64,000 nt of DNA from Epilithonimonas lactis (GTDB lineage: Bacteria > Bacteroidota > Bacteroidia > Flavobacteriales > Weeksellaceae), in contig NZ_FOFI01000004.1 of NCBI RefSeq assembly GCF_900110605.1, positions 62,001-126,000 on the forward strand, given 5' to 3'. Both the position numbers and the translations under genes were made by a program. Below, in pieces: positions 1 through 64,000 of the stretch. The notes beneath the pieces were generated by a model that had not been told where the DNA came from, made no database searches, and was given only the letters and a program-made list of their open reading frames with translations. Within the stretch, counting starts at the first letter, position 1. Every line of letters begins with the position of its first letter.

Positions 1-90
1 TATCGCTGTTGGTGCAGGAGATGCGACAAGTGCCTGGATGATCATCTCCTGACTGAACTCTTTATCGGACAAATTTTCTCTGGTAATCAT
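1..90 (-). CDS. N-terminus of a probable PAS-domain sensor kinase (cut by window edge)
   Basis: The reverse complement of the first 90 bases starts with ATG (CAT at 88-90) and stays open for 30 codons to the window edge. The segment ALVASPAPTAI resembles the start of the PAS domain in the kinase at 44163-46202, which has LFKSPNATAVY at the same distance from its start. I infer a further hybrid PAS histidine kinase, but 30 residues are too few to prove the family. It is transcribed away from the large secreted protein that follows, so 91-230 holds both promoters. Confidence 0.5.
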   Translation of the reverse strand, partial: MITRENLSDKEFSQEMIIQALVASPAPTAI

Positions 91-208
91 AGATGTGACA
101 AAGATATGGAAAAGTCTTTTTAATGCTTACAAAAGAGTTAATGTAAAATTTTATTAATATTATTATAGATAATGTTTTATTGTTGATATATTAGCATGTT
201 AATTGTAA

Positions 209-216
209 TATGTTTG
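209..216 (+). promoter_or_regulatory. Bacteroidota -7 promoter box for the T9SS-secreted protein
   Basis: TATGTTTG matches the Bacteroidota primary sigma factor -7 consensus TAnnTTTG and lies 14 bases before the ATG at 231. TTG triplets at 180-185 could serve as the -33 element, although the spacing is slightly long. This is pattern matching only. Confidence 0.45.
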
Positions 217-230
217 TTAAATAAAGTAAA

Positions 231-3200
231 ATGCTTAAGATATATAGTTTATCCTTGTTTTTCTGTACTGTGTTATTATATGGACAAAACACGGTCTCAA
301 AAGTAGCATCCAATGATTCCTCATCGAACATAAATGATGCTAACTTAACTTTGAGAACAGAAGAGATGATGACCCCCAGTGATAAAAATAATTATCAACA
401 GTTGGTCGAAGATCATACGCATGCTCCCAATAGCTATATCTTTTATGTTGATGGTCTTTTGCCAGATGGTACGAAAACTGACGGACTTTACATTCCTATT
501 GCAAAAGCCTATCAAATGTGGCAAAAAGGGAGATATATGCAGAACGACGCTGGTTCCTATACGCCGATCGATCAAAATGGTCAGCAGGCTGCCACGGTGT
601 TTTGGGAAGATGTGAATGGCTTGATCAGTTCCACTTCTATTGAGGGAGCAGGTGAGAGCGCCAAAATTAAAATTATAATTGATAAAACCAAAGGTGAAGG
701 TAATGCCAGCATCGCATTCGAGGTCGATGGCGTGATCTATTGGACCTGGCATGTTTGGGTGACGGACAATCCTGAGGACGGCGCACTTTATGGACAAGGT
801 TTTGAAACTGATATTCAGAACCAGACTTTCACGCCAAAATATATGGATCGGAATCTTGGCGCAACCAACGCCAGCTTTCTTGGTCACGACTGGCACAAGT
901 CTGGAGGCATGATGTACCAATGGGGAAGGAAAGATCCAGTACCGCCATTGGAATACAAAGACGGCTCATTCTATGAAGTGACTGGCGATGTCGGAAGCAG
1001 AAGACATGCCTATGCAACTTTGCAGTCCGCTCCAATATCTGTAAAACAAAGAGGAAATGATACTGGTACGAATAACATTAATGGAAATATCAGATATTCC
1101 ATCAATAATCCGATTGACATCATTACGCATGGTACAAACGATGGAACTTGGTTTTCCAACCAGCAATATAAAAGCAACAATTCCAATGCGGATCTAATAG
1201 AAACTTGGGATCTATGGTCTGACAACAGAAAAGGTCTTCATAGCAATGCATCGAGTAATATCATTTCATTAGCGGTGGATAGTAAGTCGTATGAGATAAA
1301 ATCTGAATATGATCCTTGCCCAAATGGGTGGCGAGTTCCTTCTCACTATGGAAGAACTACTGTCAATAACAACCTCAATCCATTAGGAAGAAAAAACAGT
1401 GGATTCAATGATGACACGAATGTCGCTTACAGTCAGGTTTTGCCTAATTCCATCAATGCGGCGCTGATCGGTGTGAAAGTTTATCCTGGCAGAGGAATAG
1501 ACTTCAATAGAACTGATAATAGAAAAATAGGATTGATGCCAACCACGGGAAATTATATCTTTTATGCTGCAAATGGTGGAAATCCTGCACAAGTTGTTTA
1601 TCAAGATCAAGCCTCTGATGGCATTTTGCTTAATGCCACTTACGGCATCGGTGGTGCGAGAGGTACCATTATCCGCAATGATCCTACAAGAGCAGACGTT
1701 TCCACCACCGGTTGGAACGGGATCTACGTCAATCAAACCTTCAAAACAAATGGTTTGGGAGCGGTAAGATGTATGAAAGACCCAAACATGGCACAATTAC
1801 CTGAATTTTACAACACGGAATATGTTTTGTCCACAGATGTTGACGCAACAGATTATAAAGCATGGACAAAGGAGTCTAATAGTTTTGTGGTCATGACAGG
1901 TGATGAAAATGATAATCTGTCACAAGACAGAGAGTTGGTCATCAGTCTTAAAAAAGCTTATGCTATGCACAAACTCTACCTTTCTGAAAATAATCAACTT
2001 CCTTCGGGAAATGTCGAAACGGGAAGTGTGGTATGGACCGATAACCAAAGTTTGATCAAAAAAATTCAAATTGTTGGGACCTATCCAAATCAGCAAATGA
2101 AGGTGACAATCGCTGCGAAGAAAAAAGGGAATGCTGTAGTAGCCTTCCATAAGGGTAATAGCGGTGTTTGGGGAGTGACAAATCCTGATAAGGTTTTGTG
2201 GAGCTGGCACATTTGGGCGCCGGTTACAAATCCGCTGTCTGAGGAAAATCAAATTACCTATACCACCGAATCTATTGAGAATGGCGGAATCATCCCAACT
2301 ACGAACGAGCAGATTGTACATCCTGCAAAAGGAGGAACACCTCTTACAACTACTTTTATGGATAGGAATCTCGGCGCTTTGCATGAGTTGCCATCTGAAT
2401 TGTTGAGACCAGATCTTGCGACAGAATTGAAGTCCAAAACTCAAATCCAACAGTCTGGAGGTCTTCATTATCAATGGGGAAGGAAAGATCCTTTGCCAAC
2501 ATTCCACAATCCTGGTGGAACCCAATACATCTCTGCTCACGCGAATAGTGTGCAAGTGGCTGCGACTTATAATGTTTATAGACAGATTGGTATAGATGCT
2601 AATAACAATGTTATTTTAGGTGTGTCAAATCCTGTTACTGACGCACTCTTTTCTTCCACAGATAATACCGGATATTCAAGAGAGTGGAACGTTTACAGGT
2701 CAGCTGCAGGAATCGCTAATTCAGATCCTAAGAACGAAAAGATTAGAAAAGTCATAAAATATAGCACTGAGAATCCAATGCAATTCCTATTCAGATCCAA
2801 AACTGGCAATGAGCTAGGAATGGAAGATGCCGGAACTCTTTTCATCAAATCACAACAGGTAAAAGATTGGATATCCGATGAAAATGGACTGGCGCAAGAC
2901 AGATGGGGACATGCCACAGAAAAATCAGTTTATGACCCTTGCCCGGGAGGTTGGAGAGTGCCAGATACTGCGAATGCCAACCTTTTTGCTGCGGGCAACA
3001 ATGGTTCGTATGCAAAAGGCTCATCACCTTGGTTCTATAATGGTTACAATACTTCCGGGACTTTTGCTAATTACGGTATCGTTCAAAGCACAATTGCAGA
3101 TCTCACGGGAAGCTCTGTGAACAATGCTGTAAATGCGAGACAATATCCAGGCTACACACTTTCCATCACAACAGAGACTACAGCGCCTACCAGTAGGTCC

Positions 3201-3803
3201 GGATGGGTTTTCAGTTTTCCTGGATCGAAATATGATATTGGTAATATTCCAACGACAGGAATACGTGGAATTCTGGGTGGGAACGACTGGAAAAATGCCA
3301 GAAGCGACTATCCAAATGCCGACAATTACAGATATCAGACCGGACTTTGGACGAGTTCGCCTGCTGATTTCTACACGGGATATGCAATCGGGCTCAATAT
3401 CAGCAGTACATCTGGATTTGGAGGAAAATTGGCATCAGGAACCGGATTTTATCCGCAAGCTGCGATGGGCGTAAGATGTGTAAAGGATACAGAAAGATAT
3501 ATGGCGGATCTGCCTTATACAGAAAATTCAGAAGAAACAACGCTTAATACGGTGATCACAATAAAGGATCAAAACAATGCTGATCTTCAAATTTATCCGA
3601 ATCCTGTAAAAGATGTTATGAACCTTGTTTCAAAAAACAACATTGGGCGTGATTCTGCATTTGTGATCTTCAACGCAGCAGGAGGAATTGTAAAACAAGG
3701 CCGCTTCAGTAATGGTAGCATTAATATTGCGAATTTGCCTAGTGGCGTTTACATGTTGACCATCGAAGATTCTCCGAAAGCTTTTAAGGTGATCAAAAAA
3801 TAA
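231..3803 (+). CDS. T9SS-secreted protein with two tandem FISUMP-like domains
   Basis: A 1190-residue exported protein. Residues 1-19 form a signal peptide ending near LYGQ. The body is an internal duplication. Each half carries the ordered motifs MDRNLGA, a Y/HYQWGRKDP block, YDPCP(N/G)GWRVP and a closing VRC(M/V)KD; the halves span roughly residues 60-520 and 545-1105. These motifs are typical of the FISUMP/'major paralogous domain' proteins of Bacteroidota and Fibrobacter, which are thought to be surface or adhesin-like. The last 80 residues (IYPNPVKDVMNL...GVYMLTIE...FKVIKK) are a type A T9SS sorting domain, so the protein should cross the outer membrane through T9SS and be anchored or released. 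The ligand is unknown. It is followed by a hairpin terminator and appears monocistronic. Confidence 0.85.
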   Translation: MLKIYSLSLFFCTVLLYGQNTVSKVASNDSSSNINDANLTLRTEEMMTPSDKNNYQQLVEDHTHAPNSYIFYVDGLLPDGTKTDGLYIPIAKAYQMWQKGRYMQNDAGSYTPIDQNGQQAATVFWEDVNGLISSTSIEGAGESAKIKIIIDKTKGEGNASIAFEVDGVIYWTWHVWVTDNPEDGALYGQGFETDIQNQTFTPKYMDRNLGATNASFLGHDWHKSGGMMYQWGRKDPVPPLEYKDGSFYEVTGDVGSRRHAYATLQSAPISVKQRGNDTGTNNINGNIRYSINNPIDIITHGTNDGTWFSNQQYKSNNSNADLIETWDLWSDNRKGLHSNASSNIISLAVDSKSYEIKSEYDPCPNGWRVPSHYGRTTVNNNLNPLGRKNSGFNDDTNVAYSQVLPNSINAALIGVKVYPGRGIDFNRTDNRKIGLMPTTGNYIFYAANGGNPAQVVYQDQASDGILLNATYGIGGARGTIIRNDPTRADVSTTGWNGIYVNQTFKTNGLGAVRCMKDPNMAQLPEFYNTEYVLSTDVDATDYKAWTKESNSFVVMTGDENDNLSQDRELVISLKKAYAMHKLYLSENNQLPSGNVETGSVVWTDNQSLIKKIQIVGTYPNQQMKVTIAAKKKGNAVVAFHKGNSGVWGVTNPDKVLWSWHIWAPVTNPLSEENQITYTTESIENGGIIPTTNEQIVHPAKGGTPLTTTFMDRNLGALHELPSELLRPDLATELKSKTQIQQSGGLHYQWGRKDPLPTFHNPGGTQYISAHANSVQVAATYNVYRQIGIDANNNVILGVSNPVTDALFSSTDNTGYSREWNVYRSAAGIANSDPKNEKIRKVIKYSTENPMQFLFRSKTGNELGMEDAGTLFIKSQQVKDWISDENGLAQDRWGHATEKSVYDPCPGGWRVPDTANANLFAAGNNGSYAKGSSPWFYNGYNTSGTFANYGIVQSTIADLTGSSVNNAVNARQYPGYTLSITTETTAPTSRSGWVFSFPGSKYDIGNIPTTGIRGILGGNDWKNARSDYPNADNYRYQTGLWTSSPADFYTGYAIGLNISSTSGFGGKLASGTGFYPQAAMGVRCVKDTERYMADLPYTENSEETTLNTVITIKDQNNADLQIYPNPVKDVMNLVSKNNIGRDSAFVIFNAAGGIVKQGRFSNGSINIANLPSGVYMLTIEDSPKAFKVIKK

Positions 3804-3856
3804 GCTGATGAGGAAGTGGTTAATTTTTCAATTTCCGAAATTATTTTATAAATTTA

Positions 3857-3891
3857 AAATAGAGACGTGTAATAGTTATGCGTCTCTATTT
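3857..3891 (+). terminator. Hairpin terminator after the T9SS protein
   Basis: An 11-bp perfect stem (AAATAGAGACG / CGTCTCTATTT) encloses a 13-base loop about 55 bases after the stop codon, and T-rich sequence follows. It fits an intrinsic terminator for the gene ending at 3803. Confidence 0.7.
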
Positions 3892-4033
3892 ATTTTGAAA
3901 GGTAAAAATCGTTTGCCTACTTCTTTGATAAAAAAAAGTTTAGCTATATATTGAAGACAATAAATCCTTATTTAATATTCCATGTCGAATGATTTCCATA
4001 ATTTAATTTTGACAATCATAAAACAATATCGCT

Positions 4034-4552
4034 ATGAAGTTGAGAATTTTTCTACTGGCATTTTTATTTGTAGTCCTGAATTCCTGTAAGTCTCCTAAGA
4101 CCGCTGAATTTAGGGAAAGCATTATCCAAAAGGAACGCGTAGCATTTCGCATCATTCTTGGAAAAGATGGAACTGGAAACAAAAAAATGAACTTTTTGGC
4201 AAAAGGTGATTTCAAAGGTGCCTCGGCGGCTATTGATCAGCAGGCCACTGAATTTGACAAGCTTATCGACAGTATTGAATTGCTTTCTACTGATGGCATT
4301 CCAGAAGGGGAAACACTTCAAATTTCAGCAATAGATTATTATCGAGCTTTGAAAGACCTTCACTTCTTTGAACGAAAGGAAATAGAGCAGCAGGAAATCA
4401 TCGGTCAATCAAACGATATAGATCTGAAGTTGGCTCAAGATCAACTTATTGAATTAGCGAAACAGAAAAAATCTCTGTACGAGAAAGTCTACGAGAAAGA
4501 GCATCTTTTAAGTCTTGCCTTAGACCAATTCGACAAAGCAAATGGATTGTAA
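4034..4552 (+). CDS. Small putative lipoprotein, coiled-coil rich
   Basis: A 172-residue protein with a lipoprotein signal (hydrophobic residues 4-15, then LNSC with the lipid-acceptor Cys at 18). The mature part is charged and helical, with a likely coiled coil in its C-terminal third (QLIELAKQKKSLYEKVYEKE). No enzymatic motif is visible. It resembles uncharacterised periplasmic lipoproteins of Chryseobacterium that are attached to the inner face of the outer membrane. It stands alone, between a terminator and a convergent gene. I do not recognise a specific function. Confidence 0.7.
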   Translation: MKLRIFLLAFLFVVLNSCKSPKTAEFRESIIQKERVAFRIILGKDGTGNKKMNFLAKGDFKGASAAIDQQATEFDKLIDSIELLSTDGIPEGETLQISAIDYYRALKDLHFFERKEIEQQEIIGQSNDIDLKLAQDQLIELAKQKKSLYEKVYEKEHLLSLALDQFDKANGL

Positions 4553-4610
4553 CTCATCACAAAAACGTCTCATCAAAACATTAGACAAAAAAATGGGATG
4601 ATGTAATGTT

Positions 4611-4895
4611 TTACTGTGGATATTCTTTTTCTAACTTCTTGTCCAGAATAAAAGGAACGAAGGGAAGGACCGAGGCAATTAGATAAAGCGCAATACGAAA
4701 AATGCTCCAGCGATATTTGATCCACGCCAATATCAGAAAGACAAAAAATACGAGGAATAAGATGCCGTGGATCCAACCAAAATATTTCACAGCCTCCGGA
4801 ATGTCGAAAAAGTATTTCATTGGCATGGCGATGAAGAGCAGGATCAGATAAGAAACACCTTCTATCAAAGCTGTTTTTCTGTAAAGGTTGATCAT
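4611..4895 (-). CDS. DUF3817 family small membrane protein
   Basis: A 94-residue inner-membrane protein with three predicted transmembrane segments (about 10-30, 38-58 and 63-83). The pattern (YRKTALIEGVSYLILL, then WIHGILF, then LDKKLEKEY) matches the DUF3817 family, a small membrane protein family of unknown biochemical role found widely in Bacteroidota and Actinobacteria. It lies downstream of the hydrolase gene on the same strand but is separated from it by a hairpin, so it is probably transcribed independently. Confidence 0.8.
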   Translation of the reverse strand: MINLYRKTALIEGVSYLILLFIAMPMKYFFDIPEAVKYFGWIHGILFLVFFVFLILAWIKYRWSIFRIALYLIASVLPFVPFILDKKLEKEYPQ

Positions 4896-5022
4896 TTTGT
4901 TGATTTAGAAATTCTGTAATTTTATAATCTGAGAACAATAATAATTGATCTTGGTGGATTAGGCAACAGATTGGCAATTTACAGTACTGTAAATATTTTG
5001 AAACCTTCATTACATCATACTG

Positions 5023-5055
5023 AAAACCCCTATGCAGATCATTCATAAGGGTTTT
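5023..5055 (-). terminator. Hairpin terminator after the alpha/beta hydrolase
   Basis: AAAACCCCTATG and CATAAGGGTTTT pair as a 12-bp stem with one imperfect position around a 9-base loop, 34 bases past the hydrolase stop codon on the minus strand. It lies between two minus-strand genes. Confidence 0.6.
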
Positions 5056-5088
5056 TAGATTAATGTAAGTTGATAAGATTTAATAGAA

Positions 5089-5910
5089 CTAAGCTTCAAT
5101 AAAATCCAAAAGATCTTTGTTGATTGTCGCTGCTTCCGTAGTCGGCATTCCGTGAGGGAAACCTGGATATGTTTTTATGGTTCCGTTTTTCAACAATTTA
5201 ATTGATTTCAACGCCGCATTTTGATAAGGCACAATCTGGTCATCTTCACCGTGAAGTACCAAAACCGGAATATCAACATTTTTCAAATCTTCTGTAAAAT
5301 CAGTCTCAGAAAACGCTCTGATCCCGTCATAATGTGCCACGATTCCACCCATAATTCCCTGTCTCCACCAGTTTCTTTGTACGCCTTCTTTCACATCTGC
5401 ACCTTCTCTGTTGTAGCCGTAGAAAGGTATTGTCAAATCTATATAAAACTGTTGTCTGTTGTTCAAAGTCTGCTCTCTGATACCATCAAAAACCGACATT
5501 GGAACTCCATCAGGATTTTCATCACTTGCTACCATAATTGGCGGAACTGCGCTGATTAAACCCGCTTTTTTCGCTCTTCCGTTAGCATATTTATTTACAT
5601 AACGGATCACTTCGCCACCGCCTGTGGAATGACCGATGTGGACAACATCTTTTAGGTCTAGAAATTCTACCAATTCCGCTGCGTCAGAAGCGTATTGTTC
5701 AATGGTGTGATTGTAGATATCTTGGCTGGAACGACCATGACCTCTTCTGTCGTGTGTCACGACTCTGTAACCTCTTTGCAGGAAGAAAATTACCTGTGAA
5801 TCCCAATCGTCTGATGATAAAGGCCATCCGTGGTGAAACATCAAAGTTGGTCCTTCGCCTTGATCTTTGTAGAAGATCTCTGTTCCGTCTTTTAATTTTA
5901 GTGTGCTCAT
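5089..5910 (-). CDS. Alpha/beta hydrolase of the non-heme chloroperoxidase/arylesterase type
   Basis: A 273-residue cytoplasmic alpha/beta-fold hydrolase without a signal peptide. Visible features are the oxyanion motif HHGW (26-29), the DRRGHGRS strand (54-61), the nucleophile elbow GHSTGGGE with Ser95, an acid in LVLHGEDDQIVP, and the catalytic His in FPHGMP near the C-terminus. Length and motifs match the cofactor-free haloperoxidase/arylesterase branch (Cpo-like), whose members hydrolyse esters and show perhydrolase activity in vitro. The physiological substrate cannot be deduced. The gene is monocistronic, with its own -7 box upstream and a hairpin downstream. Confidence 0.9.
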   Translation of the reverse strand: MSTLKLKDGTEIFYKDQGEGPTLMFHHGWPLSSDDWDSQVIFFLQRGYRVVTHDRRGHGRSSQDIYNHTIEQYASDAAELVEFLDLKDVVHIGHSTGGGEVIRYVNKYANGRAKKAGLISAVPPIMVASDENPDGVPMSVFDGIREQTLNNRQQFYIDLTIPFYGYNREGADVKEGVQRNWWRQGIMGGIVAHYDGIRAFSETDFTEDLKNVDIPVLVLHGEDDQIVPYQNAALKSIKLLKNGTIKTYPGFPHGMPTTEAATINKDLLDFIEA

Positions 5911-5968
5911 AATTTAATTTTTTAGTGTGATTAATTTGTTGTAATATTTTGTTGTCTTAATTCTTTAA

Positions 5969-5976
5969 CAAATGTA
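5969..5976 (-). promoter_or_regulatory. -7 promoter box for the alpha/beta hydrolase
   Basis: On the minus strand this reads TACATTTG, an exact TAnnTTTG match, 58 bases upstream of the hydrolase ATG at 5910. No convincing -33 TTTG was found. Confidence 0.45.
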
Positions 5977-6156
5977 GTTGAGTTAGATTCTTTCTACCTT
6001 GACCTAAGATAATATCGTAAATAAAGATTTTTAATATTAATGCTCCATATCTTTACCATTTTTATTGGTCTTATTGGTTTTAATTTTCTTTTAAATTTTA
6101 TTGTCACTTTAGATTTCAGGTTCGAAAACTTTATCTTTACTGCGTAATACACCTCA

Positions 6157-8490
6157 ATGCAGATATCCTCCTTTAAAATTGCAGCTTCCATTGCGGCGAT
6201 TTGTTTTAGCACCGTTGTTTTTGCCCAACAGAATTTTTCGGTCAGCGGTACCATCAAAGATCAGAGAAACGGCGAATTGCTCATCGGTGTGGCTGTGAAA
6301 GTGGCAGAAGATCCATCCATTTCCATTAATGCCAACGAGTACGGATTTTACTCGCTTTCGCTTCCGAAAGGTTCTTATACATTGATGATCTCCAATCCAG
6401 GTTTCAGAGATTTCCAACAGATCATTAATGTTGAAGAAGATATCAAGGTCAATATTCAGTTGAGTCAGGAAGAAAAGGAGACGACCACCAATATCGATGA
6501 GGTCGTGATCTCAGCGGTGAAGAAAGATAAGAATCTCTCATCTGCACAAATGGGAACAGAAACGTTGAGCATTAAACAAATTGAAAAACTTCCTGTTCTG
6601 TTTGGCGAAAAAGATGTGATGAAAACGATCCAGCTTTTGCCAGGCATTAAAAGCAATGGTGAAGGAAGTAGTGGTTTCAGCGTAAGAGGTGGCGCTACGG
6701 ATCAGAATTTGATCCTTCTGGACGAGGCGCCGGTTTACAATGCTTCTCACTTGCTTGGTTTTTTTAGCACGTTCAATAGTGATGCGCTCAAAGATGCGAG
6801 CATTATCAAAGGAAATAGTCCAGCGCAATACGGAGGTCGATTGTCTTCTGTTTTGGATGTCAAAATGAAAGATGGGAATAACAAAGACTACAACGTGGCT
6901 GGCGGAATAGGCTTGATCAGCAGTCGATTGAGCGTTGAAGGTCCGATCCAAAAAGAGCGGTCGTCTTTCATCGTTTCTGGCAGGAGAACTTATGCCGATA
7001 TTTTTCTGAAGACCACCGATGATTTCAGAGACAGCAAACTTTATTTTTATGATCTGAATTTAAAGGCCAATTATCAGATCAATGACAACAACCGGTTGTA
7101 CTTATCAGGTTATTTTGGTAGAGATGTTCTGGGTCTAGGTGATACGTTTGCGACCGATTGGGGAAACACAACAGCGACACTTCGCTGGAACAGCATCATC
7201 AATAGCAAGTTGTTTTCCAATACATCTTTCATTTATAGCAATTATAACTACAATGTCAGTCTCACCAGTAATGACAATACTTTCGGACTCGATTCTCAAA
7301 TTGAGGACTGGAACCTGAAACAGGATTTCACTTGGTTTGCAGGCAACAAACATTCTGTGCGATTTGGTTTGCAATCGATCTATCACACGATCTCGCCAAG
7401 CAGTGCATCTGGAACCAGCATCAGCAGTTTTCCACGAAACCCGAGATACTCTTGGGAAAATGCATTGTACATCAATGTTGATTTCAAAGCAACAGAAAAG
7501 TTGACAATCAACTATGGTTTGCGACTTTCAATGTTCAGTGTTTTGGGTGGCGATACCTACAACACTTACGAAAACGGAATGATCATCGGCTCAGAATTTT
7601 TAGAAAAAGGAAAATTCGGGAAGACGTATGTCAATCTCGAACCGAGGATCACCGCCAATTATAGGATCAATGAAGTGAGCAGCGTGAAAGGTGGCTACTC
7701 TAGAAATACACAGAATCTACATTTGCTCAGCACCAGCGGAAGTGGTAATCCCACAGACCAATGGATTGGCAGCAGCTACACTGTGAAGCCTGAGATATCT
7801 GACCAGATCAGCGCAGGCTACAGCAGGAATTTTAACAACAATAATTACGAACTGAATGCAGAGATCTACTACAAATCAATGCAGAATCAAATCGATTATA
7901 AAAATGGAGCGCAAATTACCTTTGACACTGCTGCCGATGTAGAAAGTGAACTTCTGTTCGGAAAGGGTAGAGCGTACGGACTAGAACTGATTGCCAAAAA
8001 GAAAAGCGGAAAACTGACAGGCTGGATCTCTTACACCTTATCAAAAGCAGAAAGAAAAATAAACGGCATCAATGACAACGATTGGTACAATGCCCGAGTG
8101 GACAAAACCCACGACCTTTCCGTGGTTGCTACCTACGAGCTGAATCCAAAATGGTCTTTCTCGGGACTGTTCCTCTACAGCACAGGAAATGCGGTCACTT
8201 TCCCAACTGGAAAATATGAACTGAATGGACAGACCATTTTCCAATACAGCAACCGAAATGCTGACAGAATGCCCGCTTACCACAGAATGGACGTGAGCGC
8301 GACCTACGAGCCAACTTCCAAAAAACGCTTCAAAGGTTCCTGGTCATTTGGGATCTATAATATTTATGGAAGGGAAAATGCCTATATCATCAATTTTGAA
8401 GATAATCCGGATCGACCAGGAACAACGCGAGCCATGCAGACCTCACTTTTCCGTTGGGTTCCCAACATCACTTATAATTTCAAATTCTAA
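6157..8490 (+). CDS. TonB-dependent receptor with carboxypeptidase-like regulatory domain
   Basis: A 777-residue outer-membrane receptor for energised uptake of an unidentified ligand. In order: a signal peptide (1-23, VVFAQ), a CarboxypepD_reg-like beta-sandwich (about 25-110), a plug domain (about 120-235, with GFSVRGGATDQNLILLDE and PAQYGGRLSSVLDV), then a 22-stranded-type barrel ending in aromatic YNFKF. The length is normal for this SusC-like subgroup, which is shorter than polysaccharide SusC proteins. The stop is 2 bases from the next ATG, so it is co-transcribed with the DUF4249 lipoprotein. That pairing recurs in Bacteroidota and suggests a receptor/surface-lipoprotein uptake complex. 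A possible promoter (TATCTTTA, 6132-6139) lies 17 bases before the start. Confidence 0.92.
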   Translation: MQISSFKIAASIAAICFSTVVFAQQNFSVSGTIKDQRNGELLIGVAVKVAEDPSISINANEYGFYSLSLPKGSYTLMISNPGFRDFQQIINVEEDIKVNIQLSQEEKETTTNIDEVVISAVKKDKNLSSAQMGTETLSIKQIEKLPVLFGEKDVMKTIQLLPGIKSNGEGSSGFSVRGGATDQNLILLDEAPVYNASHLLGFFSTFNSDALKDASIIKGNSPAQYGGRLSSVLDVKMKDGNNKDYNVAGGIGLISSRLSVEGPIQKERSSFIVSGRRTYADIFLKTTDDFRDSKLYFYDLNLKANYQINDNNRLYLSGYFGRDVLGLGDTFATDWGNTTATLRWNSIINSKLFSNTSFIYSNYNYNVSLTSNDNTFGLDSQIEDWNLKQDFTWFAGNKHSVRFGLQSIYHTISPSSASGTSISSFPRNPRYSWENALYINVDFKATEKLTINYGLRLSMFSVLGGDTYNTYENGMIIGSEFLEKGKFGKTYVNLEPRITANYRINEVSSVKGGYSRNTQNLHLLSTSGSGNPTDQWIGSSYTVKPEISDQISAGYSRNFNNNNYELNAEIYYKSMQNQIDYKNGAQITFDTAADVESELLFGKGRAYGLELIAKKKSGKLTGWISYTLSKAERKINGINDNDWYNARVDKTHDLSVVATYELNPKWSFSGLFLYSTGNAVTFPTGKYELNGQTIFQYSNRNADRMPAYHRMDVSATYEPTSKKRFKGSWSFGIYNIYGRENAYIINFEDNPDRPGTTRAMQTSLFRWVPNITYNFKF

Positions 8491-8492
8491 TT

Positions 8493-9296
8493 ATGAAAAA
8501 CATATTATTGATCCTATTAACCTTTTTTCTGATCGTTTCTTGTGAAAAGGAAATCGATCTAGATCTGGAAGATCAAAGCGGAAAGATCGTTATCGAAGGA
8601 AATATCACAGATCAAGCCGGTCCATATTACGTGAGGATCACAAAGTCGGTGGCTTTTACCCAGGCCAATCAATATCCACCAATAGAGGACGCGCAAGTAA
8701 CTTTGAGCGATGATCTGGGTCAAACAGAAGTGTTGGAATATATAGGAAATGGATTTTATCAAACTTACACATTCCAGGGACAATCGGGACGAACCTATAC
8801 TTTGAAGATACTGGCGGAAGGAAAAGAATACATTTCAGAAAGTACAATGCCGGAAACTGTTACTTTTGAAGGTTTAGCACAAGATTCTTTTCTGGTTGCC
8901 GGAGAGTTGAGCTACACGCTTTTGCCAATTTTCACAGATCCTCAGACTTTGGGAAACCGATATCTTTTCAGCTATTACGTCAATGACCATTCTACCAAGA
9001 ACTTCGCAGAATTTTCTGATAATGTCAATAATGGATTGCCCAACCAACGCCCATTATTACTTCCGAATGATGATGAAGATGATAATATAAAAGTGAAAGT
9101 AGGAGATACGATCACAGTAGAGATGCAATGTATCGATGATAAGGTCTATACTTTCTATTCAGCATTACTTCAGCTGTCTGGTGGTGGATCGGGCGGCGGC
9201 GTGACACCTACAAATCCACCAAGCAATATCAGCAATGGCGCGCTAGGCTACTTTTCTGCGCACACGGTGCAGGTCAAAACTGCCGTTATCGAATAA
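8493..9296 (+). CDS. DUF4249 surface lipoprotein, partner of the TonB receptor
   Basis: A 267-residue lipoprotein with a lipobox LIVSC (Cys17), followed by acidic residues (EKEIDLDLED) that resemble the Bacteroidota surface-export signal. The segment IVIEGNITDQAGPYYVRITKS and the later DAQVTLSDD are typical of DUF4249, a beta-rich family almost always encoded directly after a TonB-dependent receptor. By analogy with SusD it probably caps the receptor and binds ligand, though it is unrelated in fold. It overlaps the receptor operon with a 2-base gap. A glycine-rich stretch (SGGGSGGGV, near residue 230) is a likely flexible loop. Confidence 0.85.
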   Translation: MKNILLILLTFFLIVSCEKEIDLDLEDQSGKIVIEGNITDQAGPYYVRITKSVAFTQANQYPPIEDAQVTLSDDLGQTEVLEYIGNGFYQTYTFQGQSGRTYTLKILAEGKEYISESTMPETVTFEGLAQDSFLVAGELSYTLLPIFTDPQTLGNRYLFSYYVNDHSTKNFAEFSDNVNNGLPNQRPLLLPNDDEDDNIKVKVGDTITVEMQCIDDKVYTFYSALLQLSGGGSGGGVTPTNPPSNISNGALGYFSAHTVQVKTAVIE

Positions 9297-9345
9297 ATCT
9301 TATTATGATGGAATAATGAATCGCGGATTTCATTAATGAAAATCA

Positions 9346-9714
9346 CTAAGTATTTTGTAGAATGTTCTGGATCTGTATCGACACGGCATCCATGTCAAAA
9401 GGCTTTGCAATAAATCCATTTGCGCCAGCATTGTCTGCGATCTCATTTCCGTCCACACTTGCCGAAAGAATGATCACGGGAAGATCCTCAAGTTCTTTTG
9501 TGCTTCTGATGGTTCTCAGCAATTGGTCACCTGACAAGACTGGCATCCAAAGGTCCATCAACAAAAGGTCGGGTTTGTTTTCGTTAATGCCTTTCATAAG
9601 ATTGGTACTGTTGCTTTCGGTAAAAACCGTGTAGCCTTCTATATCGAGCATCATTTCCAATACTTCCAGTATTCCTGCATCATCATCGCAGATCATTATT
9701 TTTTTATTTTCCAT
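9346..9714 (-). CDS. Single-domain CheY-like response regulator (partner of the LOV kinase)
   Basis: A 122-residue receiver domain with no output domain. The acidic pocket is DDD (10-12), the phospho-acceptor is Asp54 in LLLMDLWMP, the conserved Ser sits in ILSAS, and the conserved Lys lies in IAKPF. Its start codon is 2 bases after the stop of the LOV histidine kinase, so the two are almost certainly translated from one message and act as a pair. With no DNA-binding domain, it probably works by protein-protein interaction or as a phosphorelay intermediate. Confidence 0.92.
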   Translation of the reverse strand: MENKKIMICDDDAGILEVLEMMLDIEGYTVFTESNSTNLMKGINENKPDLLLMDLWMPVLSGDQLLRTIRSTKELEDLPVIILSASVDGNEIADNAGANGFIAKPFDMDAVSIQIQNILQNT

Positions 9715-9716
9715 TT

Positions 9717-11246
9717 TTAGCTTTGCATAATCGGTAATGTGAAATTGAATGTTGAACCTGCGCCGATCTCACTTTCTACCCAAAGTGTTCCGTTGTGATT
9801 GGCAATGATCTCATGACAAATGTAAAGGCCTATTCCCATCCCAGGGAATTTTTTCTGAATATCTCTCGCTCGGAAGAATCTCTCGAAGATCTTGGTCTGG
9901 TCTTGCTGGCTGATTCCCATCCCGTAATCAGTTATTGATACTTTGACGAAATTTCCGACCCTATTGCAGTAGACATCGACCTTGTCAGTTCCGGGAGAAT
10001 ATTTGATGGCATTCGAAACGAGATTGGTAATGACTTGAGATATCTGCAGCTCATCGCCAAGGATGATTGCCTTTGTATCGCTGTTGATACTGATCTTGTA
10101 TTCTGGTGTCGCTAATGCAAGATTTTCTACCGTATCATGCACCAATTTATCAATATCAAAGGGATCTTTATGGATCTCAATATTGCCAGATTGTATTTTT
10201 GAAGTGTCCAAAAGTTCGGATATCAGATTGTTGAGGCGATCTACATAAATAGAAACTTTTCCGAGAGTTGATACAAATTTCTCTGAGGAATCCTTCGGAA
10301 CCATTCTCTCCAGAAGTTGGATAAATCCTTTGATGGTCGTCAACGGTGTTTTCAGCTCATGGCTTGCGATGGATAGAAAGTCGTCTTTGCGGCGGTCTAC
10401 CTCTTTTTTGTCTGTAATGTCCTCGATCGCAATGAGGATGCGGTCTTTATATTGTCCTTCAAACTCGACACGATAGGCATTCACCAACATGATCTTTTTG
10501 CCGATGTAAGGGAAATCGTGTTCCACTTCAAAATCAATGACAGGATTATTGGTCGGTAATATTTTGGTCAAAAGGACTTTCAAAGCTTCGATATCCCATT
10601 GGTGATTTCCCAATTCAAAAAGTATTTTTCCAATGGTATCTTCAGTGGTTACTTTGAAGGAATTTAGAAAGTGTGTGTTGGCACTCAAGACTTTGTAGTC
10701 AGCATCTAAAACCAATAGGCTTTCTCTCACTGTTTGAATAATACTTGAGAGAAATGCCTCATTGTCATGAAGTTCCTTGGTGCGTTCAACGATTTTCTTT
10801 TCCACAGAAGCTTTCTCCTCGCGCATTTCGTTCTCGTGTCTTTTGCGGTCTGTGATATCATTCTGAACACCAATGAAATGCGTCACTGTTCCGTCGATAT
10901 CTTTTACAGGGGAAATGGTCAATTCATTCCAGAATAAAGAGCCATTCTTTTTATAGTTTCTGATTTCCAGTACACATTCTTCACCATTCTTTACAGCATC
11001 TTTGATGATCTGCCTTGCTGGCTGAGAACGGTCTTGAGATTGCAAAAAACGACAGTTGTGTCCAATGATCTCGTTGTGAGAATAGCCAGTAATGTTTTCA
11101 AATGCTGTATTACAGTAGATGATCGGATTGTCCGGCTGTTGATTGTCTGTGATGATAATACCAGATCTTGCTGAATTAAGCGCTTGTAGATAAATATTAT
11201 TGCTTAAATTATTATTTATCGTTTGGCTGTTAATATTTGGTTCCAA
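9717..11246 (-). CDS. LOV-domain blue-light histidine kinase
   Basis: A 509-residue soluble sensor kinase. Residues about 22-135 form a LOV domain with the canonical flavin motif GHNCRFLQ (photo-reactive Cys65), NYKKNGSLFWN (Asn97 and Asn107) and FIGVQ (Gln128), so FMN binding and blue-light adduct formation are expected. A coiled coil, a second PAS (about 155-280), HisKA with His296 in SHELKTP, and a HATPase domain (NAIKYS, GMGIGLYI) follow. No transmembrane segment is seen. The start codon is TTG; no in-frame ATG lies between it and the upstream non-coding DNA, and the LOV domain needs nearly all of the N-terminus. The receiver gene follows after 2 bases. Confidence 0.9.
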   Translation of the reverse strand: MEPNINSQTINNNLSNNIYLQALNSARSGIIITDNQQPDNPIIYCNTAFENITGYSHNEIIGHNCRFLQSQDRSQPARQIIKDAVKNGEECVLEIRNYKKNGSLFWNELTISPVKDIDGTVTHFIGVQNDITDRKRHENEMREEKASVEKKIVERTKELHDNEAFLSSIIQTVRESLLVLDADYKVLSANTHFLNSFKVTTEDTIGKILFELGNHQWDIEALKVLLTKILPTNNPVIDFEVEHDFPYIGKKIMLVNAYRVEFEGQYKDRILIAIEDITDKKEVDRRKDDFLSIASHELKTPLTTIKGFIQLLERMVPKDSSEKFVSTLGKVSIYVDRLNNLISELLDTSKIQSGNIEIHKDPFDIDKLVHDTVENLALATPEYKISINSDTKAIILGDELQISQVITNLVSNAIKYSPGTDKVDVYCNRVGNFVKVSITDYGMGISQQDQTKIFERFFRARDIQKKFPGMGIGLYICHEIIANHNGTLWVESEIGAGSTFNFTLPIMQS

Positions 11247-11391
11247 TATTCTCTTTTTTAATGTGATATTATTTTGTGAAAGGTAGATTTTTCACATTTG
11301 TTTGGTTGAATAGGATCAACCAAAATTATGCCCTTAAAGCGTATTATTAAATTTATAATATCATTAAATCTGTTAAACTTAATTTTACTAC

Positions 11392-13518
11392 TTAATTTGG
11401 AATGGTAAACCAGAATCTGCTTCCTTCGCCTAGCTCGCTATCTACACCAATCTCGCCACCATGTTTTTTGATGATCTCAGCTGAGATGTACAATCCCAAA
11501 CCTAAACCAGAATAACCTTTTCCTTTATGACTAGCTCTGTAATAGCGGTCGAAAATGTAGGGTTGCGTTGCAGCATCGATGCCTTCTCCATAATCTTTTA
11601 CTGTTATTTTTACGCAGTCTTTCAATTGTTCTACGATCAGATCTATGGTCTTGGAATGTGGCGCATATTTGACTGCATTATTCACGAAATTAACGACCAC
11701 TTGGTCAATCCTATGCTCATCTGCATACATCTTTGCATTGAGGTCACCTTTGATGACGAGGTCATGTTTGCCATCGATTCGGACGTGGTCGCAGCAACTT
11801 GTAAGCATTTCAGAAACAGTGAACCATTCCTTAGAAAGGTCGAGGTGTCCGCCGGTCACACGATGGATATTCAGTAGGTCATCTACCAGTTTATTAAGTT
11901 TTTCCAGGCTGTTGGCCGATTGGTCTATCAATCTTGGGATCATCTCGTGCGTTGGTTGGTCACGCAATCGCTGAAGTAGTTGTAGTGTTGCTTTGAGGCT
12001 GGTAATAGGTGTTTTCAGCTCGTGGCTGGCGATGCCAAGAAAATCATCTTTCTGGGTCTCGTAATTTTTACGTTTGGTAATATCCACGGTGACGCCGATC
12101 ATATTGGTAGCAGTGCCTTCGTCATTAAAACTCGGTTGGCCAGAGGCACTTATCCAATGCAAGGACTCATCTGGCCATCTCACAAGATACTCTGCAGTGA
12201 AGGATGAGCGATTTTCTATGGACTGATTTATTTTTTCTTTCAAATCATCCCTGTATTCTGGAAGGATGATCGTCATTAATTCATCAAAACCAAATGGATG
12301 CTCATTGGTAAGCCCATAATTCGCTTTGCATTGGGACGAGCTGGTGATCTCGCCGGTCACAAGGTCAAGATTGTAAGTACCCAACTCACCTGCGCGAAGT
12401 GCAATCTGAAGTTGCTGATTGAGGTCTTCCAACGCCAATCTTTTGTTGATACGCTCTGTCACCTCATTGGCAATTACAATGATGGCAACTGTTTCTTCGT
12501 TTTCATTTTTCAGCGGTTCGTAGATGAAGTCGTAATAGTGGTCATCTAGAATGCCATCAGATTCCAACTTTACGAGAGCTGTGTCTCCCAGATAGGTTTT
12601 CCCTGAGATGTAAACCTGCTCCAGCAAAGAAAAATACGGTTGCTCTTTCAATTCAGGCAATGCTTGCGTAATAGGTTTTCCGATCACGTCCTTGGATTTT
12701 CCCCAAATATTGAGGATCATGTCATTCGCGACCTCTATGACCAATTCTTTGCCAGACAAAATCCCAAAAGCTACAGGTGCTTTGCTGATAAAGGACTGAA
12801 GTCGCAATTCGCTGTTTTGAAGGTCTTTATTTAATGTATTTGTAAGGTCGTAGGAAATGTTCAGTTCTTCATTGGCCAAATTAAGCTGTTCATTCGTCGC
12901 TTCCATTTCCACATTGAACTCTGCCAGATTTTGAACAGCAGCTTCTAAGTCTTGTCGCGTTTTGGTCAATTGGGTATTGGAATTTTTCAATTCATCGATG
13001 GTATCCAGCGCGGATCTTCTCAATTCTATCTGGTCCATTGCCACTTTAGCAAGACCTTCAAGGATCGATCTGTCGGCTTTGGTGAATTCTCGTGGTTTTT
13101 GGTCGATAATGCATAAAGTGCCGATCAGGAATCCATCATGGGTGACCAATGGAGCTCCGGCGTAAAATCGCAGTCCGAAATCACCGATGACATTGGGATT
13201 GGCCATCAGGCAAGGTTCCTTCAAAGCGTCCTCGAAAACGGTGACTTCCTTGTCTAGAACGGCGAGAGCGCAAAGACTTTTCCCACGATTGGCTTCTTTC
13301 GCTTTTCCCATTCCAATGTTGGCTTTGAAGAAAACAGATTCCGCATCAACCAACGACAATAGTGAAATCGGAACATTGAAGATCTGTGTTGCCAGTCTGG
13401 CGATACCGTCGAAACACTCTTCTGATGGTGTATCTGTAATCCTGTAACGATGCAGTGCATCAAGGCGTTTCGCATCATTTTCAGGCACAATGTTCTTGCC
13501 AAAGGTATTCTCAATCAT
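11392..13518 (-). CDS. GAF/PAS sensor histidine kinase
   Basis: A 708-residue soluble kinase, taking the ATG at 13518; the frame runs upstream to 13587, but those residues are not conserved in style and MIENTFGKN fits the family start. Domains: GAF (about 20-165, with SLCALAVLD and GFLIGTLCIID), a long coiled coil (about 175-245), two PAS domains (about 250-370 and 380-485), HisKA with His499 in SHELKTP, and HATPase (NNAVKYA, GLGLGLYIS). It closely resembles the kinase at 44163-46202 in PAS, HisKA and C-terminal sequence, so they are paralogues. No response regulator is adjacent apart from the LOV pair downstream, 145 bases away, so its partner is unknown. Confidence 0.88.
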   Translation of the reverse strand: MIENTFGKNIVPENDAKRLDALHRYRITDTPSEECFDGIARLATQIFNVPISLLSLVDAESVFFKANIGMGKAKEANRGKSLCALAVLDKEVTVFEDALKEPCLMANPNVIGDFGLRFYAGAPLVTHDGFLIGTLCIIDQKPREFTKADRSILEGLAKVAMDQIELRRSALDTIDELKNSNTQLTKTRQDLEAAVQNLAEFNVEMEATNEQLNLANEELNISYDLTNTLNKDLQNSELRLQSFISKAPVAFGILSGKELVIEVANDMILNIWGKSKDVIGKPITQALPELKEQPYFSLLEQVYISGKTYLGDTALVKLESDGILDDHYYDFIYEPLKNENEETVAIIVIANEVTERINKRLALEDLNQQLQIALRAGELGTYNLDLVTGEITSSSQCKANYGLTNEHPFGFDELMTIILPEYRDDLKEKINQSIENRSSFTAEYLVRWPDESLHWISASGQPSFNDEGTATNMIGVTVDITKRKNYETQKDDFLGIASHELKTPITSLKATLQLLQRLRDQPTHEMIPRLIDQSANSLEKLNKLVDDLLNIHRVTGGHLDLSKEWFTVSEMLTSCCDHVRIDGKHDLVIKGDLNAKMYADEHRIDQVVVNFVNNAVKYAPHSKTIDLIVEQLKDCVKITVKDYGEGIDAATQPYIFDRYYRASHKGKGYSGLGLGLYISAEIIKKHGGEIGVDSELGEGSRFWFTIPN

Positions 13519-13620
13519 AGCACCGCAAATAGTGAGTAAAGATAAATCAATATTTATTCTGAAACAAATATGAAGGAAATCGAACAATGCACAGAAGATA
13601 TTAATTGCTAATATTTTCGT

Positions 13621-13821
13621 CTAAATTTTTTTTAAAGCTGCCGATTTGTGAACGGCTGATTTTCCAGTTTTCTCACTCATGACCTCATATTGGGGATTTT
13701 CTTCAGAGGCTCTTCGTTGCCGATCCATGAAAACAAAATCTTTCATATGGATCTTTGTAATGATGCCTTGGGTTTCGCCATAGCGAAATTTCCATTTGAC
13801 CATATCTCCTTTTTTCAACAT
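13621..13821 (-). CDS. DUF2945 (HVA1/TUDOR-like) small protein
   Basis: A 66-residue basic protein matching the DUF2945 'hypervirulence-associated TUDOR' family: KGDMVKWKFRYGETQGIITKI at the start and YEVMSEKTGKSAVHK near the end form the small beta-barrel pattern. The domain is common in bacteria and fungi, and its molecular role is unclear. The ATG at 13821 is preceded by AT-rich DNA. It lies between the GAF kinase and a DUF4385 gene, all on the minus strand. Confidence 0.8.
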   Translation of the reverse strand: MLKKGDMVKWKFRYGETQGIITKIHMKDFVFMDRQRRASEENPQYEVMSEKTGKSAVHKSAALKKI

Positions 13822-13884
13822 AATTTTTATTATTAATATTAAACGACGTACAAAAGTTTGAAGTGGATCTTCTTAGAATAGTAT

Positions 13885-14370
13885 CTATCCAAACTTCTTT
13901 TTCCAATCGATTTTTAGCTGGGAGTAGGTCTCATTTTCTTCTGCCAGTTTCCATTTTTTATAAAAGATATCTGCAGCTTTTGCTTTCTCAGGATTACCAG
14001 TGCCACGTTGTAATAATTCATGATTATTTTCTGCATCGTACTTTTTACCACCTTTGTAATTATAATACCTTCTGGCTCTCGTAAAACCCATCTGAAGATA
14101 TTTTCTCGCCATGTCTGCGCCCACAAATTCGTCCTTTGCGAGATAGTCTTCAAATAGAGAATAAATCTTCTCCGAACTTTCTTTCGCAATTTCTGCATTT
14201 TTGAAACGCCAGTATTTTCCAATTTCTCCTTTGTAAGGTTTACAGATCAAAACGCCCTGTTCGCCCTTTCCAACCTTGTACATTTCAGGATGCGCACGAT
14301 AATCAATATCGGGTTTCCAGAAATAATCTTCAGACCTGAAATTAAGATAACTCGGTTTTTGATCGCTCAT
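13885..14370 (-). CDS. DUF4385 domain protein
   Basis: A 161-residue cytoplasmic protein spanning a complete DUF4385 domain, recognised from FRSEDYFWKPDIDYRAHPE, GKGEQGVLICKPYKGEI, GADMARKYLQMGFTRARRYYN and the basic C-terminal WKKKFG. The family is conserved from bacteria to fungi and has no established function. It is rich in aromatic and basic residues. It has no signal peptide or membrane segment, and its neighbours are DUF2945 and a dehydrogenase on the same strand. Confidence 0.85.
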   Translation of the reverse strand: MSDQKPSYLNFRSEDYFWKPDIDYRAHPEMYKVGKGEQGVLICKPYKGEIGKYWRFKNAEIAKESSEKIYSLFEDYLAKDEFVGADMARKYLQMGFTRARRYYNYKGGKKYDAENNHELLQRGTGNPEKAKAADIFYKKWKLAEENETYSQLKIDWKKKFG

Positions 14371-14450
14371 AAGTTTGGCTTAACAAACCAAGTGCCTTAA
14401 ATTTTTTCAGCCTTTTTAATTTTGAAAAAAACTCAATGTCGAAATCTATT

Positions 14451-15314
14451 TCATTTTAATTTTTTAAAATTCTGAAATGTTTCGATGACATTTTTTGGCT
14501 CTTCACCTTCGAAGATTTTTGATTGATAAACGGTCTCGAAAGTTTTGGCAATGCCAGAGCCTATCACACTGGGAAGTGATTCATTTTCCAGCATCTGGCT
14601 GAGGCCTTTCATCTCGTCGATTCTTCGGAAAAGATGTTGTGGATAGGTCGGTGTGGTCTTCATTAGATCCTGATAGGTTCCCGGAAGGAAGTCCTGAAGA
14701 CTGTCATTCAGCTCATCCAGAATGCCGAAATGACAAGCAGCGGTCATCGTTTCAAAAAATAGCGCATTCATTCCTTTGTTGACCATCGAGAAAAGTAGCT
14801 TGTATGCCGATGCAGCCTCTGTCTTTTCTCCAGCATCTTTTATTTTGAAAATATGACCAAAAAGATCACTGAATCGCTTTCTATGGATTCCACTTAACAC
14901 GAAAACGGCCGTCTCTGGAATATCTTTTGAAGCACCCATTACTGCGCCATTGATGAAAGTGATATCAATCGAAGCAAAAAGTTTTTCTATTGCCAAAGCC
15001 ACATCTGGCGTGTTGGAATTGAGGTCAACGTACAAGGTTTTTTTATTAGAATTCTGAAGACAAAAAGAAATCTTTTCTGCCATTTCCAAACTTGCCTCTG
15101 GACTGGTGAGCGAAAGGATGATATCTGCCTTGTCAACCGTATTCTCCAAAGAACCTGTGTTTTTAATGCCTGTATTCCTAATATTATCAAGCGTTTTTTG
15201 AGATCTGCCGTCTCCAGCAGTGATCACTTTGAATTCGTTTTTGATCAAGGACTTTGATATCTGCGTGCCCATGTCTCCTGGCGATAGAAGCGCTATTGTT
15301 GGTTGAGTCTGCAT
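14451..15314 (-). CDS. NAD(P)-dependent 6-phosphogluconate dehydrogenase-like oxidoreductase (DUF1932)
   Basis: A 287-residue protein of the beta-hydroxyacid dehydrogenase superfamily. The N-terminal Rossmann fold starts TIALLSPGDMGTQISKSL, a GxGxxG variant with SPGDMG, and continues with a 6PGDH-type strand order (ILSLTSPEASLEMAEKI, LYVDLNSNTPDVALAIEK, FINGAVMGA). The C-terminal helical part (about 180-260) corresponds to the DUF1932 domain, with a Lys in YKLLFSMVNKGMNALFFE at the place of the catalytic Lys of the superfamily. The substrate is unknown. It is probably monocistronic. Confidence 0.82.
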   Translation of the reverse strand: MQTQPTIALLSPGDMGTQISKSLIKNEFKVITAGDGRSQKTLDNIRNTGIKNTGSLENTVDKADIILSLTSPEASLEMAEKISFCLQNSNKKTLYVDLNSNTPDVALAIEKLFASIDITFINGAVMGASKDIPETAVFVLSGIHRKRFSDLFGHIFKIKDAGEKTEAASAYKLLFSMVNKGMNALFFETMTAACHFGILDELNDSLQDFLPGTYQDLMKTTPTYPQHLFRRIDEMKGLSQMLENESLPSVIGSGIAKTFETVYQSKIFEGEEPKNVIETFQNFKKLK

Positions 15315-15381
15315 AGTAGATTTTTGTCTTGATTAATGTTAATAAGCATCGTATTAAACATTAGAATAATAACTGAATAAA

Positions 15382-15687
15382 TTAGAGATAAATAGCCGTG
15401 ATCACGCCACTGGCAATCGTATTTGAATTGATAAGTAGCTCGAAATCCAATCCGATGTATATTTTTTCTAAGGTTTCATCGGCCTCTAACAAAAAAACAT
15501 CGGCGTTTATCGTATCTCCAGGAAAAACGAGTTCAAATTCTAAGAATGTCTGGTTGGCTATCAGTTCTTTGTTATCATATGGAAATCTGATGATGGCTCT
15601 GAAACACGAAGACACGGGTGTGATGATGCCTCCATCTTCTGTTGCAAAATAGGTGATCGTAGCTTTGAAATGCGGCCTTTTTTCCAT
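15382..15687 (-). CDS. EF-Tu C-terminal-domain-like small protein
   Basis: About 101 residues from the ATG at 15687 (MEKRPHFKATITY). The frame extends further upstream, but that part is hydrophobic and looks untranslated. The segment KATITYFATEDGGIITPVSS plus FRAIIRF and FPGDTINADVFLL resembles the beta-barrel domain III of elongation factor Tu. Free-standing versions of this domain occur in Bacteroidota. With no GTPase domain it cannot be an elongation factor; its function is unknown. It lies between the DUF1932 dehydrogenase and the S41 protease, same strand. Confidence 0.65.
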   Translation of the reverse strand: MEKRPHFKATITYFATEDGGIITPVSSCFRAIIRFPYDNKELIANQTFLEFELVFPGDTINADVFLLEADETLEKIYIGLDFELLINSNTIASGVITAIYL

Positions 15688-15815
15688 TCTGTAATTTTTA
15701 ATCTGAACAATTATCAAACCTTGAACCACTCTTATGCTCGAAGTAATTATTAAGATAAAGAAAATTGAAAGATAATATTCAAGTGGTATTAACACATTTT
15801 GTCATAATGATCAAT

Positions 15816-17252
15816 CTATTGGCCTTCAAGATAGTCAACTGCAAATTGTGTCCAATCCTTTACACTTTCATCGAGGTAGATATCCGGCTGTACGCCTATA
15901 TTATCAATAGGATAATCTGGTAGTCGAAAAGAATTGTATGTTGGCATAAGCAATTTGTAATTATCACAACCATATTCGAAAAACATGGCATTCGCATAAT
16001 CAAGAACGCCTGAGGACGGGATTCCAATGATTTTTGTTTTCTTGCTTTGCTTTGCCAAAAGGAGGAAATTCTCTGCGGCGCTGGCTGTATGGTCATTCGC
16101 TAAAACAACGATTTGGGAAGGACTCTTGACAGATGGAACCATTGATTCTATGCGTACCTTCTTTTCATCGTAATTCACATATTTTCCCGGATTGGCTTTC
16201 AGTTGTCTGATCCTGTTTTCAAGGTCTTCTATTTGGGCTTTGTTCTTTTCAGCATCTTTTTTCAGACCTTGCAAATATTTTTCAGTCGTACTAATTAAAG
16301 TAGGAGAGGCAAGATATTCTACGCCGACACTTCTGCTGGGACCTGTCACGATGTAAGGTAATATCTTTTGATAACCATTGTCAGTTCCTCCACCATTGTC
16401 CCTTACATCAATGATCAAAAAATCAGAACTTTCTAAAAGTGCTTTATTCTTTTCAATCATTTTTTCGATGTTCTCAACAAACATGTAGCTGAAATACTGC
16501 ATTTTTACAATCGTGGTTCTTGGCGTCAATCGTTTGATGAAAAAACCATTCATTTCATTGATCTTATCTTCAATTTCGGATTGTGTTAAGCTTGCCGCAG
16601 GTGTTTGTCTGGTGAAAGCCGACCTGATCGTATCAAAGTACAAGAGTCCACCATCATGGATCGTGTATTTTCCTTTTTGTAAAGAACGATCCTGCATATA
16701 ATATTCATAAGTTCCATCTGTGAACAATCTAAACTTAACCTCTTTGGTCTTCCAGAAATTTGAATCTGCATTGATGATAAAGCCTACATATTCTCTTTCA
16801 TTCAGTTTTTCGATGCCAATCTCGTAATTTTCATCTTTCCAAATTCCCTCTATTTCGTTGGTGATTTTACTAGCGCGATTTTTAAATTTCTTGAGATTGA
16901 TGTTTGCTTGTTTTGGGGTCGGATTCTTAAGCGTTTTTGTATTGATGCTTTGCTGGGATCCATTTTCGTTCGGAAGCACCCAAATGTGTCTATCCTTGAA
17001 AAAGTCTGTGTAGCTTTTCAATATAGCTAGACATTCTGACGGATTTTTATTTTCAATGGCAGATTTCGTCGTATTCTCTTTAAAGCTGTTATATAGCAAT
17101 TTATCTTTGGTTTTGACAGCGAAGCCTGGATACTCACTTTCGATTTTGAGTATAATATTTTGAAGTGCGTCATTACAATTGCAGTTGGTTTGCGCATTGA
17201 TGAAACCGAAGAATGATGAAAGGACAAAGAGTAAAAATATCTGGATTTTCAT
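15816..17252 (-). CDS. Secreted S41-family serine peptidase
   Basis: A 478-residue protein with a signal peptide (1-20, GFINAQ). The C-terminal tail-specific-protease fold is visible in LIIDVRDNGGGTDNGYQ (substrate-strand motif) and IVVLANDHTASAAENFLL, with the probable nucleophile Ser391. The N-terminal half (about 20-240) is not a PDZ domain but an unclassified beta-rich region with an exposed helix segment. S41 enzymes degrade periplasmic or secreted peptides. The specific substrate is unknown. It is flanked on the same strand by the EF-Tu-like gene and upstream by an AraC regulator. Confidence 0.85.
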   Translation of the reverse strand: MKIQIFLLFVLSSFFGFINAQTNCNCNDALQNIILKIESEYPGFAVKTKDKLLYNSFKENTTKSAIENKNPSECLAILKSYTDFFKDRHIWVLPNENGSQQSINTKTLKNPTPKQANINLKKFKNRASKITNEIEGIWKDENYEIGIEKLNEREYVGFIINADSNFWKTKEVKFRLFTDGTYEYYMQDRSLQKGKYTIHDGGLLYFDTIRSAFTRQTPAASLTQSEIEDKINEMNGFFIKRLTPRTTIVKMQYFSYMFVENIEKMIEKNKALLESSDFLIIDVRDNGGGTDNGYQKILPYIVTGPSRSVGVEYLASPTLISTTEKYLQGLKKDAEKNKAQIEDLENRIRQLKANPGKYVNYDEKKVRIESMVPSVKSPSQIVVLANDHTASAAENFLLLAKQSKKTKIIGIPSSGVLDYANAMFFEYGCDNYKLLMPTYNSFRLPDYPIDNIGVQPDIYLDESVKDWTQFAVDYLEGQ

Positions 17253-17311
17253 TTAATATAATTTTCCCACAAAGAAAACCATTTCCGAATTTCAAAAATT
17301 GTAAAAATCAT

Positions 17312-18139
17312 TCACTTTTGATCATTGTTATAGATCCACGTCAGATCTTTTTGATTGACGGAGATCTTACCTACCAACTGTTTTGGTGAAAATCCGGCAA
17401 GCGTTTTAAAGTCATTGATAAAATGAGCCTGGTCATAATATTGATTTTGATAGGCCAAATTGGTCAGTGATCTTTGAGGTTTAATGATATCATTCAAAAC
17501 ATTTCTGAATCGCAATGTCTTGAGATAGGACTTCGGATTTTGTCCCAGATTATTTTTGAATAATCGGAATAGGGTAGCCTCACTTATTTTAAGGTTTTTG
17601 GAAAGTGAATCAATGCTAAAAATATTTTTTTGATTGATGAGCATCATCGCTTCCTTTAGCTTTTCCGGAATGTCGTTCTGCAAATTTTCCAGAAGTAAAC
17701 ACTCTAATTTCTCAGCCCTCTTTGAAAATTCATCGGTCTCAAATATTCTTTCCAAAACCTGTTGATCGGAAGAAAATAATTCCTCAAAAACGAATTCCGA
17801 GGTCATCAGATTTTCATATGATTCGTTGGTGAAAGCCCTCAAAGCCGAAGGTTGAAAAATAATGCAGATCTGATCCAATACGGAATCAATATCAACATAG
17901 AAAGGCATTTTGTGAAAGCCATAAATTCGACTTTTGAAACTACTTCCAGCTGTGATCTTACAAAGATTGTTTTTGTTGTCGTACGAAATATCATTTGCCT
18001 TATAAATTGCAAGGCATAAATTGCTGTTCGGGAAAGTGGTATAATTTAAAGAGTATCTGTCATCTTTTTTGAAGAACAAGAAGTACTGAACATATCGTTT
18101 TAGAATTTCATTTTTTGGAATGATGATTACTGATTGCAT
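17312..18139 (-). CDS. AraC-family transcriptional regulator
   Basis: A 275-residue protein with an N-terminal cupin-like sensing region (about 1-155) and a C-terminal double helix-turn-helix (about 170-265). The second contains ATLFRLFKNNLGQNPKSYLKTLRFRNV and LAYQNQYYDQAHFINDFKTLAGFSPKQ, the standard AraC/XylS signature. It lies 59 bases upstream of the S41 protease gene on the same strand, so it may control that gene or be co-transcribed with it. The inducer is unknown. Confidence 0.88.
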   Translation of the reverse strand: MQSVIIIPKNEILKRYVQYFLFFKKDDRYSLNYTTFPNSNLCLAIYKANDISYDNKNNLCKITAGSSFKSRIYGFHKMPFYVDIDSVLDQICIIFQPSALRAFTNESYENLMTSEFVFEELFSSDQQVLERIFETDEFSKRAEKLECLLLENLQNDIPEKLKEAMMLINQKNIFSIDSLSKNLKISEATLFRLFKNNLGQNPKSYLKTLRFRNVLNDIIKPQRSLTNLAYQNQYYDQAHFINDFKTLAGFSPKQLVGKISVNQKDLTWIYNNDQK

Positions 18140-18240
18140 AATTTCTCAATGCTTTTTATTTGCGATACTCTATTATCACTTTTGTAAAGATATTAAATTA
18201 TGAAGATATTGTCTGAATTTACTAGCCAAAAAGCAAAACT

Positions 18241-19017
18241 TTAATTTTTATCCGAAATGATAGCATTGATATTTTTGATATCTTTTTTAATATCTATAAA
18301 GAGGTTTTGGATGTTGTGTTGCGAGAATTCTTCCGGCTCGTACTCCTGAGTGGAAATGCTACAGGCAAATTCCCAGATCTCCTTGATCTCCGCTAACGGG
18401 ATCTTGTAAGGTTCATAAAAACTGTTGTCAGATTTGACACAGATCCCATTAGCCTCATGGAACTGAAATCGTTTGTAAGTGACTCCATCATTGGTGGTGA
18501 TGAAGATGTAGGTTTTGTCCGTCTTCAATTCGGAAAGGTCTTCAATATATTTTCCAACAATGTAGGTTCCATCTTTGTACGGCGGCATAGAATCTCCTTG
18601 GGCCGGGAACGCCCGAAATTTCCCATTGCGAAGAAAAGGCAAAGAAATCGTCTGCAAACTTTCGATGTATTCTGGATCTGCATAGCCATTCAGGTAGCCC
18701 ATGGAAGCTTTCTGAGGAATGATCTCTATCTGATTGTTGCCAAGATTGTCCACACTGATAGGAATCAAAGTTCGATTGTTAGGAAGATTGAGCATTTCTT
18801 CCGTTGGATATTTCCTGATGTCTACCGATACGAGAAGGTCGATGCTGAGCCCAAAATATCTCGAAAGTCTTAGCAATATCTCGATCGGTGGTTCGGAAGT
18901 GCCATCCTCATATTTTGCATATCGGCCTCTTGTGATTAGCAAGGCATCGGCAATTTTTTGCTGCGAAATTTCTTGTTTTACTCTTAGATCTCTGATGTTA
19001 TCTGATAATTTTGACAT
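18241..19017 (-). CDS. XRE-type repressor with S24 (LexA/CI-like) domain
   Basis: About 258 residues from the ATG at 19017 (MSKLSDNIRDLRVKQ). Upstream in-frame codons belong to the promoter. Residues 1-66 are an XRE helix-turn-helix (QQKIADALLITRGRYAKYEDG). The C-terminal half is an S24 peptidase-like domain: FPAQGDSMPPYKDG places the nucleophile Ser in GDSM, and a Lys in VTYKRFQ corresponds to the general base. No clear Ala-Gly cleavage site was seen, so self-cleavage is unproven. The perfect palindrome at 19027-19059 lies over its promoter, indicating autoregulation. It is divergent from the phospholipase/amidase operon and is a candidate regulator of it. Confidence 0.88.
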   Translation of the reverse strand: MSKLSDNIRDLRVKQEISQQKIADALLITRGRYAKYEDGTSEPPIEILLRLSRYFGLSIDLLVSVDIRKYPTEEMLNLPNNRTLIPISVDNLGNNQIEIIPQKASMGYLNGYADPEYIESLQTISLPFLRNGKFRAFPAQGDSMPPYKDGTYIVGKYIEDLSELKTDKTYIFITTNDGVTYKRFQFHEANGICVKSDNSFYEPYKIPLAEIKEIWEFACSISTQEYEPEEFSQHNIQNLFIDIKKDIKNINAIISDKN

Positions 19018-19026
19018 TGGTATAAA

Positions 19027-19059
19027 TTGTATCAACAAATATAAATAAATTTGATACAA
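19027..19059. promoter_or_regulatory. Palindromic operator over the repressor promoter
   Basis: Two perfect 9-bp inverted arms, TTGTATCAA at 19027-19035 and TTGATACAA at 19051-19059, flank 15 bases. The minus-strand -7 box TATATTTG (19043-19036) lies exactly between the arms. This is the expected layout for a repressor dimer that blocks its own promoter; the repressor ATG is 10 bases downstream. Confidence 0.7.
19036..19043 (-). promoter_or_regulatory. -7 promoter box of the S24 repressor gene
   Basis: Minus-strand TATATTTG is an exact TAnnTTTG match, 18 bases before the ATG at 19017, and lies inside the operator. The resulting leader would be very short. Confidence 0.55.
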
Positions 19060-19261
19060 AAAATACTAACTTTACTAAATATTAATTATCTAAATTTTTG
19101 CTTTCTCCAAGTCTATATCAGAATGATTAAAATTAATGGAAAAATAATCAGATTAAATTAACATTACAATAATTTTTAAGATAGATTGGTTATGAAATAA
19201 ATATATTAACTTTAAGTCAGTGAATAATGCTTGAAAGAAAACTTTTCAATTTTTAAACGCA

Positions 19262-21031
19262 ATGGAAAACCTTTCGATAGAAATAAAGGGTGAAAAGATC
19301 CACATCGGTCTTGTGCTGGCTGGTGCAGTAACGGCTGGCGCTTACACTGCTGGCGTGCTGGATTATCTCTTCAGCACCTTGCTTTTGTGGGAAGAAAAAC
19401 ATAAGGAAGATCCTGTGAATGTACCGAAACCCAATGTGGTGATTGATATTTTTACCGGTGCTTCTGCGGGAAGTATTGCTGCAGCCGTATCGCTCATTGG
19501 TCTTGCAAAAGGTGCTTTGAAGGAAGTTACAGATCCATATTCGGCAGAGGCAAGAGATAATATTCTTTTTGATACTTGGGTCAATTTCGGATTGAATGAC
19601 AGCGAGGATATCTCCCAATATCTACTTTCTGCTGGCGACCTGGAAAATGGCAAGCTGGAGTCTCTTTTGAATGTCCAATTTATGGATCAGCTGATTGATA
19701 AGATTGTGTTAAAATCACAGTCGATAGAGATCAATGTGCTGCCAGATTTCATCAATCCGAATCTTGATGTCCTATTGACTTTAAGCAATCTCAAGGGAAT
19801 TCCGATAGATCTCTATTATGATTCGGACAACAATAAGGTGGCCCATACGATGTCTTACCACAAAGGATTTGCCTACTTCCAAAACAATAAACAAGACAGT
19901 GATACCTCAAAATTAAACCTTGACCTGAACGACGAGGATTCCATCAGATTCTTTCTAAAATGTGCCAGGGCGAGCGGTGCGTTCCCTTTGGGATTAAAAA
20001 GCGTTTCTTTTGAGAAGATACCCAAAGATTACATTATCGGAAACCTCAAAAGGATATTTGGCAATGAATTCAAATTTGTTCCCAGGATTGACGATTTCTA
20101 CAACTTTACCGCGGTAGATGGCGGCCTTACGAACAATGAACCGATCGCAGAAGCACTCAGGGTCATCGGAAAGGAATTCAATAAGAATTATAAAATGATC
20201 ATGGTCGATCCGTTTCCAAGCTATATTTTACCCAAAGGTTTGGAAAAGAAGGAGGCGGATGATGACCTTTTCAAAACCATTCCAAAACTTGTGTCCACTT
20301 TGCGCCAACAGGCTTCTTTCAAGGAAAATGACATCACCGATATGTTTGATGACAGTACCGACAAGAATATGATCTGGCCAACGCGTTACAACGAGAAAAA
20401 GGAACTTCTTCCCAACACCATCGCTTGCGGCGCGTTGTCAGGATTTGCGGGATTTATCAACAAAGATTTCCGCGTGCACGACTACATGCTTGGCCGCAAG
20501 AATTGTCAGAGTTTCCTGCGCTATTATTTTCATTTGGAAGCGGAACTGCATCCATCAATATCAGAATGGTCGGAGCCTTTGAAAGAAAAATATGCTTTCA
20601 GTGATAATAAGACCAACAAAACAATGATTCCCATTATCCCGGATTTTAGGATTGAATCAAAACAAATCATGGACCGCAATACGCGTTTTTATCCTTACAT
20701 CAATGAGTCAAATACCAAAGGTCTCACATTTCCATCCATTGATTATCAAAAGGATCTCGTGCCGCTGGAAAAAATCCTTAATAAAAGGCTCAAGTCAATT
20801 GTGGATATCACTTATGACCATCTGCGAAAAAAAGAAGATAATGCGACGATTCCTATCATCAAAAAGCGAAACGAACTTGTTTTCATCAAGGACTTTAAAG
20901 TGAGAGTCTGGAAATTCCTTGGTTACACGTTTATGAGGTCGGTGGGAAATCGTTTTATCGCCACGACGCTCAGCAACAAAATTATCAACATCATTATCGA
21001 AGAACTTTTTAAATATAAACTTTTAAAATAG
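19262..21031 (+). CDS. Patatin-like phospholipase
   Basis: A 589-residue patatin/RssA-type lipase without a signal peptide. The oxyanion loop is LVLAGAVTAGAYTAGVLDYL (from about 17), the nucleophile elbow is GASAGS (Ser68) and the catalytic Asp is Asp286 in VDGGLTNNEP, giving the Ser/Asp dyad of phospholipase A. The C-terminal half (about 330-589) is long and contains a basic helical end. Its start is 245 bases past the repressor start, on the opposite strand, and the amidase follows after only 3 bases. Patatin enzymes serve in lipid turnover and also as membrane-killing effectors of defence systems; the context does not say which. Confidence 0.85.
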   Translation: MENLSIEIKGEKIHIGLVLAGAVTAGAYTAGVLDYLFSTLLLWEEKHKEDPVNVPKPNVVIDIFTGASAGSIAAAVSLIGLAKGALKEVTDPYSAEARDNILFDTWVNFGLNDSEDISQYLLSAGDLENGKLESLLNVQFMDQLIDKIVLKSQSIEINVLPDFINPNLDVLLTLSNLKGIPIDLYYDSDNNKVAHTMSYHKGFAYFQNNKQDSDTSKLNLDLNDEDSIRFFLKCARASGAFPLGLKSVSFEKIPKDYIIGNLKRIFGNEFKFVPRIDDFYNFTAVDGGLTNNEPIAEALRVIGKEFNKNYKMIMVDPFPSYILPKGLEKKEADDDLFKTIPKLVSTLRQQASFKENDITDMFDDSTDKNMIWPTRYNEKKELLPNTIACGALSGFAGFINKDFRVHDYMLGRKNCQSFLRYYFHLEAELHPSISEWSEPLKEKYAFSDNKTNKTMIPIIPDFRIESKQIMDRNTRFYPYINESNTKGLTFPSIDYQKDLVPLEKILNKRLKSIVDITYDHLRKKEDNATIPIIKKRNELVFIKDFKVRVWKFLGYTFMRSVGNRFIATTLSNKIINIIIEELFKYKLLK

Positions 21032-21034
21032 AAC

Positions 21035-22024
21035 ATGGAAACAAAGTATGGCTTTACAATGATGACACGCGAAGAATTTGGTAATTATATATCCAAATTG
21101 AAGATCGCTCGTACAATTCTATCAATACAGCAACACCATACGTACATTCCATCTTATATTCATTTCAAAGGAAATAACCACTTCGAATTGCAGAAAGGCA
21201 TGAAAAATACCCACGTCAATCTGAATGGATGGGTGGACATTGGGCAACATATTTCCATCTTTCCCGATGGCTCGATCGTGACAGGTCGAAATTTTGAAAC
21301 TTCACCAGCCTGTATCTACGGGAACAATGCCAATGCTTTCTGTATCGAAAATATTGGAAATTTTGATTCAGGAGCAGATGTGATGACCGTTGAACAAAAG
21401 GATTCGATCATAGAAGTGACCGCGCATCTTTGTAGAAAATTCAGTTTGGTTGCGGATACTAATAGGATCGTTTACCACCATTGGTTCAACTTGGCAACAG
21501 GTGTAAGAAATAATGGTTCCGGCAATAATAAGTCTTGTCCGGGAACTCATTTTTTTGGTGGTAATAAAGTCGAAGATTGTGAAATATATTTCATTCCACT
21601 TATATCTTCACGTTTAAAAGATCTATCTGTAACAATTGGCAATGAAAAGATGATCAAATATGTGAGTGTGACATCTAATATTCTTAATGTCAGGTCAGGT
21701 CCAGCTTCATCCAATGAAATTGTGAAAGAGCGCGGTACAGTTGTATTTGGTGCTGTTTTGAGAGTCTATGAAGAGAAAGATAAATGGTACAAAATATCAT
21801 CGTCTTCGCAACATTGGGTTTCGGCTGCCAATACCAAAGACGTGAAGAAATCGGTAGTGAATTCGAACACTTTGAACGTCCGATCAGGACCAGGAACCAA
21901 TTTTGAGAAGATCAGTTCCCTGACCAAAGGAACCGAGGTTTTCATCTATCAGCAGGAAGATGGATGGTCGCAAATTGCAAATGATGAAAAATGGGTGAAA
22001 GATTCCTATCTGTCCTTTTCCTGA
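21035..22024 (+). CDS. N-acetylmuramoyl-L-alanine amidase with two SH3b domains
   Basis: A 329-residue zinc amidase without a signal peptide. The N-terminal Amidase_2-like domain (about 20-175) has QQHHTYIP (first zinc His), GWVDIGQHISIFPDGSI, ENIGNFD, a second His in VYHHWFN and CPGTHFFGG, where a Cys stands at the position of the last zinc ligand. Two SH3b repeats follow (about 210-268 and 276-329), each with the LNVRSGP signature, which usually bind cell wall. The enzyme would cut the muramoyl-L-Ala bond. It is the middle gene of a tightly packed operon with the patatin phospholipase. A cytoplasmic, phage-lysin-like form is unusual next to a phospholipase. Confidence 0.85.
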   Translation: METKYGFTMMTREEFGNYISKLKIARTILSIQQHHTYIPSYIHFKGNNHFELQKGMKNTHVNLNGWVDIGQHISIFPDGSIVTGRNFETSPACIYGNNANAFCIENIGNFDSGADVMTVEQKDSIIEVTAHLCRKFSLVADTNRIVYHHWFNLATGVRNNGSGNNKSCPGTHFFGGNKVEDCEIYFIPLISSRLKDLSVTIGNEKMIKYVSVTSNILNVRSGPASSNEIVKERGTVVFGAVLRVYEEKDKWYKISSSSQHWVSAANTKDVKKSVVNSNTLNVRSGPGTNFEKISSLTKGTEVFIYQQEDGWSQIANDEKWVKDSYLSFS

Positions 22025-22071
22025 TATCGACCGACAAATATTATAATCAACTAATTGCAAAAGAAAAACCT

Positions 22072-22959
22072 ATGAAAAATTTTTCAGAATTAAACGCTTT
22101 GGAAGCTGTAACACTTTACCAGTCAATGAATCTGGATGAGGTAGCAAATGATATTATAAAGAACAACGAGAATTCCAACCTCGATTCTGTACAATGGCCC
22201 TGGAACCGCGAGCCCAAAGCTTGGGAACATTCTTCGTACGCCTTTGGTTTTGTTCCCGAAAATGATTCCTCTGACCAAAACCTGTCGATATATGAAGCAC
22301 GCAGCATCAGTGCTGACGAATCCCTGAAAAACAGTCAGGTCACAATTAGTTTGGATTATTTGAGAGCCTACGATTATCCAGGCAAGGGAAAACATCGGGT
22401 GCTTTTCAAATTCAGTGCAAAAAATTATGTCAACGAAAGTTCAGAACAGGCTTTTAGCTTCAATCAGACTTTTGCGATAGAAGAAGGACAGCGCGCTCCG
22501 ATTTCGGGATATCCAATTTTCGTAGGACTTACGACGGGAAATCAGCTGTTGCAATTTGATGTCGAGATGGTGAATGTTTCGAATGATAATGATGACAAAC
22601 TGCTGGAAGCGCTGGAGAATGGCGTGGTGAAAAATGGGATCACACTGATCAATTCCATCAATCCAATTCTTCCCGTCTTGACCGAATATGCCACAGGAAT
22701 TACAAAATTGATCGCAAGTCGCAATAGGAATAGAGAGATCACGGCTCCTAAGATGGGACTTTACTTCGGGAAAACGCCATCACATCTGAAAATTGCGAAA
22801 GGACTTTACATCGCTCTTCAAATATCCGATCCTGGCAATTTTGATTGGAGTCAGTGGAAATATGATCGAAACTTCGGAACCATTCGTTCAAAAGATGGCG
22901 TCCATTCTGATCTTCCATATAATTATTTTGCCTTCAGCATCAGTGAGATGAATAAGTAA
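22072..22959 (+). CDS. Unknown protein, third gene of the phospholipase/amidase operon
   Basis: A 295-residue protein of no family I recognise. The ATG at 22072 is preferred because the upstream frame overlaps the amidase gene. No signal peptide or membrane segment is obvious, and no catalytic motif is visible. The middle (about 80-190) looks beta-rich (VTISLDYLRAYD, HRVLFKFSAKNYV, NQTFAIEE), and a short stretch (EYATGITKLIASRNR) is helical. Position 47 bases after the amidase stop, with no terminator between, suggests a common message. Its partner genes suggest an envelope-related role, but this is only inference. Confidence 0.7.
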   Translation: MKNFSELNALEAVTLYQSMNLDEVANDIIKNNENSNLDSVQWPWNREPKAWEHSSYAFGFVPENDSSDQNLSIYEARSISADESLKNSQVTISLDYLRAYDYPGKGKHRVLFKFSAKNYVNESSEQAFSFNQTFAIEEGQRAPISGYPIFVGLTTGNQLLQFDVEMVNVSNDNDDKLLEALENGVVKNGITLINSINPILPVLTEYATGITKLIASRNRNREITAPKMGLYFGKTPSHLKIAKGLYIALQISDPGNFDWSQWKYDRNFGTIRSKDGVHSDLPYNYFAFSISEMNK

Positions 22960-23012
22960 TAGGATCAGATAATTCGAAGAGAAGATTTGTAATCTTTTTA
23001 TATATAATTAAC

Positions 23013-23561
23013 TTATAATTTGTTCAATTTGTTGACCAGATAACTGATCATTTGTGCGACACTTTCTGCTGGCAGAACAAAGTCACTTTCGACCCAATTT
23101 TTGATCACGGCAATGCTTCCTTTTTCACCAAATTCATAGGCCATTTCTACAAATGGTTTTGTTTCTGGTGTCAACTCGATCTGGTCTTCCACCGGGAAAT
23201 GATTTCGAACGCTTGTCAGGATGCGAGACAGGATGCCACTTCCGTCACCTTTTGTGAAAACGATTTTGCTCATCTCTTTGTCATTTTCCAATAATTTGCA
23301 GCTGAGCAGTATCACTTCATCCATTTTGTAGCTTTGTCGTAAAACAGCGCTTAATTTCTCAAAGACTTCCTCCTCCAGCTCCAGCAAGATATCCATTGGA
23401 ATGTTGTAATGCCGATAGAATGAATTTCGATTCACATCGGCTGTTTTGCAAAGTTCTGTGATGGAGATCTGACTTAATTCTTTGTCCTTCAACAGATCAA
23501 ATAGAGCCTCTCGCAACAGTTTTTTGGTGTATTGCACCCTTCGGTCTTTTCTTAATTCCAT
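23013..23561 (-). CDS. TetR/AcrR-family regulator
   Basis: A 182-residue protein with an N-terminal TetR helix-turn-helix (about 8-56, VQYTKKLLREALFDLLKDKELS followed by ISITELCKTADVNRNSFYRHY) and a helical C-terminal ligand-binding part. It is transcribed divergently from the NAD(P) epimerase gene across a 215-base region that holds three perfect palindromes and its own -7 box. Repression of itself and of the epimerase gene is likely. The inducer is unknown. Confidence 0.85.
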   Translation of the reverse strand: MELRKDRRVQYTKKLLREALFDLLKDKELSQISITELCKTADVNRNSFYRHYNIPMDILLELEEEVFEKLSAVLRQSYKMDEVILLSCKLLENDKEMSKIVFTKGDGSGILSRILTSVRNHFPVEDQIELTPETKPFVEMAYEFGEKGSIAVIKNWVESDFVLPAESVAQMISYLVNKLNKL

Positions 23562-23598
23562 CTTAATTTTTTTTAGTTACGCTACAAAATCAACCACT

Positions 23599-23614
23599 TT
23601 CGATGCGTATCGAA
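23599..23614. promoter_or_regulatory. Palindrome in the tetR/epimerase intergenic region
   Basis: TTCGAT-GCGT-ATCGAA is a perfect 16-bp inverted repeat located 38 bases before the tetR ATG. It is a candidate TetR operator, one of three in this region. Confidence 0.45.
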
Positions 23615-23644
23615 CAGATCTTGTCGGTTTGATTCATTAATTCA

Positions 23645-23657
23645 ATTCACTGTGAAT
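23645..23657. promoter_or_regulatory. Second palindrome in the tetR/epimerase region
   Basis: ATTCAC-T-GTGAAT is a perfect 13-bp inverted repeat. Its role is uncertain, since it is short enough to occur by chance in AT-rich DNA. Confidence 0.35.
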
Positions 23658-23699
23658 AGCTTTACGATGTGATTTGAATGAAGCATTATGTTAGATAAC

Positions 23700-23712
23700 G
23701 AACAATGTGTTC
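23700..23712. promoter_or_regulatory. Third palindrome, next to the tetR -7 box
   Basis: GAACA-ATG-TGTTC is a perfect 13-bp palindrome immediately downstream (minus strand) of the tetR -7 box at 23722-23715, where a bound repressor would block RNA polymerase. It is the best placed of the three palindromes. Confidence 0.5.
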
Positions 23713-23714
23713 TA

Positions 23715-23722
23715 CAAATGTA
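23715..23722 (-). promoter_or_regulatory. -7 promoter box for tetR
   Basis: Minus-strand TACATTTG matches TAnnTTTG exactly, with TTTA 19 bases upstream (23745-23742) as a possible -33. The leader to the ATG at 23561 would be about 145 bases, longer than usual, so a second promoter is possible. Confidence 0.45.
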
Positions 23723-23776
23723 AAGATTATTCTAATGCTTCTAAACGTAATAAACCAATCAATTAAAATATTTAAA

Positions 23777-24841
23777 ATGGAAAAGACGATAGTTAAAACT
23801 AAAAAAAGAATCCTTCTCACAGGTGCATCCGGAACAGTGGGTTTCGAAACTTTGAAGCATCTGATGAAAGATCCCACTTATGAAATTACAGTTTTCGATG
23901 TCAAGACTTCAAAGTCTGTTAAAAAATTAGCGCCTTTGCGTGAGCGCGTTGAAATTGTTTATGGTGATGTCAGCATTGCTACGGATCTGGAAAAGGTAAG
24001 TCAAAACAAGGATGTAGCGATTCATTTGGCAGCAATCATTCCGCCACTTGCAGACATAAATCCCGAATTGGCCTATCGCGTGAATGTTCAAGGAACGGAA
24101 AATTTTATTCACGCCTTGGAGAAAAATTCACCCAAATGTCATTTGCTGTTCAGCTCCAGTATTTCTGTGTATGGTGACCGTGTCAAAAATCCTAAGATTT
24201 CTGTCCATGATGCTTTGAAACCAAGTCCTGGTGACCAATATGGTGAGACCAAGATCTTGTGTGAAAAAGCTATTCAGGACTCAAAATTGTCTTGGACGAT
24301 ATTCCGATTGGCCGCAATCATGGGAAATCACAAGATCTCTAAACTGATGTTCCACATGCCACTTGATACGCCGATGGAAATCTGTACACCACAAGATACG
24401 GGACGTGCCTTTGCCAATGCAATCGCTTTTGAAGGTCAACTTCGAAATCGCATTTTCAATCTTGGTGGAGGTGAAGCGTGTGTTATCTCTTACCGTTCTT
24501 TTTTGATGAGGATGTTTGATGCATTTGGACTTGGCGACGCGGATTTTCCAGAAAAAGCGTTTGCAGAGAAGAATTTTCATTGCGGTATCATGTCAGACGG
24601 TGATGAGTTGGAATCGATCATCCATTTTCGCCGGCAAAATTTAGAAGATCATTTCGAGCTGGTCAAAAAAGCGGTTCATCCTTTGCAGAAGAAGATGACC
24701 ATCCTTTTCCGTACTCCAATCAAACGTTGGTTGCTTGCACAGTCCGAACCTTACAAGGCTTACAGAACTGGAAATGTAGACGAAATAGAATATTTCTTTA
24801 ATAAAATCGAAAAGAAAAAACTTGAACCAACTTATCATTAA
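23777..24841 (+). CDS. NAD(P)-dependent epimerase/dehydratase-like protein (extended SDR)
   Basis: A 354-residue cytoplasmic extended SDR from the ATG at 23777 (MEKTIVKTKKRILLTG). The Rossmann motif is GASGTVG, the active-site region has SSSISVYG and the YGETK catalytic Tyr-Lys pair, and the C-terminal substrate domain is present. These enzymes use NAD(P) on nucleotide-sugars or other carbonyl substrates; the particular substrate is not deducible. It is divergent from tetR and followed after 18 bases by a DUF2141 gene, probably in one operon that ends at the 25297-25329 terminator. Confidence 0.82.
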   Translation: MEKTIVKTKKRILLTGASGTVGFETLKHLMKDPTYEITVFDVKTSKSVKKLAPLRERVEIVYGDVSIATDLEKVSQNKDVAIHLAAIIPPLADINPELAYRVNVQGTENFIHALEKNSPKCHLLFSSSISVYGDRVKNPKISVHDALKPSPGDQYGETKILCEKAIQDSKLSWTIFRLAAIMGNHKISKLMFHMPLDTPMEICTPQDTGRAFANAIAFEGQLRNRIFNLGGGEACVISYRSFLMRMFDAFGLGDADFPEKAFAEKNFHCGIMSDGDELESIIHFRRQNLEDHFELVKKAVHPLQKKMTILFRTPIKRWLLAQSEPYKAYRTGNVDEIEYFFNKIEKKKLEPTYH

Positions 24842-24859
24842 CCAAAAAAAATAGAATTT

Positions 24860-25276
24860 ATGTTACAAAAAATAATCGTGGTGATGCTTATAATCACAGT
24901 CAATACCACGTTTTTCGCACAACACCATTTTACGGTGGAGGTTTCTGATCTCGTGCCAGACAAAGGCTCATTGTATCTCGGTCTTTACAATAAGAAAGTC
25001 GGTTTCTTGAAGGAAAATGCAGCTTTCGCCAATGGTAAAATCAAAGTCACGGGAAATAAAGTGAGCTATACTTTCAAAAATATTCCTGTTGGAGAATATG
25101 CTGTTGCCGTGTATCAGGATGTCAACAACAATGGAAAATGCGACCGGAATCTAGTCGGCTATCCAACCGAGGGATTTGGTTTTTCTAAAAATTTCAGACC
25201 CAAACTTTCTGCTCCAACATTCGATGAGGTGAAAATTACAGTCAGACAATCCACCAAAACCAGTATTGCTTTGTAG
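24860..25276 (+). CDS. DUF2141 exported protein
   Basis: A 138-residue protein with a signal peptide (1-20, NTTFFAQ). The body matches DUF2141: GSLYLGLYNKKVGFLK, FKNIPVGEYAVAVYQDVNNNGKCDRNLVGYPTEGFGFS. The 'DxNxNGKxD' segment is calcium-loop like. The family is secreted or periplasmic and of unknown role, common in Bacteroidota and often beside membrane or lipid genes. It is 18 bases after the epimerase stop and is followed by a strong hairpin terminator. Confidence 0.85.
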   Translation: MLQKIIVVMLIITVNTTFFAQHHFTVEVSDLVPDKGSLYLGLYNKKVGFLKENAAFANGKIKVTGNKVSYTFKNIPVGEYAVAVYQDVNNNGKCDRNLVGYPTEGFGFSKNFRPKLSAPTFDEVKITVRQSTKTSIAL

Positions 25277-25296
25277 TTGGATCTCAATTTAAAATC

Positions 25297-25329
25297 AAAC
25301 AACGCCACTGGATCATAGTGGCGTTGTTT
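25297..25329 (+). terminator. Strong hairpin terminator
   Basis: A perfect 13-bp stem (AAACAACGCCACT / AGTGGCGTTGTTT) with a 7-base loop lies 20 bases after the DUF2141 stop. Because the stem has A-rich and T-rich ends it may terminate both the DUF2141 transcript and the convergent cupin gene. Confidence 0.8.
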
Positions 25330-25365
25330 CTATTGTAAAAATTTAAATATTCAATTTATTTAAGA

Positions 25366-25854
25366 TCAATCGTGGTCGTTATCTGCAACAAAAAAATCAT
25401 CAGCATTCTCCGCAATCGGAATGTAAAGTCGTTCCCAAGCCTTGCTTCTCACCATATCCCAACTGTGGCCTTTTCCCTTCAAATCTTCTGCTAATAGGAC
25501 AGTTCCTGGTTTGATGATGAAGGTGGAACCATCTGTCACCTTGAATCTGATATTTCCCTTCAATGTGATTACATATTGCCTTCTCGGAGCAGGATGCGCA
25601 TTCTTTTCCCAATCTTCCGTCTTGTTGCTCATCCAGAAAGTAGTGGTGTTCAGATGTTTCAAAGTAGGAATTCTCCCTTTCTCGAAAGTACAAGAACCAT
25701 CGGGATTGTTGATGAGCCTCACCGCAGGAATATATTCTTTCGATTCTTCCTTATTGACCTTGATGCTGAGGTTTTTGTTTTCTTTGTCCTGTGCTTTCAT
25801 TACGAATGAGCTTAATGCCAATGCGAGGCATATTCCTTTGATGAATTTTTTCAT
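25366..25854 (-). CDS. Exported cupin-like protein
   Basis: A 162-residue protein with a signal peptide (1-21, VMKAQ). The body looks like a cupin: PAPRRQYVITLKGNIRFKV, DGSTFIIKPGTVLLAEDLKGKGHSW, with a His and conserved prolines and glycines, though the usual metal-binding HxH pair is incomplete. The C-terminus (ADNDHD) is acidic. It is the last gene of the porin-Dabb-cupin operon, 18 bases after the Dabb stop. Periplasmic location is predicted; function is unknown. Confidence 0.72.
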   Translation of the reverse strand: MKKFIKGICLALALSSFVMKAQDKENKNLSIKVNKEESKEYIPAVRLINNPDGSCTFEKGRIPTLKHLNTTTFWMSNKTEDWEKNAHPAPRRQYVITLKGNIRFKVTDGSTFIIKPGTVLLAEDLKGKGHSWDMVRSKAWERLYIPIAENADDFFVADNDHD

Positions 25855-25872
25855 TTTAAATATAATTCTTTA

Positions 25873-26292
25873 TTAATTGTAAACAGTATCATAAACCAAC
25901 ATTTTTTCAAAAAACGGTTTGTATTTTTGAACTAAAGCCAGATGTTCAGGAAGTTTACCGTAAGCTTCCAGTTCTTCCAAAGTCTCAAATTGCATTGCAC
26001 AATTGTAACTGTAGGTGCTGTCTAGAACTGTTCTTGGGCTGGAGCCTGCCGGTTTTCCGTATTGAAGATTTTTTTGATAAGGAAGTTTTTTCAGACCTTC
26101 GAAGAAGTTTTCGAAGTCTTTTACTTCTGCAGTAGAAAGGTCTTTTCTGAGCCAAAAGAACAAATTGTGAGCGTACACTTTTTTTGGTTTTATGGGATTG
26201 ATATTTGGTAAAACTGATGCGAACATCGTTCCTGATAAAAGCAGCAGGGCAGAAGCCTGTACAGACCGGAACAAGAATTTTCTTCTTTCCAT
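25873..26292 (-). CDS. Dabb-type (stress-responsive A/B barrel) exported protein
   Basis: About 140 residues from the ATG at 26292 (MERRKFLFRSV). The frame upstream overlaps the porin gene and is not used. The start carries twin arginines (ERRKFLF) before a hydrophobic helix, so Tat export is possible. The mature part (about 40-135) has HNLFFWLRKDLSTAEVKDFENFFEGLKKL and a later PEHLALVQKYKPFFEKMLVYD, the dimeric alpha+beta barrel pattern of the Dabb family. Related barrels bind or turn over small molecules such as haem or aldehydes. Middle gene of the porin operon. Confidence 0.75.
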   Translation of the reverse strand: MERRKFLFRSVQASALLLLSGTMFASVLPNINPIKPKKVYAHNLFFWLRKDLSTAEVKDFENFFEGLKKLPYQKNLQYGKPAGSSPRTVLDSTYSYNCAMQFETLEELEAYGKLPEHLALVQKYKPFFEKMLVYDTVYN

Positions 26293-26305
26293 TTTATTTA
26301 TTTTT

Positions 26306-27634
26306 TTAATTAAAATCAATTCGGTATTTGAGGACAAACTGCCATTGTCTGTCAGAAACAACACCTTTGTTTAAGGCATCTCCTGCGAAAATTGGCCGGT
26401 TCTGTGCATCGAAGGTCAATCGGGAAGACATTCCGTTCATTAGTAATGAGATTCCTGCGTCATACACGATTGCGTTGTCCTGAAGGCCTTTCAAGTTTGA
26501 TAATTGCATCCCAACCGCTGGCTGAAGTTGCAGGTTCTTTTTATCTTTATTAAAGTAGGGAAGTGTGCCGCCAACTTGTACGTAATAGGTATTTCCAGTT
26601 CCAATTACAGGCATTGCATTTCCGGCACCATTGAGACTCGCTTGTGTAGCATTCACGGAAGTTGCGGGATTATTGGTTCCAACGTAACGAACATAGTTTG
26701 GTCCATAATCATTGTACATCGCCATTCCATAAGCACTTATCGAGGTTCCTTTGTCTTTGTTTATTGGCGCATCATAGAACAAATCGACCGCGTAATTCTG
26801 CATATCATCACTCTGAACATTGTTATCAAAGTCCTTGTGCCAAGTTGCATTATGAATGTAATCGAAACCAGCTCCCAAACTCAGGACATTCTTTTTGCCT
26901 CCATAAGTTCCGGAATTGAAAGGTGTTGTGATGTTTTCTTTATCCAAAAAAGCATATCGGAAATAACCTGAGAAATCTTTTCCTGGCGAGTTTTTACTGA
27001 AGGTCGCAACATTCACTTTTGGTTCCGCGGTCGCCATTGTGTAAGGATCGGCGACCACCAATCGGTAATCGAATCTTCCTAATTGACCTTTCGCATAAAC
27101 ACTTAATTCTCTCACGGTGTAATCTGTTGCGCCAGCGTTTGAAGTGGCGTAAGCAGGCAAATCGTACAGCAAAGTATTCAAAGGTCCAGTCGTAAATCTT
27201 GATAATCCTCTCCAAGTGGAACGTCCGGCGCCGACCGCAATTTTATCATTAAAAGCATATTCCGCATAAGCATCCAGAAGGTCTATGTAATTGCTGGCTT
27301 TCGCATTCATATTTACGTTGGTGGTTCCGGCCTGTAAAACGAACATTAGTTTTTCTGTTGGTTTGTAGGTCATTTTCACTCTCACTCTTCTAAGAGACAG
27401 ATCGGAAACGTCAGATTTTGCCTGGTCGTTGATGAGACTTCCTGGATTCAGTTGCGTGTATCTCGCCCATAATTCCGCATAGCCACTGAAGGAAACATAG
27501 CGCGTATGTTCGTCGTTCAGATAATGGGTGAGTCCTGGATTATTAAAGTCATTTTTTTTCTGAGCCTCCATTTTAGCTGACATTCCCAATATGGTAAGTA
27601 GGGCCAGCCCGGCTTTAAAAGATTTTTTGTTCAT
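26306..27634 (-). CDS. Outer-membrane porin-like protein (O/P type)
   Basis: A 442-residue beta-barrel protein with a signal peptide (1-24, MEAQ). It opens with FSGYAELWARYTQLNPGS and SDLSLRRVRVKMTYKPTEKLMFVLQAGTTN, and ends with QWQFVLKYRIDFN, consistent with a phosphate-selective porin O/P-like barrel. Ligand specificity cannot be read from the sequence. It is the first gene of an operon with Dabb and cupin-like proteins, and is divergent from an OmpR/HK system. Its minus-strand -7 box lies at 27679-27672. Confidence 0.75.
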   Translation of the reverse strand: MNKKSFKAGLALLTILGMSAKMEAQKKNDFNNPGLTHYLNDEHTRYVSFSGYAELWARYTQLNPGSLINDQAKSDVSDLSLRRVRVKMTYKPTEKLMFVLQAGTTNVNMNAKASNYIDLLDAYAEYAFNDKIAVGAGRSTWRGLSRFTTGPLNTLLYDLPAYATSNAGATDYTVRELSVYAKGQLGRFDYRLVVADPYTMATAEPKVNVATFSKNSPGKDFSGYFRYAFLDKENITTPFNSGTYGGKKNVLSLGAGFDYIHNATWHKDFDNNVQSDDMQNYAVDLFYDAPINKDKGTSISAYGMAMYNDYGPNYVRYVGTNNPATSVNATQASLNGAGNAMPVIGTGNTYYVQVGGTLPYFNKDKKNLQLQPAVGMQLSNLKGLQDNAIVYDAGISLLMNGMSSRLTFDAQNRPIFAGDALNKGVVSDRQWQFVLKYRIDFN

Positions 27635-27671
27635 AATATGGATTGTCCTCTTTTGTTGATTTCAACGGGGG

Positions 27672-27679
27672 CAAAATTA
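27672..27679 (-). promoter_or_regulatory. -7 promoter box for the porin operon
   Basis: Minus-strand TAATTTTG matches TAnnTTTG exactly, 37 bases before the porin ATG. Its upstream side faces the 11-bp-period repeat array at 27703-27742. Confidence 0.5.
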
Positions 27680-27702
27680 CTTTCGGAAATCTCGGATCGT
27701 CG

Positions 27703-27742
27703 TTAGAAAACCATTAGAAAATTTTTAGAAATTCATTAAGAA
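27703..27742. repeat. Direct-repeat array with 11-bp period between divergent promoters
   Basis: Three exact copies of TTAGAAA (27703, 27714, 27725) and one variant TTAAGAA (27736) recur at exactly 11-base intervals, that is one helical turn, with 4-base spacers. Such 7+4 direct repeats are the typical footprint of OmpR/PhoB-family dimers. The array lies between the -7 boxes of the porin operon (27672-27679) and of the response regulator gene (27756-27763), ending 13 bases from the latter. Confidence 0.65.
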
Positions 27743-27755
27743 TAAAAATATGAGA

Positions 27756-27763
27756 TACCTTTG
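27756..27763 (+). promoter_or_regulatory. -7 promoter box for the two-component operon
   Basis: TACCTTTG matches TAnnTTTG exactly. It starts 13 bases after the repeat array ends, so activator bound there would overlap the -33 position. Confidence 0.55.
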
Positions 27764-27839
27764 CAGAGAATTTAAAGGACGATGATAATGAGCTAAATAA
27801 TATTAGAGATTTTGAAGTTTGTCCTATAACGATTTTGTT

Positions 27840-28529
27840 ATGAAAGTTTTAATTATTGAAGATAACGCCCGTGTTTCCGCACTTTTGAAAAGAGGTTTGG
27901 AAAGTCAGGGTTATCAGATTTATATTTCGGAAGATGCAGAAGATGCTTTGGTAATGGTCGATAAAATAGTGTTCGAGCTTGTGATCACAGATATTATGCT
28001 TCCCAAAATGAACGGAATCGAATTGAGTAAATTGATCAAGAAAAAAAATCCGGAACTTCCCATCATTATGCTGACCGCACTCGGAACGATCGATGAAAAG
28101 ATTGAAGGTTTTGATGCCGGCGCAGATGATTACATGGTGAAGCCATTCGAGATCAGAGAACTCTACGCCAGGATCAAAGCGATCTTGTTGAGAAAATCTA
28201 ATTCATCACAGAAAAGTGAACTCTCGGATCACATCGAATATCAAGATCTAAAAGTTGATAAAAATACCAACCGCGTTTTCCGAGATGAGAAAGAGATCAA
28301 TCTCACGCCAAAGGAGTTTAAGCTTTTGGTTTTTCTAATGAGCAACGCCGAAAGGATCCTCACCCGCGACGAGATCGCAGAGAATGTCTGGGGAAATCAC
28401 TTCGATACTGGAACCAACTATATCGATGTTTACATCGCATATCTCAGAAAGAAGATCGATAAGGATTTTGATGCAAAATTGATTCACACAAAACCTGGCG
28501 TTGGTTTTATTTTTACTGATCAGATATGA
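27840..28529 (+). CDS. OmpR/PhoB-family response regulator
   Basis: A 229-residue transcription factor from the ATG at 27840 (MKVLIIEDNARV); the frame upstream is not part of the protein. The receiver domain has the acidic pocket ED (7-8), phospho-acceptor Asp51 in LVITDIMLP and Lys in MVKPFE; the winged-helix domain (about 130-225) has LTPKEFKLLVFLMSNAERI and the recognition segment GTNYIDVYIAYLRKKID. Its stop overlaps the kinase start by 4 bases (ATGA), so expression is translationally coupled. It is divergent from the porin operon, and the repeat array between them is the likely binding site. Confidence 0.93.
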   Translation: MKVLIIEDNARVSALLKRGLESQGYQIYISEDAEDALVMVDKIVFELVITDIMLPKMNGIELSKLIKKKNPELPIIMLTALGTIDEKIEGFDAGADDYMVKPFEIRELYARIKAILLRKSNSSQKSELSDHIEYQDLKVDKNTNRVFRDEKEINLTPKEFKLLVFLMSNAERILTRDEIAENVWGNHFDTGTNYIDVYIAYLRKKIDKDFDAKLIHTKPGVGFIFTDQI

Positions 28530-29899
28530 GAATCGCTACCAGAACTGCGCTCAGCTATGCATTGCTGACTGCCGGGATCCTTTTTGTTTTTGCTTACGTC
28601 TTGTATTTTGTTTCCGAGAAGAATAGGGAAGACGAGTTCAATGACCGATTGGGCTACAAGATCATTTGGCGCTCAGAATTTATCTTCGATGCAAAGATCA
28701 ACAATTCCAAGATTAAAGAACTCCACGAGCGCAACAAAAAAATGCTGAACGAAGCGGACATCAGTGTTTACAACAGCAAAAAAGAACTGCTTTTTACAGA
28801 CATCAAACCTTCTTCCAAAAATCAACATTATTTGGATCAGTTGATCAGGTCTAATAAAAATCAGATCACCTGGCACAGAAGAGAACGCCAATATATGGCT
28901 TTCAAATACAGGTCTGATGAAAAGGACTTTTACATCATCGGCAGCGCAGTCGACGTTACCGGAATTGCTCATATTAAGGAATTTAAAAAGGATATTATCG
29001 TTATCTATTTCATTTCGATCCTCATCATTTTTATTATTGGTTTTCTGTTTTCATATTACACTTTGAAGCCTTTAAAAGACATTATTCTCCAGATCCGCGA
29101 TATCTCTGAGCATAATCTGAACAAAAGATTGATTGTTCCGAAAGCAAAAGATGAGATCTATGAATTGGCAGAAACTTTCAATTCGACCTTCAACCGTTTA
29201 GAAAAATCATTTAATAATCACAAACAGTTTGTCACAACCATTTCCCATGAATTCCGAACGCCACTTTCAACTTTAATTGCAGAACTTGAACTGGCCAAGG
29301 AACTGAATACCACGTTGGACGATTACAAACTTTCCATCGATAATGCTTTGCAGGACGCCAATCACGCGTCACAATTGTCATCGGCACTTTTAGATTTTGC
29401 ACGCGCAAGTTATGACGTCTCGCAGATCAGTTTTACGGATGTAAGGTTGGATGAGATCTTGGCAGATGCGAAGGTGGCATTACTACAAAAGAACCATCAA
29501 TACAGGGTTGGAATCAATTACATGGATGAACTTGCGGACAAGGACGAAAGCAATTATGATTTTCACGGAAATCCATATTTACTTCAAATCGCCTTTTTTA
29601 ATCTGATGGAAAATGCTTGTAAATATTCTCCAGATCAGTTTTGTAATGTCGAGATCGAGGTTCAAAAAAATGCTTTGGAAATTCGTTTTATAGACCACGG
29701 AATAGGCATTTCAGAAGATGATCAATCGAATATCTTTGACCTGTTTTACCGAGGAAACAACAAAAATTACAATAAGGGAAATGGCATAGGACTGTCCATT
29801 GTCAAAAGAATAATCGAAATTCATAAAGGTATTTTACAGGTCAGATCTGAGTTGCACGTTGGAAGCATTTTCAAAATCCGGTTGCCGGTTAAGAATTAA
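28526..29899 (+). CDS. Membrane histidine kinase of the OmpR-coupled system
   Basis: A 457-residue sensor. TM1 is about 8-30, an extracytoplasmic loop of about 115 residues follows, and TM2 is about 152-175. A HAMP linker follows (TLKPLKDIILQIRDISEHNL), then HisKA with His241 in ISHEFRTP, then HATPase (NLMENACKYS, GNGIGLSIVKRI). The layout is a classical periplasmic sensor. The signal sensed by the loop is unknown. Translation starts within the last codon of the regulator. Confidence 0.92.
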   Translation: MRIATRTALSYALLTAGILFVFAYVLYFVSEKNREDEFNDRLGYKIIWRSEFIFDAKINNSKIKELHERNKKMLNEADISVYNSKKELLFTDIKPSSKNQHYLDQLIRSNKNQITWHRRERQYMAFKYRSDEKDFYIIGSAVDVTGIAHIKEFKKDIIVIYFISILIIFIIGFLFSYYTLKPLKDIILQIRDISEHNLNKRLIVPKAKDEIYELAETFNSTFNRLEKSFNNHKQFVTTISHEFRTPLSTLIAELELAKELNTTLDDYKLSIDNALQDANHASQLSSALLDFARASYDVSQISFTDVRLDEILADAKVALLQKNHQYRVGINYMDELADKDESNYDFHGNPYLLQIAFFNLMENACKYSPDQFCNVEIEVQKNALEIRFIDHGIGISEDDQSNIFDLFYRGNNKNYNKGNGIGLSIVKRIIEIHKGILQVRSELHVGSIFKIRLPVKN

Positions 29900-29919
29900 A
29901 TTTGCCTTCGTCGTGGCTG

Positions 29920-30567
29920 TTAATCAAGAATATCATTTATCTTATCAATGTCAGAATTTTTATATTCCGAGTAGATGTGGGCATGAAATTCATTAAGCTT
30001 TTTCAACAGTTTTAGAAGCTCATTTTTTTCATCATCACTCAGTTTTCCAGATAATATTTTTGAGGTTTGGTCAACTTTTGAAACAGATCCATGAAAGATC
30101 TCTTCACCTTTCTTTGTGAGGTTGACGCGTTTGCTTCGTTTGTCATCTTCATCATTTTTCTCTTCCAAAAATCCTGCTTCCAAAAGTCTTTTGATAATTT
30201 GGGTTCCGGTTTGTTTCTCGTGGCCATTTCTTTCGATGAGTTGGATCTTGTTAAGAAAAGGTTCGTCTTTTAATCTGTAGAGATACGTGAATTCTTCATT
30301 TGCCAATTCGGGGAAATCTGCCAAACCTTTTCTGATCAATAATTTGGAATATCGTGCAAGCAAAAGCACTTGTTTGCAGATTTCGTTTTCTGTATATGAA
30401 ACCTGATGATTCTCGTTTCTGAATAGCTTTGTAGGGCTTTCATCTTTATATTTTTTATCATTCATCCAAACGCGAAAATCTTCCAGATCCGCATTGGGTT
30501 TGTATGAATCGGAACTTTCAAATTCTTTGACCTGCTGTAAGAGATCGATGAAAAAATCGGTTTGCAT
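29920..30567 (-). CDS. MarR-like winged-helix regulator
   Basis: A 215-residue protein. After an N-terminal segment of about 85 residues, a winged helix-turn-helix is visible (about 90-170: FPELANEEFTYLYRLKDEPFLNKIQLIERNGHEKQTGTQIIKRLLEAGFLEEKNDEDDKRSKRVNLTKKGEEIF), the MarR 'DxRS' wing with the D-D-K-R-S motif included. The length is longer than average for MarR. It is convergent with the two-component operon (20-base gap) and its targets are unknown. Confidence 0.8.
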   Translation of the reverse strand: MQTDFFIDLLQQVKEFESSDSYKPNADLEDFRVWMNDKKYKDESPTKLFRNENHQVSYTENEICKQVLLLARYSKLLIRKGLADFPELANEEFTYLYRLKDEPFLNKIQLIERNGHEKQTGTQIIKRLLEAGFLEEKNDEDDKRSKRVNLTKKGEEIFHGSVSKVDQTSKILSGKLSDDEKNELLKLLKKLNEFHAHIYSEYKNSDIDKINDILD

Positions 30568-30790
30568 AGTTTAATTTTCAGGTAAAGATATCATTTTAGT
30601 TTTTTTCAATTCATGATCAGCGCCAATCATTCTACAAATCGATTCTGAAGTTGGATTAGAAATCTATTTGAGATCTGGTGATGATGTTTTAAGTTTTAAA
30701 TTTAATTTATTGAAAAATGGTATATTATTTTACTAATGATTTTTAAAAGGTATATAAATTGTATAACGTGATGTGTTCAAATTATTAACA

Positions 30791-32230
30791 ATGAAAAAGA
30801 TTCTACTCACAGGAGCAACAGGTTACATCGGCAAGAGAATGATCAGTGTGATCACGGAGCAAGGCTATAAGGTCATTTGCTGTAGCCGCGATGTCAGCAG
30901 ATTCTCAAAACCATCTGGCATCAAAGATGAAATGATAGAGGTCATAGAGGTTGACTTTCTGAAGGAGGAAACTTTGAAAAATATTCCAGATGACATCTCA
31001 GGCGCCTATTATCTCATGCATTCTATGAGTACAAGCGCGGATTATGAAGAAGCCGAAAGGATCTGTGCTGAGAATTTTGTCTCTGCAATGGAAAGGTCCG
31101 ATTGTGAACACATCATTTATTTATCCGGACTTGTGAATCAAAAGGAATTATCCAAACATCTCAACTCCAGATTCCAGGTGGAAAAGATCTTGCAGAAATG
31201 CTCCGTTCCCACCACAGTTCTGAGAGCAGGGATCATCATCGGTTCTGGAAGTGCCTCCTTTGAGATTATCCGTGATCTTGTGGAGAAATTACCAATCATG
31301 ATCACGCCAAGATGGCTCGATACAAAATGTCAACCAATTGGGATTGCGAACGTCCTTGATTTCCTGAATTTTACCCTGTTCAAAAAAGAAGCTTACAATA
31401 AAAATTTTGATATCGGATGCGATGACGTCCTGACCTACAAAGAGATATTACTAGGCTTTGCCAAAGTCCGCGGTCTGAAAAGAACGATAATCACGTTACC
31501 GATCATGACGCCCAAGTTATCTTCGTATTGGCTATATTTTATCACATCTACAACATACAGTTTGGCCAGCTCCCTTGTAGGAAGCATGAAGATAGAGGTC
31601 GTCTGTAATAAGGAAAGTCTCTCCGAGATCAAAAAAATAACAGGCGTACACCCATTTTCGTACGAAGAGGCGTTGCAAAGAACCTTAGCGAAGATACAGG
31701 CCAACGAGATCCGCTCTAGCTGGAAAGACAGTTTCATCAGCAGCAGAAATGATTCTTCGCTGAAGGAATTCATTGAGGTTCCCCATTTTGGTTGCTTCAA
31801 AGATACAAGGAGTTTAAAATATGACGACAGGGAAAAGTGCCTGGACAGAGTTTTCAGTCTCGGCGGAAAAAACGGCTGGTACGGACAGAGTCTTTGGAAA
31901 GTGCGAGGTTTTCTGGATGTCTTGGTTGGCGGACCTGGCCTGAGAAGGGGAAGAACGCATCCATCACAACTTCATGAAGGCGATGCCTTGGACTTTTGGC
32001 GCGTCATCTATGCGAATCGGGAAGAGGGAAAACTGATTCTTTTTGCTGAGATGAAACTACCTGGAGAAGCGTGGCTGATGTTCAAATTGTATAGAGGAAA
32101 GTTGTGGCAAAAGGCCGTTTTCCGACCGAAAGGCGTGTGGGGACGATTGTACTGGTTTTCTGTTTTGCCTTTTCACGGTATTATTTTCAAAGGCATGCTG
32201 AGACGATTAGCTACCGCGCAAGTTAAATAA
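30791..32230 (+). CDS. NAD(P)-binding SDR with C-terminal DUF2867
   Basis: About 479 residues from the ATG at 30791 (MKKILLTGATGYIGKRM). Rossmann motif GATGYIG at 8-14, then a SDR-a5-like fold to about residue 300 with no clear YxxxK active site (LSGLVNQKELSKHLNSR). The C-terminal 150 residues (SLGGKNGWYGQSLWKVRGFLD, PGLRRGRTHPSQLHEGDALDFWRV) match DUF2867, commonly fused to this type of NAD(P)-binding domain in bacteria. The fusion suggests a redox or sensory enzyme of unknown substrate. It is 151 bases from egtD and probably separately transcribed. Confidence 0.8.
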   Translation: MKKILLTGATGYIGKRMISVITEQGYKVICCSRDVSRFSKPSGIKDEMIEVIEVDFLKEETLKNIPDDISGAYYLMHSMSTSADYEEAERICAENFVSAMERSDCEHIIYLSGLVNQKELSKHLNSRFQVEKILQKCSVPTTVLRAGIIIGSGSASFEIIRDLVEKLPIMITPRWLDTKCQPIGIANVLDFLNFTLFKKEAYNKNFDIGCDDVLTYKEILLGFAKVRGLKRTIITLPIMTPKLSSYWLYFITSTTYSLASSLVGSMKIEVVCNKESLSEIKKITGVHPFSYEEALQRTLAKIQANEIRSSWKDSFISSRNDSSLKEFIEVPHFGCFKDTRSLKYDDREKCLDRVFSLGGKNGWYGQSLWKVRGFLDVLVGGPGLRRGRTHPSQLHEGDALDFWRVIYANREEGKLILFAEMKLPGEAWLMFKLYRGKLWQKAVFRPKGVWGRLYWFSVLPFHGIIFKGMLRRLATAQVK

Positions 32231-32381
32231 CACTGAACAAGCGATGAATTTTTTGAGGATTTTCATTCATGAATAACATTCAGCTGCGTACTCAAAACAT
32301 CGATGCAGAATACTTTTATAGAAGTCAATTCTGCCGGCGGCAAGATAGTTGTAGTTCTCTAAAAACCAAAAAACGATATTT

Positions 32382-33365
32382 ATGAATTCACAGGTGGAAA
32401 CAGAGTTTCAGACGCAAAACGACTCCAAGGAAACTTTTCTAGCGGACGTTCTGGAAGGCTTGAGCAGCAGTCCAAAAAAATTACATTCAAAATATTTTTA
32501 CGACGAGGCAGGCGACAGGCTTTTTCAACAGATTATGAATATGTCCGACTACTATCTCACCAATTGCGAGCTAGATATTTTTAAAAATAAAACTGAGTTG
32601 CTAGCAAAAAGTATTTTGATAGATGATGAGCCTTTCGACTTGATAGAATTGGGAGCTGGTGATGCGATGAAATCCAGTTATCTGCTAGAACATTTGACCA
32701 AAAAAAATATCGACTTTACTTATATGCCAATCGATATCTCTGGACATATTCTGGATGAACTAAATGAAAAATTCAGCAGAGATTTGCCCGAGTTGGATGT
32801 CATCACTTTGGAAGGCGATTATTTTGATATGCTCGACAAGGCGATGACCATCTCACAAAGACGAAAAGTGGTCTTATTTCTTGGTGGCAATATCGGAAAT
32901 ATGGATATGGGAGAATCCTATCATTTTTGTAGAGAACTTAGAAGAAAACTCAATCGTGGCGACATTCTCCTGATTGGTTTCGATTTGAAGAAAAATCCAC
33001 AAACCATTCTCGATGCCTACAATGATGAAGCAGGAATCACGTCATCGTTCAATCTTAATCTTCTCATCAGAATGAACCGCGAACTGGAAGCGGATTTCGA
33101 TGTTCTGAATTTTCAGCATTACCAAACCTACGACCCGATTTCAGGCGCTTGCAAAAGTTATCTTGTAAGTTTGACGGAACAAAATGTTCACATCGGAAAC
33201 CAGATTTTTCGCTTCGAAGAAAATGAATTGATTGATATGGAAATCTCGCAAAAATTTTCTCAGGATGACATCAGCAAACTCGCACGGGATTCCAAATTTC
33301 ATATCATTGATGAGATTACCGATTCCAAAAATTGGTTTGTAGATTCCATTTGGCAAGTTCTTTAA
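32382..33365 (+). CDS. egtD: EgtD: L-histidine N-alpha-methyltransferase
   Basis: A 327-residue SAM-dependent methyltransferase that would trimethylate histidine to hercynine, the first committed step of ergothioneine synthesis. The class signature is SSSPKKLHSKYFYDEAGDRLFQQI, followed by the SAM-binding DLIELGAGDAMKSSYLL, LGGNIGNMD, and IGFDLKKNP. The length is normal. It is the first gene of a five-gene operon with egtB and a linked importer, and its 17-base spacing to egtB indicates co-expression. The ATG at 32382 is the only sensible start, with no Shine-Dalgarno, as usual in the phylum. Confidence 0.92.
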   Translation: MNSQVETEFQTQNDSKETFLADVLEGLSSSPKKLHSKYFYDEAGDRLFQQIMNMSDYYLTNCELDIFKNKTELLAKSILIDDEPFDLIELGAGDAMKSSYLLEHLTKKNIDFTYMPIDISGHILDELNEKFSRDLPELDVITLEGDYFDMLDKAMTISQRRKVVLFLGGNIGNMDMGESYHFCRELRRKLNRGDILLIGFDLKKNPQTILDAYNDEAGITSSFNLNLLIRMNRELEADFDVLNFQHYQTYDPISGACKSYLVSLTEQNVHIGNQIFRFEENELIDMEISQKFSQDDISKLARDSKFHIIDEITDSKNWFVDSIWQVL

Positions 33366-33382
33366 TTTTAAAATAAACTCCT

Positions 33383-34573
33383 ATGAAACAAAATTCCGTT
33401 CTTACAAAATCAAATTCTAAAACTGATTGGGCAGAGAAATATTCGGAAATTCGTCAGCATTCTACAAAAATCTGCGAGCCTCTGGAAATTGAGGATTACG
33501 TGGTTCAGCCAATCGTCGATGTAAGTCCACCGAAATGGCATTTGGGTCACACGACCTGGTTTTTCGAGACTTTCATTTTGGAACCCAATTTTCCCGGTTA
33601 TCAGGTTTTTGATGCTCAGTATAATTTTGTTTTCAACAGCTATTATGAAACGATTGGCGCAAGAGTTATCCGTACCGACAGAGGAAATCTGAGTCGTCCT
33701 TCCGTTTCTGACATTTATCAGTACAGAAAATATGTTGATGAGCAAATGGATGCATTCCTCCAAAGCGAATATTTAACAGAAGAAATCAAACCTTTACTCG
33801 AACTTGGTCTTAATCACGAGCAACAGCATCAGGAATTGTTGTTAACAGATATTAAATATATTTTAGGCCACAATCCACTTTTTCCTGCTTACAAAAATAA
33901 GGATATTTCGAAGAAAGAACACTCTGACAATATCGAAATGATTCACTTTGATGAAGGTGTTTATGAAATCGGTTTTCAGGGAGAAGGTTTCAGTTTTGAT
34001 AATGAACTGGGAAGACATAAAGTGTATCTTAATAATTTTGAAATTGCTGACCGCTTAGTTTCCAACCGAGAATATTTAGAATTTATGGAAGCAGGATGCT
34101 ATAAAGATTTCAGACATTGGCACGCCGAAGGATGGGATTGGGTGAAACAGAATGAAGCAAAATCTCCTCTGTACTGGCACTTGATTGACGGTCAATGGAT
34201 GAATTACACTTTAAATGGACTTCAGGAATTAGATTTAAATGATGCCGTTTGTCACATCAACTTTTACGAAGCTTCAGCCTTCGCCTCCTGGAAAGGAATG
34301 CGCCTACCAACCGAAGCTGAGTGGGAAGTTGCCTCCAATCATTTTGAGTGGGGAAGCCGTTGGGAGTGGACGAACTCTGCCTATTTGCCTTATCCAGGAT
34401 TTAAAAAAGAAGCCGGCGCAGTAGGAGAGTATAATGGTAAATTTATGGTCAATCAAATGGTTTTGCGTGGCGCTTCAGATGCAACGCCAAGCGGACACAG
34501 CAGAAATACATACCGCAATTTCTTTCAGACTGGCTTAAAGTGGCAGTTTACCGGAATCAGGCTAGCTCAATAA
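33383..34573 (+). CDS. egtB: EgtB: hercynine sulfoxide synthase (DinB + FGE domains)
   Basis: A 396-residue non-haem iron enzyme that joins hercynine and a thiol (cysteine or gamma-glutamylcysteine) with O2. The N-terminal DinB-like domain has WHLGHTTWFFE (His53/56) and the HEQQHQE motif (His145, His149), the usual iron ligands. The C-terminal FGE-sulfatase domain (about 195-396) includes RLPTEAEWEVA and WQFTGIRLA. EgtA and EgtC homologues are not in this window; EgtB types of this kind can use cysteine directly, which is an inference from that absence. It is second in the operon. Confidence 0.9.
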   Translation: MKQNSVLTKSNSKTDWAEKYSEIRQHSTKICEPLEIEDYVVQPIVDVSPPKWHLGHTTWFFETFILEPNFPGYQVFDAQYNFVFNSYYETIGARVIRTDRGNLSRPSVSDIYQYRKYVDEQMDAFLQSEYLTEEIKPLLELGLNHEQQHQELLLTDIKYILGHNPLFPAYKNKDISKKEHSDNIEMIHFDEGVYEIGFQGEGFSFDNELGRHKVYLNNFEIADRLVSNREYLEFMEAGCYKDFRHWHAEGWDWVKQNEAKSPLYWHLIDGQWMNYTLNGLQELDLNDAVCHINFYEASAFASWKGMRLPTEAEWEVASNHFEWGSRWEWTNSAYLPYPGFKKEAGAVGEYNGKFMVNQMVLRGASDATPSGHSRNTYRNFFQTGLKWQFTGIRLAQ

Positions 34574-34579
34574 CTGCTT

Positions 34580-35500
34580 ATGATTACAGTAGAATCGGTT
34601 TCAAAAATTTTCAACGGAAAACCAGCAGTGGATAATATTTCTTTTCAGGCCAATGATAAAGAGATATTGGTGCTTCTGGGAACGAGTGGTTGTGGAAAAA
34701 CGACCACTTTGAAAATGATTAACCGTCTGATAGAAGCAGATTCGGGAAATATTTTGATTGACGGAAAAAATATCCGTGACCGGAAAGTGGAAGAGCTGAG
34801 AATGGGAATCGGTTTTGTGATGCAGCATTCCGGATTGTTTCCGCATTATACGATTAAGCAAAACATCGCCGTTGTTCCGGAATTATTAAAATGGGACACG
34901 CAAAAAATTCAAAACACAACCGAAGAACTCCTGCACAAACTTCATCTCCCTGAAGATGTACTTTCCCGTCTTCCGAATGAATTAAGTGGTGGCCAACAGC
35001 AGAGAGTGGGAATTGCCCGTGCTCTGATTGCCAATTCACCAATTCTGTTGATGGACGAACCTTTCGGAGCTTTAGATAATATTACAAAGGCTGATATTCA
35101 TTCGGAATTCAAATCGCTGGAAGAACTTAAAAATAAAACCATTATTCTTGTCACGCACGACGTTCAGGAAGCTTTTGAACTGGGACAAAGAATTTGTTTA
35201 ATGGATAAGGGAAAAATTATTCAGACCGGAACTCCACAAGAAATATTGTATCGTCCCAAAAATGATTTTGTAAAGGATTTTTTTGCCGAAAACAGACTTT
35301 TATTGGAGTACAAAGTCGCAAGTTTGAATAATGTCAAATCTTTTATCGATTCAGAAATCATCATCGGTGAATTTCAGTTTACAGAAGAGACGAGTGTTTG
35401 GAATGCTTTACAGAAATTAAGTTCTGACCATAAAAACACAGATGCTTACGAAATTTTGATTAAAGCATTCAACGACTACCGAAAATTACAAATTGTATGA
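34580..35500 (+). CDS. EgtV-like ABC importer ATPase
   Basis: A 306-residue ATP-binding protein of the osmoprotectant/quaternary-amine (OpuCA) family. Walker A GTSGCGKTT (34-42), signature LSGGQQQRVGIARAL, and Walker B LLMDEP are all intact, with the D-loop and the H of VTHD. The extra C-terminal region (about 240-306) is regulatory-like but lacks an obvious CBS pair. The start is 6 bases past egtB and the end overlaps the permease by 4 bases. Linked to egtB/egtD, it is most simply an ergothioneine transporter ATPase like EgtV; a betaine/choline role is the alternative. Confidence 0.8.
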   Translation: MITVESVSKIFNGKPAVDNISFQANDKEILVLLGTSGCGKTTTLKMINRLIEADSGNILIDGKNIRDRKVEELRMGIGFVMQHSGLFPHYTIKQNIAVVPELLKWDTQKIQNTTEELLHKLHLPEDVLSRLPNELSGGQQQRVGIARALIANSPILLMDEPFGALDNITKADIHSEFKSLEELKNKTIILVTHDVQEAFELGQRICLMDKGKIIQTGTPQEILYRPKNDFVKDFFAENRLLLEYKVASLNNVKSFIDSEIIIGEFQFTEETSVWNALQKLSSDHKNTDAYEILIKAFNDYRKLQIV

Positions 35501-37065
35501 CACAGCAAAGTCTTTGGCAGTTCGTCATCGAGCAGCACGAAAAATTACTGACTCAGGTTGTACAACATTTGGGATTGACGTTTTTGTCATTAGTTTTAGC
35601 AATCATTGTCGGTTTACCACTGGGAATTTTGATTGCCCGAAAAAGAAAATTATCAAATCCTGTTCTTGGTTTTGCCGGGATTTTACAGACGATTCCAAGT
35701 ATCGCTTTATTAGGTTTTATGATTCCCGCTTTTGGAATTGGGGCAACTCCGGCCATCGTTGCTTTGCTGATTTATGCACTTTTACCGATTATCAGAAATA
35801 CTTTCACCGGAATTACAGGAGTTAATCCAACAGTCATCGAAGCGGCAAAAGCTATGGGAATGAACCGGAAGCAAATGCTTTTCAAAGTTGAACTTCCATT
35901 GGCAATGCCTGTAATTATTGCTGGAATTCGCACCGCTGCAGTTATTAATGTTGGTGTGGCGACCTTGGCTTCATTTGTTGCGGCCGGTGGTTTGGGTGAA
36001 TTTATCTTCGGCGGAATTTCTTTAAACAACAGCAATATGATATTGGCAGGTGCCATTCCTGCAGCATTATTGGCGATTTTGCTCGACCAGACGATTGCTG
36101 TTTTGCAGAAATCCGGCTATCAGTTTTTAAAGAAATTAAAATACATCATTCCTGCAGTTTTATTGGTATTTGGAGTTGTATATTTAATGAATTCCATCTC
36201 AGATAAAAATAAGTTAAAAGCAGGCTTTACACCAGAATTTATGGGAAGACAGGACGGAGATTTAGGTTTGCGTTCTGTGTATGGTTTGAATGTCAATCCT
36301 AAGGTTGTGAATGATGCAGTGATGTACAAAGCTGCTTTCGAAAATGAATTGGATTTAATTAGTGGATATTCCACAGACGGAAGAATCAAAGCGTTCGATT
36401 TGTATGTTTTGGAAGACGATAAAAAGATTTTTCCACCGTATTTTGCGGCACCGATTATCAAGACGAAAACATTGGATAAATTTCCTGAACTGGAAAAAAC
36501 TCTGAACTTAGTTGCAGGAAAATTCAACGATTCAATAATGACCGATTTGAATTACCGTTCGGATTATCTTAACCAAACGCCTGAAAAAATTGCCAAGGAT
36601 TTTTTAATGAAAAATAAACTGTACAGACCTTCCAGAAACGGAAATTCGGGAACAGTTCGAATTGGTTCAAAGATTTTCGGCGAGCAGTACATTCTCACAG
36701 AAATGTATAAAATGCTGATTGAAGGTTACACTAATTATAAAGTGGAAACCAAAACCGGATTGGGCGGAACGAAAATCTGTTTCGATGCTCTGATGAACGA
36801 TGCCATCGATTTTTACCCTGAATATACAGGAACGGGACTTTTAGTTTTATTAAAACCATCACCAAAATCCATCCAAAACGTTTCGCAAAGTGCCGATAAA
36901 ACGTATAAATTTGTAGATTCAGAATTCAGAAAACAGTATGGAATTCAATGGTTGGAACCGCTTGGTTTTAATAATTCTTATGCCCTGATGATGCGGAAAA
37001 AACAGGCAGAGGAATTGAAAGTAAAAAGCATTTCTGACCTTAAAAAATACCTGGATTCAAAATAG
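35497..37065 (+). CDS. EgtU-like fused ABC permease and substrate-binding protein
   Basis: A 522-residue fusion. Residues about 20-225 are the inner-membrane permease with six predicted helices and the coupling signature EAAKAMGMNRKQMLFKVELPLAMPVI. Residues about 235-522 are an OpuAC-type extracellular substrate-binding domain (KIGSKIFGEQYILTEMYKMLIEGYT, LGGTKICFDALMNDAIDFYPEYTGTG). Permease/binding-protein fusions of this kind occur in the EgtU ergothioneine importer of Streptococcus and Helicobacter and in OpuC-type systems. It overlaps the ATPase by 4 bases (ATGA) and precedes the EgtE-like lyase by 7 bases. The operon argues for ergothioneine or hercynine uptake. Confidence 0.8.
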   Translation: MTQQSLWQFVIEQHEKLLTQVVQHLGLTFLSLVLAIIVGLPLGILIARKRKLSNPVLGFAGILQTIPSIALLGFMIPAFGIGATPAIVALLIYALLPIIRNTFTGITGVNPTVIEAAKAMGMNRKQMLFKVELPLAMPVIIAGIRTAAVINVGVATLASFVAAGGLGEFIFGGISLNNSNMILAGAIPAALLAILLDQTIAVLQKSGYQFLKKLKYIIPAVLLVFGVVYLMNSISDKNKLKAGFTPEFMGRQDGDLGLRSVYGLNVNPKVVNDAVMYKAAFENELDLISGYSTDGRIKAFDLYVLEDDKKIFPPYFAAPIIKTKTLDKFPELEKTLNLVAGKFNDSIMTDLNYRSDYLNQTPEKIAKDFLMKNKLYRPSRNGNSGTVRIGSKIFGEQYILTEMYKMLIEGYTNYKVETKTGLGGTKICFDALMNDAIDFYPEYTGTGLLVLLKPSPKSIQNVSQSADKTYKFVDSEFRKQYGIQWLEPLGFNNSYALMMRKKQAEELKVKSISDLKKYLDSK

Positions 37066-37072
37066 AATTTAA

Positions 37073-38275
37073 ATGACTGAAAAATACAATTTTGATGAAA
37101 TCGTCAGCAGACGCGGAACCGATTCGGTAAAGTGGGATTTGGCAAAGGACGACGTTTTACCAATGTGGGTCGCAGATATGGACTTCAAAACTGCACCGGA
37201 AATTACAGAAGCAATTGTGGAAAAAGTGTCTCAAGGTGTTTTTGGTTACGGTCTTGTGCCAGCCAATTTTTTCGACGCCATTATCCATTGGTGGAAAGAG
37301 ATTCATCAGTTTAGTATCAAAAAAGATTGGATTCTTCCTGGTCCGGGAATGATTCCCACACTTTCCGCGATTTTGAGGACATATGTGAAGCGTGATGAAA
37401 ATATCATTATTCAGCCGCCTGTCTATAACCATTTTTATAATTTCTTCGAAAACTGTGAATTTGGTGTGGTCGAAAATAATCTTCTATACAATAACGGAAC
37501 TTACAAAATTGATTTCGACGATTTGGAATTCAAAGCATCCGATTCGAAGGCAAAAGTTCTGCTACTGTGTAATCCACATAATCCTGTAGGCAGAGTCTGG
37601 AATAGAAATGAACTGGAAAAGATAGCGGAAATTTGCGCTAAACATAAAGTGATGGTGGTGTCAGACGAAATCCATGCTGACTTGGTTTATCAAGGTCACC
37701 AACATATTCCTTTCGCATCCGTCGCTGAAAATTACGACTTGGAATCTGTGACTTGCGGTTCGCCCTGTAAGACATTTAATCTAGCGGGTTTGCCGATTTC
37801 TTATGTCATTTCTCAAAACGTCGAAATTTTAAATAAGATTCATAAAACTTTTGAAATTCAGGAGACGAGTTACCCAAATCCTCTTGCTGCCACCGCATTG
37901 ATTGCTGCTTACCAAAACGGAAATAATTGGTTAGACGAATTGAAAATTTATCTCGGTGAAAATTATCAGTATCTCTTAGAATTCATCAAAGAAAATCTTC
38001 CGGAAATCAAAGTTCTTCCTTTAGAAGGAACCTATCTGGTCTGGTTAGACTGTAAGTCATTGAATAAAACTTCTGATGATTTGTCAAAAATTTTATTGGA
38101 AGACGAGAAACTGTGGGTCAATTCAGGAACAATGTACGGCAAAGCAGGCGAAGGATTTTTGAGGATCAATATCGGCTGTACAAAATCAAATTTAGCTGAT
38201 GGACTGAATCGAATGAAAAATTTCTATGATAAAATCCCCAAATCCCAGATTACTTCAAAGGATTTTACCTCATAG
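37073..38275 (+). CDS. EgtE-like PLP-dependent C-S lyase (MalY/PatB family)
   Basis: A 400-residue class I aminotransferase-fold lyase. MWVADMDF, the PLP region CNPHNPVGRVW, SDEIHADLVY, and the Schiff-base lysine Lys233 in SPCKTFNLAGLP are present, giving a complete PatB/MalY-type C-S lyase. These enzymes split C-S bonds of cysteine conjugates. Its place as the last gene of the egtD-egtB-transporter operon suggests the EgtE step, release of ergothioneine from hercynylcysteine sulfoxide. A cystathionine beta-lyase is the alternative. A Cys precedes the Lys, where most relatives have Ser. Confidence 0.8.
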   Translation: MTEKYNFDEIVSRRGTDSVKWDLAKDDVLPMWVADMDFKTAPEITEAIVEKVSQGVFGYGLVPANFFDAIIHWWKEIHQFSIKKDWILPGPGMIPTLSAILRTYVKRDENIIIQPPVYNHFYNFFENCEFGVVENNLLYNNGTYKIDFDDLEFKASDSKAKVLLLCNPHNPVGRVWNRNELEKIAEICAKHKVMVVSDEIHADLVYQGHQHIPFASVAENYDLESVTCGSPCKTFNLAGLPISYVISQNVEILNKIHKTFEIQETSYPNPLAATALIAAYQNGNNWLDELKIYLGENYQYLLEFIKENLPEIKVLPLEGTYLVWLDCKSLNKTSDDLSKILLEDEKLWVNSGTMYGKAGEGFLRINIGCTKSNLADGLNRMKNFYDKIPKSQITSKDFTS

Positions 38276-38345
38276 AAAATCAATTGTATTTGGACGATTA
38301 GAAAGTGTCTAAAATCATATCAATTTGAGTAAGTAACGGTTGCAT

Positions 38346-38360
38346 TTTTGCATAGCAAAA
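38346..38360. promoter_or_regulatory. Short inverted repeat upstream of the NADH dehydrogenase gene
   Basis: TTTTGC-ATA-GCAAAA is a perfect 15-bp palindrome, 33 bases before the ATG at 38393. It may be an operator, or part of the -33 region; no other evidence supports it. Confidence 0.3.
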
Positions 38361-38392
38361 GCAAATTTGTTTCTACACCTTAATCATTTAAT

Positions 38393-39673
38393 ATGAAACC
38401 TTATACAGAAAATACCATCATCATAGGCGGCGGCTTTGCCGGAATAGAAATCGCCGAAAAACTTCTAAAATCTGGCTATCAATCCAATATTATTTTGATT
38501 GATAAAAATAATTACAACTTCTTTCCGCCCTTGCTCTATCAAGTTGCCACAGGGTTTTTGGATGTTTCGAACATCAGTTATCCTTTTAGGAAATTCTTTA
38601 GGAATCATCCTAATTTTTTGTTCAGAATGGGAGAGCTTTTGGAAATCAAACCAGAAGAAAATAAAATCATTTTGAATAATGGCGAATTGACCTATTCGAA
38701 ATTGATTATCGCCACTGGAACGGTAAGTAATTATTTTGGAAACGAAAATATCCGAAAAAATGCTTTGCCGATGAAAACCATCGACGATGCCATCCATCTG
38801 AAAAATACAGTGTTGGATAGGCTGGAGGAAGCATCCAGAACAAACGACCTGCAAGAAAGAAAAAGACTTACAACTTTTGTTGTTGCAGGTGGAGGTCCTA
38901 CAGGCGTAGAGATTGCGGGAATGCTGAGTGAACTCAAACAAAATATCCTCCTCAAAGATTATCCCGAGCTGAATAATGTTGCATTCGATATTCATTTGAT
39001 TGATGGTCTGCCAACAGTTTTAGCACCGATGAGCAAGGCTTCTCAGGAGTACGCAACACAATCTTTGCAAAAAATGGGAATCAACATAAAACTGGGACAA
39101 CTGGTTAAAGATTATGTGGATGATGTGGTCTACATTGCCGATGGAACTCAAATTGAAACAAAAAACCTGCTGTGGACAGCCGGCGTTACAGCGCTAGTTT
39201 TCAAAGGAATCCCAGAATCCACCTATGGTAAAGGAAAACGATTGATTGTGGATGCTTACAACAAAGTTCAGGGTACAGAAAATATTTATGCACTGGGCGA
39301 CACAAGTCTGATGACCGCGGACCCAGCGTTTCCTGACGGTCATCCGCAACTGGCCCAAGTTGCCATTCAGCAGGCGACTTTACTTTCAAAAAATCTGAAT
39401 GCAAAAGCAAAAGGAATTACACAAAAATCTTTCGTTTACAATGACAAGGGTTCGATGGCGATCATCAGTAGAAATAGGGCGGTGGCAGACCTTACCTCTG
39501 GACCTTTCAAACATTTCAATGGATTTTTTGCGTGGTTGATTTGGGTTTTCGTGCACTTATTTTCGTTGATCAATCTTAGAAATAAGATCACGACATTCTT
39601 TAATTGGATGAATGCCTACTTTACCAAAGACCAACCTTTGCGAATGATTGTAAATGCAAATCATGATAAGTAA
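38393..39673 (+). CDS. ndh: Type II NADH dehydrogenase
   Basis: A 426-residue FAD-dependent membrane-associated oxidoreductase that oxidises NADH and reduces quinone. Two dinucleotide folds are visible: the FAD motif IIIGGGFAGIEIAEKL near the N-terminus and the NAD motif VVAGGGPTGVEIAGML (about 163-178). A conserved YALGDTSLM segment (FAD ribityl contact) and a C-terminal amphipathic hydrophobic region (FFAWLIWVFVHLFSLINL) are typical of NDH-2. It is monocistronic, with a 108-base gap before the SDR. It does not pump protons. Confidence 0.9.
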   Translation: MKPYTENTIIIGGGFAGIEIAEKLLKSGYQSNIILIDKNNYNFFPPLLYQVATGFLDVSNISYPFRKFFRNHPNFLFRMGELLEIKPEENKIILNNGELTYSKLIIATGTVSNYFGNENIRKNALPMKTIDDAIHLKNTVLDRLEEASRTNDLQERKRLTTFVVAGGGPTGVEIAGMLSELKQNILLKDYPELNNVAFDIHLIDGLPTVLAPMSKASQEYATQSLQKMGINIKLGQLVKDYVDDVVYIADGTQIETKNLLWTAGVTALVFKGIPESTYGKGKRLIVDAYNKVQGTENIYALGDTSLMTADPAFPDGHPQLAQVAIQQATLLSKNLNAKAKGITQKSFVYNDKGSMAIISRNRAVADLTSGPFKHFNGFFAWLIWVFVHLFSLINLRNKITTFFNWMNAYFTKDQPLRMIVNANHDK

Positions 39674-39781
39674 TTCGCACTAGTTTAAAGGCAATTAGAT
39701 ATTTAATTTTTTAACAAGTTTTAATTGTCTTTTGTAAATTTATTTCGAATCCGTCTATCTCCAAATCAAAATATATATTTA

Positions 39782-40570
39782 ATGAATATTGACCTTACTC
39801 ATAAAAACGCCTTGGTAGGCGCAGCAACTTCGGGAATCGGAGCGGGAATTGCGACTGAACTGGCAAAATGTGGCGCCAACGTAACGTTGATGTCTAGGAA
39901 TGAAGAAAAACTTAAAAACTCATTGGCCGCACTTCCGGTCATCAATGAAAATCAAAAGCACCAATATCTCGTTGGCGATTTTTCTGATTTTGAAAGTTTT
40001 AAAATAATTATTGCTGATTATTTTAAAAACAATACCGTTGATATTTTGGTCAACAATACCAACGGTCCGGAAGCTGGCACTGCGCTTGATCAAAATGTGG
40101 AAGATTTCCAAACTGCTTTTGACCTTCTTTTCAAAACCGTTTTCGAAACCACAGCTTTGGCCTTGCCGAGGATGATTGAGAACAAATGGGGACGGATTAT
40201 CAATGTTTCGTCACTTTCTGTGAAAGAACCAATTCCGAACTTAGTGCTTTCCAACGCTACCCGTTCTGCTGTTTTAGCCTGGTCAAAATCCTTGTCCAAT
40301 GAAGTGGCTCAGCATCAAGTAACGATTAATAACATTCTAACAGGGAATTTTGATACCGAAAGGATTCAAAAATTAATTGCTGTAGAATCTGAGCAAAACA
40401 ATATTTCTAAAGCTGAGATCCTAAAAGCTAAAGAGAATAAAATCCCAATGAAACGTCTTGGCAAACCAGAAGAATATGGACATTTGGTGGCGTTTTTGGC
40501 ATCGGATTACGCATCTTATCTTACTGGGACGAGTATTCCTCTGGATGGCGGTTTGCTTAATGTTTATTAG
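39782..40570 (+). CDS. Atypical SDR lacking the usual Tyr-Lys pair
   Basis: A 262-residue classical-size SDR from the ATG at 39782 (MNIDLTHKNALVG). The cofactor loop GAATSGIGAG is intact, and NNTNG corresponds to the conserved NNAG. The active-site stretch, however, reads SNATRSAV, where YxASKxA is expected, so Ser replaces the catalytic Tyr and Arg replaces the Lys. The upstream Ser in NVSSLS is present. The C-terminal DGG end (LDGGLLNVY) is normal. It may be a dehydrogenase with altered chemistry or a non-catalytic binding protein; this variant recurs in FabG-like relatives. Confidence 0.82.
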   Translation: MNIDLTHKNALVGAATSGIGAGIATELAKCGANVTLMSRNEEKLKNSLAALPVINENQKHQYLVGDFSDFESFKIIIADYFKNNTVDILVNNTNGPEAGTALDQNVEDFQTAFDLLFKTVFETTALALPRMIENKWGRIINVSSLSVKEPIPNLVLSNATRSAVLAWSKSLSNEVAQHQVTINNILTGNFDTERIQKLIAVESEQNNISKAEILKAKENKIPMKRLGKPEEYGHLVAFLASDYASYLTGTSIPLDGGLLNVY

Positions 40571-40784
40571 CTGTATTGATTAAAAACAATTCAATATTTC
40601 ATAAGAATCTTTAAGTTTAACATCAATCATACTTTAACTGTGAAATTAAATTATTATTTGAGATTTTGATAAAATCTTAGAATATTGAAAATGTTTGTAC
40701 GACATTTATGAAAGAAAAGTTCATTTTATGTCTTTAATTTTAGTATTTTGGTCAAGACAAAGTTTGAAAATCGATTAGTTGCCT

Positions 40785-42014
40785 ATGGATGAATTTGCCC
40801 AATTCTACAATACCCTGGAAGTTGATAAAGGACTTTTGATCATGCTGATGGTCATGAGTGTTTTCGTCGCCATTTTCCACACCGTCATCCTCATGGGACT
40901 TTACGAGATTAACTTAAAGCCAAAATGGTTATTCTTTGTCCTCAATCCTTTATCAATTTGGCTTTGCTCGCTTTATGACAGTAGGTTGGCAGCCTTGGTC
41001 GCAATTGTTCTTTTTCTGTCGGTCTTCGTTCTCGGAATTATTGGGATGATAGTCTCTTCGATCAGAAGTGGCATCCAAAGCTCCAAGGAGGAAGATGCTA
41101 TCAGAATTAGAAGTGGAATACCAGCACTTCCAGTATGGAAAAAGATTCTTTTGACATTGTCCGGATTGATATTCTTTGGCTTGGTCTTGTCATTAGGTGT
41201 GCCATATTTTATCATCATCGTCTTCATCATTTTACCATTTCTAACGTCATTAAAATCAAATAATAAAAAACGCTTTTACAAGTTCCAGCGTACTTTGCCA
41301 ACTGCAAATATCCGTTCCGTAGCAATGGGATTGGCAGAGATTTCTGGTAAAGTGAAAACTATAGAACCAATGATCTCACGCATTGGAAGCAAAAAGTGCA
41401 TTGGATTTCTGCACACGGTAGAACGCGTGACCACGGACAAAGATGGCGATGATTCCTACACTTTGGAATCTTCGGAAACTGTTTGCAAACCTTTCTATAT
41501 CCAGGATGCCAGCGGACAGATGATAGTAAAGTCTGAGGAGATCGAGTTCATTGATTTTGAGATCGACGAACGTTATCAATCTTCGATGAAGCGATACACG
41601 CAATATCTTCTTACAGAAAATATGGAGGTCTTACTCATCGGAAAGGCTGGTTTGAAGGAAAATAATGAACCTGTCTTTATGAAAGAGGAGATCAAAGATG
41701 TCTTCGGGATCTCTCCAGTCAGCAGCGTGGAAAGCTACAATACGATGCGTCCTATTCTGCAGTCTGCAGGGTATTTCGTCTATTTTTGGGTCATTCTGAT
41801 CGCGCTTATTTTCCTGACGCCTGTCAATTTGAGAAATAATACGATAGAATTTGGAAAGATCAACTTGGACCTGCCTTTTCAGAATTCTAAACCAGTGAAG
41901 TCTATTGATGATTTTTATGATAATGTCTATGACAGCTACGAAAACAAAGTTGCAGAACCAGCGGAAAATTATTACGAAGCAGACAGTTTGGAAGTGACGC
42001 AACCCACGGAATAA
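40785..42014 (+). CDS. GIDE-like membrane protein, first gene of the LemA operon
   Basis: About 409 residues from the ATG at 40785; a TTG two codons earlier is less likely. Several membrane helices lie at about 18-40, 45-80 and 110-150, and one more near 325-345. The soluble part (about 165-305) reads TANIRSVAMGLAEISGKVKTIEPMI, CIGFLHTVERV, FYIQDASGQMIV, YTQYLLTENMEVLLIGKAG, which resembles the GIDE/BAM domain of the eukaryotic E3 ligase MUL1. There is no RING finger. It is co-oriented with LemA 26 bases downstream, an association seen in other bacteria. The function is unknown. Confidence 0.65.
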   Translation: MDEFAQFYNTLEVDKGLLIMLMVMSVFVAIFHTVILMGLYEINLKPKWLFFVLNPLSIWLCSLYDSRLAALVAIVLFLSVFVLGIIGMIVSSIRSGIQSSKEEDAIRIRSGIPALPVWKKILLTLSGLIFFGLVLSLGVPYFIIIVFIILPFLTSLKSNNKKRFYKFQRTLPTANIRSVAMGLAEISGKVKTIEPMISRIGSKKCIGFLHTVERVTTDKDGDDSYTLESSETVCKPFYIQDASGQMIVKSEEIEFIDFEIDERYQSSMKRYTQYLLTENMEVLLIGKAGLKENNEPVFMKEEIKDVFGISPVSSVESYNTMRPILQSAGYFVYFWVILIALIFLTPVNLRNNTIEFGKINLDLPFQNSKPVKSIDDFYDNVYDSYENKVAEPAENYYEADSLEVTQPTE

Positions 42015-42040
42015 AATTTTAACCAAAAGAAAATAAAACT

Positions 42041-42601
42041 ATGTTACAGATTTTTGCTTACGTCATTTTAGGATTGGTCGTTCTAGGACTTTTAAATGTG
42101 GTGGTTTCGACCTACAACAGATTGATCATGCTGAGGAATAATGTCGATAAATCCTTTGGGAACATTGATGTTCTTTTGAAACAAAGAGCAGACGAAATCC
42201 CGAATCTCATCAAAGTGGTAAAGGAATCCATGAGGTTTGAGGAATCCATGTTGACGAAACTGACCGAACTGAGAACCAACTTCCTCAATGCAACTTCCAA
42301 TGAGGAAAAGATTGAATTGTCCAACCATATGCAGACTCAGTTGAAATCGATATTTGCTGTGGCAGAAAATTATCCCGACATCAAGACGAGCCAGAATTTC
42401 CAATTACTTCAGGGTCGCGTTTCTCAGATTGAAGATGCGATTGCAGACCGCAGAGAGTTCTATAATGAAAGTGTGACCATGTACAATATTGGGATCCAGG
42501 AATTTCCGAATTTCATCTTAGCAAAAATATTACTTTACGAAAAGAAACAAATTTTGCAGATCTCTGAACAAGAAAAAAAATACGATGGAGTTGCCTTTTA
42601 A
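42041..42601 (+). CDS. lemA: LemA family membrane protein
   Basis: A 186-residue protein with one N-terminal transmembrane helix (about 4-26) and an all-helical body: YNRLIMLRNNVDKSFGNIDVLLKQRADEIPNL, and a conserved tail with RVSQIEDAIADRREFYNESVTMYNIGIQEFPNFILAK. These are the LemA hallmarks. LemA proteins are widely conserved, possibly envelope-stress related. The stop overlaps the next gene by 17 bases, and the GIDE-like gene lies directly upstream. Confidence 0.92.
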   Translation: MLQIFAYVILGLVVLGLLNVVVSTYNRLIMLRNNVDKSFGNIDVLLKQRADEIPNLIKVVKESMRFEESMLTKLTELRTNFLNATSNEEKIELSNHMQTQLKSIFAVAENYPDIKTSQNFQLLQGRVSQIEDAIADRREFYNESVTMYNIGIQEFPNFILAKILLYEKKQILQISEQEKKYDGVAF

Positions 42602-42980
42602 TATCATAGACATTCTTCACGCTGTGGAAGCTAAGCCGGGCTATTTGGTAGCATTTGCGGCGTTTCATCCTTTTGCTTTGATGCTTCTCCTGATTCCGCT
42701 TTGGATTTTCAAGAAAGCCGGAGTCTACTCACCTGCACAGGAATTGGGAATATTTGGTTTTTCTGTCGTCGTGATTATGATGGTTGGCTGGCTCTTCGGT
42801 TTTGCTTCGCAGATCTTACTCATGTTCATGGACGTTGCAGGACTCAAAATGTTGATGGTCTATTTCGCAATGTATCTTTGCATCACAGCTTTTGTGATAG
42901 TCAATGCAAACGGTTTGAAGAAGATGTATGAGAAGGATCAATTGAAGAAAAAAATTGGTGGCATAAGTAGTAACAGATGA
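42585..42980 (+). CDS. Small membrane protein of the LemA operon
   Basis: A 131-residue protein with three predicted transmembrane segments (about 20-42, 52-75 and 83-105), a charged C-terminus (MYEKDQLKKKIGG) and no catalytic motif. It starts inside the LemA gene (17-base overlap, different frame) and its stop overlaps the next start by 4 bases. This packing indicates a translationally coupled operon. I do not recognise the family. Confidence 0.75.
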   Translation: MELPFNIIDILHAVEAKPGYLVAFAAFHPFALMLLLIPLWIFKKAGVYSPAQELGIFGFSVVVIMMVGWLFGFASQILLMFMDVAGLKMLMVYFAMYLCITAFVIVNANGLKKMYEKDQLKKKIGGISSNR

Positions 42981-44143
42981 AAAAAGCCACGATCATCCTT
43001 TCTGTTTCTGCGATTATTATCCTATTGTTTGTCGACAGGTGCACAACGATAAATCTAACTACGGCAGATGTTTTCCGTCCGTCTTCTTATCAACATTTCA
43101 AAACATTAGTAGAAAAACCTCAGTCCAAAAATTATGAGATCGTGCCTGCCAAAGGTAGTTTTCCCATCTTGTATGATCATTTGAAAAACGAATTTTATTT
43201 GGCAAATGGGCAAGGTCTTACGAAATATGATGCATTCGGAAATGTGATCATTTCTAATGATCTTAGCCACGAAAAGTACACTTCTGTATTTGATTTTTCA
43301 AATTTTGTTCCGTTCGTCTTTGCGAAAAATGGCATCTATGATTACTCAGGTAAAAAATTAATTTATAAAAAATTTTCGGAGATCATTAACTCAGATCATG
43401 AGCTCAATGATAAAGATTTCAAATCCATCTTTGAAAGTCATTATCGGAATGCAGAATTGGTGATCTATGATAATAATAGAAATGTCGGTCGTGAGGACGA
43501 TTGTTTTCCAATGTATTTCAAGATCAAAGATCAGTGGATTTTGATGTTTTCTCAGAGAGATGATTTTCGTTTTTCACATCAGGGCAGCAATGATATTGAG
43601 AATGATACGATTGGACAGATTGATTATCTCGGTTTTCCGGCTAAGTTGGGAGACAAGCGATTGACTGTTTTGAAGGACGCAAAAAACGGCATCTTCTCCA
43701 TCAGCAAATTGGGATGGGAAGCCATAAGCGACAAATATCTCGATACGTACTTCACGCAGATCTTAAAAGAGAGAAAAGAGGATTATCAAACGGATAATGA
43801 GTTTAAATTACTTTCTTATAAAAAAGAAGACTATTACTCCAGCGGAAATGTTTTCAGTCTGCCAAAATGGGTGTCACCATCCTTCATGCTCAAAGGCTTC
43901 TTTGAATTGACATACAACAATGAAAATTTGTATTTCACCGAAAAAGCGCTCAAAAGAAGTGGAGACGAGAAGGTTCAAAACGACCTTTCCATTTACGAAT
44001 TACCTAAAAAGTTCAGAACGAGGTCCAAGATTGCCTTTTTACTGTATGATCTGAACGTCGGTGGTTACATGAATGATAGCACAGAGGTCGTGGAGCCGAT
44101 CATAAAGAATGCCGGATTGTATCTCATCAAACCAAAAAAATAA
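42977..44143 (+). CDS. Unknown anchored protein, last gene of the LemA operon
   Basis: A 388-residue protein with an N-terminal hydrophobic segment (about 4-20, ILSVSAIIILLFV) acting as a signal anchor. A Cys at 22 follows, but the lipobox fit is poor. The mature part is beta-rich and could be a propeller-like or WD-like fold (YEIVPAKGSFPILYDHL, FYLANGQGLTKYD). No known domain is evident. It is translated through an ATGA overlap from the preceding gene. Confidence 0.7.
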   Translation: MKKATIILSVSAIIILLFVDRCTTINLTTADVFRPSSYQHFKTLVEKPQSKNYEIVPAKGSFPILYDHLKNEFYLANGQGLTKYDAFGNVIISNDLSHEKYTSVFDFSNFVPFVFAKNGIYDYSGKKLIYKKFSEIINSDHELNDKDFKSIFESHYRNAELVIYDNNRNVGREDDCFPMYFKIKDQWILMFSQRDDFRFSHQGSNDIENDTIGQIDYLGFPAKLGDKRLTVLKDAKNGIFSISKLGWEAISDKYLDTYFTQILKERKEDYQTDNEFKLLSYKKEDYYSSGNVFSLPKWVSPSFMLKGFFELTYNNENLYFTEKALKRSGDEKVQNDLSIYELPKKFRTRSKIAFLLYDLNVGGYMNDSTEVVEPIIKNAGLYLIKPKK

Positions 44144-44162
44144 ATTACTGATTTAGACTATC

Positions 44163-46202
44163 TTAATTGTAGCTACTGACAGATGCATCGATGTTAAGTC
44201 GATTTGCGGGAAGTGTGAACCAAAACGTGCTTCCTTCTCCCATGGTACTTTCTGCGCCTATTTTTCCGTTATGCTTCTTGATGATCTCGGAACAAATGTA
44301 AAGTCCCAACCCAAGTCCAGAATAGGATTTACCAGAATGATCCGCACGGTAATAGCGGTCGAACAAGTGTGGTAAGATATTGGCATTGATACCATTACCT
44401 TGATCCTTTACGGAAACCCTCACTTCATCTTCAGAAGCTTCTATGTTGATCTTGATCTCTTTGGATTGTGAAGCGTATTTCACGGCGTTGTTCACAAAAT
44501 TGATCACAACCTGATCGATCCTGTTCTCATCGGCATAGATATCCAGATCTTTGTCTCCCTGTACCAGGATGTCATATTTGCCTTCCATGCGTATGTGGTC
44601 ACAGCTCTTGGAAAGCATATCGTAAAGATTGAATTTTTTCTTTTCCAATGTCAGTTGATCTTCATTCATCCTGCTCATATTCAGAAGGTCGTCTATCAAT
44701 GCAACCATGGCCTCAACGCTTTTTGATGATTGGTTGATGAGTTTGATATGCGTTTCTGTGAAGCTGTCGTTTTTCAATCTGTCCAACAATTGGATAGAAG
44801 CTTTGATGATGGTAAGCGGCGTTTTCAGCTCATGGCTTGCGATGCTCAGGAAGTCATCTTTTCGTTGTTCGAACAGTTTCTTTTCAGTGATGTCGGCTGT
44901 CATTCCCACCATTCGGTCAGCTTTTCCGTTCTCATCATATCTCGGTCGACCGTGGGCTTCGATCCAGTGTACAGAGCCGTCTCTCCACATGATGGGATAT
45001 TCTGTCTTGTAGATGCCGTTGGTTCTCATTGCCTCTTGTACAAGGCCTTTCACTCGGTCACGATGTTCTGGTAACATGGCTTCGAAAAGGTCAGAGTATT
45101 TAAATTCCTCTGCTGGTAAAAATCCGAAGTTGCGTTTGAACTGGTCGGTACTTTGCATGGTCCCAGTTGCTATTTCAACTTCTGTTGATCCCAGGCTGCT
45201 GGCATCCAGCGCGATCTGCAGTCTGGTATTGATTTCATTCACAGTATCTCTGGAGGTCACCTGGTCGGTCACATCTGTGGCCACTATCAGGATTCCTTTG
45301 CTCTTCCCATCCGCATTGCTGATTGGTTTGTAAACAAAATTGAGATAGCGCTCAGTAGGGATATTATTGACTAAAAGTATGGTCTTGTGTTCTTTTCCGT
45401 AGTAAGGTTTTCCAGATTTATAAACATCTGTAAGAATATTCAGGAAGTTCTGATCTTTGATCTCGGGTAGGGCAGTGCCTAGCGGAATTCCTATGACCTT
45501 TCTGTCTTTTCCCCAGATTTCCAGAATTGCGTCGTTCGCAATATCGATTTCAAAATTATTTCCTTTCAGCGAGGCCATTGCTACAGGAGCATTTTCTACC
45601 AATGATCTGAAGCGGTTCTCGCTCTCCACCAAAGTATGATTGAGTTCCTCTAGCTTATTTTTAAATTTCACCAATTCCTTGTTCGCATTTTCCAGTTTCG
45701 AATTGATGGATAGTAGCTCTTCATTGGTGATTTTATATTCCTCATTCAGTTCTCCAAAATCCCTTGTCAGTTTTTCTTCAGCAATTGATTTTTCATTGAT
45801 GAGCATTTTGGCTGCCATTCTATCAGACACTTCGAAAGCGGTATGAAGGATGTAAGCTGTTTTTCCATTCTCACCCAAAATGGCTTTGTATTCGAAATCG
45901 AAATAGTAGTGGTTAAAAACGCCATCGATCTCTATTACCGCTGGATGGTCTTTTGCAAGATAAGTCTCTCCAGAGCACCAAACTTGCTGCAAAATATCAA
46001 AAAATGGTTGGCCGGAAAGTTCGGGTAGTGCCTCAGTAAAGTTTTTGCCTACCACCTTTCTATCTTTCCCCCAAAAGTTCAGCATCGCTTCGTTGGCACT
46101 GATGATCTTGATATCTTCGCCAGTATAAACAGCGGTTGCATTGGGTGATTTGAAAAGTATACTAAGTAACTGCTCAGGAAGGATGTGATCGGGAGAGTTC
46201 AT
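44163..46202 (-). CDS. Multi-PAS sensor histidine kinase
   Basis: A 679-residue soluble kinase. PAS domain one (about 10-130: NATAVYTGEDIKIISANEAML), a coiled coil (about 130-190), PAS two (about 195-315: NAPVAMASLKGNNFEIDIANDAIL) and PAS three (about 325-440, with DGSVHWIEAHGRP). HisKA with His457 (SHELKTPL), then HATPase (FVNNAVKYA, GLGLGLYI). It is strongly similar to the kinase at 11392-13518 and to the fragment at 1-90, indicating a local paralogue family. No regulator is adjacent. It is convergent with the LemA operon, 19 bases away. Confidence 0.9.
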   Translation of the reverse strand: MNSPDHILPEQLLSILFKSPNATAVYTGEDIKIISANEAMLNFWGKDRKVVGKNFTEALPELSGQPFFDILQQVWCSGETYLAKDHPAVIEIDGVFNHYYFDFEYKAILGENGKTAYILHTAFEVSDRMAAKMLINEKSIAEEKLTRDFGELNEEYKITNEELLSINSKLENANKELVKFKNKLEELNHTLVESENRFRSLVENAPVAMASLKGNNFEIDIANDAILEIWGKDRKVIGIPLGTALPEIKDQNFLNILTDVYKSGKPYYGKEHKTILLVNNIPTERYLNFVYKPISNADGKSKGILIVATDVTDQVTSRDTVNEINTRLQIALDASSLGSTEVEIATGTMQSTDQFKRNFGFLPAEEFKYSDLFEAMLPEHRDRVKGLVQEAMRTNGIYKTEYPIMWRDGSVHWIEAHGRPRYDENGKADRMVGMTADITEKKLFEQRKDDFLSIASHELKTPLTIIKASIQLLDRLKNDSFTETHIKLINQSSKSVEAMVALIDDLLNMSRMNEDQLTLEKKKFNLYDMLSKSCDHIRMEGKYDILVQGDKDLDIYADENRIDQVVINFVNNAVKYASQSKEIKINIEASEDEVRVSVKDQGNGINANILPHLFDRYYRADHSGKSYSGLGLGLYICSEIIKKHNGKIGAESTMGEGSTFWFTLPANRLNIDASVSSYN

Positions 46203-46323
46203 AAAAGGGTAAAAACTTAGACAAATATAATGAAAACACCATCAAAAATAATGATTTCAATCTTAAAAAATAACGTCAAAAATTAATTTTGATAACTGAC
46301 TCGTAATGAATTAACGACTTGCT

Positions 46324-47301
46324 TTACAACTTTCTGCTGATCACGTAGTCCAACATCAACTTCAACGATTCTTTCGCTTCATTATCAGGAAATTCTGCTA
46401 AGATTGCCAATGCTTTTTGCTGATAATCTTTCATCGTTTGGATGGCGTAATCCATTCCGCCAGAAGATTTTACGAATTCCACAAGCTCACGTACTTTTTT
46501 GGAATCGTTGTTATAACGCTTTATGGTTGCGAAATATTTTTTGTAATTCTCAGGACTTGCGTTCTTCAAAGTGTAGATCAACGGTAAGGTCATCTTCTGT
46601 TCCTTGATATCGATCCCAACCGGTTTTCCAATGATGTTGCTGGTCTGATAATCAAAAAGGTCATCCTTGATCTGGAAAGCCATTCCCGTGTAGGTCCCAA
46701 ATTCCTGCATTTTTTTCGCAGTCGCTTCGTCCACATTGTTGGAGAGAACACCAACTTCACAACACGCCGCAATCAAAGTCGCCGTTTTCTGACGAATGAT
46801 CTCGTAGTAAACATCCTCCGTAATATCCAGTTTTCGCGCTTTCTCCAATTGAAGCAATTCACCTTCCGACATCTCGCGGATGGTTCTTGCAATGACAGAA
46901 AGCAAATCAAAATCCTTGTTGTCCGTAGAAAGCAAAACCGATTTCGAAAGCAGATAATCGCCCACCAAAACCGCAATTTTATTCTTCCAAAGCGCATTGA
47001 TGGAAAAGAAATTCCGACGCTTGAAACTCTCATCCACAACATCATCGTGCACCAATGTCGCCGTGTGGATCAGCTCGATCATACTTGCGCCACGGAACGT
47101 TTTTTCGTTCACGTCGCCTACCAATTTTGCGCAGAGGAACACAAACATCGGGCGCATCTGTTTCCCTTTTGTCGTGACGATGAAACGCGTGACCTTGTCC
47201 AATAGAGCAACATTACTTTTCATAGATTCGTAAAACTTCTGCTCGAAAAGTTTCATTTCCTCAGAGATCGGAGCCTTGATTTGTTCTACAGTATTCGCCA
47301 C
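46324..47301 (-). CDS. Polyprenyl (octaprenyl-type) diphosphate synthase
   Basis: A 325-residue trans-isoprenyl synthase. The two aspartate-rich motifs are intact: HDDVVDES (first DDxxD) and KDDLFDY (second DDxxD), with the MRPMFVFLCAKL segment before them. It makes the side chain of menaquinone. The start at 47301 is GTG (MANTVEQIK); the next ATG is only at residue 16. It is monocistronic, with an extragenic repeat-like element directly upstream. Confidence 0.88.
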   Translation of the reverse strand: MANTVEQIKAPISEEMKLFEQKFYESMKSNVALLDKVTRFIVTTKGKQMRPMFVFLCAKLVGDVNEKTFRGASMIELIHTATLVHDDVVDESFKRRNFFSINALWKNKIAVLVGDYLLSKSVLLSTDNKDFDLLSVIARTIREMSEGELLQLEKARKLDITEDVYYEIIRQKTATLIAACCEVGVLSNNVDEATAKKMQEFGTYTGMAFQIKDDLFDYQTSNIIGKPVGIDIKEQKMTLPLIYTLKNASPENYKKYFATIKRYNNDSKKVRELVEFVKSSGGMDYAIQTMKDYQQKALAILAEFPDNEAKESLKLMLDYVISRKL

Positions 47302-47340
47302 TTTTTGCCTTTAGAGATTATATTTTTTTGGAGCAAGACG

Positions 47341-47440
47341 ATTGCATTTTTTTTCACCTTTCCAACCCGCTTTCCGTTGCAATCTTTTTTTCCATCGCTC
47401 AGCCTTAGCCAAAAAAGGATTTCCACTGCAATCGGGGCTA
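47341..47440. repeat. Extragenic repeat-like element, copy A
   Basis: This non-coding stretch before the polyprenyl synthase contains AAAAAAGGATTTCCACTGCA followed by ATCGGGGCTA, and upstream CCCGCTTTCCGTTGCAATC. The minus-strand core AGCCCCGATTGCAGTGGAAA resembles copy B at 53961-54095 (AGCCCGGCCTGAGTGGA). I recall comparable intergenic sequences in other Chryseobacterium genomes, but have not verified it. Confidence 0.45.
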
Positions 47441-47558
47441 TGTTGACGATTTGTCTATCGATTGACCCAAAAATTAGTAATAAAAACTGAAGAAGAAAGT
47501 ATTAGTACAATGTCTAATCACTAATTTCTAACATCGATTTATTATTCTACAAATATAA

Positions 47559-48437
47559 TTATTCTAAATCTTTAAAAGGAATAAAATAAAGACTTTGAGG
47601 CACTTTTTTGATTTTTATATCGAATCTTTCGCCAGAAATATAGATTCCGTTTTCCGTCGCCGTGATTCCCTCGATCTGTCCAATGTTGAAAGCTCTTCCC
47701 AAAGCAAACTTTTTCAATGGCTTATTAAAGAACAGATTTCCATTCTCATCCTTCTCGAAGATCATTAGAAAAACCCTCGCTTTCTTCGTGTAACCGACAA
47801 CGTACAATTTGTTATCATAAAACGACGCATCCGTCACCACAAATCCAGTGTCAAAACTTTCCAATTTCTGAGCTGGTTGATTTTCAGATAGATTTGGGTT
47901 GATGATGTAATGAGAAACTGTATTCGTGATCCATTCCTTCGTGAAAATATGAATATTCCCATCCAGGAAAATCATCGCTTCCGCATCAAAATTATTGTTG
48001 ATATTCTTCGGCGCAAAATCTTCTTGTTCGGGATAATAAAACGGAATTACCTTGATGGAATCAATAATTATGGAGTCATTCTTGAAAGGCACTTTGTAAA
48101 CTTTCAAATCCTTCCTCGTCCCAAGATTGTTCCCAAATTCCCCGATATAAAAATTCTCGCCATTGTTCGTAATCGCTTCCCAGTCAATGTTTTTCAGTCC
48201 AGTTTGAAACGTTTTTTCGATATACGAACTTCCTGACTTTATCTCAAAAATTTCACTCGTATTCCCGCTGTCGTTGAAAGAAAATATTCTACCGTCAAGT
48301 TCCGTCAGTCCAGAGCTTTCTCTCAACGAATCGCTCAGAATAGCGCTTTTGTATTTTTTAAGTTTTAGTTTTTGCGTTTTTTGTGCGGAGATTTGAAAAC
48401 TCAGCAGAACAATTAAGAATAAGAAAATCCTTTTCAT
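47559..48437 (-). CDS. Exported propeller-like protein, paralogue of the 58879 lipoprotein
   Basis: About 293 residues from the ATG at 48437 (MKRIFLFLIVLLSFQISAQ), which begins a signal peptide; the frame continues upstream into rlmN and is not used. Motifs such as IDWEAITNNGENFYIGEFGNN and YYPEQEDFAPK recur, with changes, in the lipoprotein at 58879-59739 (NDWEDLTSDDEGNIYIGDFGNN, YYPEQTEFPPK), so the two are paralogues. The repeating beta-strand/turn pattern suggests a beta-propeller. No catalytic motif is visible. Confidence 0.72.
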   Translation of the reverse strand: MKRIFLFLIVLLSFQISAQKTQKLKLKKYKSAILSDSLRESSGLTELDGRIFSFNDSGNTSEIFEIKSGSSYIEKTFQTGLKNIDWEAITNNGENFYIGEFGNNLGTRKDLKVYKVPFKNDSIIIDSIKVIPFYYPEQEDFAPKNINNNFDAEAMIFLDGNIHIFTKEWITNTVSHYIINPNLSENQPAQKLESFDTGFVVTDASFYDNKLYVVGYTKKARVFLMIFEKDENGNLFFNKPLKKFALGRAFNIGQIEGITATENGIYISGERFDIKIKKVPQSLYFIPFKDLE

Positions 48438-48504
48438 ATTTCGTAAAAATAAGAATTGATTTTTTGAAGAGGAAATTTGATGGATTAAAATTTTGTTAAG
48501 GAAA

Positions 48505-49539
48505 CTACTCCGCAGATTTGTTCGCCAATTGTCCACAAGCCGCGTCAATATCGCCACCACGGCTTTTTCTGACCATAATGGTGATGCCTGCTTTTTCCAG
48601 TTCACGAACGTATTTTTCTTCCGCAGCAATACTTCTGTGGTCAAATTTCCCTTCCCCAATCGGATTGTATTGGATCAGGTTGACTTTGCTCGGAACTTGT
48701 CGACAATATCTGATCAAGGCTTTGATATCTTCGTCACCATCGTTGATGCCCTTCCAAACGCAATATTCAAAAGTGATTGGTGAACCCGTTTTCTGATACC
48801 AATATTGAAGCGCATCCATAATATCCGTCAGAGGAAATTTCTCGGAAAATGGCATAATGTCATTTCTTTTGTGCTCAATTGCGGAATGTAGAGAAAGCGC
48901 TAATTTTACTTTAATCTCTTCATCAGCCAACATTTTTATCATCTTCGGGATTCCGGATGTGGAAACGGTGATTCTTCGTGGCGACATTCCCAGACCTTCT
49001 GGTTTCGTGATCTTGTGAATGGCCTCGACAACATTTTTGTAATTCATCATCGGTTCGCCCATTCCCATAAACACAATGTTTGTCAATGGTCTGTCAAAAT
49101 ATTCCTTGCTTTGGCGGTCGATCAATGCGACTTGATCTACGATTTCTGCAACTTCCAGATTTCGCATTCTCTTAAGTTTCGCCGTTGCACAGAATTCACA
49201 ATTCAAAGAACACCCGACCTGTGAAGACACGCAGGCTGTACTTCTGGATTCTGTTGGGATCAAAACAGATTCCACCATCAGTCCATCATGAAGTTTTACG
49301 CCATTTTTAATAGTTCCGTCTGTTGATTTCTGTAGCAGATCGACAGAAATAGGATTGATGAAAAAATCGCGCGTCAGATTTTCACGCAGATCTTTGGAAA
49401 GATTCGTCATCTCATCGAAGGAATGCATGTTCTTGCTCCAAAGCCAATCGTAAACTTGTTTCGCACGGAAAGGTTTTTCGCCAATCGTTCCGAAATAGTC
49501 TTTGATCTGATCTAGGTTAAGTGTTCTGATGTCCTTCAA
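48505..49539 (-). CDS. rlmN: RlmN: dual-specificity 23S rRNA/tRNA methyltransferase
   Basis: A 344-residue radical-SAM enzyme that methylates A2503 of 23S rRNA and some tRNAs at C2. The radical-SAM cluster motif CxxxCxxC is CSLNCEFC (Cys110, 114 and 117), GMGEPMMN binds SAM, and the second Cys of the mechanism lies in DIDAACGQL near the C-terminus. The start is TTG (MKDIRTLNL...): there is no ATG upstream within the short leader from the -7 box at 49557-49564. It is 67 bases upstream of the 47559 gene on the same strand. Confidence 0.95.
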   Translation of the reverse strand: MKDIRTLNLDQIKDYFGTIGEKPFRAKQVYDWLWSKNMHSFDEMTNLSKDLRENLTRDFFINPISVDLLQKSTDGTIKNGVKLHDGLMVESVLIPTESRSTACVSSQVGCSLNCEFCATAKLKRMRNLEVAEIVDQVALIDRQSKEYFDRPLTNIVFMGMGEPMMNYKNVVEAIHKITKPEGLGMSPRRITVSTSGIPKMIKMLADEEIKVKLALSLHSAIEHKRNDIMPFSEKFPLTDIMDALQYWYQKTGSPITFEYCVWKGINDGDEDIKALIRYCRQVPSKVNLIQYNPIGEGKFDHRSIAAEEKYVRELEKAGITIMVRKSRGGDIDAACGQLANKSAE

Positions 49540-49556
49540 TGTTCTGAAATTTTTTG

Positions 49557-49564
49557 CAAAGATA
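49557..49564 (-). promoter_or_regulatory. -7 promoter box for rlmN
   Basis: Minus-strand TATCTTTG matches TAnnTTTG. It lies 17 bases before the TTG start, so the leader is very short and supports that start codon. Confidence 0.5.
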
Positions 49565-49764
49565 CGTTTAATACAACAATTTAAAAATATAACAATGTAG
49601 CAATAGATAAATGTAATAATTCGGAATTATGCAGCAATTTCCATTTTTATTTTTAAGTTATTTGATTCACTGACAAATTGTTACAATGTTAAACTGATTA
49701 ATTGTTTAAGTAGAATAGAGTATTTTTAATTTTGAATCGACTTTATTAATATATTCATAATTCT

Positions 49765-49772
49765 TACATTTG
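49765..49772 (+). promoter_or_regulatory. -7 promoter box for the GAF protein
   Basis: TACATTTG, with TTTA 19 bases upstream at 49742-49745, is a good match to the Bacteroidota promoter. The ATG at 49789 is 16 bases downstream. Confidence 0.5.
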
Positions 49773-49788
49773 CATTGATTTTTACCCC

Positions 49789-52134
49789 ATGGAATTCCAA
49801 GCCTTTTACGATAGCCCTTTCAAACTAAAATTATCTTTTGAAAAACTGATCCAGAAAATGGAATCGGAAGCGTTTCAAAATGCAGACTACGCAATTTCTC
49901 ATAAAAATATTCTCGAAAAAGTAAAAGAATTTCCTGAGTTGAGAGATGGCATTACCAATCTCGATTTTTTTGTGGAAAATGAGATCTTGATGAAGGAACT
50001 TTTGAAAGATCTTTTTCCTCAGATGCTTACAAAGAACGAGATCAAGGCCATTGGTTTTCCTTTTTATAATTTCTTTTTCAATCCCACAGAGCGTTTCCAA
50101 AATATCATTGATAAAGCTGGTTCTGACTTCGATATGATCATCAAGGATATGGATCCGCACCGTTTTTATGTGATCAGTTGCTGTATCATCTTACGCAATT
50201 ATTACAAAGTAGATCTCAATTTTGTGCAACCATTTATTTTTGATATTCCCAATGAAGAAGGGATCGTGAACCACTACCGTTTTTTGAACAATGTGGATTT
50301 CATAGACATCAATCCACTGGAAAATGTCAAGAGATTGACAGACGACGAAATTGTGGAACTACTGGACAATTTTGAAGATCATGAGCTTTGGAAAGAAAAA
50401 TTCCCGCTCGAAAGTTGGGAACTCAAGGGTTTTGCGATCATCAGTTTCTTTGATGCCACGACAGAAAATGCGATCTCAAATCTCAAAAGCAAGCTGATCA
50501 ATCTGGAGGATGATAAAAATCTGAAAAGTGAACTCAATACCATTTTCCGTTCGATATTTCAGGTGGCCGACCTAGAAGTTGGTTACACAGCGATAGACCT
50601 CGAGGATAATAAATTCGTGAGAAGTCCGATCAATGGCATCATGGATAGTTTTATCCTGACCTCGGGTCCGAGAGATTGTAAGAATGAAATGCTTTGTGAG
50701 AAAAACTTCAACACGCTCGTAGAATCGAAAAAATACTTCAGTGTTTCCGATGTAGACAGAAGTTTTCAGGAATATCCGGATAGCCAGATGGCGAGACAAC
50801 TGTATGACGCCGGAATCAAAAGTGCGATTTTTGCACCGATCATTAAAGACAAGAAGATCCTTGGAATTGTGGAATTGGTCTCAAAAAAGAAAGCACTGAA
50901 CAGCATCAATGCGAACAAAATGGAAATCGTAATGCCATATCTGGTAGATACGATGGACAGGCTTTACACTGGAATCGAAACGAGAATCGAGGCCATTATT
51001 CAGCGTGAATATACATCCATCCATCCAAGTGTCTATTGGAAATTCCGACAAGAGGCGGAACGTCATATCGGATTTTATAATGAAGAATTTGACCTGCCTT
51101 ACCGAAATATCAGTTTTCAAAATCTAACGCCACTTTTTGGACAGACCGATGTTCGAAATTCTTCGGTTTCCAGAAATTTGGTCATCAAACAAGATTTGGA
51201 GATCCAGTTGGGTTTAATCTCGGAATTAATATCAAAATTCGGTTCAGAAAACGAGCTGGAGGTTTATCAGGATAAACTAAAATATTATCAGGAACTACTC
51301 AAAACAGATATCAAAGCCGACACGGAAAATATTGTTCAATCCTTTATTCTTTCTGAGATCCATCCTTTGTTTGAGTCGATAAAACTTCAAAATATCGACT
51401 ACAACCAATTGGTAACAGATTACTTCAAAAATTTGGATCCGAGAACCAATATGGTCTATGATTTCCGTAGAAAGTTTGATGAGAGTTTATCTTCCATCAA
51501 CAAAAATCTGGCGGATATTCTGGACAAACGTCAGGAAGAGCAACAGGTTCGTTTTCCGTTCTACTATGAGCGATTCAAAACGGATGGCGTAGAGCACAAC
51601 ATGTACATTGGATCATCTATTGCGCCTGCATTGACCTACGATCCTGTATTTCTGAAAAATTTAAGATTATGGCAATTGCGCGTCCTTTGCGAAAGTGAGT
51701 TGCAGTACCACCAATTCCGAAAAAACCTGGAATTTTCTTTGGATGTTTCGTCTCTGATTTTGGTCTACAGCACGCCGATCAGCATCAGATTCCGAATGGA
51801 TGAAAAACGTTTCGATGTGGATGGAAGCTACAATGCACGCTACGAAATGATCAAAAAACGCATCGACAAATCAACGATTAAAAATTCAACGGAAAGAATT
51901 ACGCAGCCTGGAAAGATCAGCATTATTTTTTCTCAGGAAAAAGAAAGACAAGACTATATCAAATTGATAAAAATCCTTCAAGACCAGAAGATTCTGGAAT
52001 CAAATATTGAAGAATTGGAAGTTGAAGACCTTCAGGGAATCAACGGTTTGAAAGCTTTGAGAGTTGGCGTGAATTATGAAGCGGAGGAAGTTGATTATGA
52101 ATTTATAGAAAGTATTAAAAATAATAACGTATAA
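49789..52134 (+). CDS. Large GAF-domain protein without a recognisable output domain
   Basis: A 781-residue soluble protein. The N-terminal 240 residues are helical and unassigned. A GAF domain lies at about 250-400, with GYTAIDLED, IKSAIFAPIIKDKKILGIVELVS typical of GAF strands. The C-terminal half (about 410-781) is helical, then a beta-rich region, without kinase, cyclase or DNA-binding motifs. Similar proteins are found across Flavobacteriia. It stands alone; ligand and partner are unknown. Confidence 0.8.
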   Translation: MEFQAFYDSPFKLKLSFEKLIQKMESEAFQNADYAISHKNILEKVKEFPELRDGITNLDFFVENEILMKELLKDLFPQMLTKNEIKAIGFPFYNFFFNPTERFQNIIDKAGSDFDMIIKDMDPHRFYVISCCIILRNYYKVDLNFVQPFIFDIPNEEGIVNHYRFLNNVDFIDINPLENVKRLTDDEIVELLDNFEDHELWKEKFPLESWELKGFAIISFFDATTENAISNLKSKLINLEDDKNLKSELNTIFRSIFQVADLEVGYTAIDLEDNKFVRSPINGIMDSFILTSGPRDCKNEMLCEKNFNTLVESKKYFSVSDVDRSFQEYPDSQMARQLYDAGIKSAIFAPIIKDKKILGIVELVSKKKALNSINANKMEIVMPYLVDTMDRLYTGIETRIEAIIQREYTSIHPSVYWKFRQEAERHIGFYNEEFDLPYRNISFQNLTPLFGQTDVRNSSVSRNLVIKQDLEIQLGLISELISKFGSENELEVYQDKLKYYQELLKTDIKADTENIVQSFILSEIHPLFESIKLQNIDYNQLVTDYFKNLDPRTNMVYDFRRKFDESLSSINKNLADILDKRQEEQQVRFPFYYERFKTDGVEHNMYIGSSIAPALTYDPVFLKNLRLWQLRVLCESELQYHQFRKNLEFSLDVSSLILVYSTPISIRFRMDEKRFDVDGSYNARYEMIKKRIDKSTIKNSTERITQPGKISIIFSQEKERQDYIKLIKILQDQKILESNIEELEVEDLQGINGLKALRVGVNYEAEEVDYEFIESIKNNNV

Positions 52135-52148
52135 ATTTTTCAATAAAT

Positions 52149-52610
52149 TTATTTTTTTTTATTAAAATTTAAAATTACCCCATATATTCCTTTTATATAA
52201 AAAAGAAAAAATAGTGCTAATAGAAAAATTTCAATGAATTTATTAGTTAAGTGTAAAATGCCTAAAATGTATAATAAGATTGAAATTAAAATTAGAATAA
52301 TCGATTTTTTAATATCAGGTATATCTTCTTTTGGCTCAAATGAATAATTCTTTGGACCTTCATAATTTGTCAATAAGAGCAATAGAGATGTTATGATTGA
52401 TAATATACAAACTGAAAAATAAAAAAATAAATTAGTATCGTTGGAATCAATTATAGTTATTCCATAAATTCCTATTCCAAGTGTGAAAAAGGATATAATT
52501 AACTGCAAATATTTTTTTTTCTTGAAAGATTTAGCTATTGACTTAGCGACTGTAATAAAAAATGTGATTAGTAGAATTCCTCCTCCAATGTAAAATAATG
52601 ATAGATTCAT
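52149..52610 (-). CDS. AT-rich small membrane protein
   Basis: A 153-residue protein with about four transmembrane segments (5-23, 38-56, 65-82, 105-145 in two parts). Codon use is strongly AT-biased (poly-Ile/Leu/Phe), more than its neighbours, and hints at recent acquisition. There is no family match. It ends 14 bases from the convergent GAF gene and lies 39 bases downstream of the HD-PycTM gene on the same strand, so the two could be cotranscribed. Confidence 0.65.
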   Translation of the reverse strand: MNLSLFYIGGGILLITFFITVAKSIAKSFKKKKYLQLIISFFTLGIGIYGITIIDSNDTNLFFYFSVCILSIITSLLLLLTNYEGPKNYSFEPKEDIPDIKKSIILILISILLYILGILHLTNKFIEIFLLALFFLFYIKGIYGVILNFNKKK

Positions 52611-52649
52611 AGCAACTAAATATTATTAATTAGTATTATCTATTAAAAC

Positions 52650-53852
52650 TTACATCGTCACATTCCGAAAAGCCACCACAAAAGCAATCACAGAAGCAAT
52701 GATCCCGATTGTGAAAACCGTGTAAGTCAATCTCAATAATTTATATTTTCTGTTCAATACAATTCCCAGATAATAGAGATCTTTGATCATCGTGTCATAA
52801 AGGTATTGTCGGTCGGCCATCATTTCCTTCATTGCCCAGAGATATTCTTCCATCGGCATTTTGTAGAAGTTTCCAAAGAACAATAGGTTTACTTTTTTCT
52901 CCTCAATTTCCTTTCTGGTAAACGTTCCGCTGGACACTTTCGGTCTTGTGGACATGATAGCCAAAATAATACAAGCCACACTCGACATGATCATGACGAA
53001 GGTCGGGATGATCAGGTGAGAATTACTCGGTCCGTCCAATTTTGGGATCAAGGTGGACAATGCGACAGAAATGATGATTGCGTTGACAGAAAGCAGGATA
53101 TTCGCTTTGCTATCAGCAATTTGGCTCAGCTTGGTGTGATTATTCAGCGTCACACGAAACATCGTTTCAATGCCTCTTTCGGGAGATTCCAGCTTTTCGA
53201 GTTTCTTCCTATTCAGAAGCGCTTTGTCCTTGTCCTGACTGGATTTTTCCTTTTTATCTTCTTTTAGATTTTTGATCTTATCAAAGATCTTCTCGGTATT
53301 TTTCTGCTTGATGGGTTGCCAGTTTTCCTGCGCAAATTTGGTGTAAAATTGATGCTTGGCGAAAAAAGCCGTGTTCAGTTCTGCCCACTGTAATTTACTG
53401 AACTTCTGATGATGCACCTCTTTGATCTCCTGTCTTAGGTTTTCACAAACATTGAAATAGTCATCAGACGCCAAATGATAAAGGTCCGCATCCTTGATGA
53501 TATTTTCAAGATGATCAGTAGGTTTATAGAACTTATCAGTTGCCAAAATAAGTTTGCCGATCTTTGCAATTCTGGCTTCGTCCAATTGATGTTCTCTCAA
53601 GAATTCCTCGGCCATTTTTCGGCTTTCTTCCTCGTGATTTTCGCTGTCGTCTATGTAGCCAAGATCGTGGAACCAACCTGCCAAAAGCAGATCTTCCGTA
53701 TCTTCAGCATTTACATGTTCCTCTCGAGCCAGGATTTTGATCTTATCTACAACCTGTATTGTATGGTCAAGATTATGATAAGTATAAACAGAAGATAATC
53801 TATCTTTGAATAAATTTTTAACGTGATCTTCCGAGATTTTCAAAATGTCCAT
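52650..53852 (-). CDS. HD phosphohydrolase fused to a Pycsar-type transmembrane effector (DUF5706)
   Basis: A 400-residue fusion. The N-terminal HD domain (about 1-180) retains its metal motif: His30, His62-Asp63 (GWFHDLGY), His73, and the Asp of DAD (121-123). A charged linker (about 185-225) follows. The C-terminal part (about 228-400) is the PycTM-like DUF5706 module: RVTLNNHTKLSQIADSKANILLSVNAIIISV, a second helix (IIPTFVMIMSSVACIILAI) and a last helix (about 370-395). In Pycsar the effector opens membranes on binding cCMP or cUMP; here no cyclase is nearby. The HD domain could degrade the signal, but that is inference. Confidence 0.82.
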   Translation of the reverse strand: MDILKISEDHVKNLFKDRLSSVYTYHNLDHTIQVVDKIKILAREEHVNAEDTEDLLLAGWFHDLGYIDDSENHEEESRKMAEEFLREHQLDEARIAKIGKLILATDKFYKPTDHLENIIKDADLYHLASDDYFNVCENLRQEIKEVHHQKFSKLQWAELNTAFFAKHQFYTKFAQENWQPIKQKNTEKIFDKIKNLKEDKKEKSSQDKDKALLNRKKLEKLESPERGIETMFRVTLNNHTKLSQIADSKANILLSVNAIIISVALSTLIPKLDGPSNSHLIIPTFVMIMSSVACIILAIMSTRPKVSSGTFTRKEIEEKKVNLLFFGNFYKMPMEEYLWAMKEMMADRQYLYDTMIKDLYYLGIVLNRKYKLLRLTYTVFTIGIIASVIAFVVAFRNVTM

Positions 53853-53868
53853 AAAAGCAATTTGAAAA

Positions 53869-53876
53869 CAAATTTA
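53869..53876 (-). promoter_or_regulatory. -7 promoter box for the HD-PycTM gene
   Basis: Minus-strand TAAATTTG matches TAnnTTTG and lies 16 bases before the ATG at 53852. The 307-base gap 53853-54159 otherwise holds the repeat-like element B. Confidence 0.45.
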
Positions 53877-53960
53877 AGAAAGTATTGACAGCTTACTAAT
53901 TTTAATTTTGTTAAATATTGTTATAGTTTGATATTTAATTAAGATTATATTGAATAATTT

Positions 53961-54095
53961 TAGGGCAGCTTAATCCGTCCTCCGTTCCCGCTATTTTTTT
54001 GCACACACTTTTCATTTCCAAGATAGGTTGTACCAGCAAAAAAAATGAGCTCCACTCAGGCCGGGCTGCGCTTCGCAAAAAAGGAAGATCTCTCA
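53961..54095. repeat. Extragenic repeat-like element, copy B
   Basis: The core GAGCTCCACTCAGGCCGGGC (54047-54066) followed by a GC-rich tail and, on the left, CAGCTTAATCCGTCCTCCGT (53967-53986) resembles the class found at 47341-47440 (shared core CCACT, CGGG, and an A/T-rich run). It is much more GC-rich than its surroundings. It fills most of the 307-base gap between the HD-PycTM gene and the phosphatase gene. No coding potential is evident in it. Confidence 0.45.
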
Positions 54096-54159
54096 TATTT
54101 TGAAGATGAGTACAAACTTCACGAACTTTGCGTCTAATTTCCACATCAATCAAAAAAAC

Positions 54160-55569
54160 ATGAAACAAATATATCAGATTTATCTTCTAATTCTAATCGC
54201 GCTCACAGCCATTTCCTGCGCTGTTCAGAAAGCAGATTATGGCAAAAATGTGAGATCCTTTGATGTCAATTCCAGTATAAAAGACAGCATCATCCATACC
54301 TTCTATTTGGTTGGCGACGCGGGAAATCTAGATCAAGACGAGGCTTTCCAAAATATGAATGTCTTAAAAGATTCACTTTCCAAAGCTTCCGAAAATAGTA
54401 CACTCATTTTCCTAGGTGATAATATCTATCCAGTTGGAATGCCAAAAAAAGACGATCAGAATAGAAATTTAGCAGAGAAAAAACTCGACAATCAGATTTC
54501 CTTGGCCAATGATTTTGCAGGAAAAACAATCTTTATTCCCGGAAACCACGACTGGTACAACAACGGAATCAAAGGTTTGAAACGCGAAGAAGAGTATGTT
54601 ACAGAAAAACTCAATGATAAATCTGCATTTTCACCTCGCAACGGTTGTCCAATTGAAACGAGAAAGATCAACAAAAAACTGACATTAATTCTCATCGATA
54701 CAGAATGGGTTTTGGCAGACTGGAGCAAGAATCCAGGCATAAACGAAAAGTGCGACCTCAAAACCAGAGAGGATTTCTACACTGAATTTGAAGACCAACT
54801 CAACAAGAATCAAAATAAAACTATTGTGGTTGCCACACACCATCCATTGATCACCCACGGTTCTCACGGCGGCAAATATTCCTGGGAGAAACAAATATTT
54901 CCTTTGGAGGACAGATTTCCATTGCCAGTTTTAGGTTCAATCATCAATTTGACTAGAGCAACCGGCGGAATCACGCATCAGGATATTTCCAATCAGAATT
55001 ACAAAAATTTGGCAGACAGGATCAAAACTTTGATTAGCGGACGCAAAAATGTGGTGGTGGTTTCTGGTCATGATCACAATTTGCAATACATCGAACAAAA
55101 CGATATTCGCCAGATCATCAGCGGAGCAGGCTCCAAAACTGAGGCTGCAAAAGCGACTGGCCGCAATGACTTTTCTTTCGGCAAAAATGGCTATGCCGAA
55201 CTGAAGATCTCAAAATCAGGGAATGCGGAAGTGAGTTTCTACAACCTCGATTCCAAAAGATCTGAATTATTGTTTAGAAAAACAGTTCTAGGAAAAGAAG
55301 AAAAGATTCCCAAAGATTATCCTAAAAATTTCTCTGAATACTCAGAATCATCAATTTACGATTCTGCGATGACGAAGAAAAGCAAATTTTACGAATTCCT
55401 TTGGGGAAAGCATTACAGAGAATATTACTCCAAGAAGATCAATGTTAGAAATCTTGCCTTGGACACACTTTTTGGCGGTGTGAAAACCGATAGAGCAGGA
55501 GGTGGTCATCAAACCAAATCTTTGCGACTGGAAACCAAAGCCGGAAACGAAACGTCATTCGAGCTTTGA
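54160..55569 (+). CDS. Secreted metallophosphoesterase lipoprotein; likely N-terminal half of a split gene
   Basis: About 469 residues from the ATG at 54160 with lipobox TAISC (Cys20). The calcineurin-like phosphatase motifs are present in order: LVGDAGN, FLGDNIYPVG, IPGNHDWY, THHPLITHG and SGHDHNLQY, giving a purple-acid-phosphatase-like dimetal site. After residue about 345 comes a tail that contains the glycine-rich GGGHQTKSLRLE, which looks like the N-lobe of a kinase-like domain continuing in the next gene. The stop TGA at 55567 is within TTGA, and the next frame starts at 55566. A missing T would join the two genes. Confidence 0.82.
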   Translation: MKQIYQIYLLILIALTAISCAVQKADYGKNVRSFDVNSSIKDSIIHTFYLVGDAGNLDQDEAFQNMNVLKDSLSKASENSTLIFLGDNIYPVGMPKKDDQNRNLAEKKLDNQISLANDFAGKTIFIPGNHDWYNNGIKGLKREEEYVTEKLNDKSAFSPRNGCPIETRKINKKLTLILIDTEWVLADWSKNPGINEKCDLKTREDFYTEFEDQLNKNQNKTIVVATHHPLITHGSHGGKYSWEKQIFPLEDRFPLPVLGSIINLTRATGGITHQDISNQNYKNLADRIKTLISGRKNVVVVSGHDHNLQYIEQNDIRQIISGAGSKTEAAKATGRNDFSFGKNGYAELKISKSGNAEVSFYNLDSKRSELLFRKTVLGKEEKIPKDYPKNFSEYSESSIYDSAMTKKSKFYEFLWGKHYREYYSKKINVRNLALDTLFGGVKTDRAGGGHQTKSLRLETKAGNETSFEL

Positions 55570-57836
55570 AAAAAAGTGGCGTTCGATTTTTGCAGTCAGT
55601 GGCTTTTAAAAATCAATATGTGATCGATGATTTTTCAGGAAGTTATGCGGACAAATTCCTTTTGGATTTCTACACGACCTCACATCCGTACACACCTTTG
55701 GTCATCGGAGAAATGTCGGACAAACTGGGAATCCGTCACACAACGCCGCAACTTTTTTATATTCCGAAACAGAAAACCTTAAAGAACTTCAATGAGACTT
55801 TCGGAGACGAATTGTATTATCTGGAGGACCGACCGATGGAAACGGAGGAGAACCCGAACAAAGTTGTTGGAACAGATGAAGTGATCCTGAATCTTGTGAA
55901 AGACGAGAAATATAAGATCGATGAAAAGGCTTGGATCAAAGCACGTTTGTTCGATATGCTGATCGGCGATTGGGACAGACATCACGACCAATGGAAATTT
56001 GAAGCGAGAAAAGAAAATGGAAACGTGATCTACAGCCCAATTCCGAAAGACAGAGATCAAGCGTTTGCAAAATATGACGGTTTCATCACAGAAATCTTAA
56101 TGGAATTTCCGGAACTGAAACATATGCAAACCTTTGACAAAGAGATAGAAAGCGTGAAATGGTTTAACCGTGAGCCTTATCCGTTGGATCTGGTTTTTGC
56201 TAAGAATTCAATTCAGAAAGATTGGTTGAAAGAAGCGGAATTCATTCAAAATAATTTAACTGAAAATGATATTCGCAAGGCTTTTGAAAATTTACCGAAG
56301 GAAATTCAGGACCAGGTTTCGGAAGATCTCATCCAGAAATTATTGATCAGAAAAAGTGACCTTCAGAAATACGCATCACAATATTATAAGGTCTTGCAGG
56401 AAAAGGTGATTCTTACAGGAACCGATAAAAAAGACAAATTTGTCATCACAAGATTGCCAAACGATCAAACGGAAATCAAGATCTTCAGATTGAAAAAATC
56501 CGGCGAGGAATTGGCTTCATCCAAGATCTATCCTGGCGAAGTTACCAAAGAGATTTTGCTTTACGGGTTGGATGATGATGACGAATTTGTAGTGCAAGGC
56601 AACAACAAAACAAGCATCAGGATTGAACTTTTGGGTGGTTTGGACAATGACAAATATTCGGTCTCAAATTCCAAAAAAGTGAAGATCTACGACTACAAAA
56701 GCAAGAAGAATGATTTTGAGAATAAAGGCAGTGCAAGAGTAAAGTTGACCGATGATTACGACATCAACCAATACAATTATCGAAATCCGAAGTACAACGT
56801 TTTTACCACGTATATGAATTTCAATTTCAATCCGGATGATGCTTTGGCAATTGGTTTCAATGCAGATTATACGGTGAATGATTTTATCAAAAAACCATAT
56901 TCCCAGAAACACCATTTCTTAGCGAATTATTTCACCGGAACTGAAGGTTATGAGTTCGCTTACCAAGGCTTGTTTCCTACGCTGACAGGCGGCTGGTTCT
57001 ATGGTCTGGACACGAGAGTGACCAGTTCGCATTACATCCGAAATTTCTATGGAATCGGAAATGAGACCATTAATCCAAAAAATGAGTTTGGAACGCGTTT
57101 TAATAATGTAAGAGCGCGTGAATTTGCGTTTTCTCCTTCCATTAACTGGAACAAAAACGCAGCAACTTTCTCCGCAAAGCTGAAATATGAGATCCTTGAG
57201 ATTGCCAAAACGGCCGACCGTTATATTTCTTTGCCTGGCGTTGTGAACGAAGATGTTTTCAATGCAAAACAATTTGGAGGTGCCGATGTTTCTTTCATTT
57301 ATGAAAATTACGACAACAAAGCGAATCCAAAGTTGGGAATGAAATTCGATGTGAGAGCGGTTTACAATATCAATCTTCAAAATACGGACAGACAGTTTAC
57401 ATCATTCGAAACCGGACTTGGTTTTCTCCATTATTTGACGCAAGACCAGAAATTAGTTTGGTCATCTTATGCCAAGGCAAAATGGCTTCTAGGAAACGAT
57501 TATGAGTTCTATCAAATGTCAACCTTAGGTGGAAATACAGATTTGCGTGGCTTTCGTTTCAACCGTTTTTATGGGAAAAATTCCTTCTATCAAAGTTCTG
57601 ATCTGAGATATGAAGTGGGGAAAATCAAGAACTCGATCCTACCTTTGACGTATGGATTTTTTGGTGGATTTGATGTTGGAAGGGTTTGGGTGCCGAATGA
57701 GCATTCCAACAAATGGCACAACTCATACGGTGGTGGATTTTGGCTAAATGCCGTGGATGCAATCTCTGCAAATGTCTCCTATTTTACATCGTCCGACGGT
57801 GGAAGATTGGTTATTGGAATTGGCGGAACTTTTTAA
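55566..57836 (+). CDS. Kinase-like domain plus BamA/TamA-type barrel; likely C-terminal half of a split gene
   Basis: A 756-residue reading frame beginning at a TTG that overlaps the phosphatase stop codon by 4 bases. Residues about 1-260 carry GDWDRHHDQW (134-143) and PKDRDQAF (161-168), an arrangement resembling the catalytic DRHH and metal-binding motifs of secreted FAM20/CotH-type kinases. From about 390 onward, alternating beta strands and a GGFDVGRVW/YGGGFWLNAVDAISANVSYF end, with final GIGGTF, fit a surface-antigen outer-membrane barrel. The frame break lies in the kinase N-lobe, so a full-length ancestor of about 1225 residues is likely. No independent signal peptide exists for this half. 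Confidence 0.72.
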   Translation: MKKSGVRFLQSVAFKNQYVIDDFSGSYADKFLLDFYTTSHPYTPLVIGEMSDKLGIRHTTPQLFYIPKQKTLKNFNETFGDELYYLEDRPMETEENPNKVVGTDEVILNLVKDEKYKIDEKAWIKARLFDMLIGDWDRHHDQWKFEARKENGNVIYSPIPKDRDQAFAKYDGFITEILMEFPELKHMQTFDKEIESVKWFNREPYPLDLVFAKNSIQKDWLKEAEFIQNNLTENDIRKAFENLPKEIQDQVSEDLIQKLLIRKSDLQKYASQYYKVLQEKVILTGTDKKDKFVITRLPNDQTEIKIFRLKKSGEELASSKIYPGEVTKEILLYGLDDDDEFVVQGNNKTSIRIELLGGLDNDKYSVSNSKKVKIYDYKSKKNDFENKGSARVKLTDDYDINQYNYRNPKYNVFTTYMNFNFNPDDALAIGFNADYTVNDFIKKPYSQKHHFLANYFTGTEGYEFAYQGLFPTLTGGWFYGLDTRVTSSHYIRNFYGIGNETINPKNEFGTRFNNVRAREFAFSPSINWNKNAATFSAKLKYEILEIAKTADRYISLPGVVNEDVFNAKQFGGADVSFIYENYDNKANPKLGMKFDVRAVYNINLQNTDRQFTSFETGLGFLHYLTQDQKLVWSSYAKAKWLLGNDYEFYQMSTLGGNTDLRGFRFNRFYGKNSFYQSSDLRYEVGKIKNSILPLTYGFFGGFDVGRVWVPNEHSNKWHNSYGGGFWLNAVDAISANVSYFTSSDGGRLVIGIGGTF

Positions 57837-57845
57837 ACTAAGGTG

Positions 57846-58376
57846 ATGATAGAAACTGAACGTCTTATTCTAAAACCATATTCGTTTGATTTTGCCGAGG
57901 AGTTTTATGTTAAATTTCAGAATGATAGAGCTTACCTCGAAGATTATTTTTCCAGAACTTTAAGTGTTACCAAAACTCTCGAAGAAACCGAGTTTTACTT
58001 CAAAAAGAAAATTCAGAGTTTTCAGAATAATGAAGGTTTTTACTTTGGGATTTTTCTAAAAGATTCCGATGAATTGATTGGTCATATTTCTGTCCGAGAG
58101 ATCGATTGGAGCGTACCAAAAGGAGAGTTGGCCTATTTCATCTTCAGTGATTTTTCTGGGCATAAATATGCTTACGATGCTTTGAAAGCCTTCCGCGATT
58201 TCTGTATCAATGAAAAAGAGATGATCCGTATCTTTATGAAAATTGCACCAGACAATATTGCCAGCAAAAAAGTGGCAGAATTCTGTGGTTTTGAATTGGA
58301 AGGTTTACTGAGAAATGACTACAGAAAAAGACAGGAAGTTCTTACGGATATGTTGCTTTATTCCTTTAAGATGTAG
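57846..58376 (+). CDS. GNAT-family acetyltransferase
   Basis: About 176 residues from the ATG at 57846, preceded by an in-frame GTG that is less likely. The RimJ/RimL-type pattern is visible: ETERLILKPY at the start, GFYFGIFLKDSDELIGHISV, GELAYFIFSDFSGHKYAYDALKAF (acetyl-CoA loop) and NIASKKVAEFCGFELEGLLRN. It transfers an acetyl group to an amine, perhaps a protein N-terminus. It lies 9 bases after the barrel gene and may be in its operon. Confidence 0.85.
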   Translation: MIETERLILKPYSFDFAEEFYVKFQNDRAYLEDYFSRTLSVTKTLEETEFYFKKKIQSFQNNEGFYFGIFLKDSDELIGHISVREIDWSVPKGELAYFIFSDFSGHKYAYDALKAFRDFCINEKEMIRIFMKIAPDNIASKKVAEFCGFELEGLLRNDYRKRQEVLTDMLLYSFKM

Positions 58377-58385
58377 ATCAATTCT

Positions 58386-58847
58386 TTATTTTTTAGATTT
58401 GCGTTCGGTTACTTTTAACCAGTCAATATATTTTTTGGTAAATGATTTTTTATTATCTTTTTGAATGAAGGGAAAATAATATTCAATCAGATTGGGATTG
58501 TTTTTGCAGAATTCTAAAGTGCAATTCTGAACGCTGGTCAATTGAAAATATGGCATTCCTTCAATTTTGTCAGCGATGATGATTGCAAGTTCTCCTTTTG
58601 TCAAATTTCTTTTTAAACAATCGGATTTGACTTTTGTCAAAGTGTTATCAGTGAAAAGGTTAGCAAGTATCGGTAGCGATTTTTTGTTGGAAGCAATTAT
58701 TTTTTCTGCCTCATTGGTTTTGATAATATCAACCGAATTCTTAACTGAAATTTCATTGATCAATTGATAAATTTCATCTTTAGTTTGAGCAAAAATGAAA
58801 CTCAAATTTAAAATGAAAAATATCGATGCCAATAATTTTTTTCTCAT
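58386..58847 (-). CDS. Small exported protein of unknown function
   Basis: A 153-residue protein with a signal peptide (1-20, SFIFAQ). The mature part is mostly helical and charged, with two cysteines in the central region (QNCTLEFCKNN), possibly a disulfide. No family is recognised. The gene is convergent with the GNAT gene (10 bases apart) and downstream of the propeller-like lipoprotein on the same strand. Confidence 0.7.
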   Translation of the reverse strand: MRKKLLASIFFILNLSFIFAQTKDEIYQLINEISVKNSVDIIKTNEAEKIIASNKKSLPILANLFTDNTLTKVKSDCLKRNLTKGELAIIIADKIEGMPYFQLTSVQNCTLEFCKNNPNLIEYYFPFIQKDNKKSFTKKYIDWLKVTERKSKK

Positions 58848-58878
58848 TTCTATTTATAAAATCAAGTTAAATGGACTG

Positions 58879-59739
58879 TTATTTCAGCTTCAACTGATAG
58901 AGATTTCCCGTAATTTTCTTATCACCTTCATCTGTCATCAGGATTGTATTTTCATCTTTGAAACAAAGGCCTTCCTTCTGGGTGTGGTGATTCAGCTCAA
59001 TTTTTTCGACATCTCCGGAAAAGAAATTGTCACCTTTCCAATTGGTGAAAATCCAAACTTTATCGGAACTCAAGATTGCAACTTTATCCTTGTCTGGACT
59101 GATGTCGGCGCTCGTCACCGCACAATGATTGAACTGGTCGCAAGTCACAAAACTTCCAAGTTTCTTAGCTGGTAGTTTCTGAAGTGGGTTATTTTCAACT
59201 TCGTAAAGGACGGTCGTTCCATCAAATTTTGAACTTCTGTTTTTTGTGAACAGATAGAATTTGTTTTTAAAAATAAAGAACGATTCTACATCAAAGATCC
59301 TATCTTTTTTCTTTGGTGGAAATTCCGTCTGCTCAGGATAATAAAATTCAACGATGAACTGTGCTTTTGCTTCGTCCTTATTCAAGTCTGCTGCATTGAT
59401 TTTATAGATGGCAAGATTTTGTCGGTCGTTATCATTATTTCCAAAATCGCCGATGTAAATGTTTCCTTCGTCATCAGAGGTGAGATCTTCCCAATCATTA
59501 TTTTCAACATTTGTGATAGTGATCTGTTTTACCAATTCACCTTTTTCATTGAACCCGAAAAGAATATTGTGGTTGTGATTATCCTCAATGGTCCAGATCA
59601 AGGGCGACGCTTTTGAGATTTCTGCAGCAGATGCTTCTTTTATTTTTTTTGGTAATGAGGCGATGGTAGAAAAATTTTCCTGCGTTTGAGAACAAGAAAA
59701 TGTGATCGATAGTAAGGCTAAGAAGGAAAATACTTTCAT
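58879..59739 (-). CDS. Propeller-like lipoprotein, paralogue of the 47559 protein
   Basis: A 286-residue lipoprotein; the lipobox is ITFSC (Cys16). The motifs NDWEDLTSDDEGNIYIGDFGNN, YYPEQTEFPPKKKDRIFDVESFF and FYLFTKNRSS recur in the protein at 47559-48437, pointing to a duplicated family. A propeller-like fold is inferred. It faces queA across a hairpin terminator. Its function is unknown. Confidence 0.75.
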   Translation of the reverse strand: MKVFSFLALLSITFSCSQTQENFSTIASLPKKIKEASAAEISKASPLIWTIEDNHNHNILFGFNEKGELVKQITITNVENNDWEDLTSDDEGNIYIGDFGNNDNDRQNLAIYKINAADLNKDEAKAQFIVEFYYPEQTEFPPKKKDRIFDVESFFIFKNKFYLFTKNRSSKFDGTTVLYEVENNPLQKLPAKKLGSFVTCDQFNHCAVTSADISPDKDKVAILSSDKVWIFTNWKGDNFFSGDVEKIELNHHTQKEGLCFKDENTILMTDEGDKKITGNLYQLKLK

Positions 59740-59772
59740 ACGATGAAATTAAATAAAATATAAGACATAAAA

Positions 59773-59800
59773 AAATGCGCAACCAAAAAGCTGCGCATTT
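59773..59800 (-). terminator. Hairpin terminator after queA
   Basis: A perfect 9-bp stem (AAATGCGCA / TGCGCATTT) with a 10-base loop lies 20 bases past the queA stop on the minus strand. The run of A on the plus strand gives the T tract in that direction. Confidence 0.7.
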
Positions 59801-59819
59801 ATATTTAAAATCAAGATTC

Positions 59820-60869
59820 TTAAAGGATCAGCATCGCGTCTCCGTAAGAATAGAATTTGTATCTCTCTTTGATCGCTTCCTCATAAGCTCTCATGATGAA
59901 ATCTTTGTTGGAGAAAGCAGCGATCATCATGATCAACGTAGATTTTGGTGTGTGGAAGTTGGTGATCATTGCATTGGCAACACCGAAATCGTGTGGCGGA
60001 TAAATGAACTTGTTGGTCCAACCTCTGTAAGCCGAGATCTTTTTGTTAGAAGAAACAGACGTTTCCAAAGCTCTCATTGTAGTTGTCCCAACGGCACAAA
60101 CTCTGCGTCCTTCTTCAACAGCTTTGTTGATAATGGCAGCATTTTTCTCATCGATGATGGCTTCTTCAGATTCCATTTTGTGTTTGGAAAGATCCTCAAC
60201 CTCAATCGGGTTGAAAGTTCCTAGACCAACGTGAAGCGTGATCTCAGCGAAATCGATTCCTTTGATCTCCAATCTTTTCATCAAATGTTTTGAGAAGTGA
60301 AGACCAGCTGTTGGTGCCGCTACAGCACCTTCGATTTTTGCGTAGATCGTCTGATATCTGTCAGCATCTTCTGGTTCTACATCTCTTTTGATATATTTTG
60401 GAAGTGGCGTTTCACCGAGTTCTGTCAATTTTGCACGGAATTCCTCGTAAGAACCATCAAATAAGAATCTAAGTGTTCTTCCTCTTGATGTTGTGTTGTC
60501 GATCACTTCTGCTACAAGAGATTCGTCCTCTGTAAAGAACAATTTGTTCCCGATTCTGATCTTTCTAGCTGGATCTACCAAAACATCCCAAACGCGTGTT
60601 TCACGGTCCAATTCTCTTAATAAGAAAACTTCGATCTTAGCTCCTGTTTTTTCTTTGTTCCCAAATAATCTTGCTGGGAAAACCTTTGTATTGTTGAAAA
60701 TGAAAAGATCTTTCTCATCAAAATATTCTATAACGTCTTTGAAAAGACGGTGTGTAATAGTTTCTGTCTTTCTGTCAAGAACCATCAATCTAGCTTCGTC
60801 ACGGTTTTCTGATGGGTGTTCGGCTAGTAATTCTTCTGGCAGATCAAAATTAAAATCGGATGTCTTCAT
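59820..60869 (-). CDS. queA: QueA: S-adenosylmethionine:tRNA ribosyltransferase-isomerase
   Basis: A 349-residue enzyme that transfers the ribosyl part of SAM to preQ1 in tRNA, making epoxyqueuosine. The characteristic strands [56 protein letters not shown] and [21 protein letters not shown] are all present. The length is normal. Its -7 box is at 60911-60918 and a terminator follows at 59773-59800, so it is monocistronic. Confidence 0.96.
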
Positions 60870-60910
60870 AAAATTTACGGATTTTATTGTATTAAAATAT
60901 GTTCGAATGG

Positions 60911-60918
60911 CAAAGATA
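60911..60918 (-). promoter_or_regulatory. -7 promoter box for queA
   Basis: Minus-strand TATCTTTG matches TAnnTTTG, with CTTG 20 bases upstream as a weak -33. The leader to the ATG at 60869 would be about 35 bases. No preQ1 riboswitch was recognised in it. Confidence 0.5.
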
Positions 60919-61090
60919 CAACATTAGAAAGCCTTTGTCAAGTAAAACTGACTTTTGGAAAATCAAATTGACGACATTGTGAATTATTTAATATTTTTTG
61001 GAAAATTAGTAATGTTATTTGGTGTTTTCTACAAAAAACATTTAATTTAGTGCATTTAAAAGTTGTTATCGCCAATTAATTCGCTTTGTT

Positions 61091-62977
61091 ATGAGTATTG
61101 AAAACGAAAATCCTGAAATCGAAAAACCAAATTCTGAAGTCGAGTCTGCTGAAAATCAATCAGTAGAAGAAGTGACGCCAGAAGTAGTTTCCGAAAATGA
61201 AAAACCAGAATCTGCTGAACCCGAATCCATAGAAGAAGTTACTGTAGAGGAAAAAACGGAGATTGAGGCTGAACCGGAAGCTGAACATCAGGAAATCGAG
61301 ACTGTAGAAGAAAATTACTCCAATCTTTCTTTGAAGGAAACTTTGGACGAGATGGAAAGTATCGTCAATAAAGATGATGCGCATTCTTTCTCGAAAAAAT
61401 TCAATGCCCTAAGAGATCACGCGAATCATAAAGTGGCAGACGAGGTTGAAGATAAAAAACACGAATTCTTGGAGCAAGGCAATGCAGAAGAGCATTTTGA
61501 ATTCCATCATCCGCAAGCTTCAAAACTATCTGCCTTGGTCAACATCTTCAGAGAAAAACAGGACAAATTCCATAAATCTCAGGAAGCCGACCATCAAAAA
61601 AATCTGGACGAAAGATTGGGCATTATAGAGAGACTTAAAAATCTTTATACAAATTCTGAACCTGGCGTCAATCTTTTCAAATCGATAAGAGAGATCAAAG
61701 AAGCTTGGGGAAATGCAGGACAAGTGACCAAATCCGAGTTTAAAAACCTTAACAACAATTATTTCCACCATCTGAAAATGTTCAATGAGATGTTGGATCT
61801 AAATAAAGAATTCCTTCATCAGGAATTTGCCCACAATCTGGAAAAAAGACAACACATCATCTCAAGAGCCAAAGAATTGCTTGACGAAAAAGTAGTTCAA
61901 AAAGCCTTGAATGAATTGCAATATCTTCACAAGCTTTGGAAAGAAGAAGCCGAACCTGTTGCAGAGGAATTCCGTGAGAAAACCTGGGAGGAGTTCAAAG
62001 AAGTTTCCAACAAGATCCACGAAAGAAAATCTGAGTTGATCGCCGTGATCGAATCTGAGCAATTGGAAAATCTCGAGAAGAAAACCAAGATCATCGAGGA
62101 ACTAAAAACACTTGCAAAGCCAGAATCCATCAACCATACTTATTGGCAACAAGCGATAAAGAGAGTAGAAGACCTTCGTACCGAGTTCCTTAAATTGGGA
62201 CCAGTTCCGAAGAAAGTTTCCAATCAGAACTGGACAGATTTCAAAGTGGTTTTGAGAGAGTTCAACACCGGAAAAAATGATTTCTATAAAAATCTGAAAG
62301 GTTCACAAATTCATAATCTTGAAGCAAAACAAGGCCTGATAAAAACCGCTCAGGACAATATGAATTCTGAAGATTGGGATATTGTGGTGCCACTTTTCAA
62401 AAAACTGCAGGAAGACTGGAAAACCATCGGTCACGTTCCAAGGAGCCAAGCGAACAAAGTTTGGGACGATTTCCGTGATGCCTGCAATACATTCTTCAAA
62501 AATTACAGAGAGAAAAATAACGCAACGGGCGATAACTGGAAGGAAAATTACAAAAGCAAAAAGGCACTTCTTGAAGACCTCAAAGCTTTGACAGACGAGG
62601 AAGGTTCTGTGGAGAAAATCGAGACTATCAAAAACGCTTGGAATGCGATTGGTAAAGTTCCGAAGGATAAATTGTCCATCAATACGGAATTCAACAAAAC
62701 ACTTAGAGAGAAGTTGAAACTCAACAAGATCAATGAGTTCGATCTGAAAGAGGAAAACCTTTCTGAAAGCCAGTTGACAGACAAAGCGAGAAAGATCAAA
62801 AATCAGGTTGCCGATCTGGAATCAGAGATTGTGCAGCTTGAGAACAACTTGTCATTCTTTGGTACTGCAACGCGTGATAATCCTCTATTGAAAGACACTT
62901 ACGAAAAATTAGACAGCAAAAAAGAACAGTTGGAAAGTTTGAAACTTTCGCTTCATAATATTATTGCTGGAGAATAA
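61091..62977 (+). CDS. DUF349-repeat protein
   Basis: A 628-residue protein. Residues 1-75 are very acidic (glutamate-rich, ENQSVEEVTPEV...). From about 80 to 570 it carries several DUF349 helical repeats, each marked by a W-containing segment such as IKEAWGNAGQVTKSEF, LQEDWKTIGHVPRSQANKVWDDF and IKNAWNAIGKVPKDKL. The C-terminus is coiled coil. The repeats are predicted helical bundles of unknown function, common in Bacteroidota. It is monocistronic and ends at a hairpin terminator. Confidence 0.9.
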   Translation: MSIENENPEIEKPNSEVESAENQSVEEVTPEVVSENEKPESAEPESIEEVTVEEKTEIEAEPEAEHQEIETVEENYSNLSLKETLDEMESIVNKDDAHSFSKKFNALRDHANHKVADEVEDKKHEFLEQGNAEEHFEFHHPQASKLSALVNIFREKQDKFHKSQEADHQKNLDERLGIIERLKNLYTNSEPGVNLFKSIREIKEAWGNAGQVTKSEFKNLNNNYFHHLKMFNEMLDLNKEFLHQEFAHNLEKRQHIISRAKELLDEKVVQKALNELQYLHKLWKEEAEPVAEEFREKTWEEFKEVSNKIHERKSELIAVIESEQLENLEKKTKIIEELKTLAKPESINHTYWQQAIKRVEDLRTEFLKLGPVPKKVSNQNWTDFKVVLREFNTGKNDFYKNLKGSQIHNLEAKQGLIKTAQDNMNSEDWDIVVPLFKKLQEDWKTIGHVPRSQANKVWDDFRDACNTFFKNYREKNNATGDNWKENYKSKKALLEDLKALTDEEGSVEKIETIKNAWNAIGKVPKDKLSINTEFNKTLREKLKLNKINEFDLKEENLSESQLTDKARKIKNQVADLESEIVQLENNLSFFGTATRDNPLLKDTYEKLDSKKEQLESLKLSLHNIIAGE

Positions 62978-62998
62978 ACAAGTTTATGTAAATCATAG

Positions 62999-63021
62999 AA
63001 ATCCCCTTTCGTAGGGGATTT
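62999..63021 (+). terminator. Intrinsic terminator after the DUF349 gene
   Basis: A perfect 9-bp stem (AAATCCCCT / AGGGGATTT), a 5-base loop TTCGT and a T run make a textbook intrinsic terminator about 20 bases after the stop codon. Confidence 0.85.
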
Positions 63022-63128
63022 TTTTGTTTAGTGCTTCAATGTAAATCATTATTAATACTCAAATTCAAAATAATAAAAGATATCTTCTAAAAAATTAATA
63101 TTTTTATGACCGTTTTTAAATCTGAATT

Positions 63129-64000
63129 ATGTTGAAAAAGTACTTATTTATATTATCTGCATTCCCAATTTTTAGCCTTGCTCAGGCTCCGGCGGAATAT
63201 TACTCTGGGACAGAAGATTTGTCAGGTTATGCTTTGAAGACCAAGCTTCACAATATTATCTCTACGAAGACATTCAATTATCATTATGATGATTTGAAAA
63301 CATTATATGGACAGACAGATCTTGATAAGTATTATGATTATGGTGCAGATAACACAACTTATTTATTAGATATCTATTCAAATAATCCGACTGGGACAAC
63401 TGCGTATCATTATACACTAAACAACATTATTGGAAGTGCAAATGCAGAAGGACTTGGATGGAATCGTGAGCATATGATGCCGCAAAGTTCCTTCAATAAT
63501 GCCTATCCGATGTATTCCGATTTGTTTTTCGTAATTCCGACCGACGCGAGGATCAACCAGTTGAGAAGCAATTATCCTTATGGAAAAGCAGGTTCAACGG
63601 TATATTACAATTTTACCAACGGATCAAAACAAGCTTTAAACGGAACGCCTAATGCGACTTACACAGGCAGAGTTTATGAGCCCGTTGATGAGTTCAAAGG
63701 CGATGTTGCAAGGTCTCTTTTGTATTTTGCCGTTCGATATGAAGGGAAATTAGGAAACTTCAATTTCACCACCAATGCGAACGACCCAACAAAAGACCAA
63801 AATCCTTTGGACGGAAGTGAAGAGAAAGCTTACGAAAATTGGTACATCGCGATGCTTCTTGATTGGCATCAGCAAGATCCGGTTTCGCAAAGAGAGATTG
63901 ATAGGAATAATTCGGTTTTCAATATTCAAAAAAATAGGAATCCATTTGTTGATCATCCGGAATGGGTAAGCACTATCTGGAATCAAACTTCGAATAATGT
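63129..64000 (+). CDS. Secreted endonuclease I (EndA/NucM family), C-terminus beyond the window
   Basis: Starting at the ATG 63129, the frame is open through the window end (290 codons plus 2 bases), so the C-terminus is missing. The signal peptide ends around residue 19 (PIFSLAQ). The endonuclease I motifs are visible: LGWNREHMMPQSSF (the NREH motif), YPMYSDLFFVIPTDARINQLRSNYP, and VARSLLYFAVRYEG. These enzymes are secreted or periplasmic, Mg2+-dependent nucleases of DNA and often RNA. A C-terminal T9SS signal is likely but outside the window. Confidence 0.9.
   Translation, partial: MLKKYLFILSAFPIFSLAQAPAEYYSGTEDLSGYALKTKLHNIISTKTFNYHYDDLKTLYGQTDLDKYYDYGADNTTYLLDIYSNNPTGTTAYHYTLNNIIGSANAEGLGWNREHMMPQSSFNNAYPMYSDLFFVIPTDARINQLRSNYPYGKAGSTVYYNFTNGSKQALNGTPNATYTGRVYEPVDEFKGDVARSLLYFAVRYEGKLGNFNFTTNANDPTKDQNPLDGSEEKAYENWYIAMLLDWHQQDPVSQREIDRNNSVFNIQKNRNPFVDHPEWVSTIWNQTSNN

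Follow-up and report, generated by a model that had tools for sequence, protein, structure and literature searches.

Omp85 proteins in which a metallophosphoesterase domain (PF00149) lies N-terminal to the barrel were reported in 2014 as the 'Metallo' subfamily of the Omp85/TpsB superfamily, and types without POTRA domains are known from the same work (Heinz and Lithgow, PMC4104836). Another set of described relatives, the TamL/Omp85 lipoproteins of Bacteroidota, are lipid-anchored Omp85 proteins whose soluble N-terminal part is predicted to be periplasmic (PMC12045153). We analysed a 64,000-nucleotide stretch of the Epilithonimonas lactis genome (the window) that contains a gene of this kind. 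The order PF00149 then Omp85 barrel is found in intact orthologues, and in the window it is spread over two frames.

These are overlapping frames on the forward strand, one running from an ATG at 54160 to 55569 and the other from 55566 to 57836, just as the preliminary description had reported. The overlap is four bases. A TTG at 54100 is a possible alternative start for frame 1, and frame 2 is open from about 55494, upstream of its listed TTG at 55566. In relatives the gene is a single frame of 1223-1280 codons in all 28 copies with an uninterrupted contig (27 genomes), 20 of these copies being from the same genus; the L020 copy was left out of this count because it ends at a contig end. The window thus carries one gene split by the loss of a single base and whole in relatives, which bears out the proposed frameshift in a gene of about 1225 residues. 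The lesion had been placed in the CTTTGA and seven-A run (55561-55580), but relatives keep this run intact and in frame, and the true site is about 15 nt upstream (Table 1). Relatives read ...GNE-YVIRALKKSGVRF at the break. The agreement of the window with them runs in frame 1 through the codon that ends at 55551 and resumes in frame 2 at 55554, so the final five frame-1 residues (TSFEL) are already out of frame. The broken gene is the sole copy in the genome.

Table 1 Features of the split gene and its neighbours, in window coordinates
Feature	Position	Strand	Description and evidence
Divergent neighbour	52650..53852	-	HD phosphohydrolase domain and PycTM (PF18967); adjoins the gene in 64/78 loci
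Lipoprotein signal peptide	54160..54219	+	MKQIYQIYLLILIALTAISC with lipobox; mature start CAVQKADYGK; no surface export signal (LES)
Frame 1	54160..55569	+	Codes for the lipoprotein signal, the metallophosphoesterase and the initial strands of the kinase-like N-lobe; premature end
Purple-acid-phosphatase-like metallophosphoesterase domain	54298..55300 (outer limit approximate)	+	PF00149, PDB matches, ligand motifs
Kinase-like (PKL) domain, cut by the frameshift	55405..56402	+	Orthologue model; Foldseek and VIA matches; conservation in 99 divergent members
Frame 2	55494..57836	+	Open frame of 780 codons; ORF listed from TTG 55566
Frameshift site	55551..55554	+	A base present in all compared relatives is missing; codon-level comparison and DNA alignment with G014
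Beta-rich linker	56403..56786	+	Between PKL domain and barrel; full-length orthologue model; accompanies the PKL domain in shorter proteins
16-strand Omp85-type barrel	56799..57833	+	L6 motif LRGFR at 57543; NF047779, PF03865, model
Convergent neighbour	58879..59739	-	Lipoprotein of no assigned family, perhaps a beta-propeller; downstream in 63/78 loci

Profile matches and orthologue models upheld the suggested order of phosphatase, kinase-like domain and barrel. Together they show that the intact gene of relatives has the predicted product of one mature lipoprotein of about 1200 residues, combining a phosphatase-like domain, a PKL domain, a beta linker and a 16-strand Omp85 barrel. The N-terminal domain matched PF00149 at 54298-54888 (E 5.8e-10, Pfam), with tartrate-resistant and purple acid phosphatases (TRAP/PAP) and GAP50 among its PDB matches. 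All five metal-ligand motifs (GDxG, GDN, GNHD, H-H and GHxH) are in the window, as GDAG at 54313, GDN at 54415, GNHD at 54541, HHP at 54838 and GHDH at 55066, and are invariant in 31 orthologues. Surface lipoproteins of Bacteroidota are defined by an LES, K-(D/E)2 or similar, right after the Cys (PMC5080379); this was seen in none of 96 mature N-termini of the family.

The barrel matched NF047779 with E 1.8e-12, under the cut-off of that profile, and PF03865 with E 5.9e-6, over its cut-off, and LRGFR fits the Omp85 L6 motif (V/I/L)RG(F/Y). Sixteen barrel strands are predicted in the full-length model of one orthologue (L032), and Foldseek matched the barrel to Sam50 (1.5e-10), TamA (6.7e-10) and also BamA. 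The same model contains no N-terminal POTRA domains, and has the phosphatase, PKL domain and beta linker instead.

The middle domain, described earlier as kinase-like, has a predicted two-lobe PKL fold in an orthologue model (pLDDT 89.2, pTM 0.88). Foldseek and VIA matches to this model support its placement in the group of CtkA/HipA, CotH and PI4KII. The window contains a G-loop (GGGHQT, 55498), a catalytic loop (GDWDRHHDQW, 55965-55994) and a DFG-like motif (PKDRDQAF, 56043-56066), and the corresponding GGGxQ, DRHxDQW and DRD are near invariant across the family. Among 99 divergent members, near invariance extends to GGGxQ, R61, K65, E149, D205 (95/99), Q210, D230 (97/99) and D232 (96/99). 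Both Asp of the catalytic set are therefore kept, but the usual beta-3 Lys aligns with the invariant R61, with K65 four residues on, and the catalytic-loop Asn position is a Gln, which makes kinase activity uncertain. Several active-site residues have been lost together in a few members (L084 and L151), indicating that pseudoenzyme forms exist.

At the sequence level, an HMM of the domain reached CtkA at E 0.053, with DRHxDQW aligned to GNFDRHNGNW, and profile-profile comparison with CotH gave collinear motifs (GDWDRH/GSWDDY and PRDRDQAF/PYDYDNSF, P 0.011). Profile-profile probabilities were low (4% for CotH and 0.4% for HipA), so the kinase assignment comes mainly from the predicted fold and motif order. 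The domain matched no family in Pfam or NCBIfam and may already be listed among the 72 PKL families of KINtaro; the CotH profile (PF08757) had no match in 44 members, HipA_C (PF07804) had none in the present family, and a single-sequence search of the PDB with the domain returned no match. Of the FAM20/CotH type first suggested, CotH stands among the nearest structures. The FAM20 secretory-pathway kinases (PF06702) were above the Pfam cut-off in 0 of 296 genomes and gave only two sub-threshold sequence matches (E 5e-4), both inside paralogues of the present family. FAM20 was absent among the VIA structural matches listed, which excludes nothing. A weak match of one member of the family to FAM198 (E 0.037) and matches to HDAC6 (E 0.05) were not taken as evidence.

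The PKL domain was present in 111 of 296 Bacteroidota genomes and also occurs without the phosphatase or without the barrel. In one case (L148), phosphatase, PKL domain and barrel are three adjacent genes, and every shorter form sampled has an export signal, a lipobox or a membrane anchor apparent at its N-terminus; both observations suggest a functional tie between the domains. The architecture had been called remarkable, but the fusion is widespread in Bacteroidota rather than rare, and the phosphatase-barrel combination has been on record since 2014 (PMC4104836).

The break itself is either a very recent mutation or an assembly or sequence error, since third positions hold most of the substitutions relative to the close relative G014 on either side of it (101 of 130 and 100 of 118). 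That it is an artefact, and that the organism carries an intact gene, has a likelihood only a little short of even. The pattern of purifying selection continues unbroken across the site, the closest relative is whole, and this is the only frame-changing gap in the coding DNA of the syntenic stretch (about 16 kb aligned to G014); yet the missing base is outside any homopolymer, and so not in the usual error context, and the assembly, 100% complete in 14 contigs, is of good quality. The preliminary description had also allowed for translational coupling at TTGA, and the four-base overlap would suit a genuine two-cistron or programmed-frameshift arrangement. We consider this very improbable, as no orthologue is split into two genes, the overlap contains no slippery heptamer, the switch of frame in the similarity to relatives comes 12-15 nt ahead of the stop, and a product of frame 2 alone would be missing the export signal and the initial strands of the kinase N-lobe. 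By itself, frame 1 could still provide a lipid-anchored phosphatase, while frame 2, with neither export signal nor complete N-lobe, should be inert.

As a whole, the locus is best explained as a gene broken by deletion whose product would be an envelope phospho-transfer/phosphatase module on an outer-membrane barrel, a reading to which we give an even chance. As no surface-export signal follows the lipid-bearing Cys, the lipid and the two soluble domains would lie at the outer membrane on its periplasmic side, the position of the POTRA domains in other Omp85 proteins. There the PKL domain may add a phosphate or nucleotide group to an envelope substrate, perhaps a protein or the head group of a phospho-lipid or LPS, and the phosphoesterase may take it off, while the barrel would anchor the module or couple it to outer-membrane assembly. 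To our knowledge, the periplasm normally offers no ATP, which counts against kinase activity there and favors a catalytically dead PKL scaffold that, with the phosphatase, stands in for POTRA domains on an Omp85 protein acting as insertase or lipid transporter and binds substrates or partners. The invariant Arg and the Gln at the kinase Lys and Asn positions point the same way, as do the members with lost motifs and the usual function of Omp85 barrels in assembly or transport (PMC4104836). Nevertheless, we consider a scaffold unlikely, because conservation of D205, D230, D232, the GGG and Q44 goes far beyond what it would require, and the joint losses in L084 and L151 are those expected of one active site. 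Somewhat less probable again is an enzyme of lipids or LPS, in which head groups of outer-membrane lipids are phosphorylated by the PKL domain and trimmed by the phosphatase while the barrel moves lipids, as proposed for TamA-like proteins. A membrane-bound lipid kinase, PI4KII, and TamA are among the best structural matches of the respective domains, and the predicted location is lipid-anchored and membrane-proximal. However, the protein kinase CotH scores equally, the fold does not reveal the substrate, and none of the conserved neighbours was recognised as a gene of lipid metabolism.

More broadly, and tentatively, the envelope module may belong to an unrecognised, widespread Bacteroidota family of exported periplasmic PKL enzymes, often joined in one polypeptide with a phosphatase of opposing action and an Omp85 barrel as a self-contained outer-membrane phosphorylation/dephosphorylation device. 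Such a family would require a periplasmic phosphate donor. As far as we know, bacterial kinases are almost entirely cytoplasmic, where ATP is; a conserved PKL domain outside the inner membrane, beside a phosphatase and on an Omp85 barrel, in over one-third of the Bacteroidota genomes sampled would give bacterial phospho-chemistry a new location. The domain also adds a PKL family absent from Pfam and NCBIfam.

The present protein and the 'Metallo' subfamily are almost certainly of one kind. In the available text of that paper, PF00149 is called a metalloprotease and no kinase is mentioned, whereas we find a phosphatase-like and a PKL domain, which corrects the 2014 label; the PKL domain, lipobox and phosphatase-less forms are likewise not described in that text (PMC4104836), and we found no literature report of a kinase-like domain in phosphatase-Omp85 proteins. 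A Riemerella metallophosphoesterase (Niu 2021) is probably a different protein, since it is listed as a T9SS effector in a review of that system. TamL has POTRA domains where the present protein has the phosphatase and kinase-like domain (PMC12045153). Among PKL proteins, CtkA/HipA (3akj-3akl, PF07804) gave the best Foldseek match to the model (E 7.7e-6) and has a DRHxxxW catalytic-loop pattern in common with it. These are cytoplasmic or secreted single-domain enzymes or parts of toxin-antitoxin systems, whereas the present domain is predicted to be exported and membrane-anchored and carries Arg in place of the Lys and Gln in place of the Asn. The modelled fold is also shared with PI4KII (Z 14.9 over 245 residues, 3.9 A), which are eukaryotic lipid kinases of the cytosolic face with about 10% identity to the present domain, and with CotH kinases (PF08757; 5jd9 and 5jda; Z 14.7 over 253 residues at 4.0 A for 5jd9). 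CotH differs in its glycine loop and N-lobe, and fusion to a phosphatase and a barrel is a feature of the present protein.

The preliminary description placed the pieces of a split phosphatase/kinase-like/barrel gene in two overlapping frames, and both were found at exactly the positions it gave. Relatives were collected by searching with frame 2 and with frame 1, and in all 28 copies uninterrupted by a contig end (27 genomes; L020, which ends at one, was left out) the gene is a single frame of 1223-1280 codons. By codon comparison, the window agrees with these relatives in frame 1 up to and including the codon whose last base is 55551, and from 55554 onward it agrees with them in frame 2; the relatives' codons at the break encode G N E Y V I R A L K K S. 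In a DNA alignment to a close relative (G014), the sole frame-changing gap in coding DNA across about 16 kb of synteny lies just after 55551. The CTTTGA/A7 run (55561-55580) to which the lesion had been assigned is found in relatives too, where it is in frame, and is thus not the lesion. As a feature of the window, this is an ordinary one-base frameshift, slightly displaced from its original placement.

No slippery heptamer was present in the overlap of the two frames. Substitutions relative to G014 fell 20/9/101 by codon position upstream of the break and 13/5/100 downstream, a pattern indicating that protein-level selection had acted on each half until very recently; frame 2 is 94% identical in Chryseobacterium sp. 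FH1, a close relative among the loci used. The break may be a young mutation or an assembly error, and the data fit either alike. The source genome (4.09 Mb, 14 contigs) has only this copy. Two same-genus genomes (2.6-2.7 Mb) are missing the gene, which therefore appears dispensable in some settings.

The intact protein begins with a lipobox, and the mature N-terminus starts with Cys in 96/96 readable cases, typically as CAT or CAV. In Bacteroidetes, surface export is signalled by K-(D/E)2 or Q-A-(D/E)2 (PMC5080379); since an acidic pair at +2 to +6 occurs in none of the 96, the lipid anchor and the part following it are predicted to face the periplasm. A metallophosphoesterase of the purple acid phosphatase type follows (PF00149, E 5.8e-10; TRAP/PAP matches, and GAP50 by fold), and every one of its metal-ligand motifs is invariant across 31 orthologues. 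Next come a middle domain of about 350 residues with no family in Pfam or NCBIfam, a beta linker, and a 16-strand Omp85 barrel with an LRGFR motif (full-length orthologue model, pTM 0.83).

The middle domain, for which an intact orthologue and 44 sequences were used in modeling (pLDDT 89.2, pTM 0.88), is kinase-like in predicted structure. Its best Foldseek matches were all kinases (CtkA 7.7e-6, HipA 2.9e-4, Rio2 4.9e-4), and VIA-align, in which Z values less than 1 apart were counted as ties, gave Z 14.9 to PI4KII beta (245 residues, 3.9 A), 14.7 to CotH (253 residues, 4.0 A), and 13.4 to CtkA (229 residues, 4.2 A). Near invariant among 99 members below 85% identity are GGGxQ (40-44), R61, K65, E149, D203-W-D205-R-H, Q210, and D230-R-D232 (alignment numbering). 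Arg (R61) occupies the usual beta-3 lysine position and Gln replaces the catalytic-loop Asn, leaving activity plausible but no firmer. Several near-invariant residues are gone together, as in pseudokinases, in L084 and L151, and the L084 member, which is of the fused form, is probably a pseudokinase. In L149 and L150, two or three lipoprotein kinase-like genes are clustered, in tandem or divergently, and one copy per cluster has SRR in place of DRH, suggesting active/pseudokinase pairs.

Coordinates of the split gene, its neighbors, and selected family members
Feature	Position	Strand	Remark
Frame 1	54160-55569	+	
Frame 2	55566-57836	+	
HD phosphohydrolase + PycTM	52650-53852	-	PF18967; Pycsar effector-type membrane domain
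Convergent lipoprotein	58879-59739	-	possibly beta-propeller
781-aa protein	49789-52134	+	
Fused full-length member, Flavobacterium MAG	L084:3214-6948		G-loop, DRH, DRD all altered
Three-gene form	L148:2449-6501		
Kinase-like gene cluster	L149:4436-7775		
Kinase-like gene cluster	L150:2129-7148		

The kinase-like domain is present in 111/296 Bacteroidota genomes and 61/140 genera. The frames of 136 matches are at least 1190 codons long in 80 cases, 800-1189 in 41, 740 in one, and below 600 in 14. Thirteen regions with short forms were examined. Some are without the phosphatase (signal peptide, kinase-like domain, linker, and barrel; e.g., L152, L156), others are lipoproteins with the kinase-like domain and linker but no barrel (L148, L149, L150), and others are the membrane-anchored kinase-like domain alone (L146, L147). 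At the N-terminus of every sampled form there seems to be an export signal, a lipobox, or a membrane anchor, which suggests that the family's site of action is outside the cytoplasm. In L148, from another Bacteroidota genome, kinase-like/linker, phosphatase, and barrel are three consecutive genes, good evidence that these parts work together.

Among 78 loci with full flanks, the HD-PycTM gene is divergent and directly upstream in 64, and the downstream lipoprotein, which had no Pfam family above threshold, is kept in 63. In three distant relatives (L027, L028, L030) the HD-PycTM gene lies downstream instead, in the same orientation. The 781-aa protein, for which no NCBIfam match passed the threshold, is encoded next to the HD-PycTM gene in many Flavobacteriia loci. 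Two genomes carry a CotH-family gene at most about 2.5 kb from the kinase-like/barrel gene (G126:C10:20517-24674, G077:C15:16534-19900).

Given the Omp85 topology and the missing surface-export signal, the soluble domains would lie in the periplasm, where a phospho-transfer domain and the phosphatase might share one substrate in the envelope, at the outer membrane. The chief difficulty for phospho-transfer is that the periplasm is without ATP; the domain might draw on a different donor or on nucleotide that has been released, or the fold might serve some purpose other than a kinase reaction. The main rival explanation is that the kinase-like/phosphatase part is a scaffold in place of POTRA domains.

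No mention of the kinase-like domain was found in the literature searched, a search outside which lay the 72 PKL families listed by KINtaro (PMC10870513). The family is a known fusion joined to an unrecognised, widespread, exported kinase-like domain, and as such merits experiment. Heinz and Lithgow named the PF00149-Omp85 fusion 'Metallo', terming PF00149 a metalloprotease (PMC4104836); the kinase-like domain is unmentioned there and the word kinase is absent from their text. With CotH, the middle domain shares its predicted fold (Z 14.7) and both motifs in the same order, in a weak HH alignment (P 0.011); in CtkA, GNFDRHNGNW stands where the middle domain has DRHxDQW (domain HMM, E 0.053).
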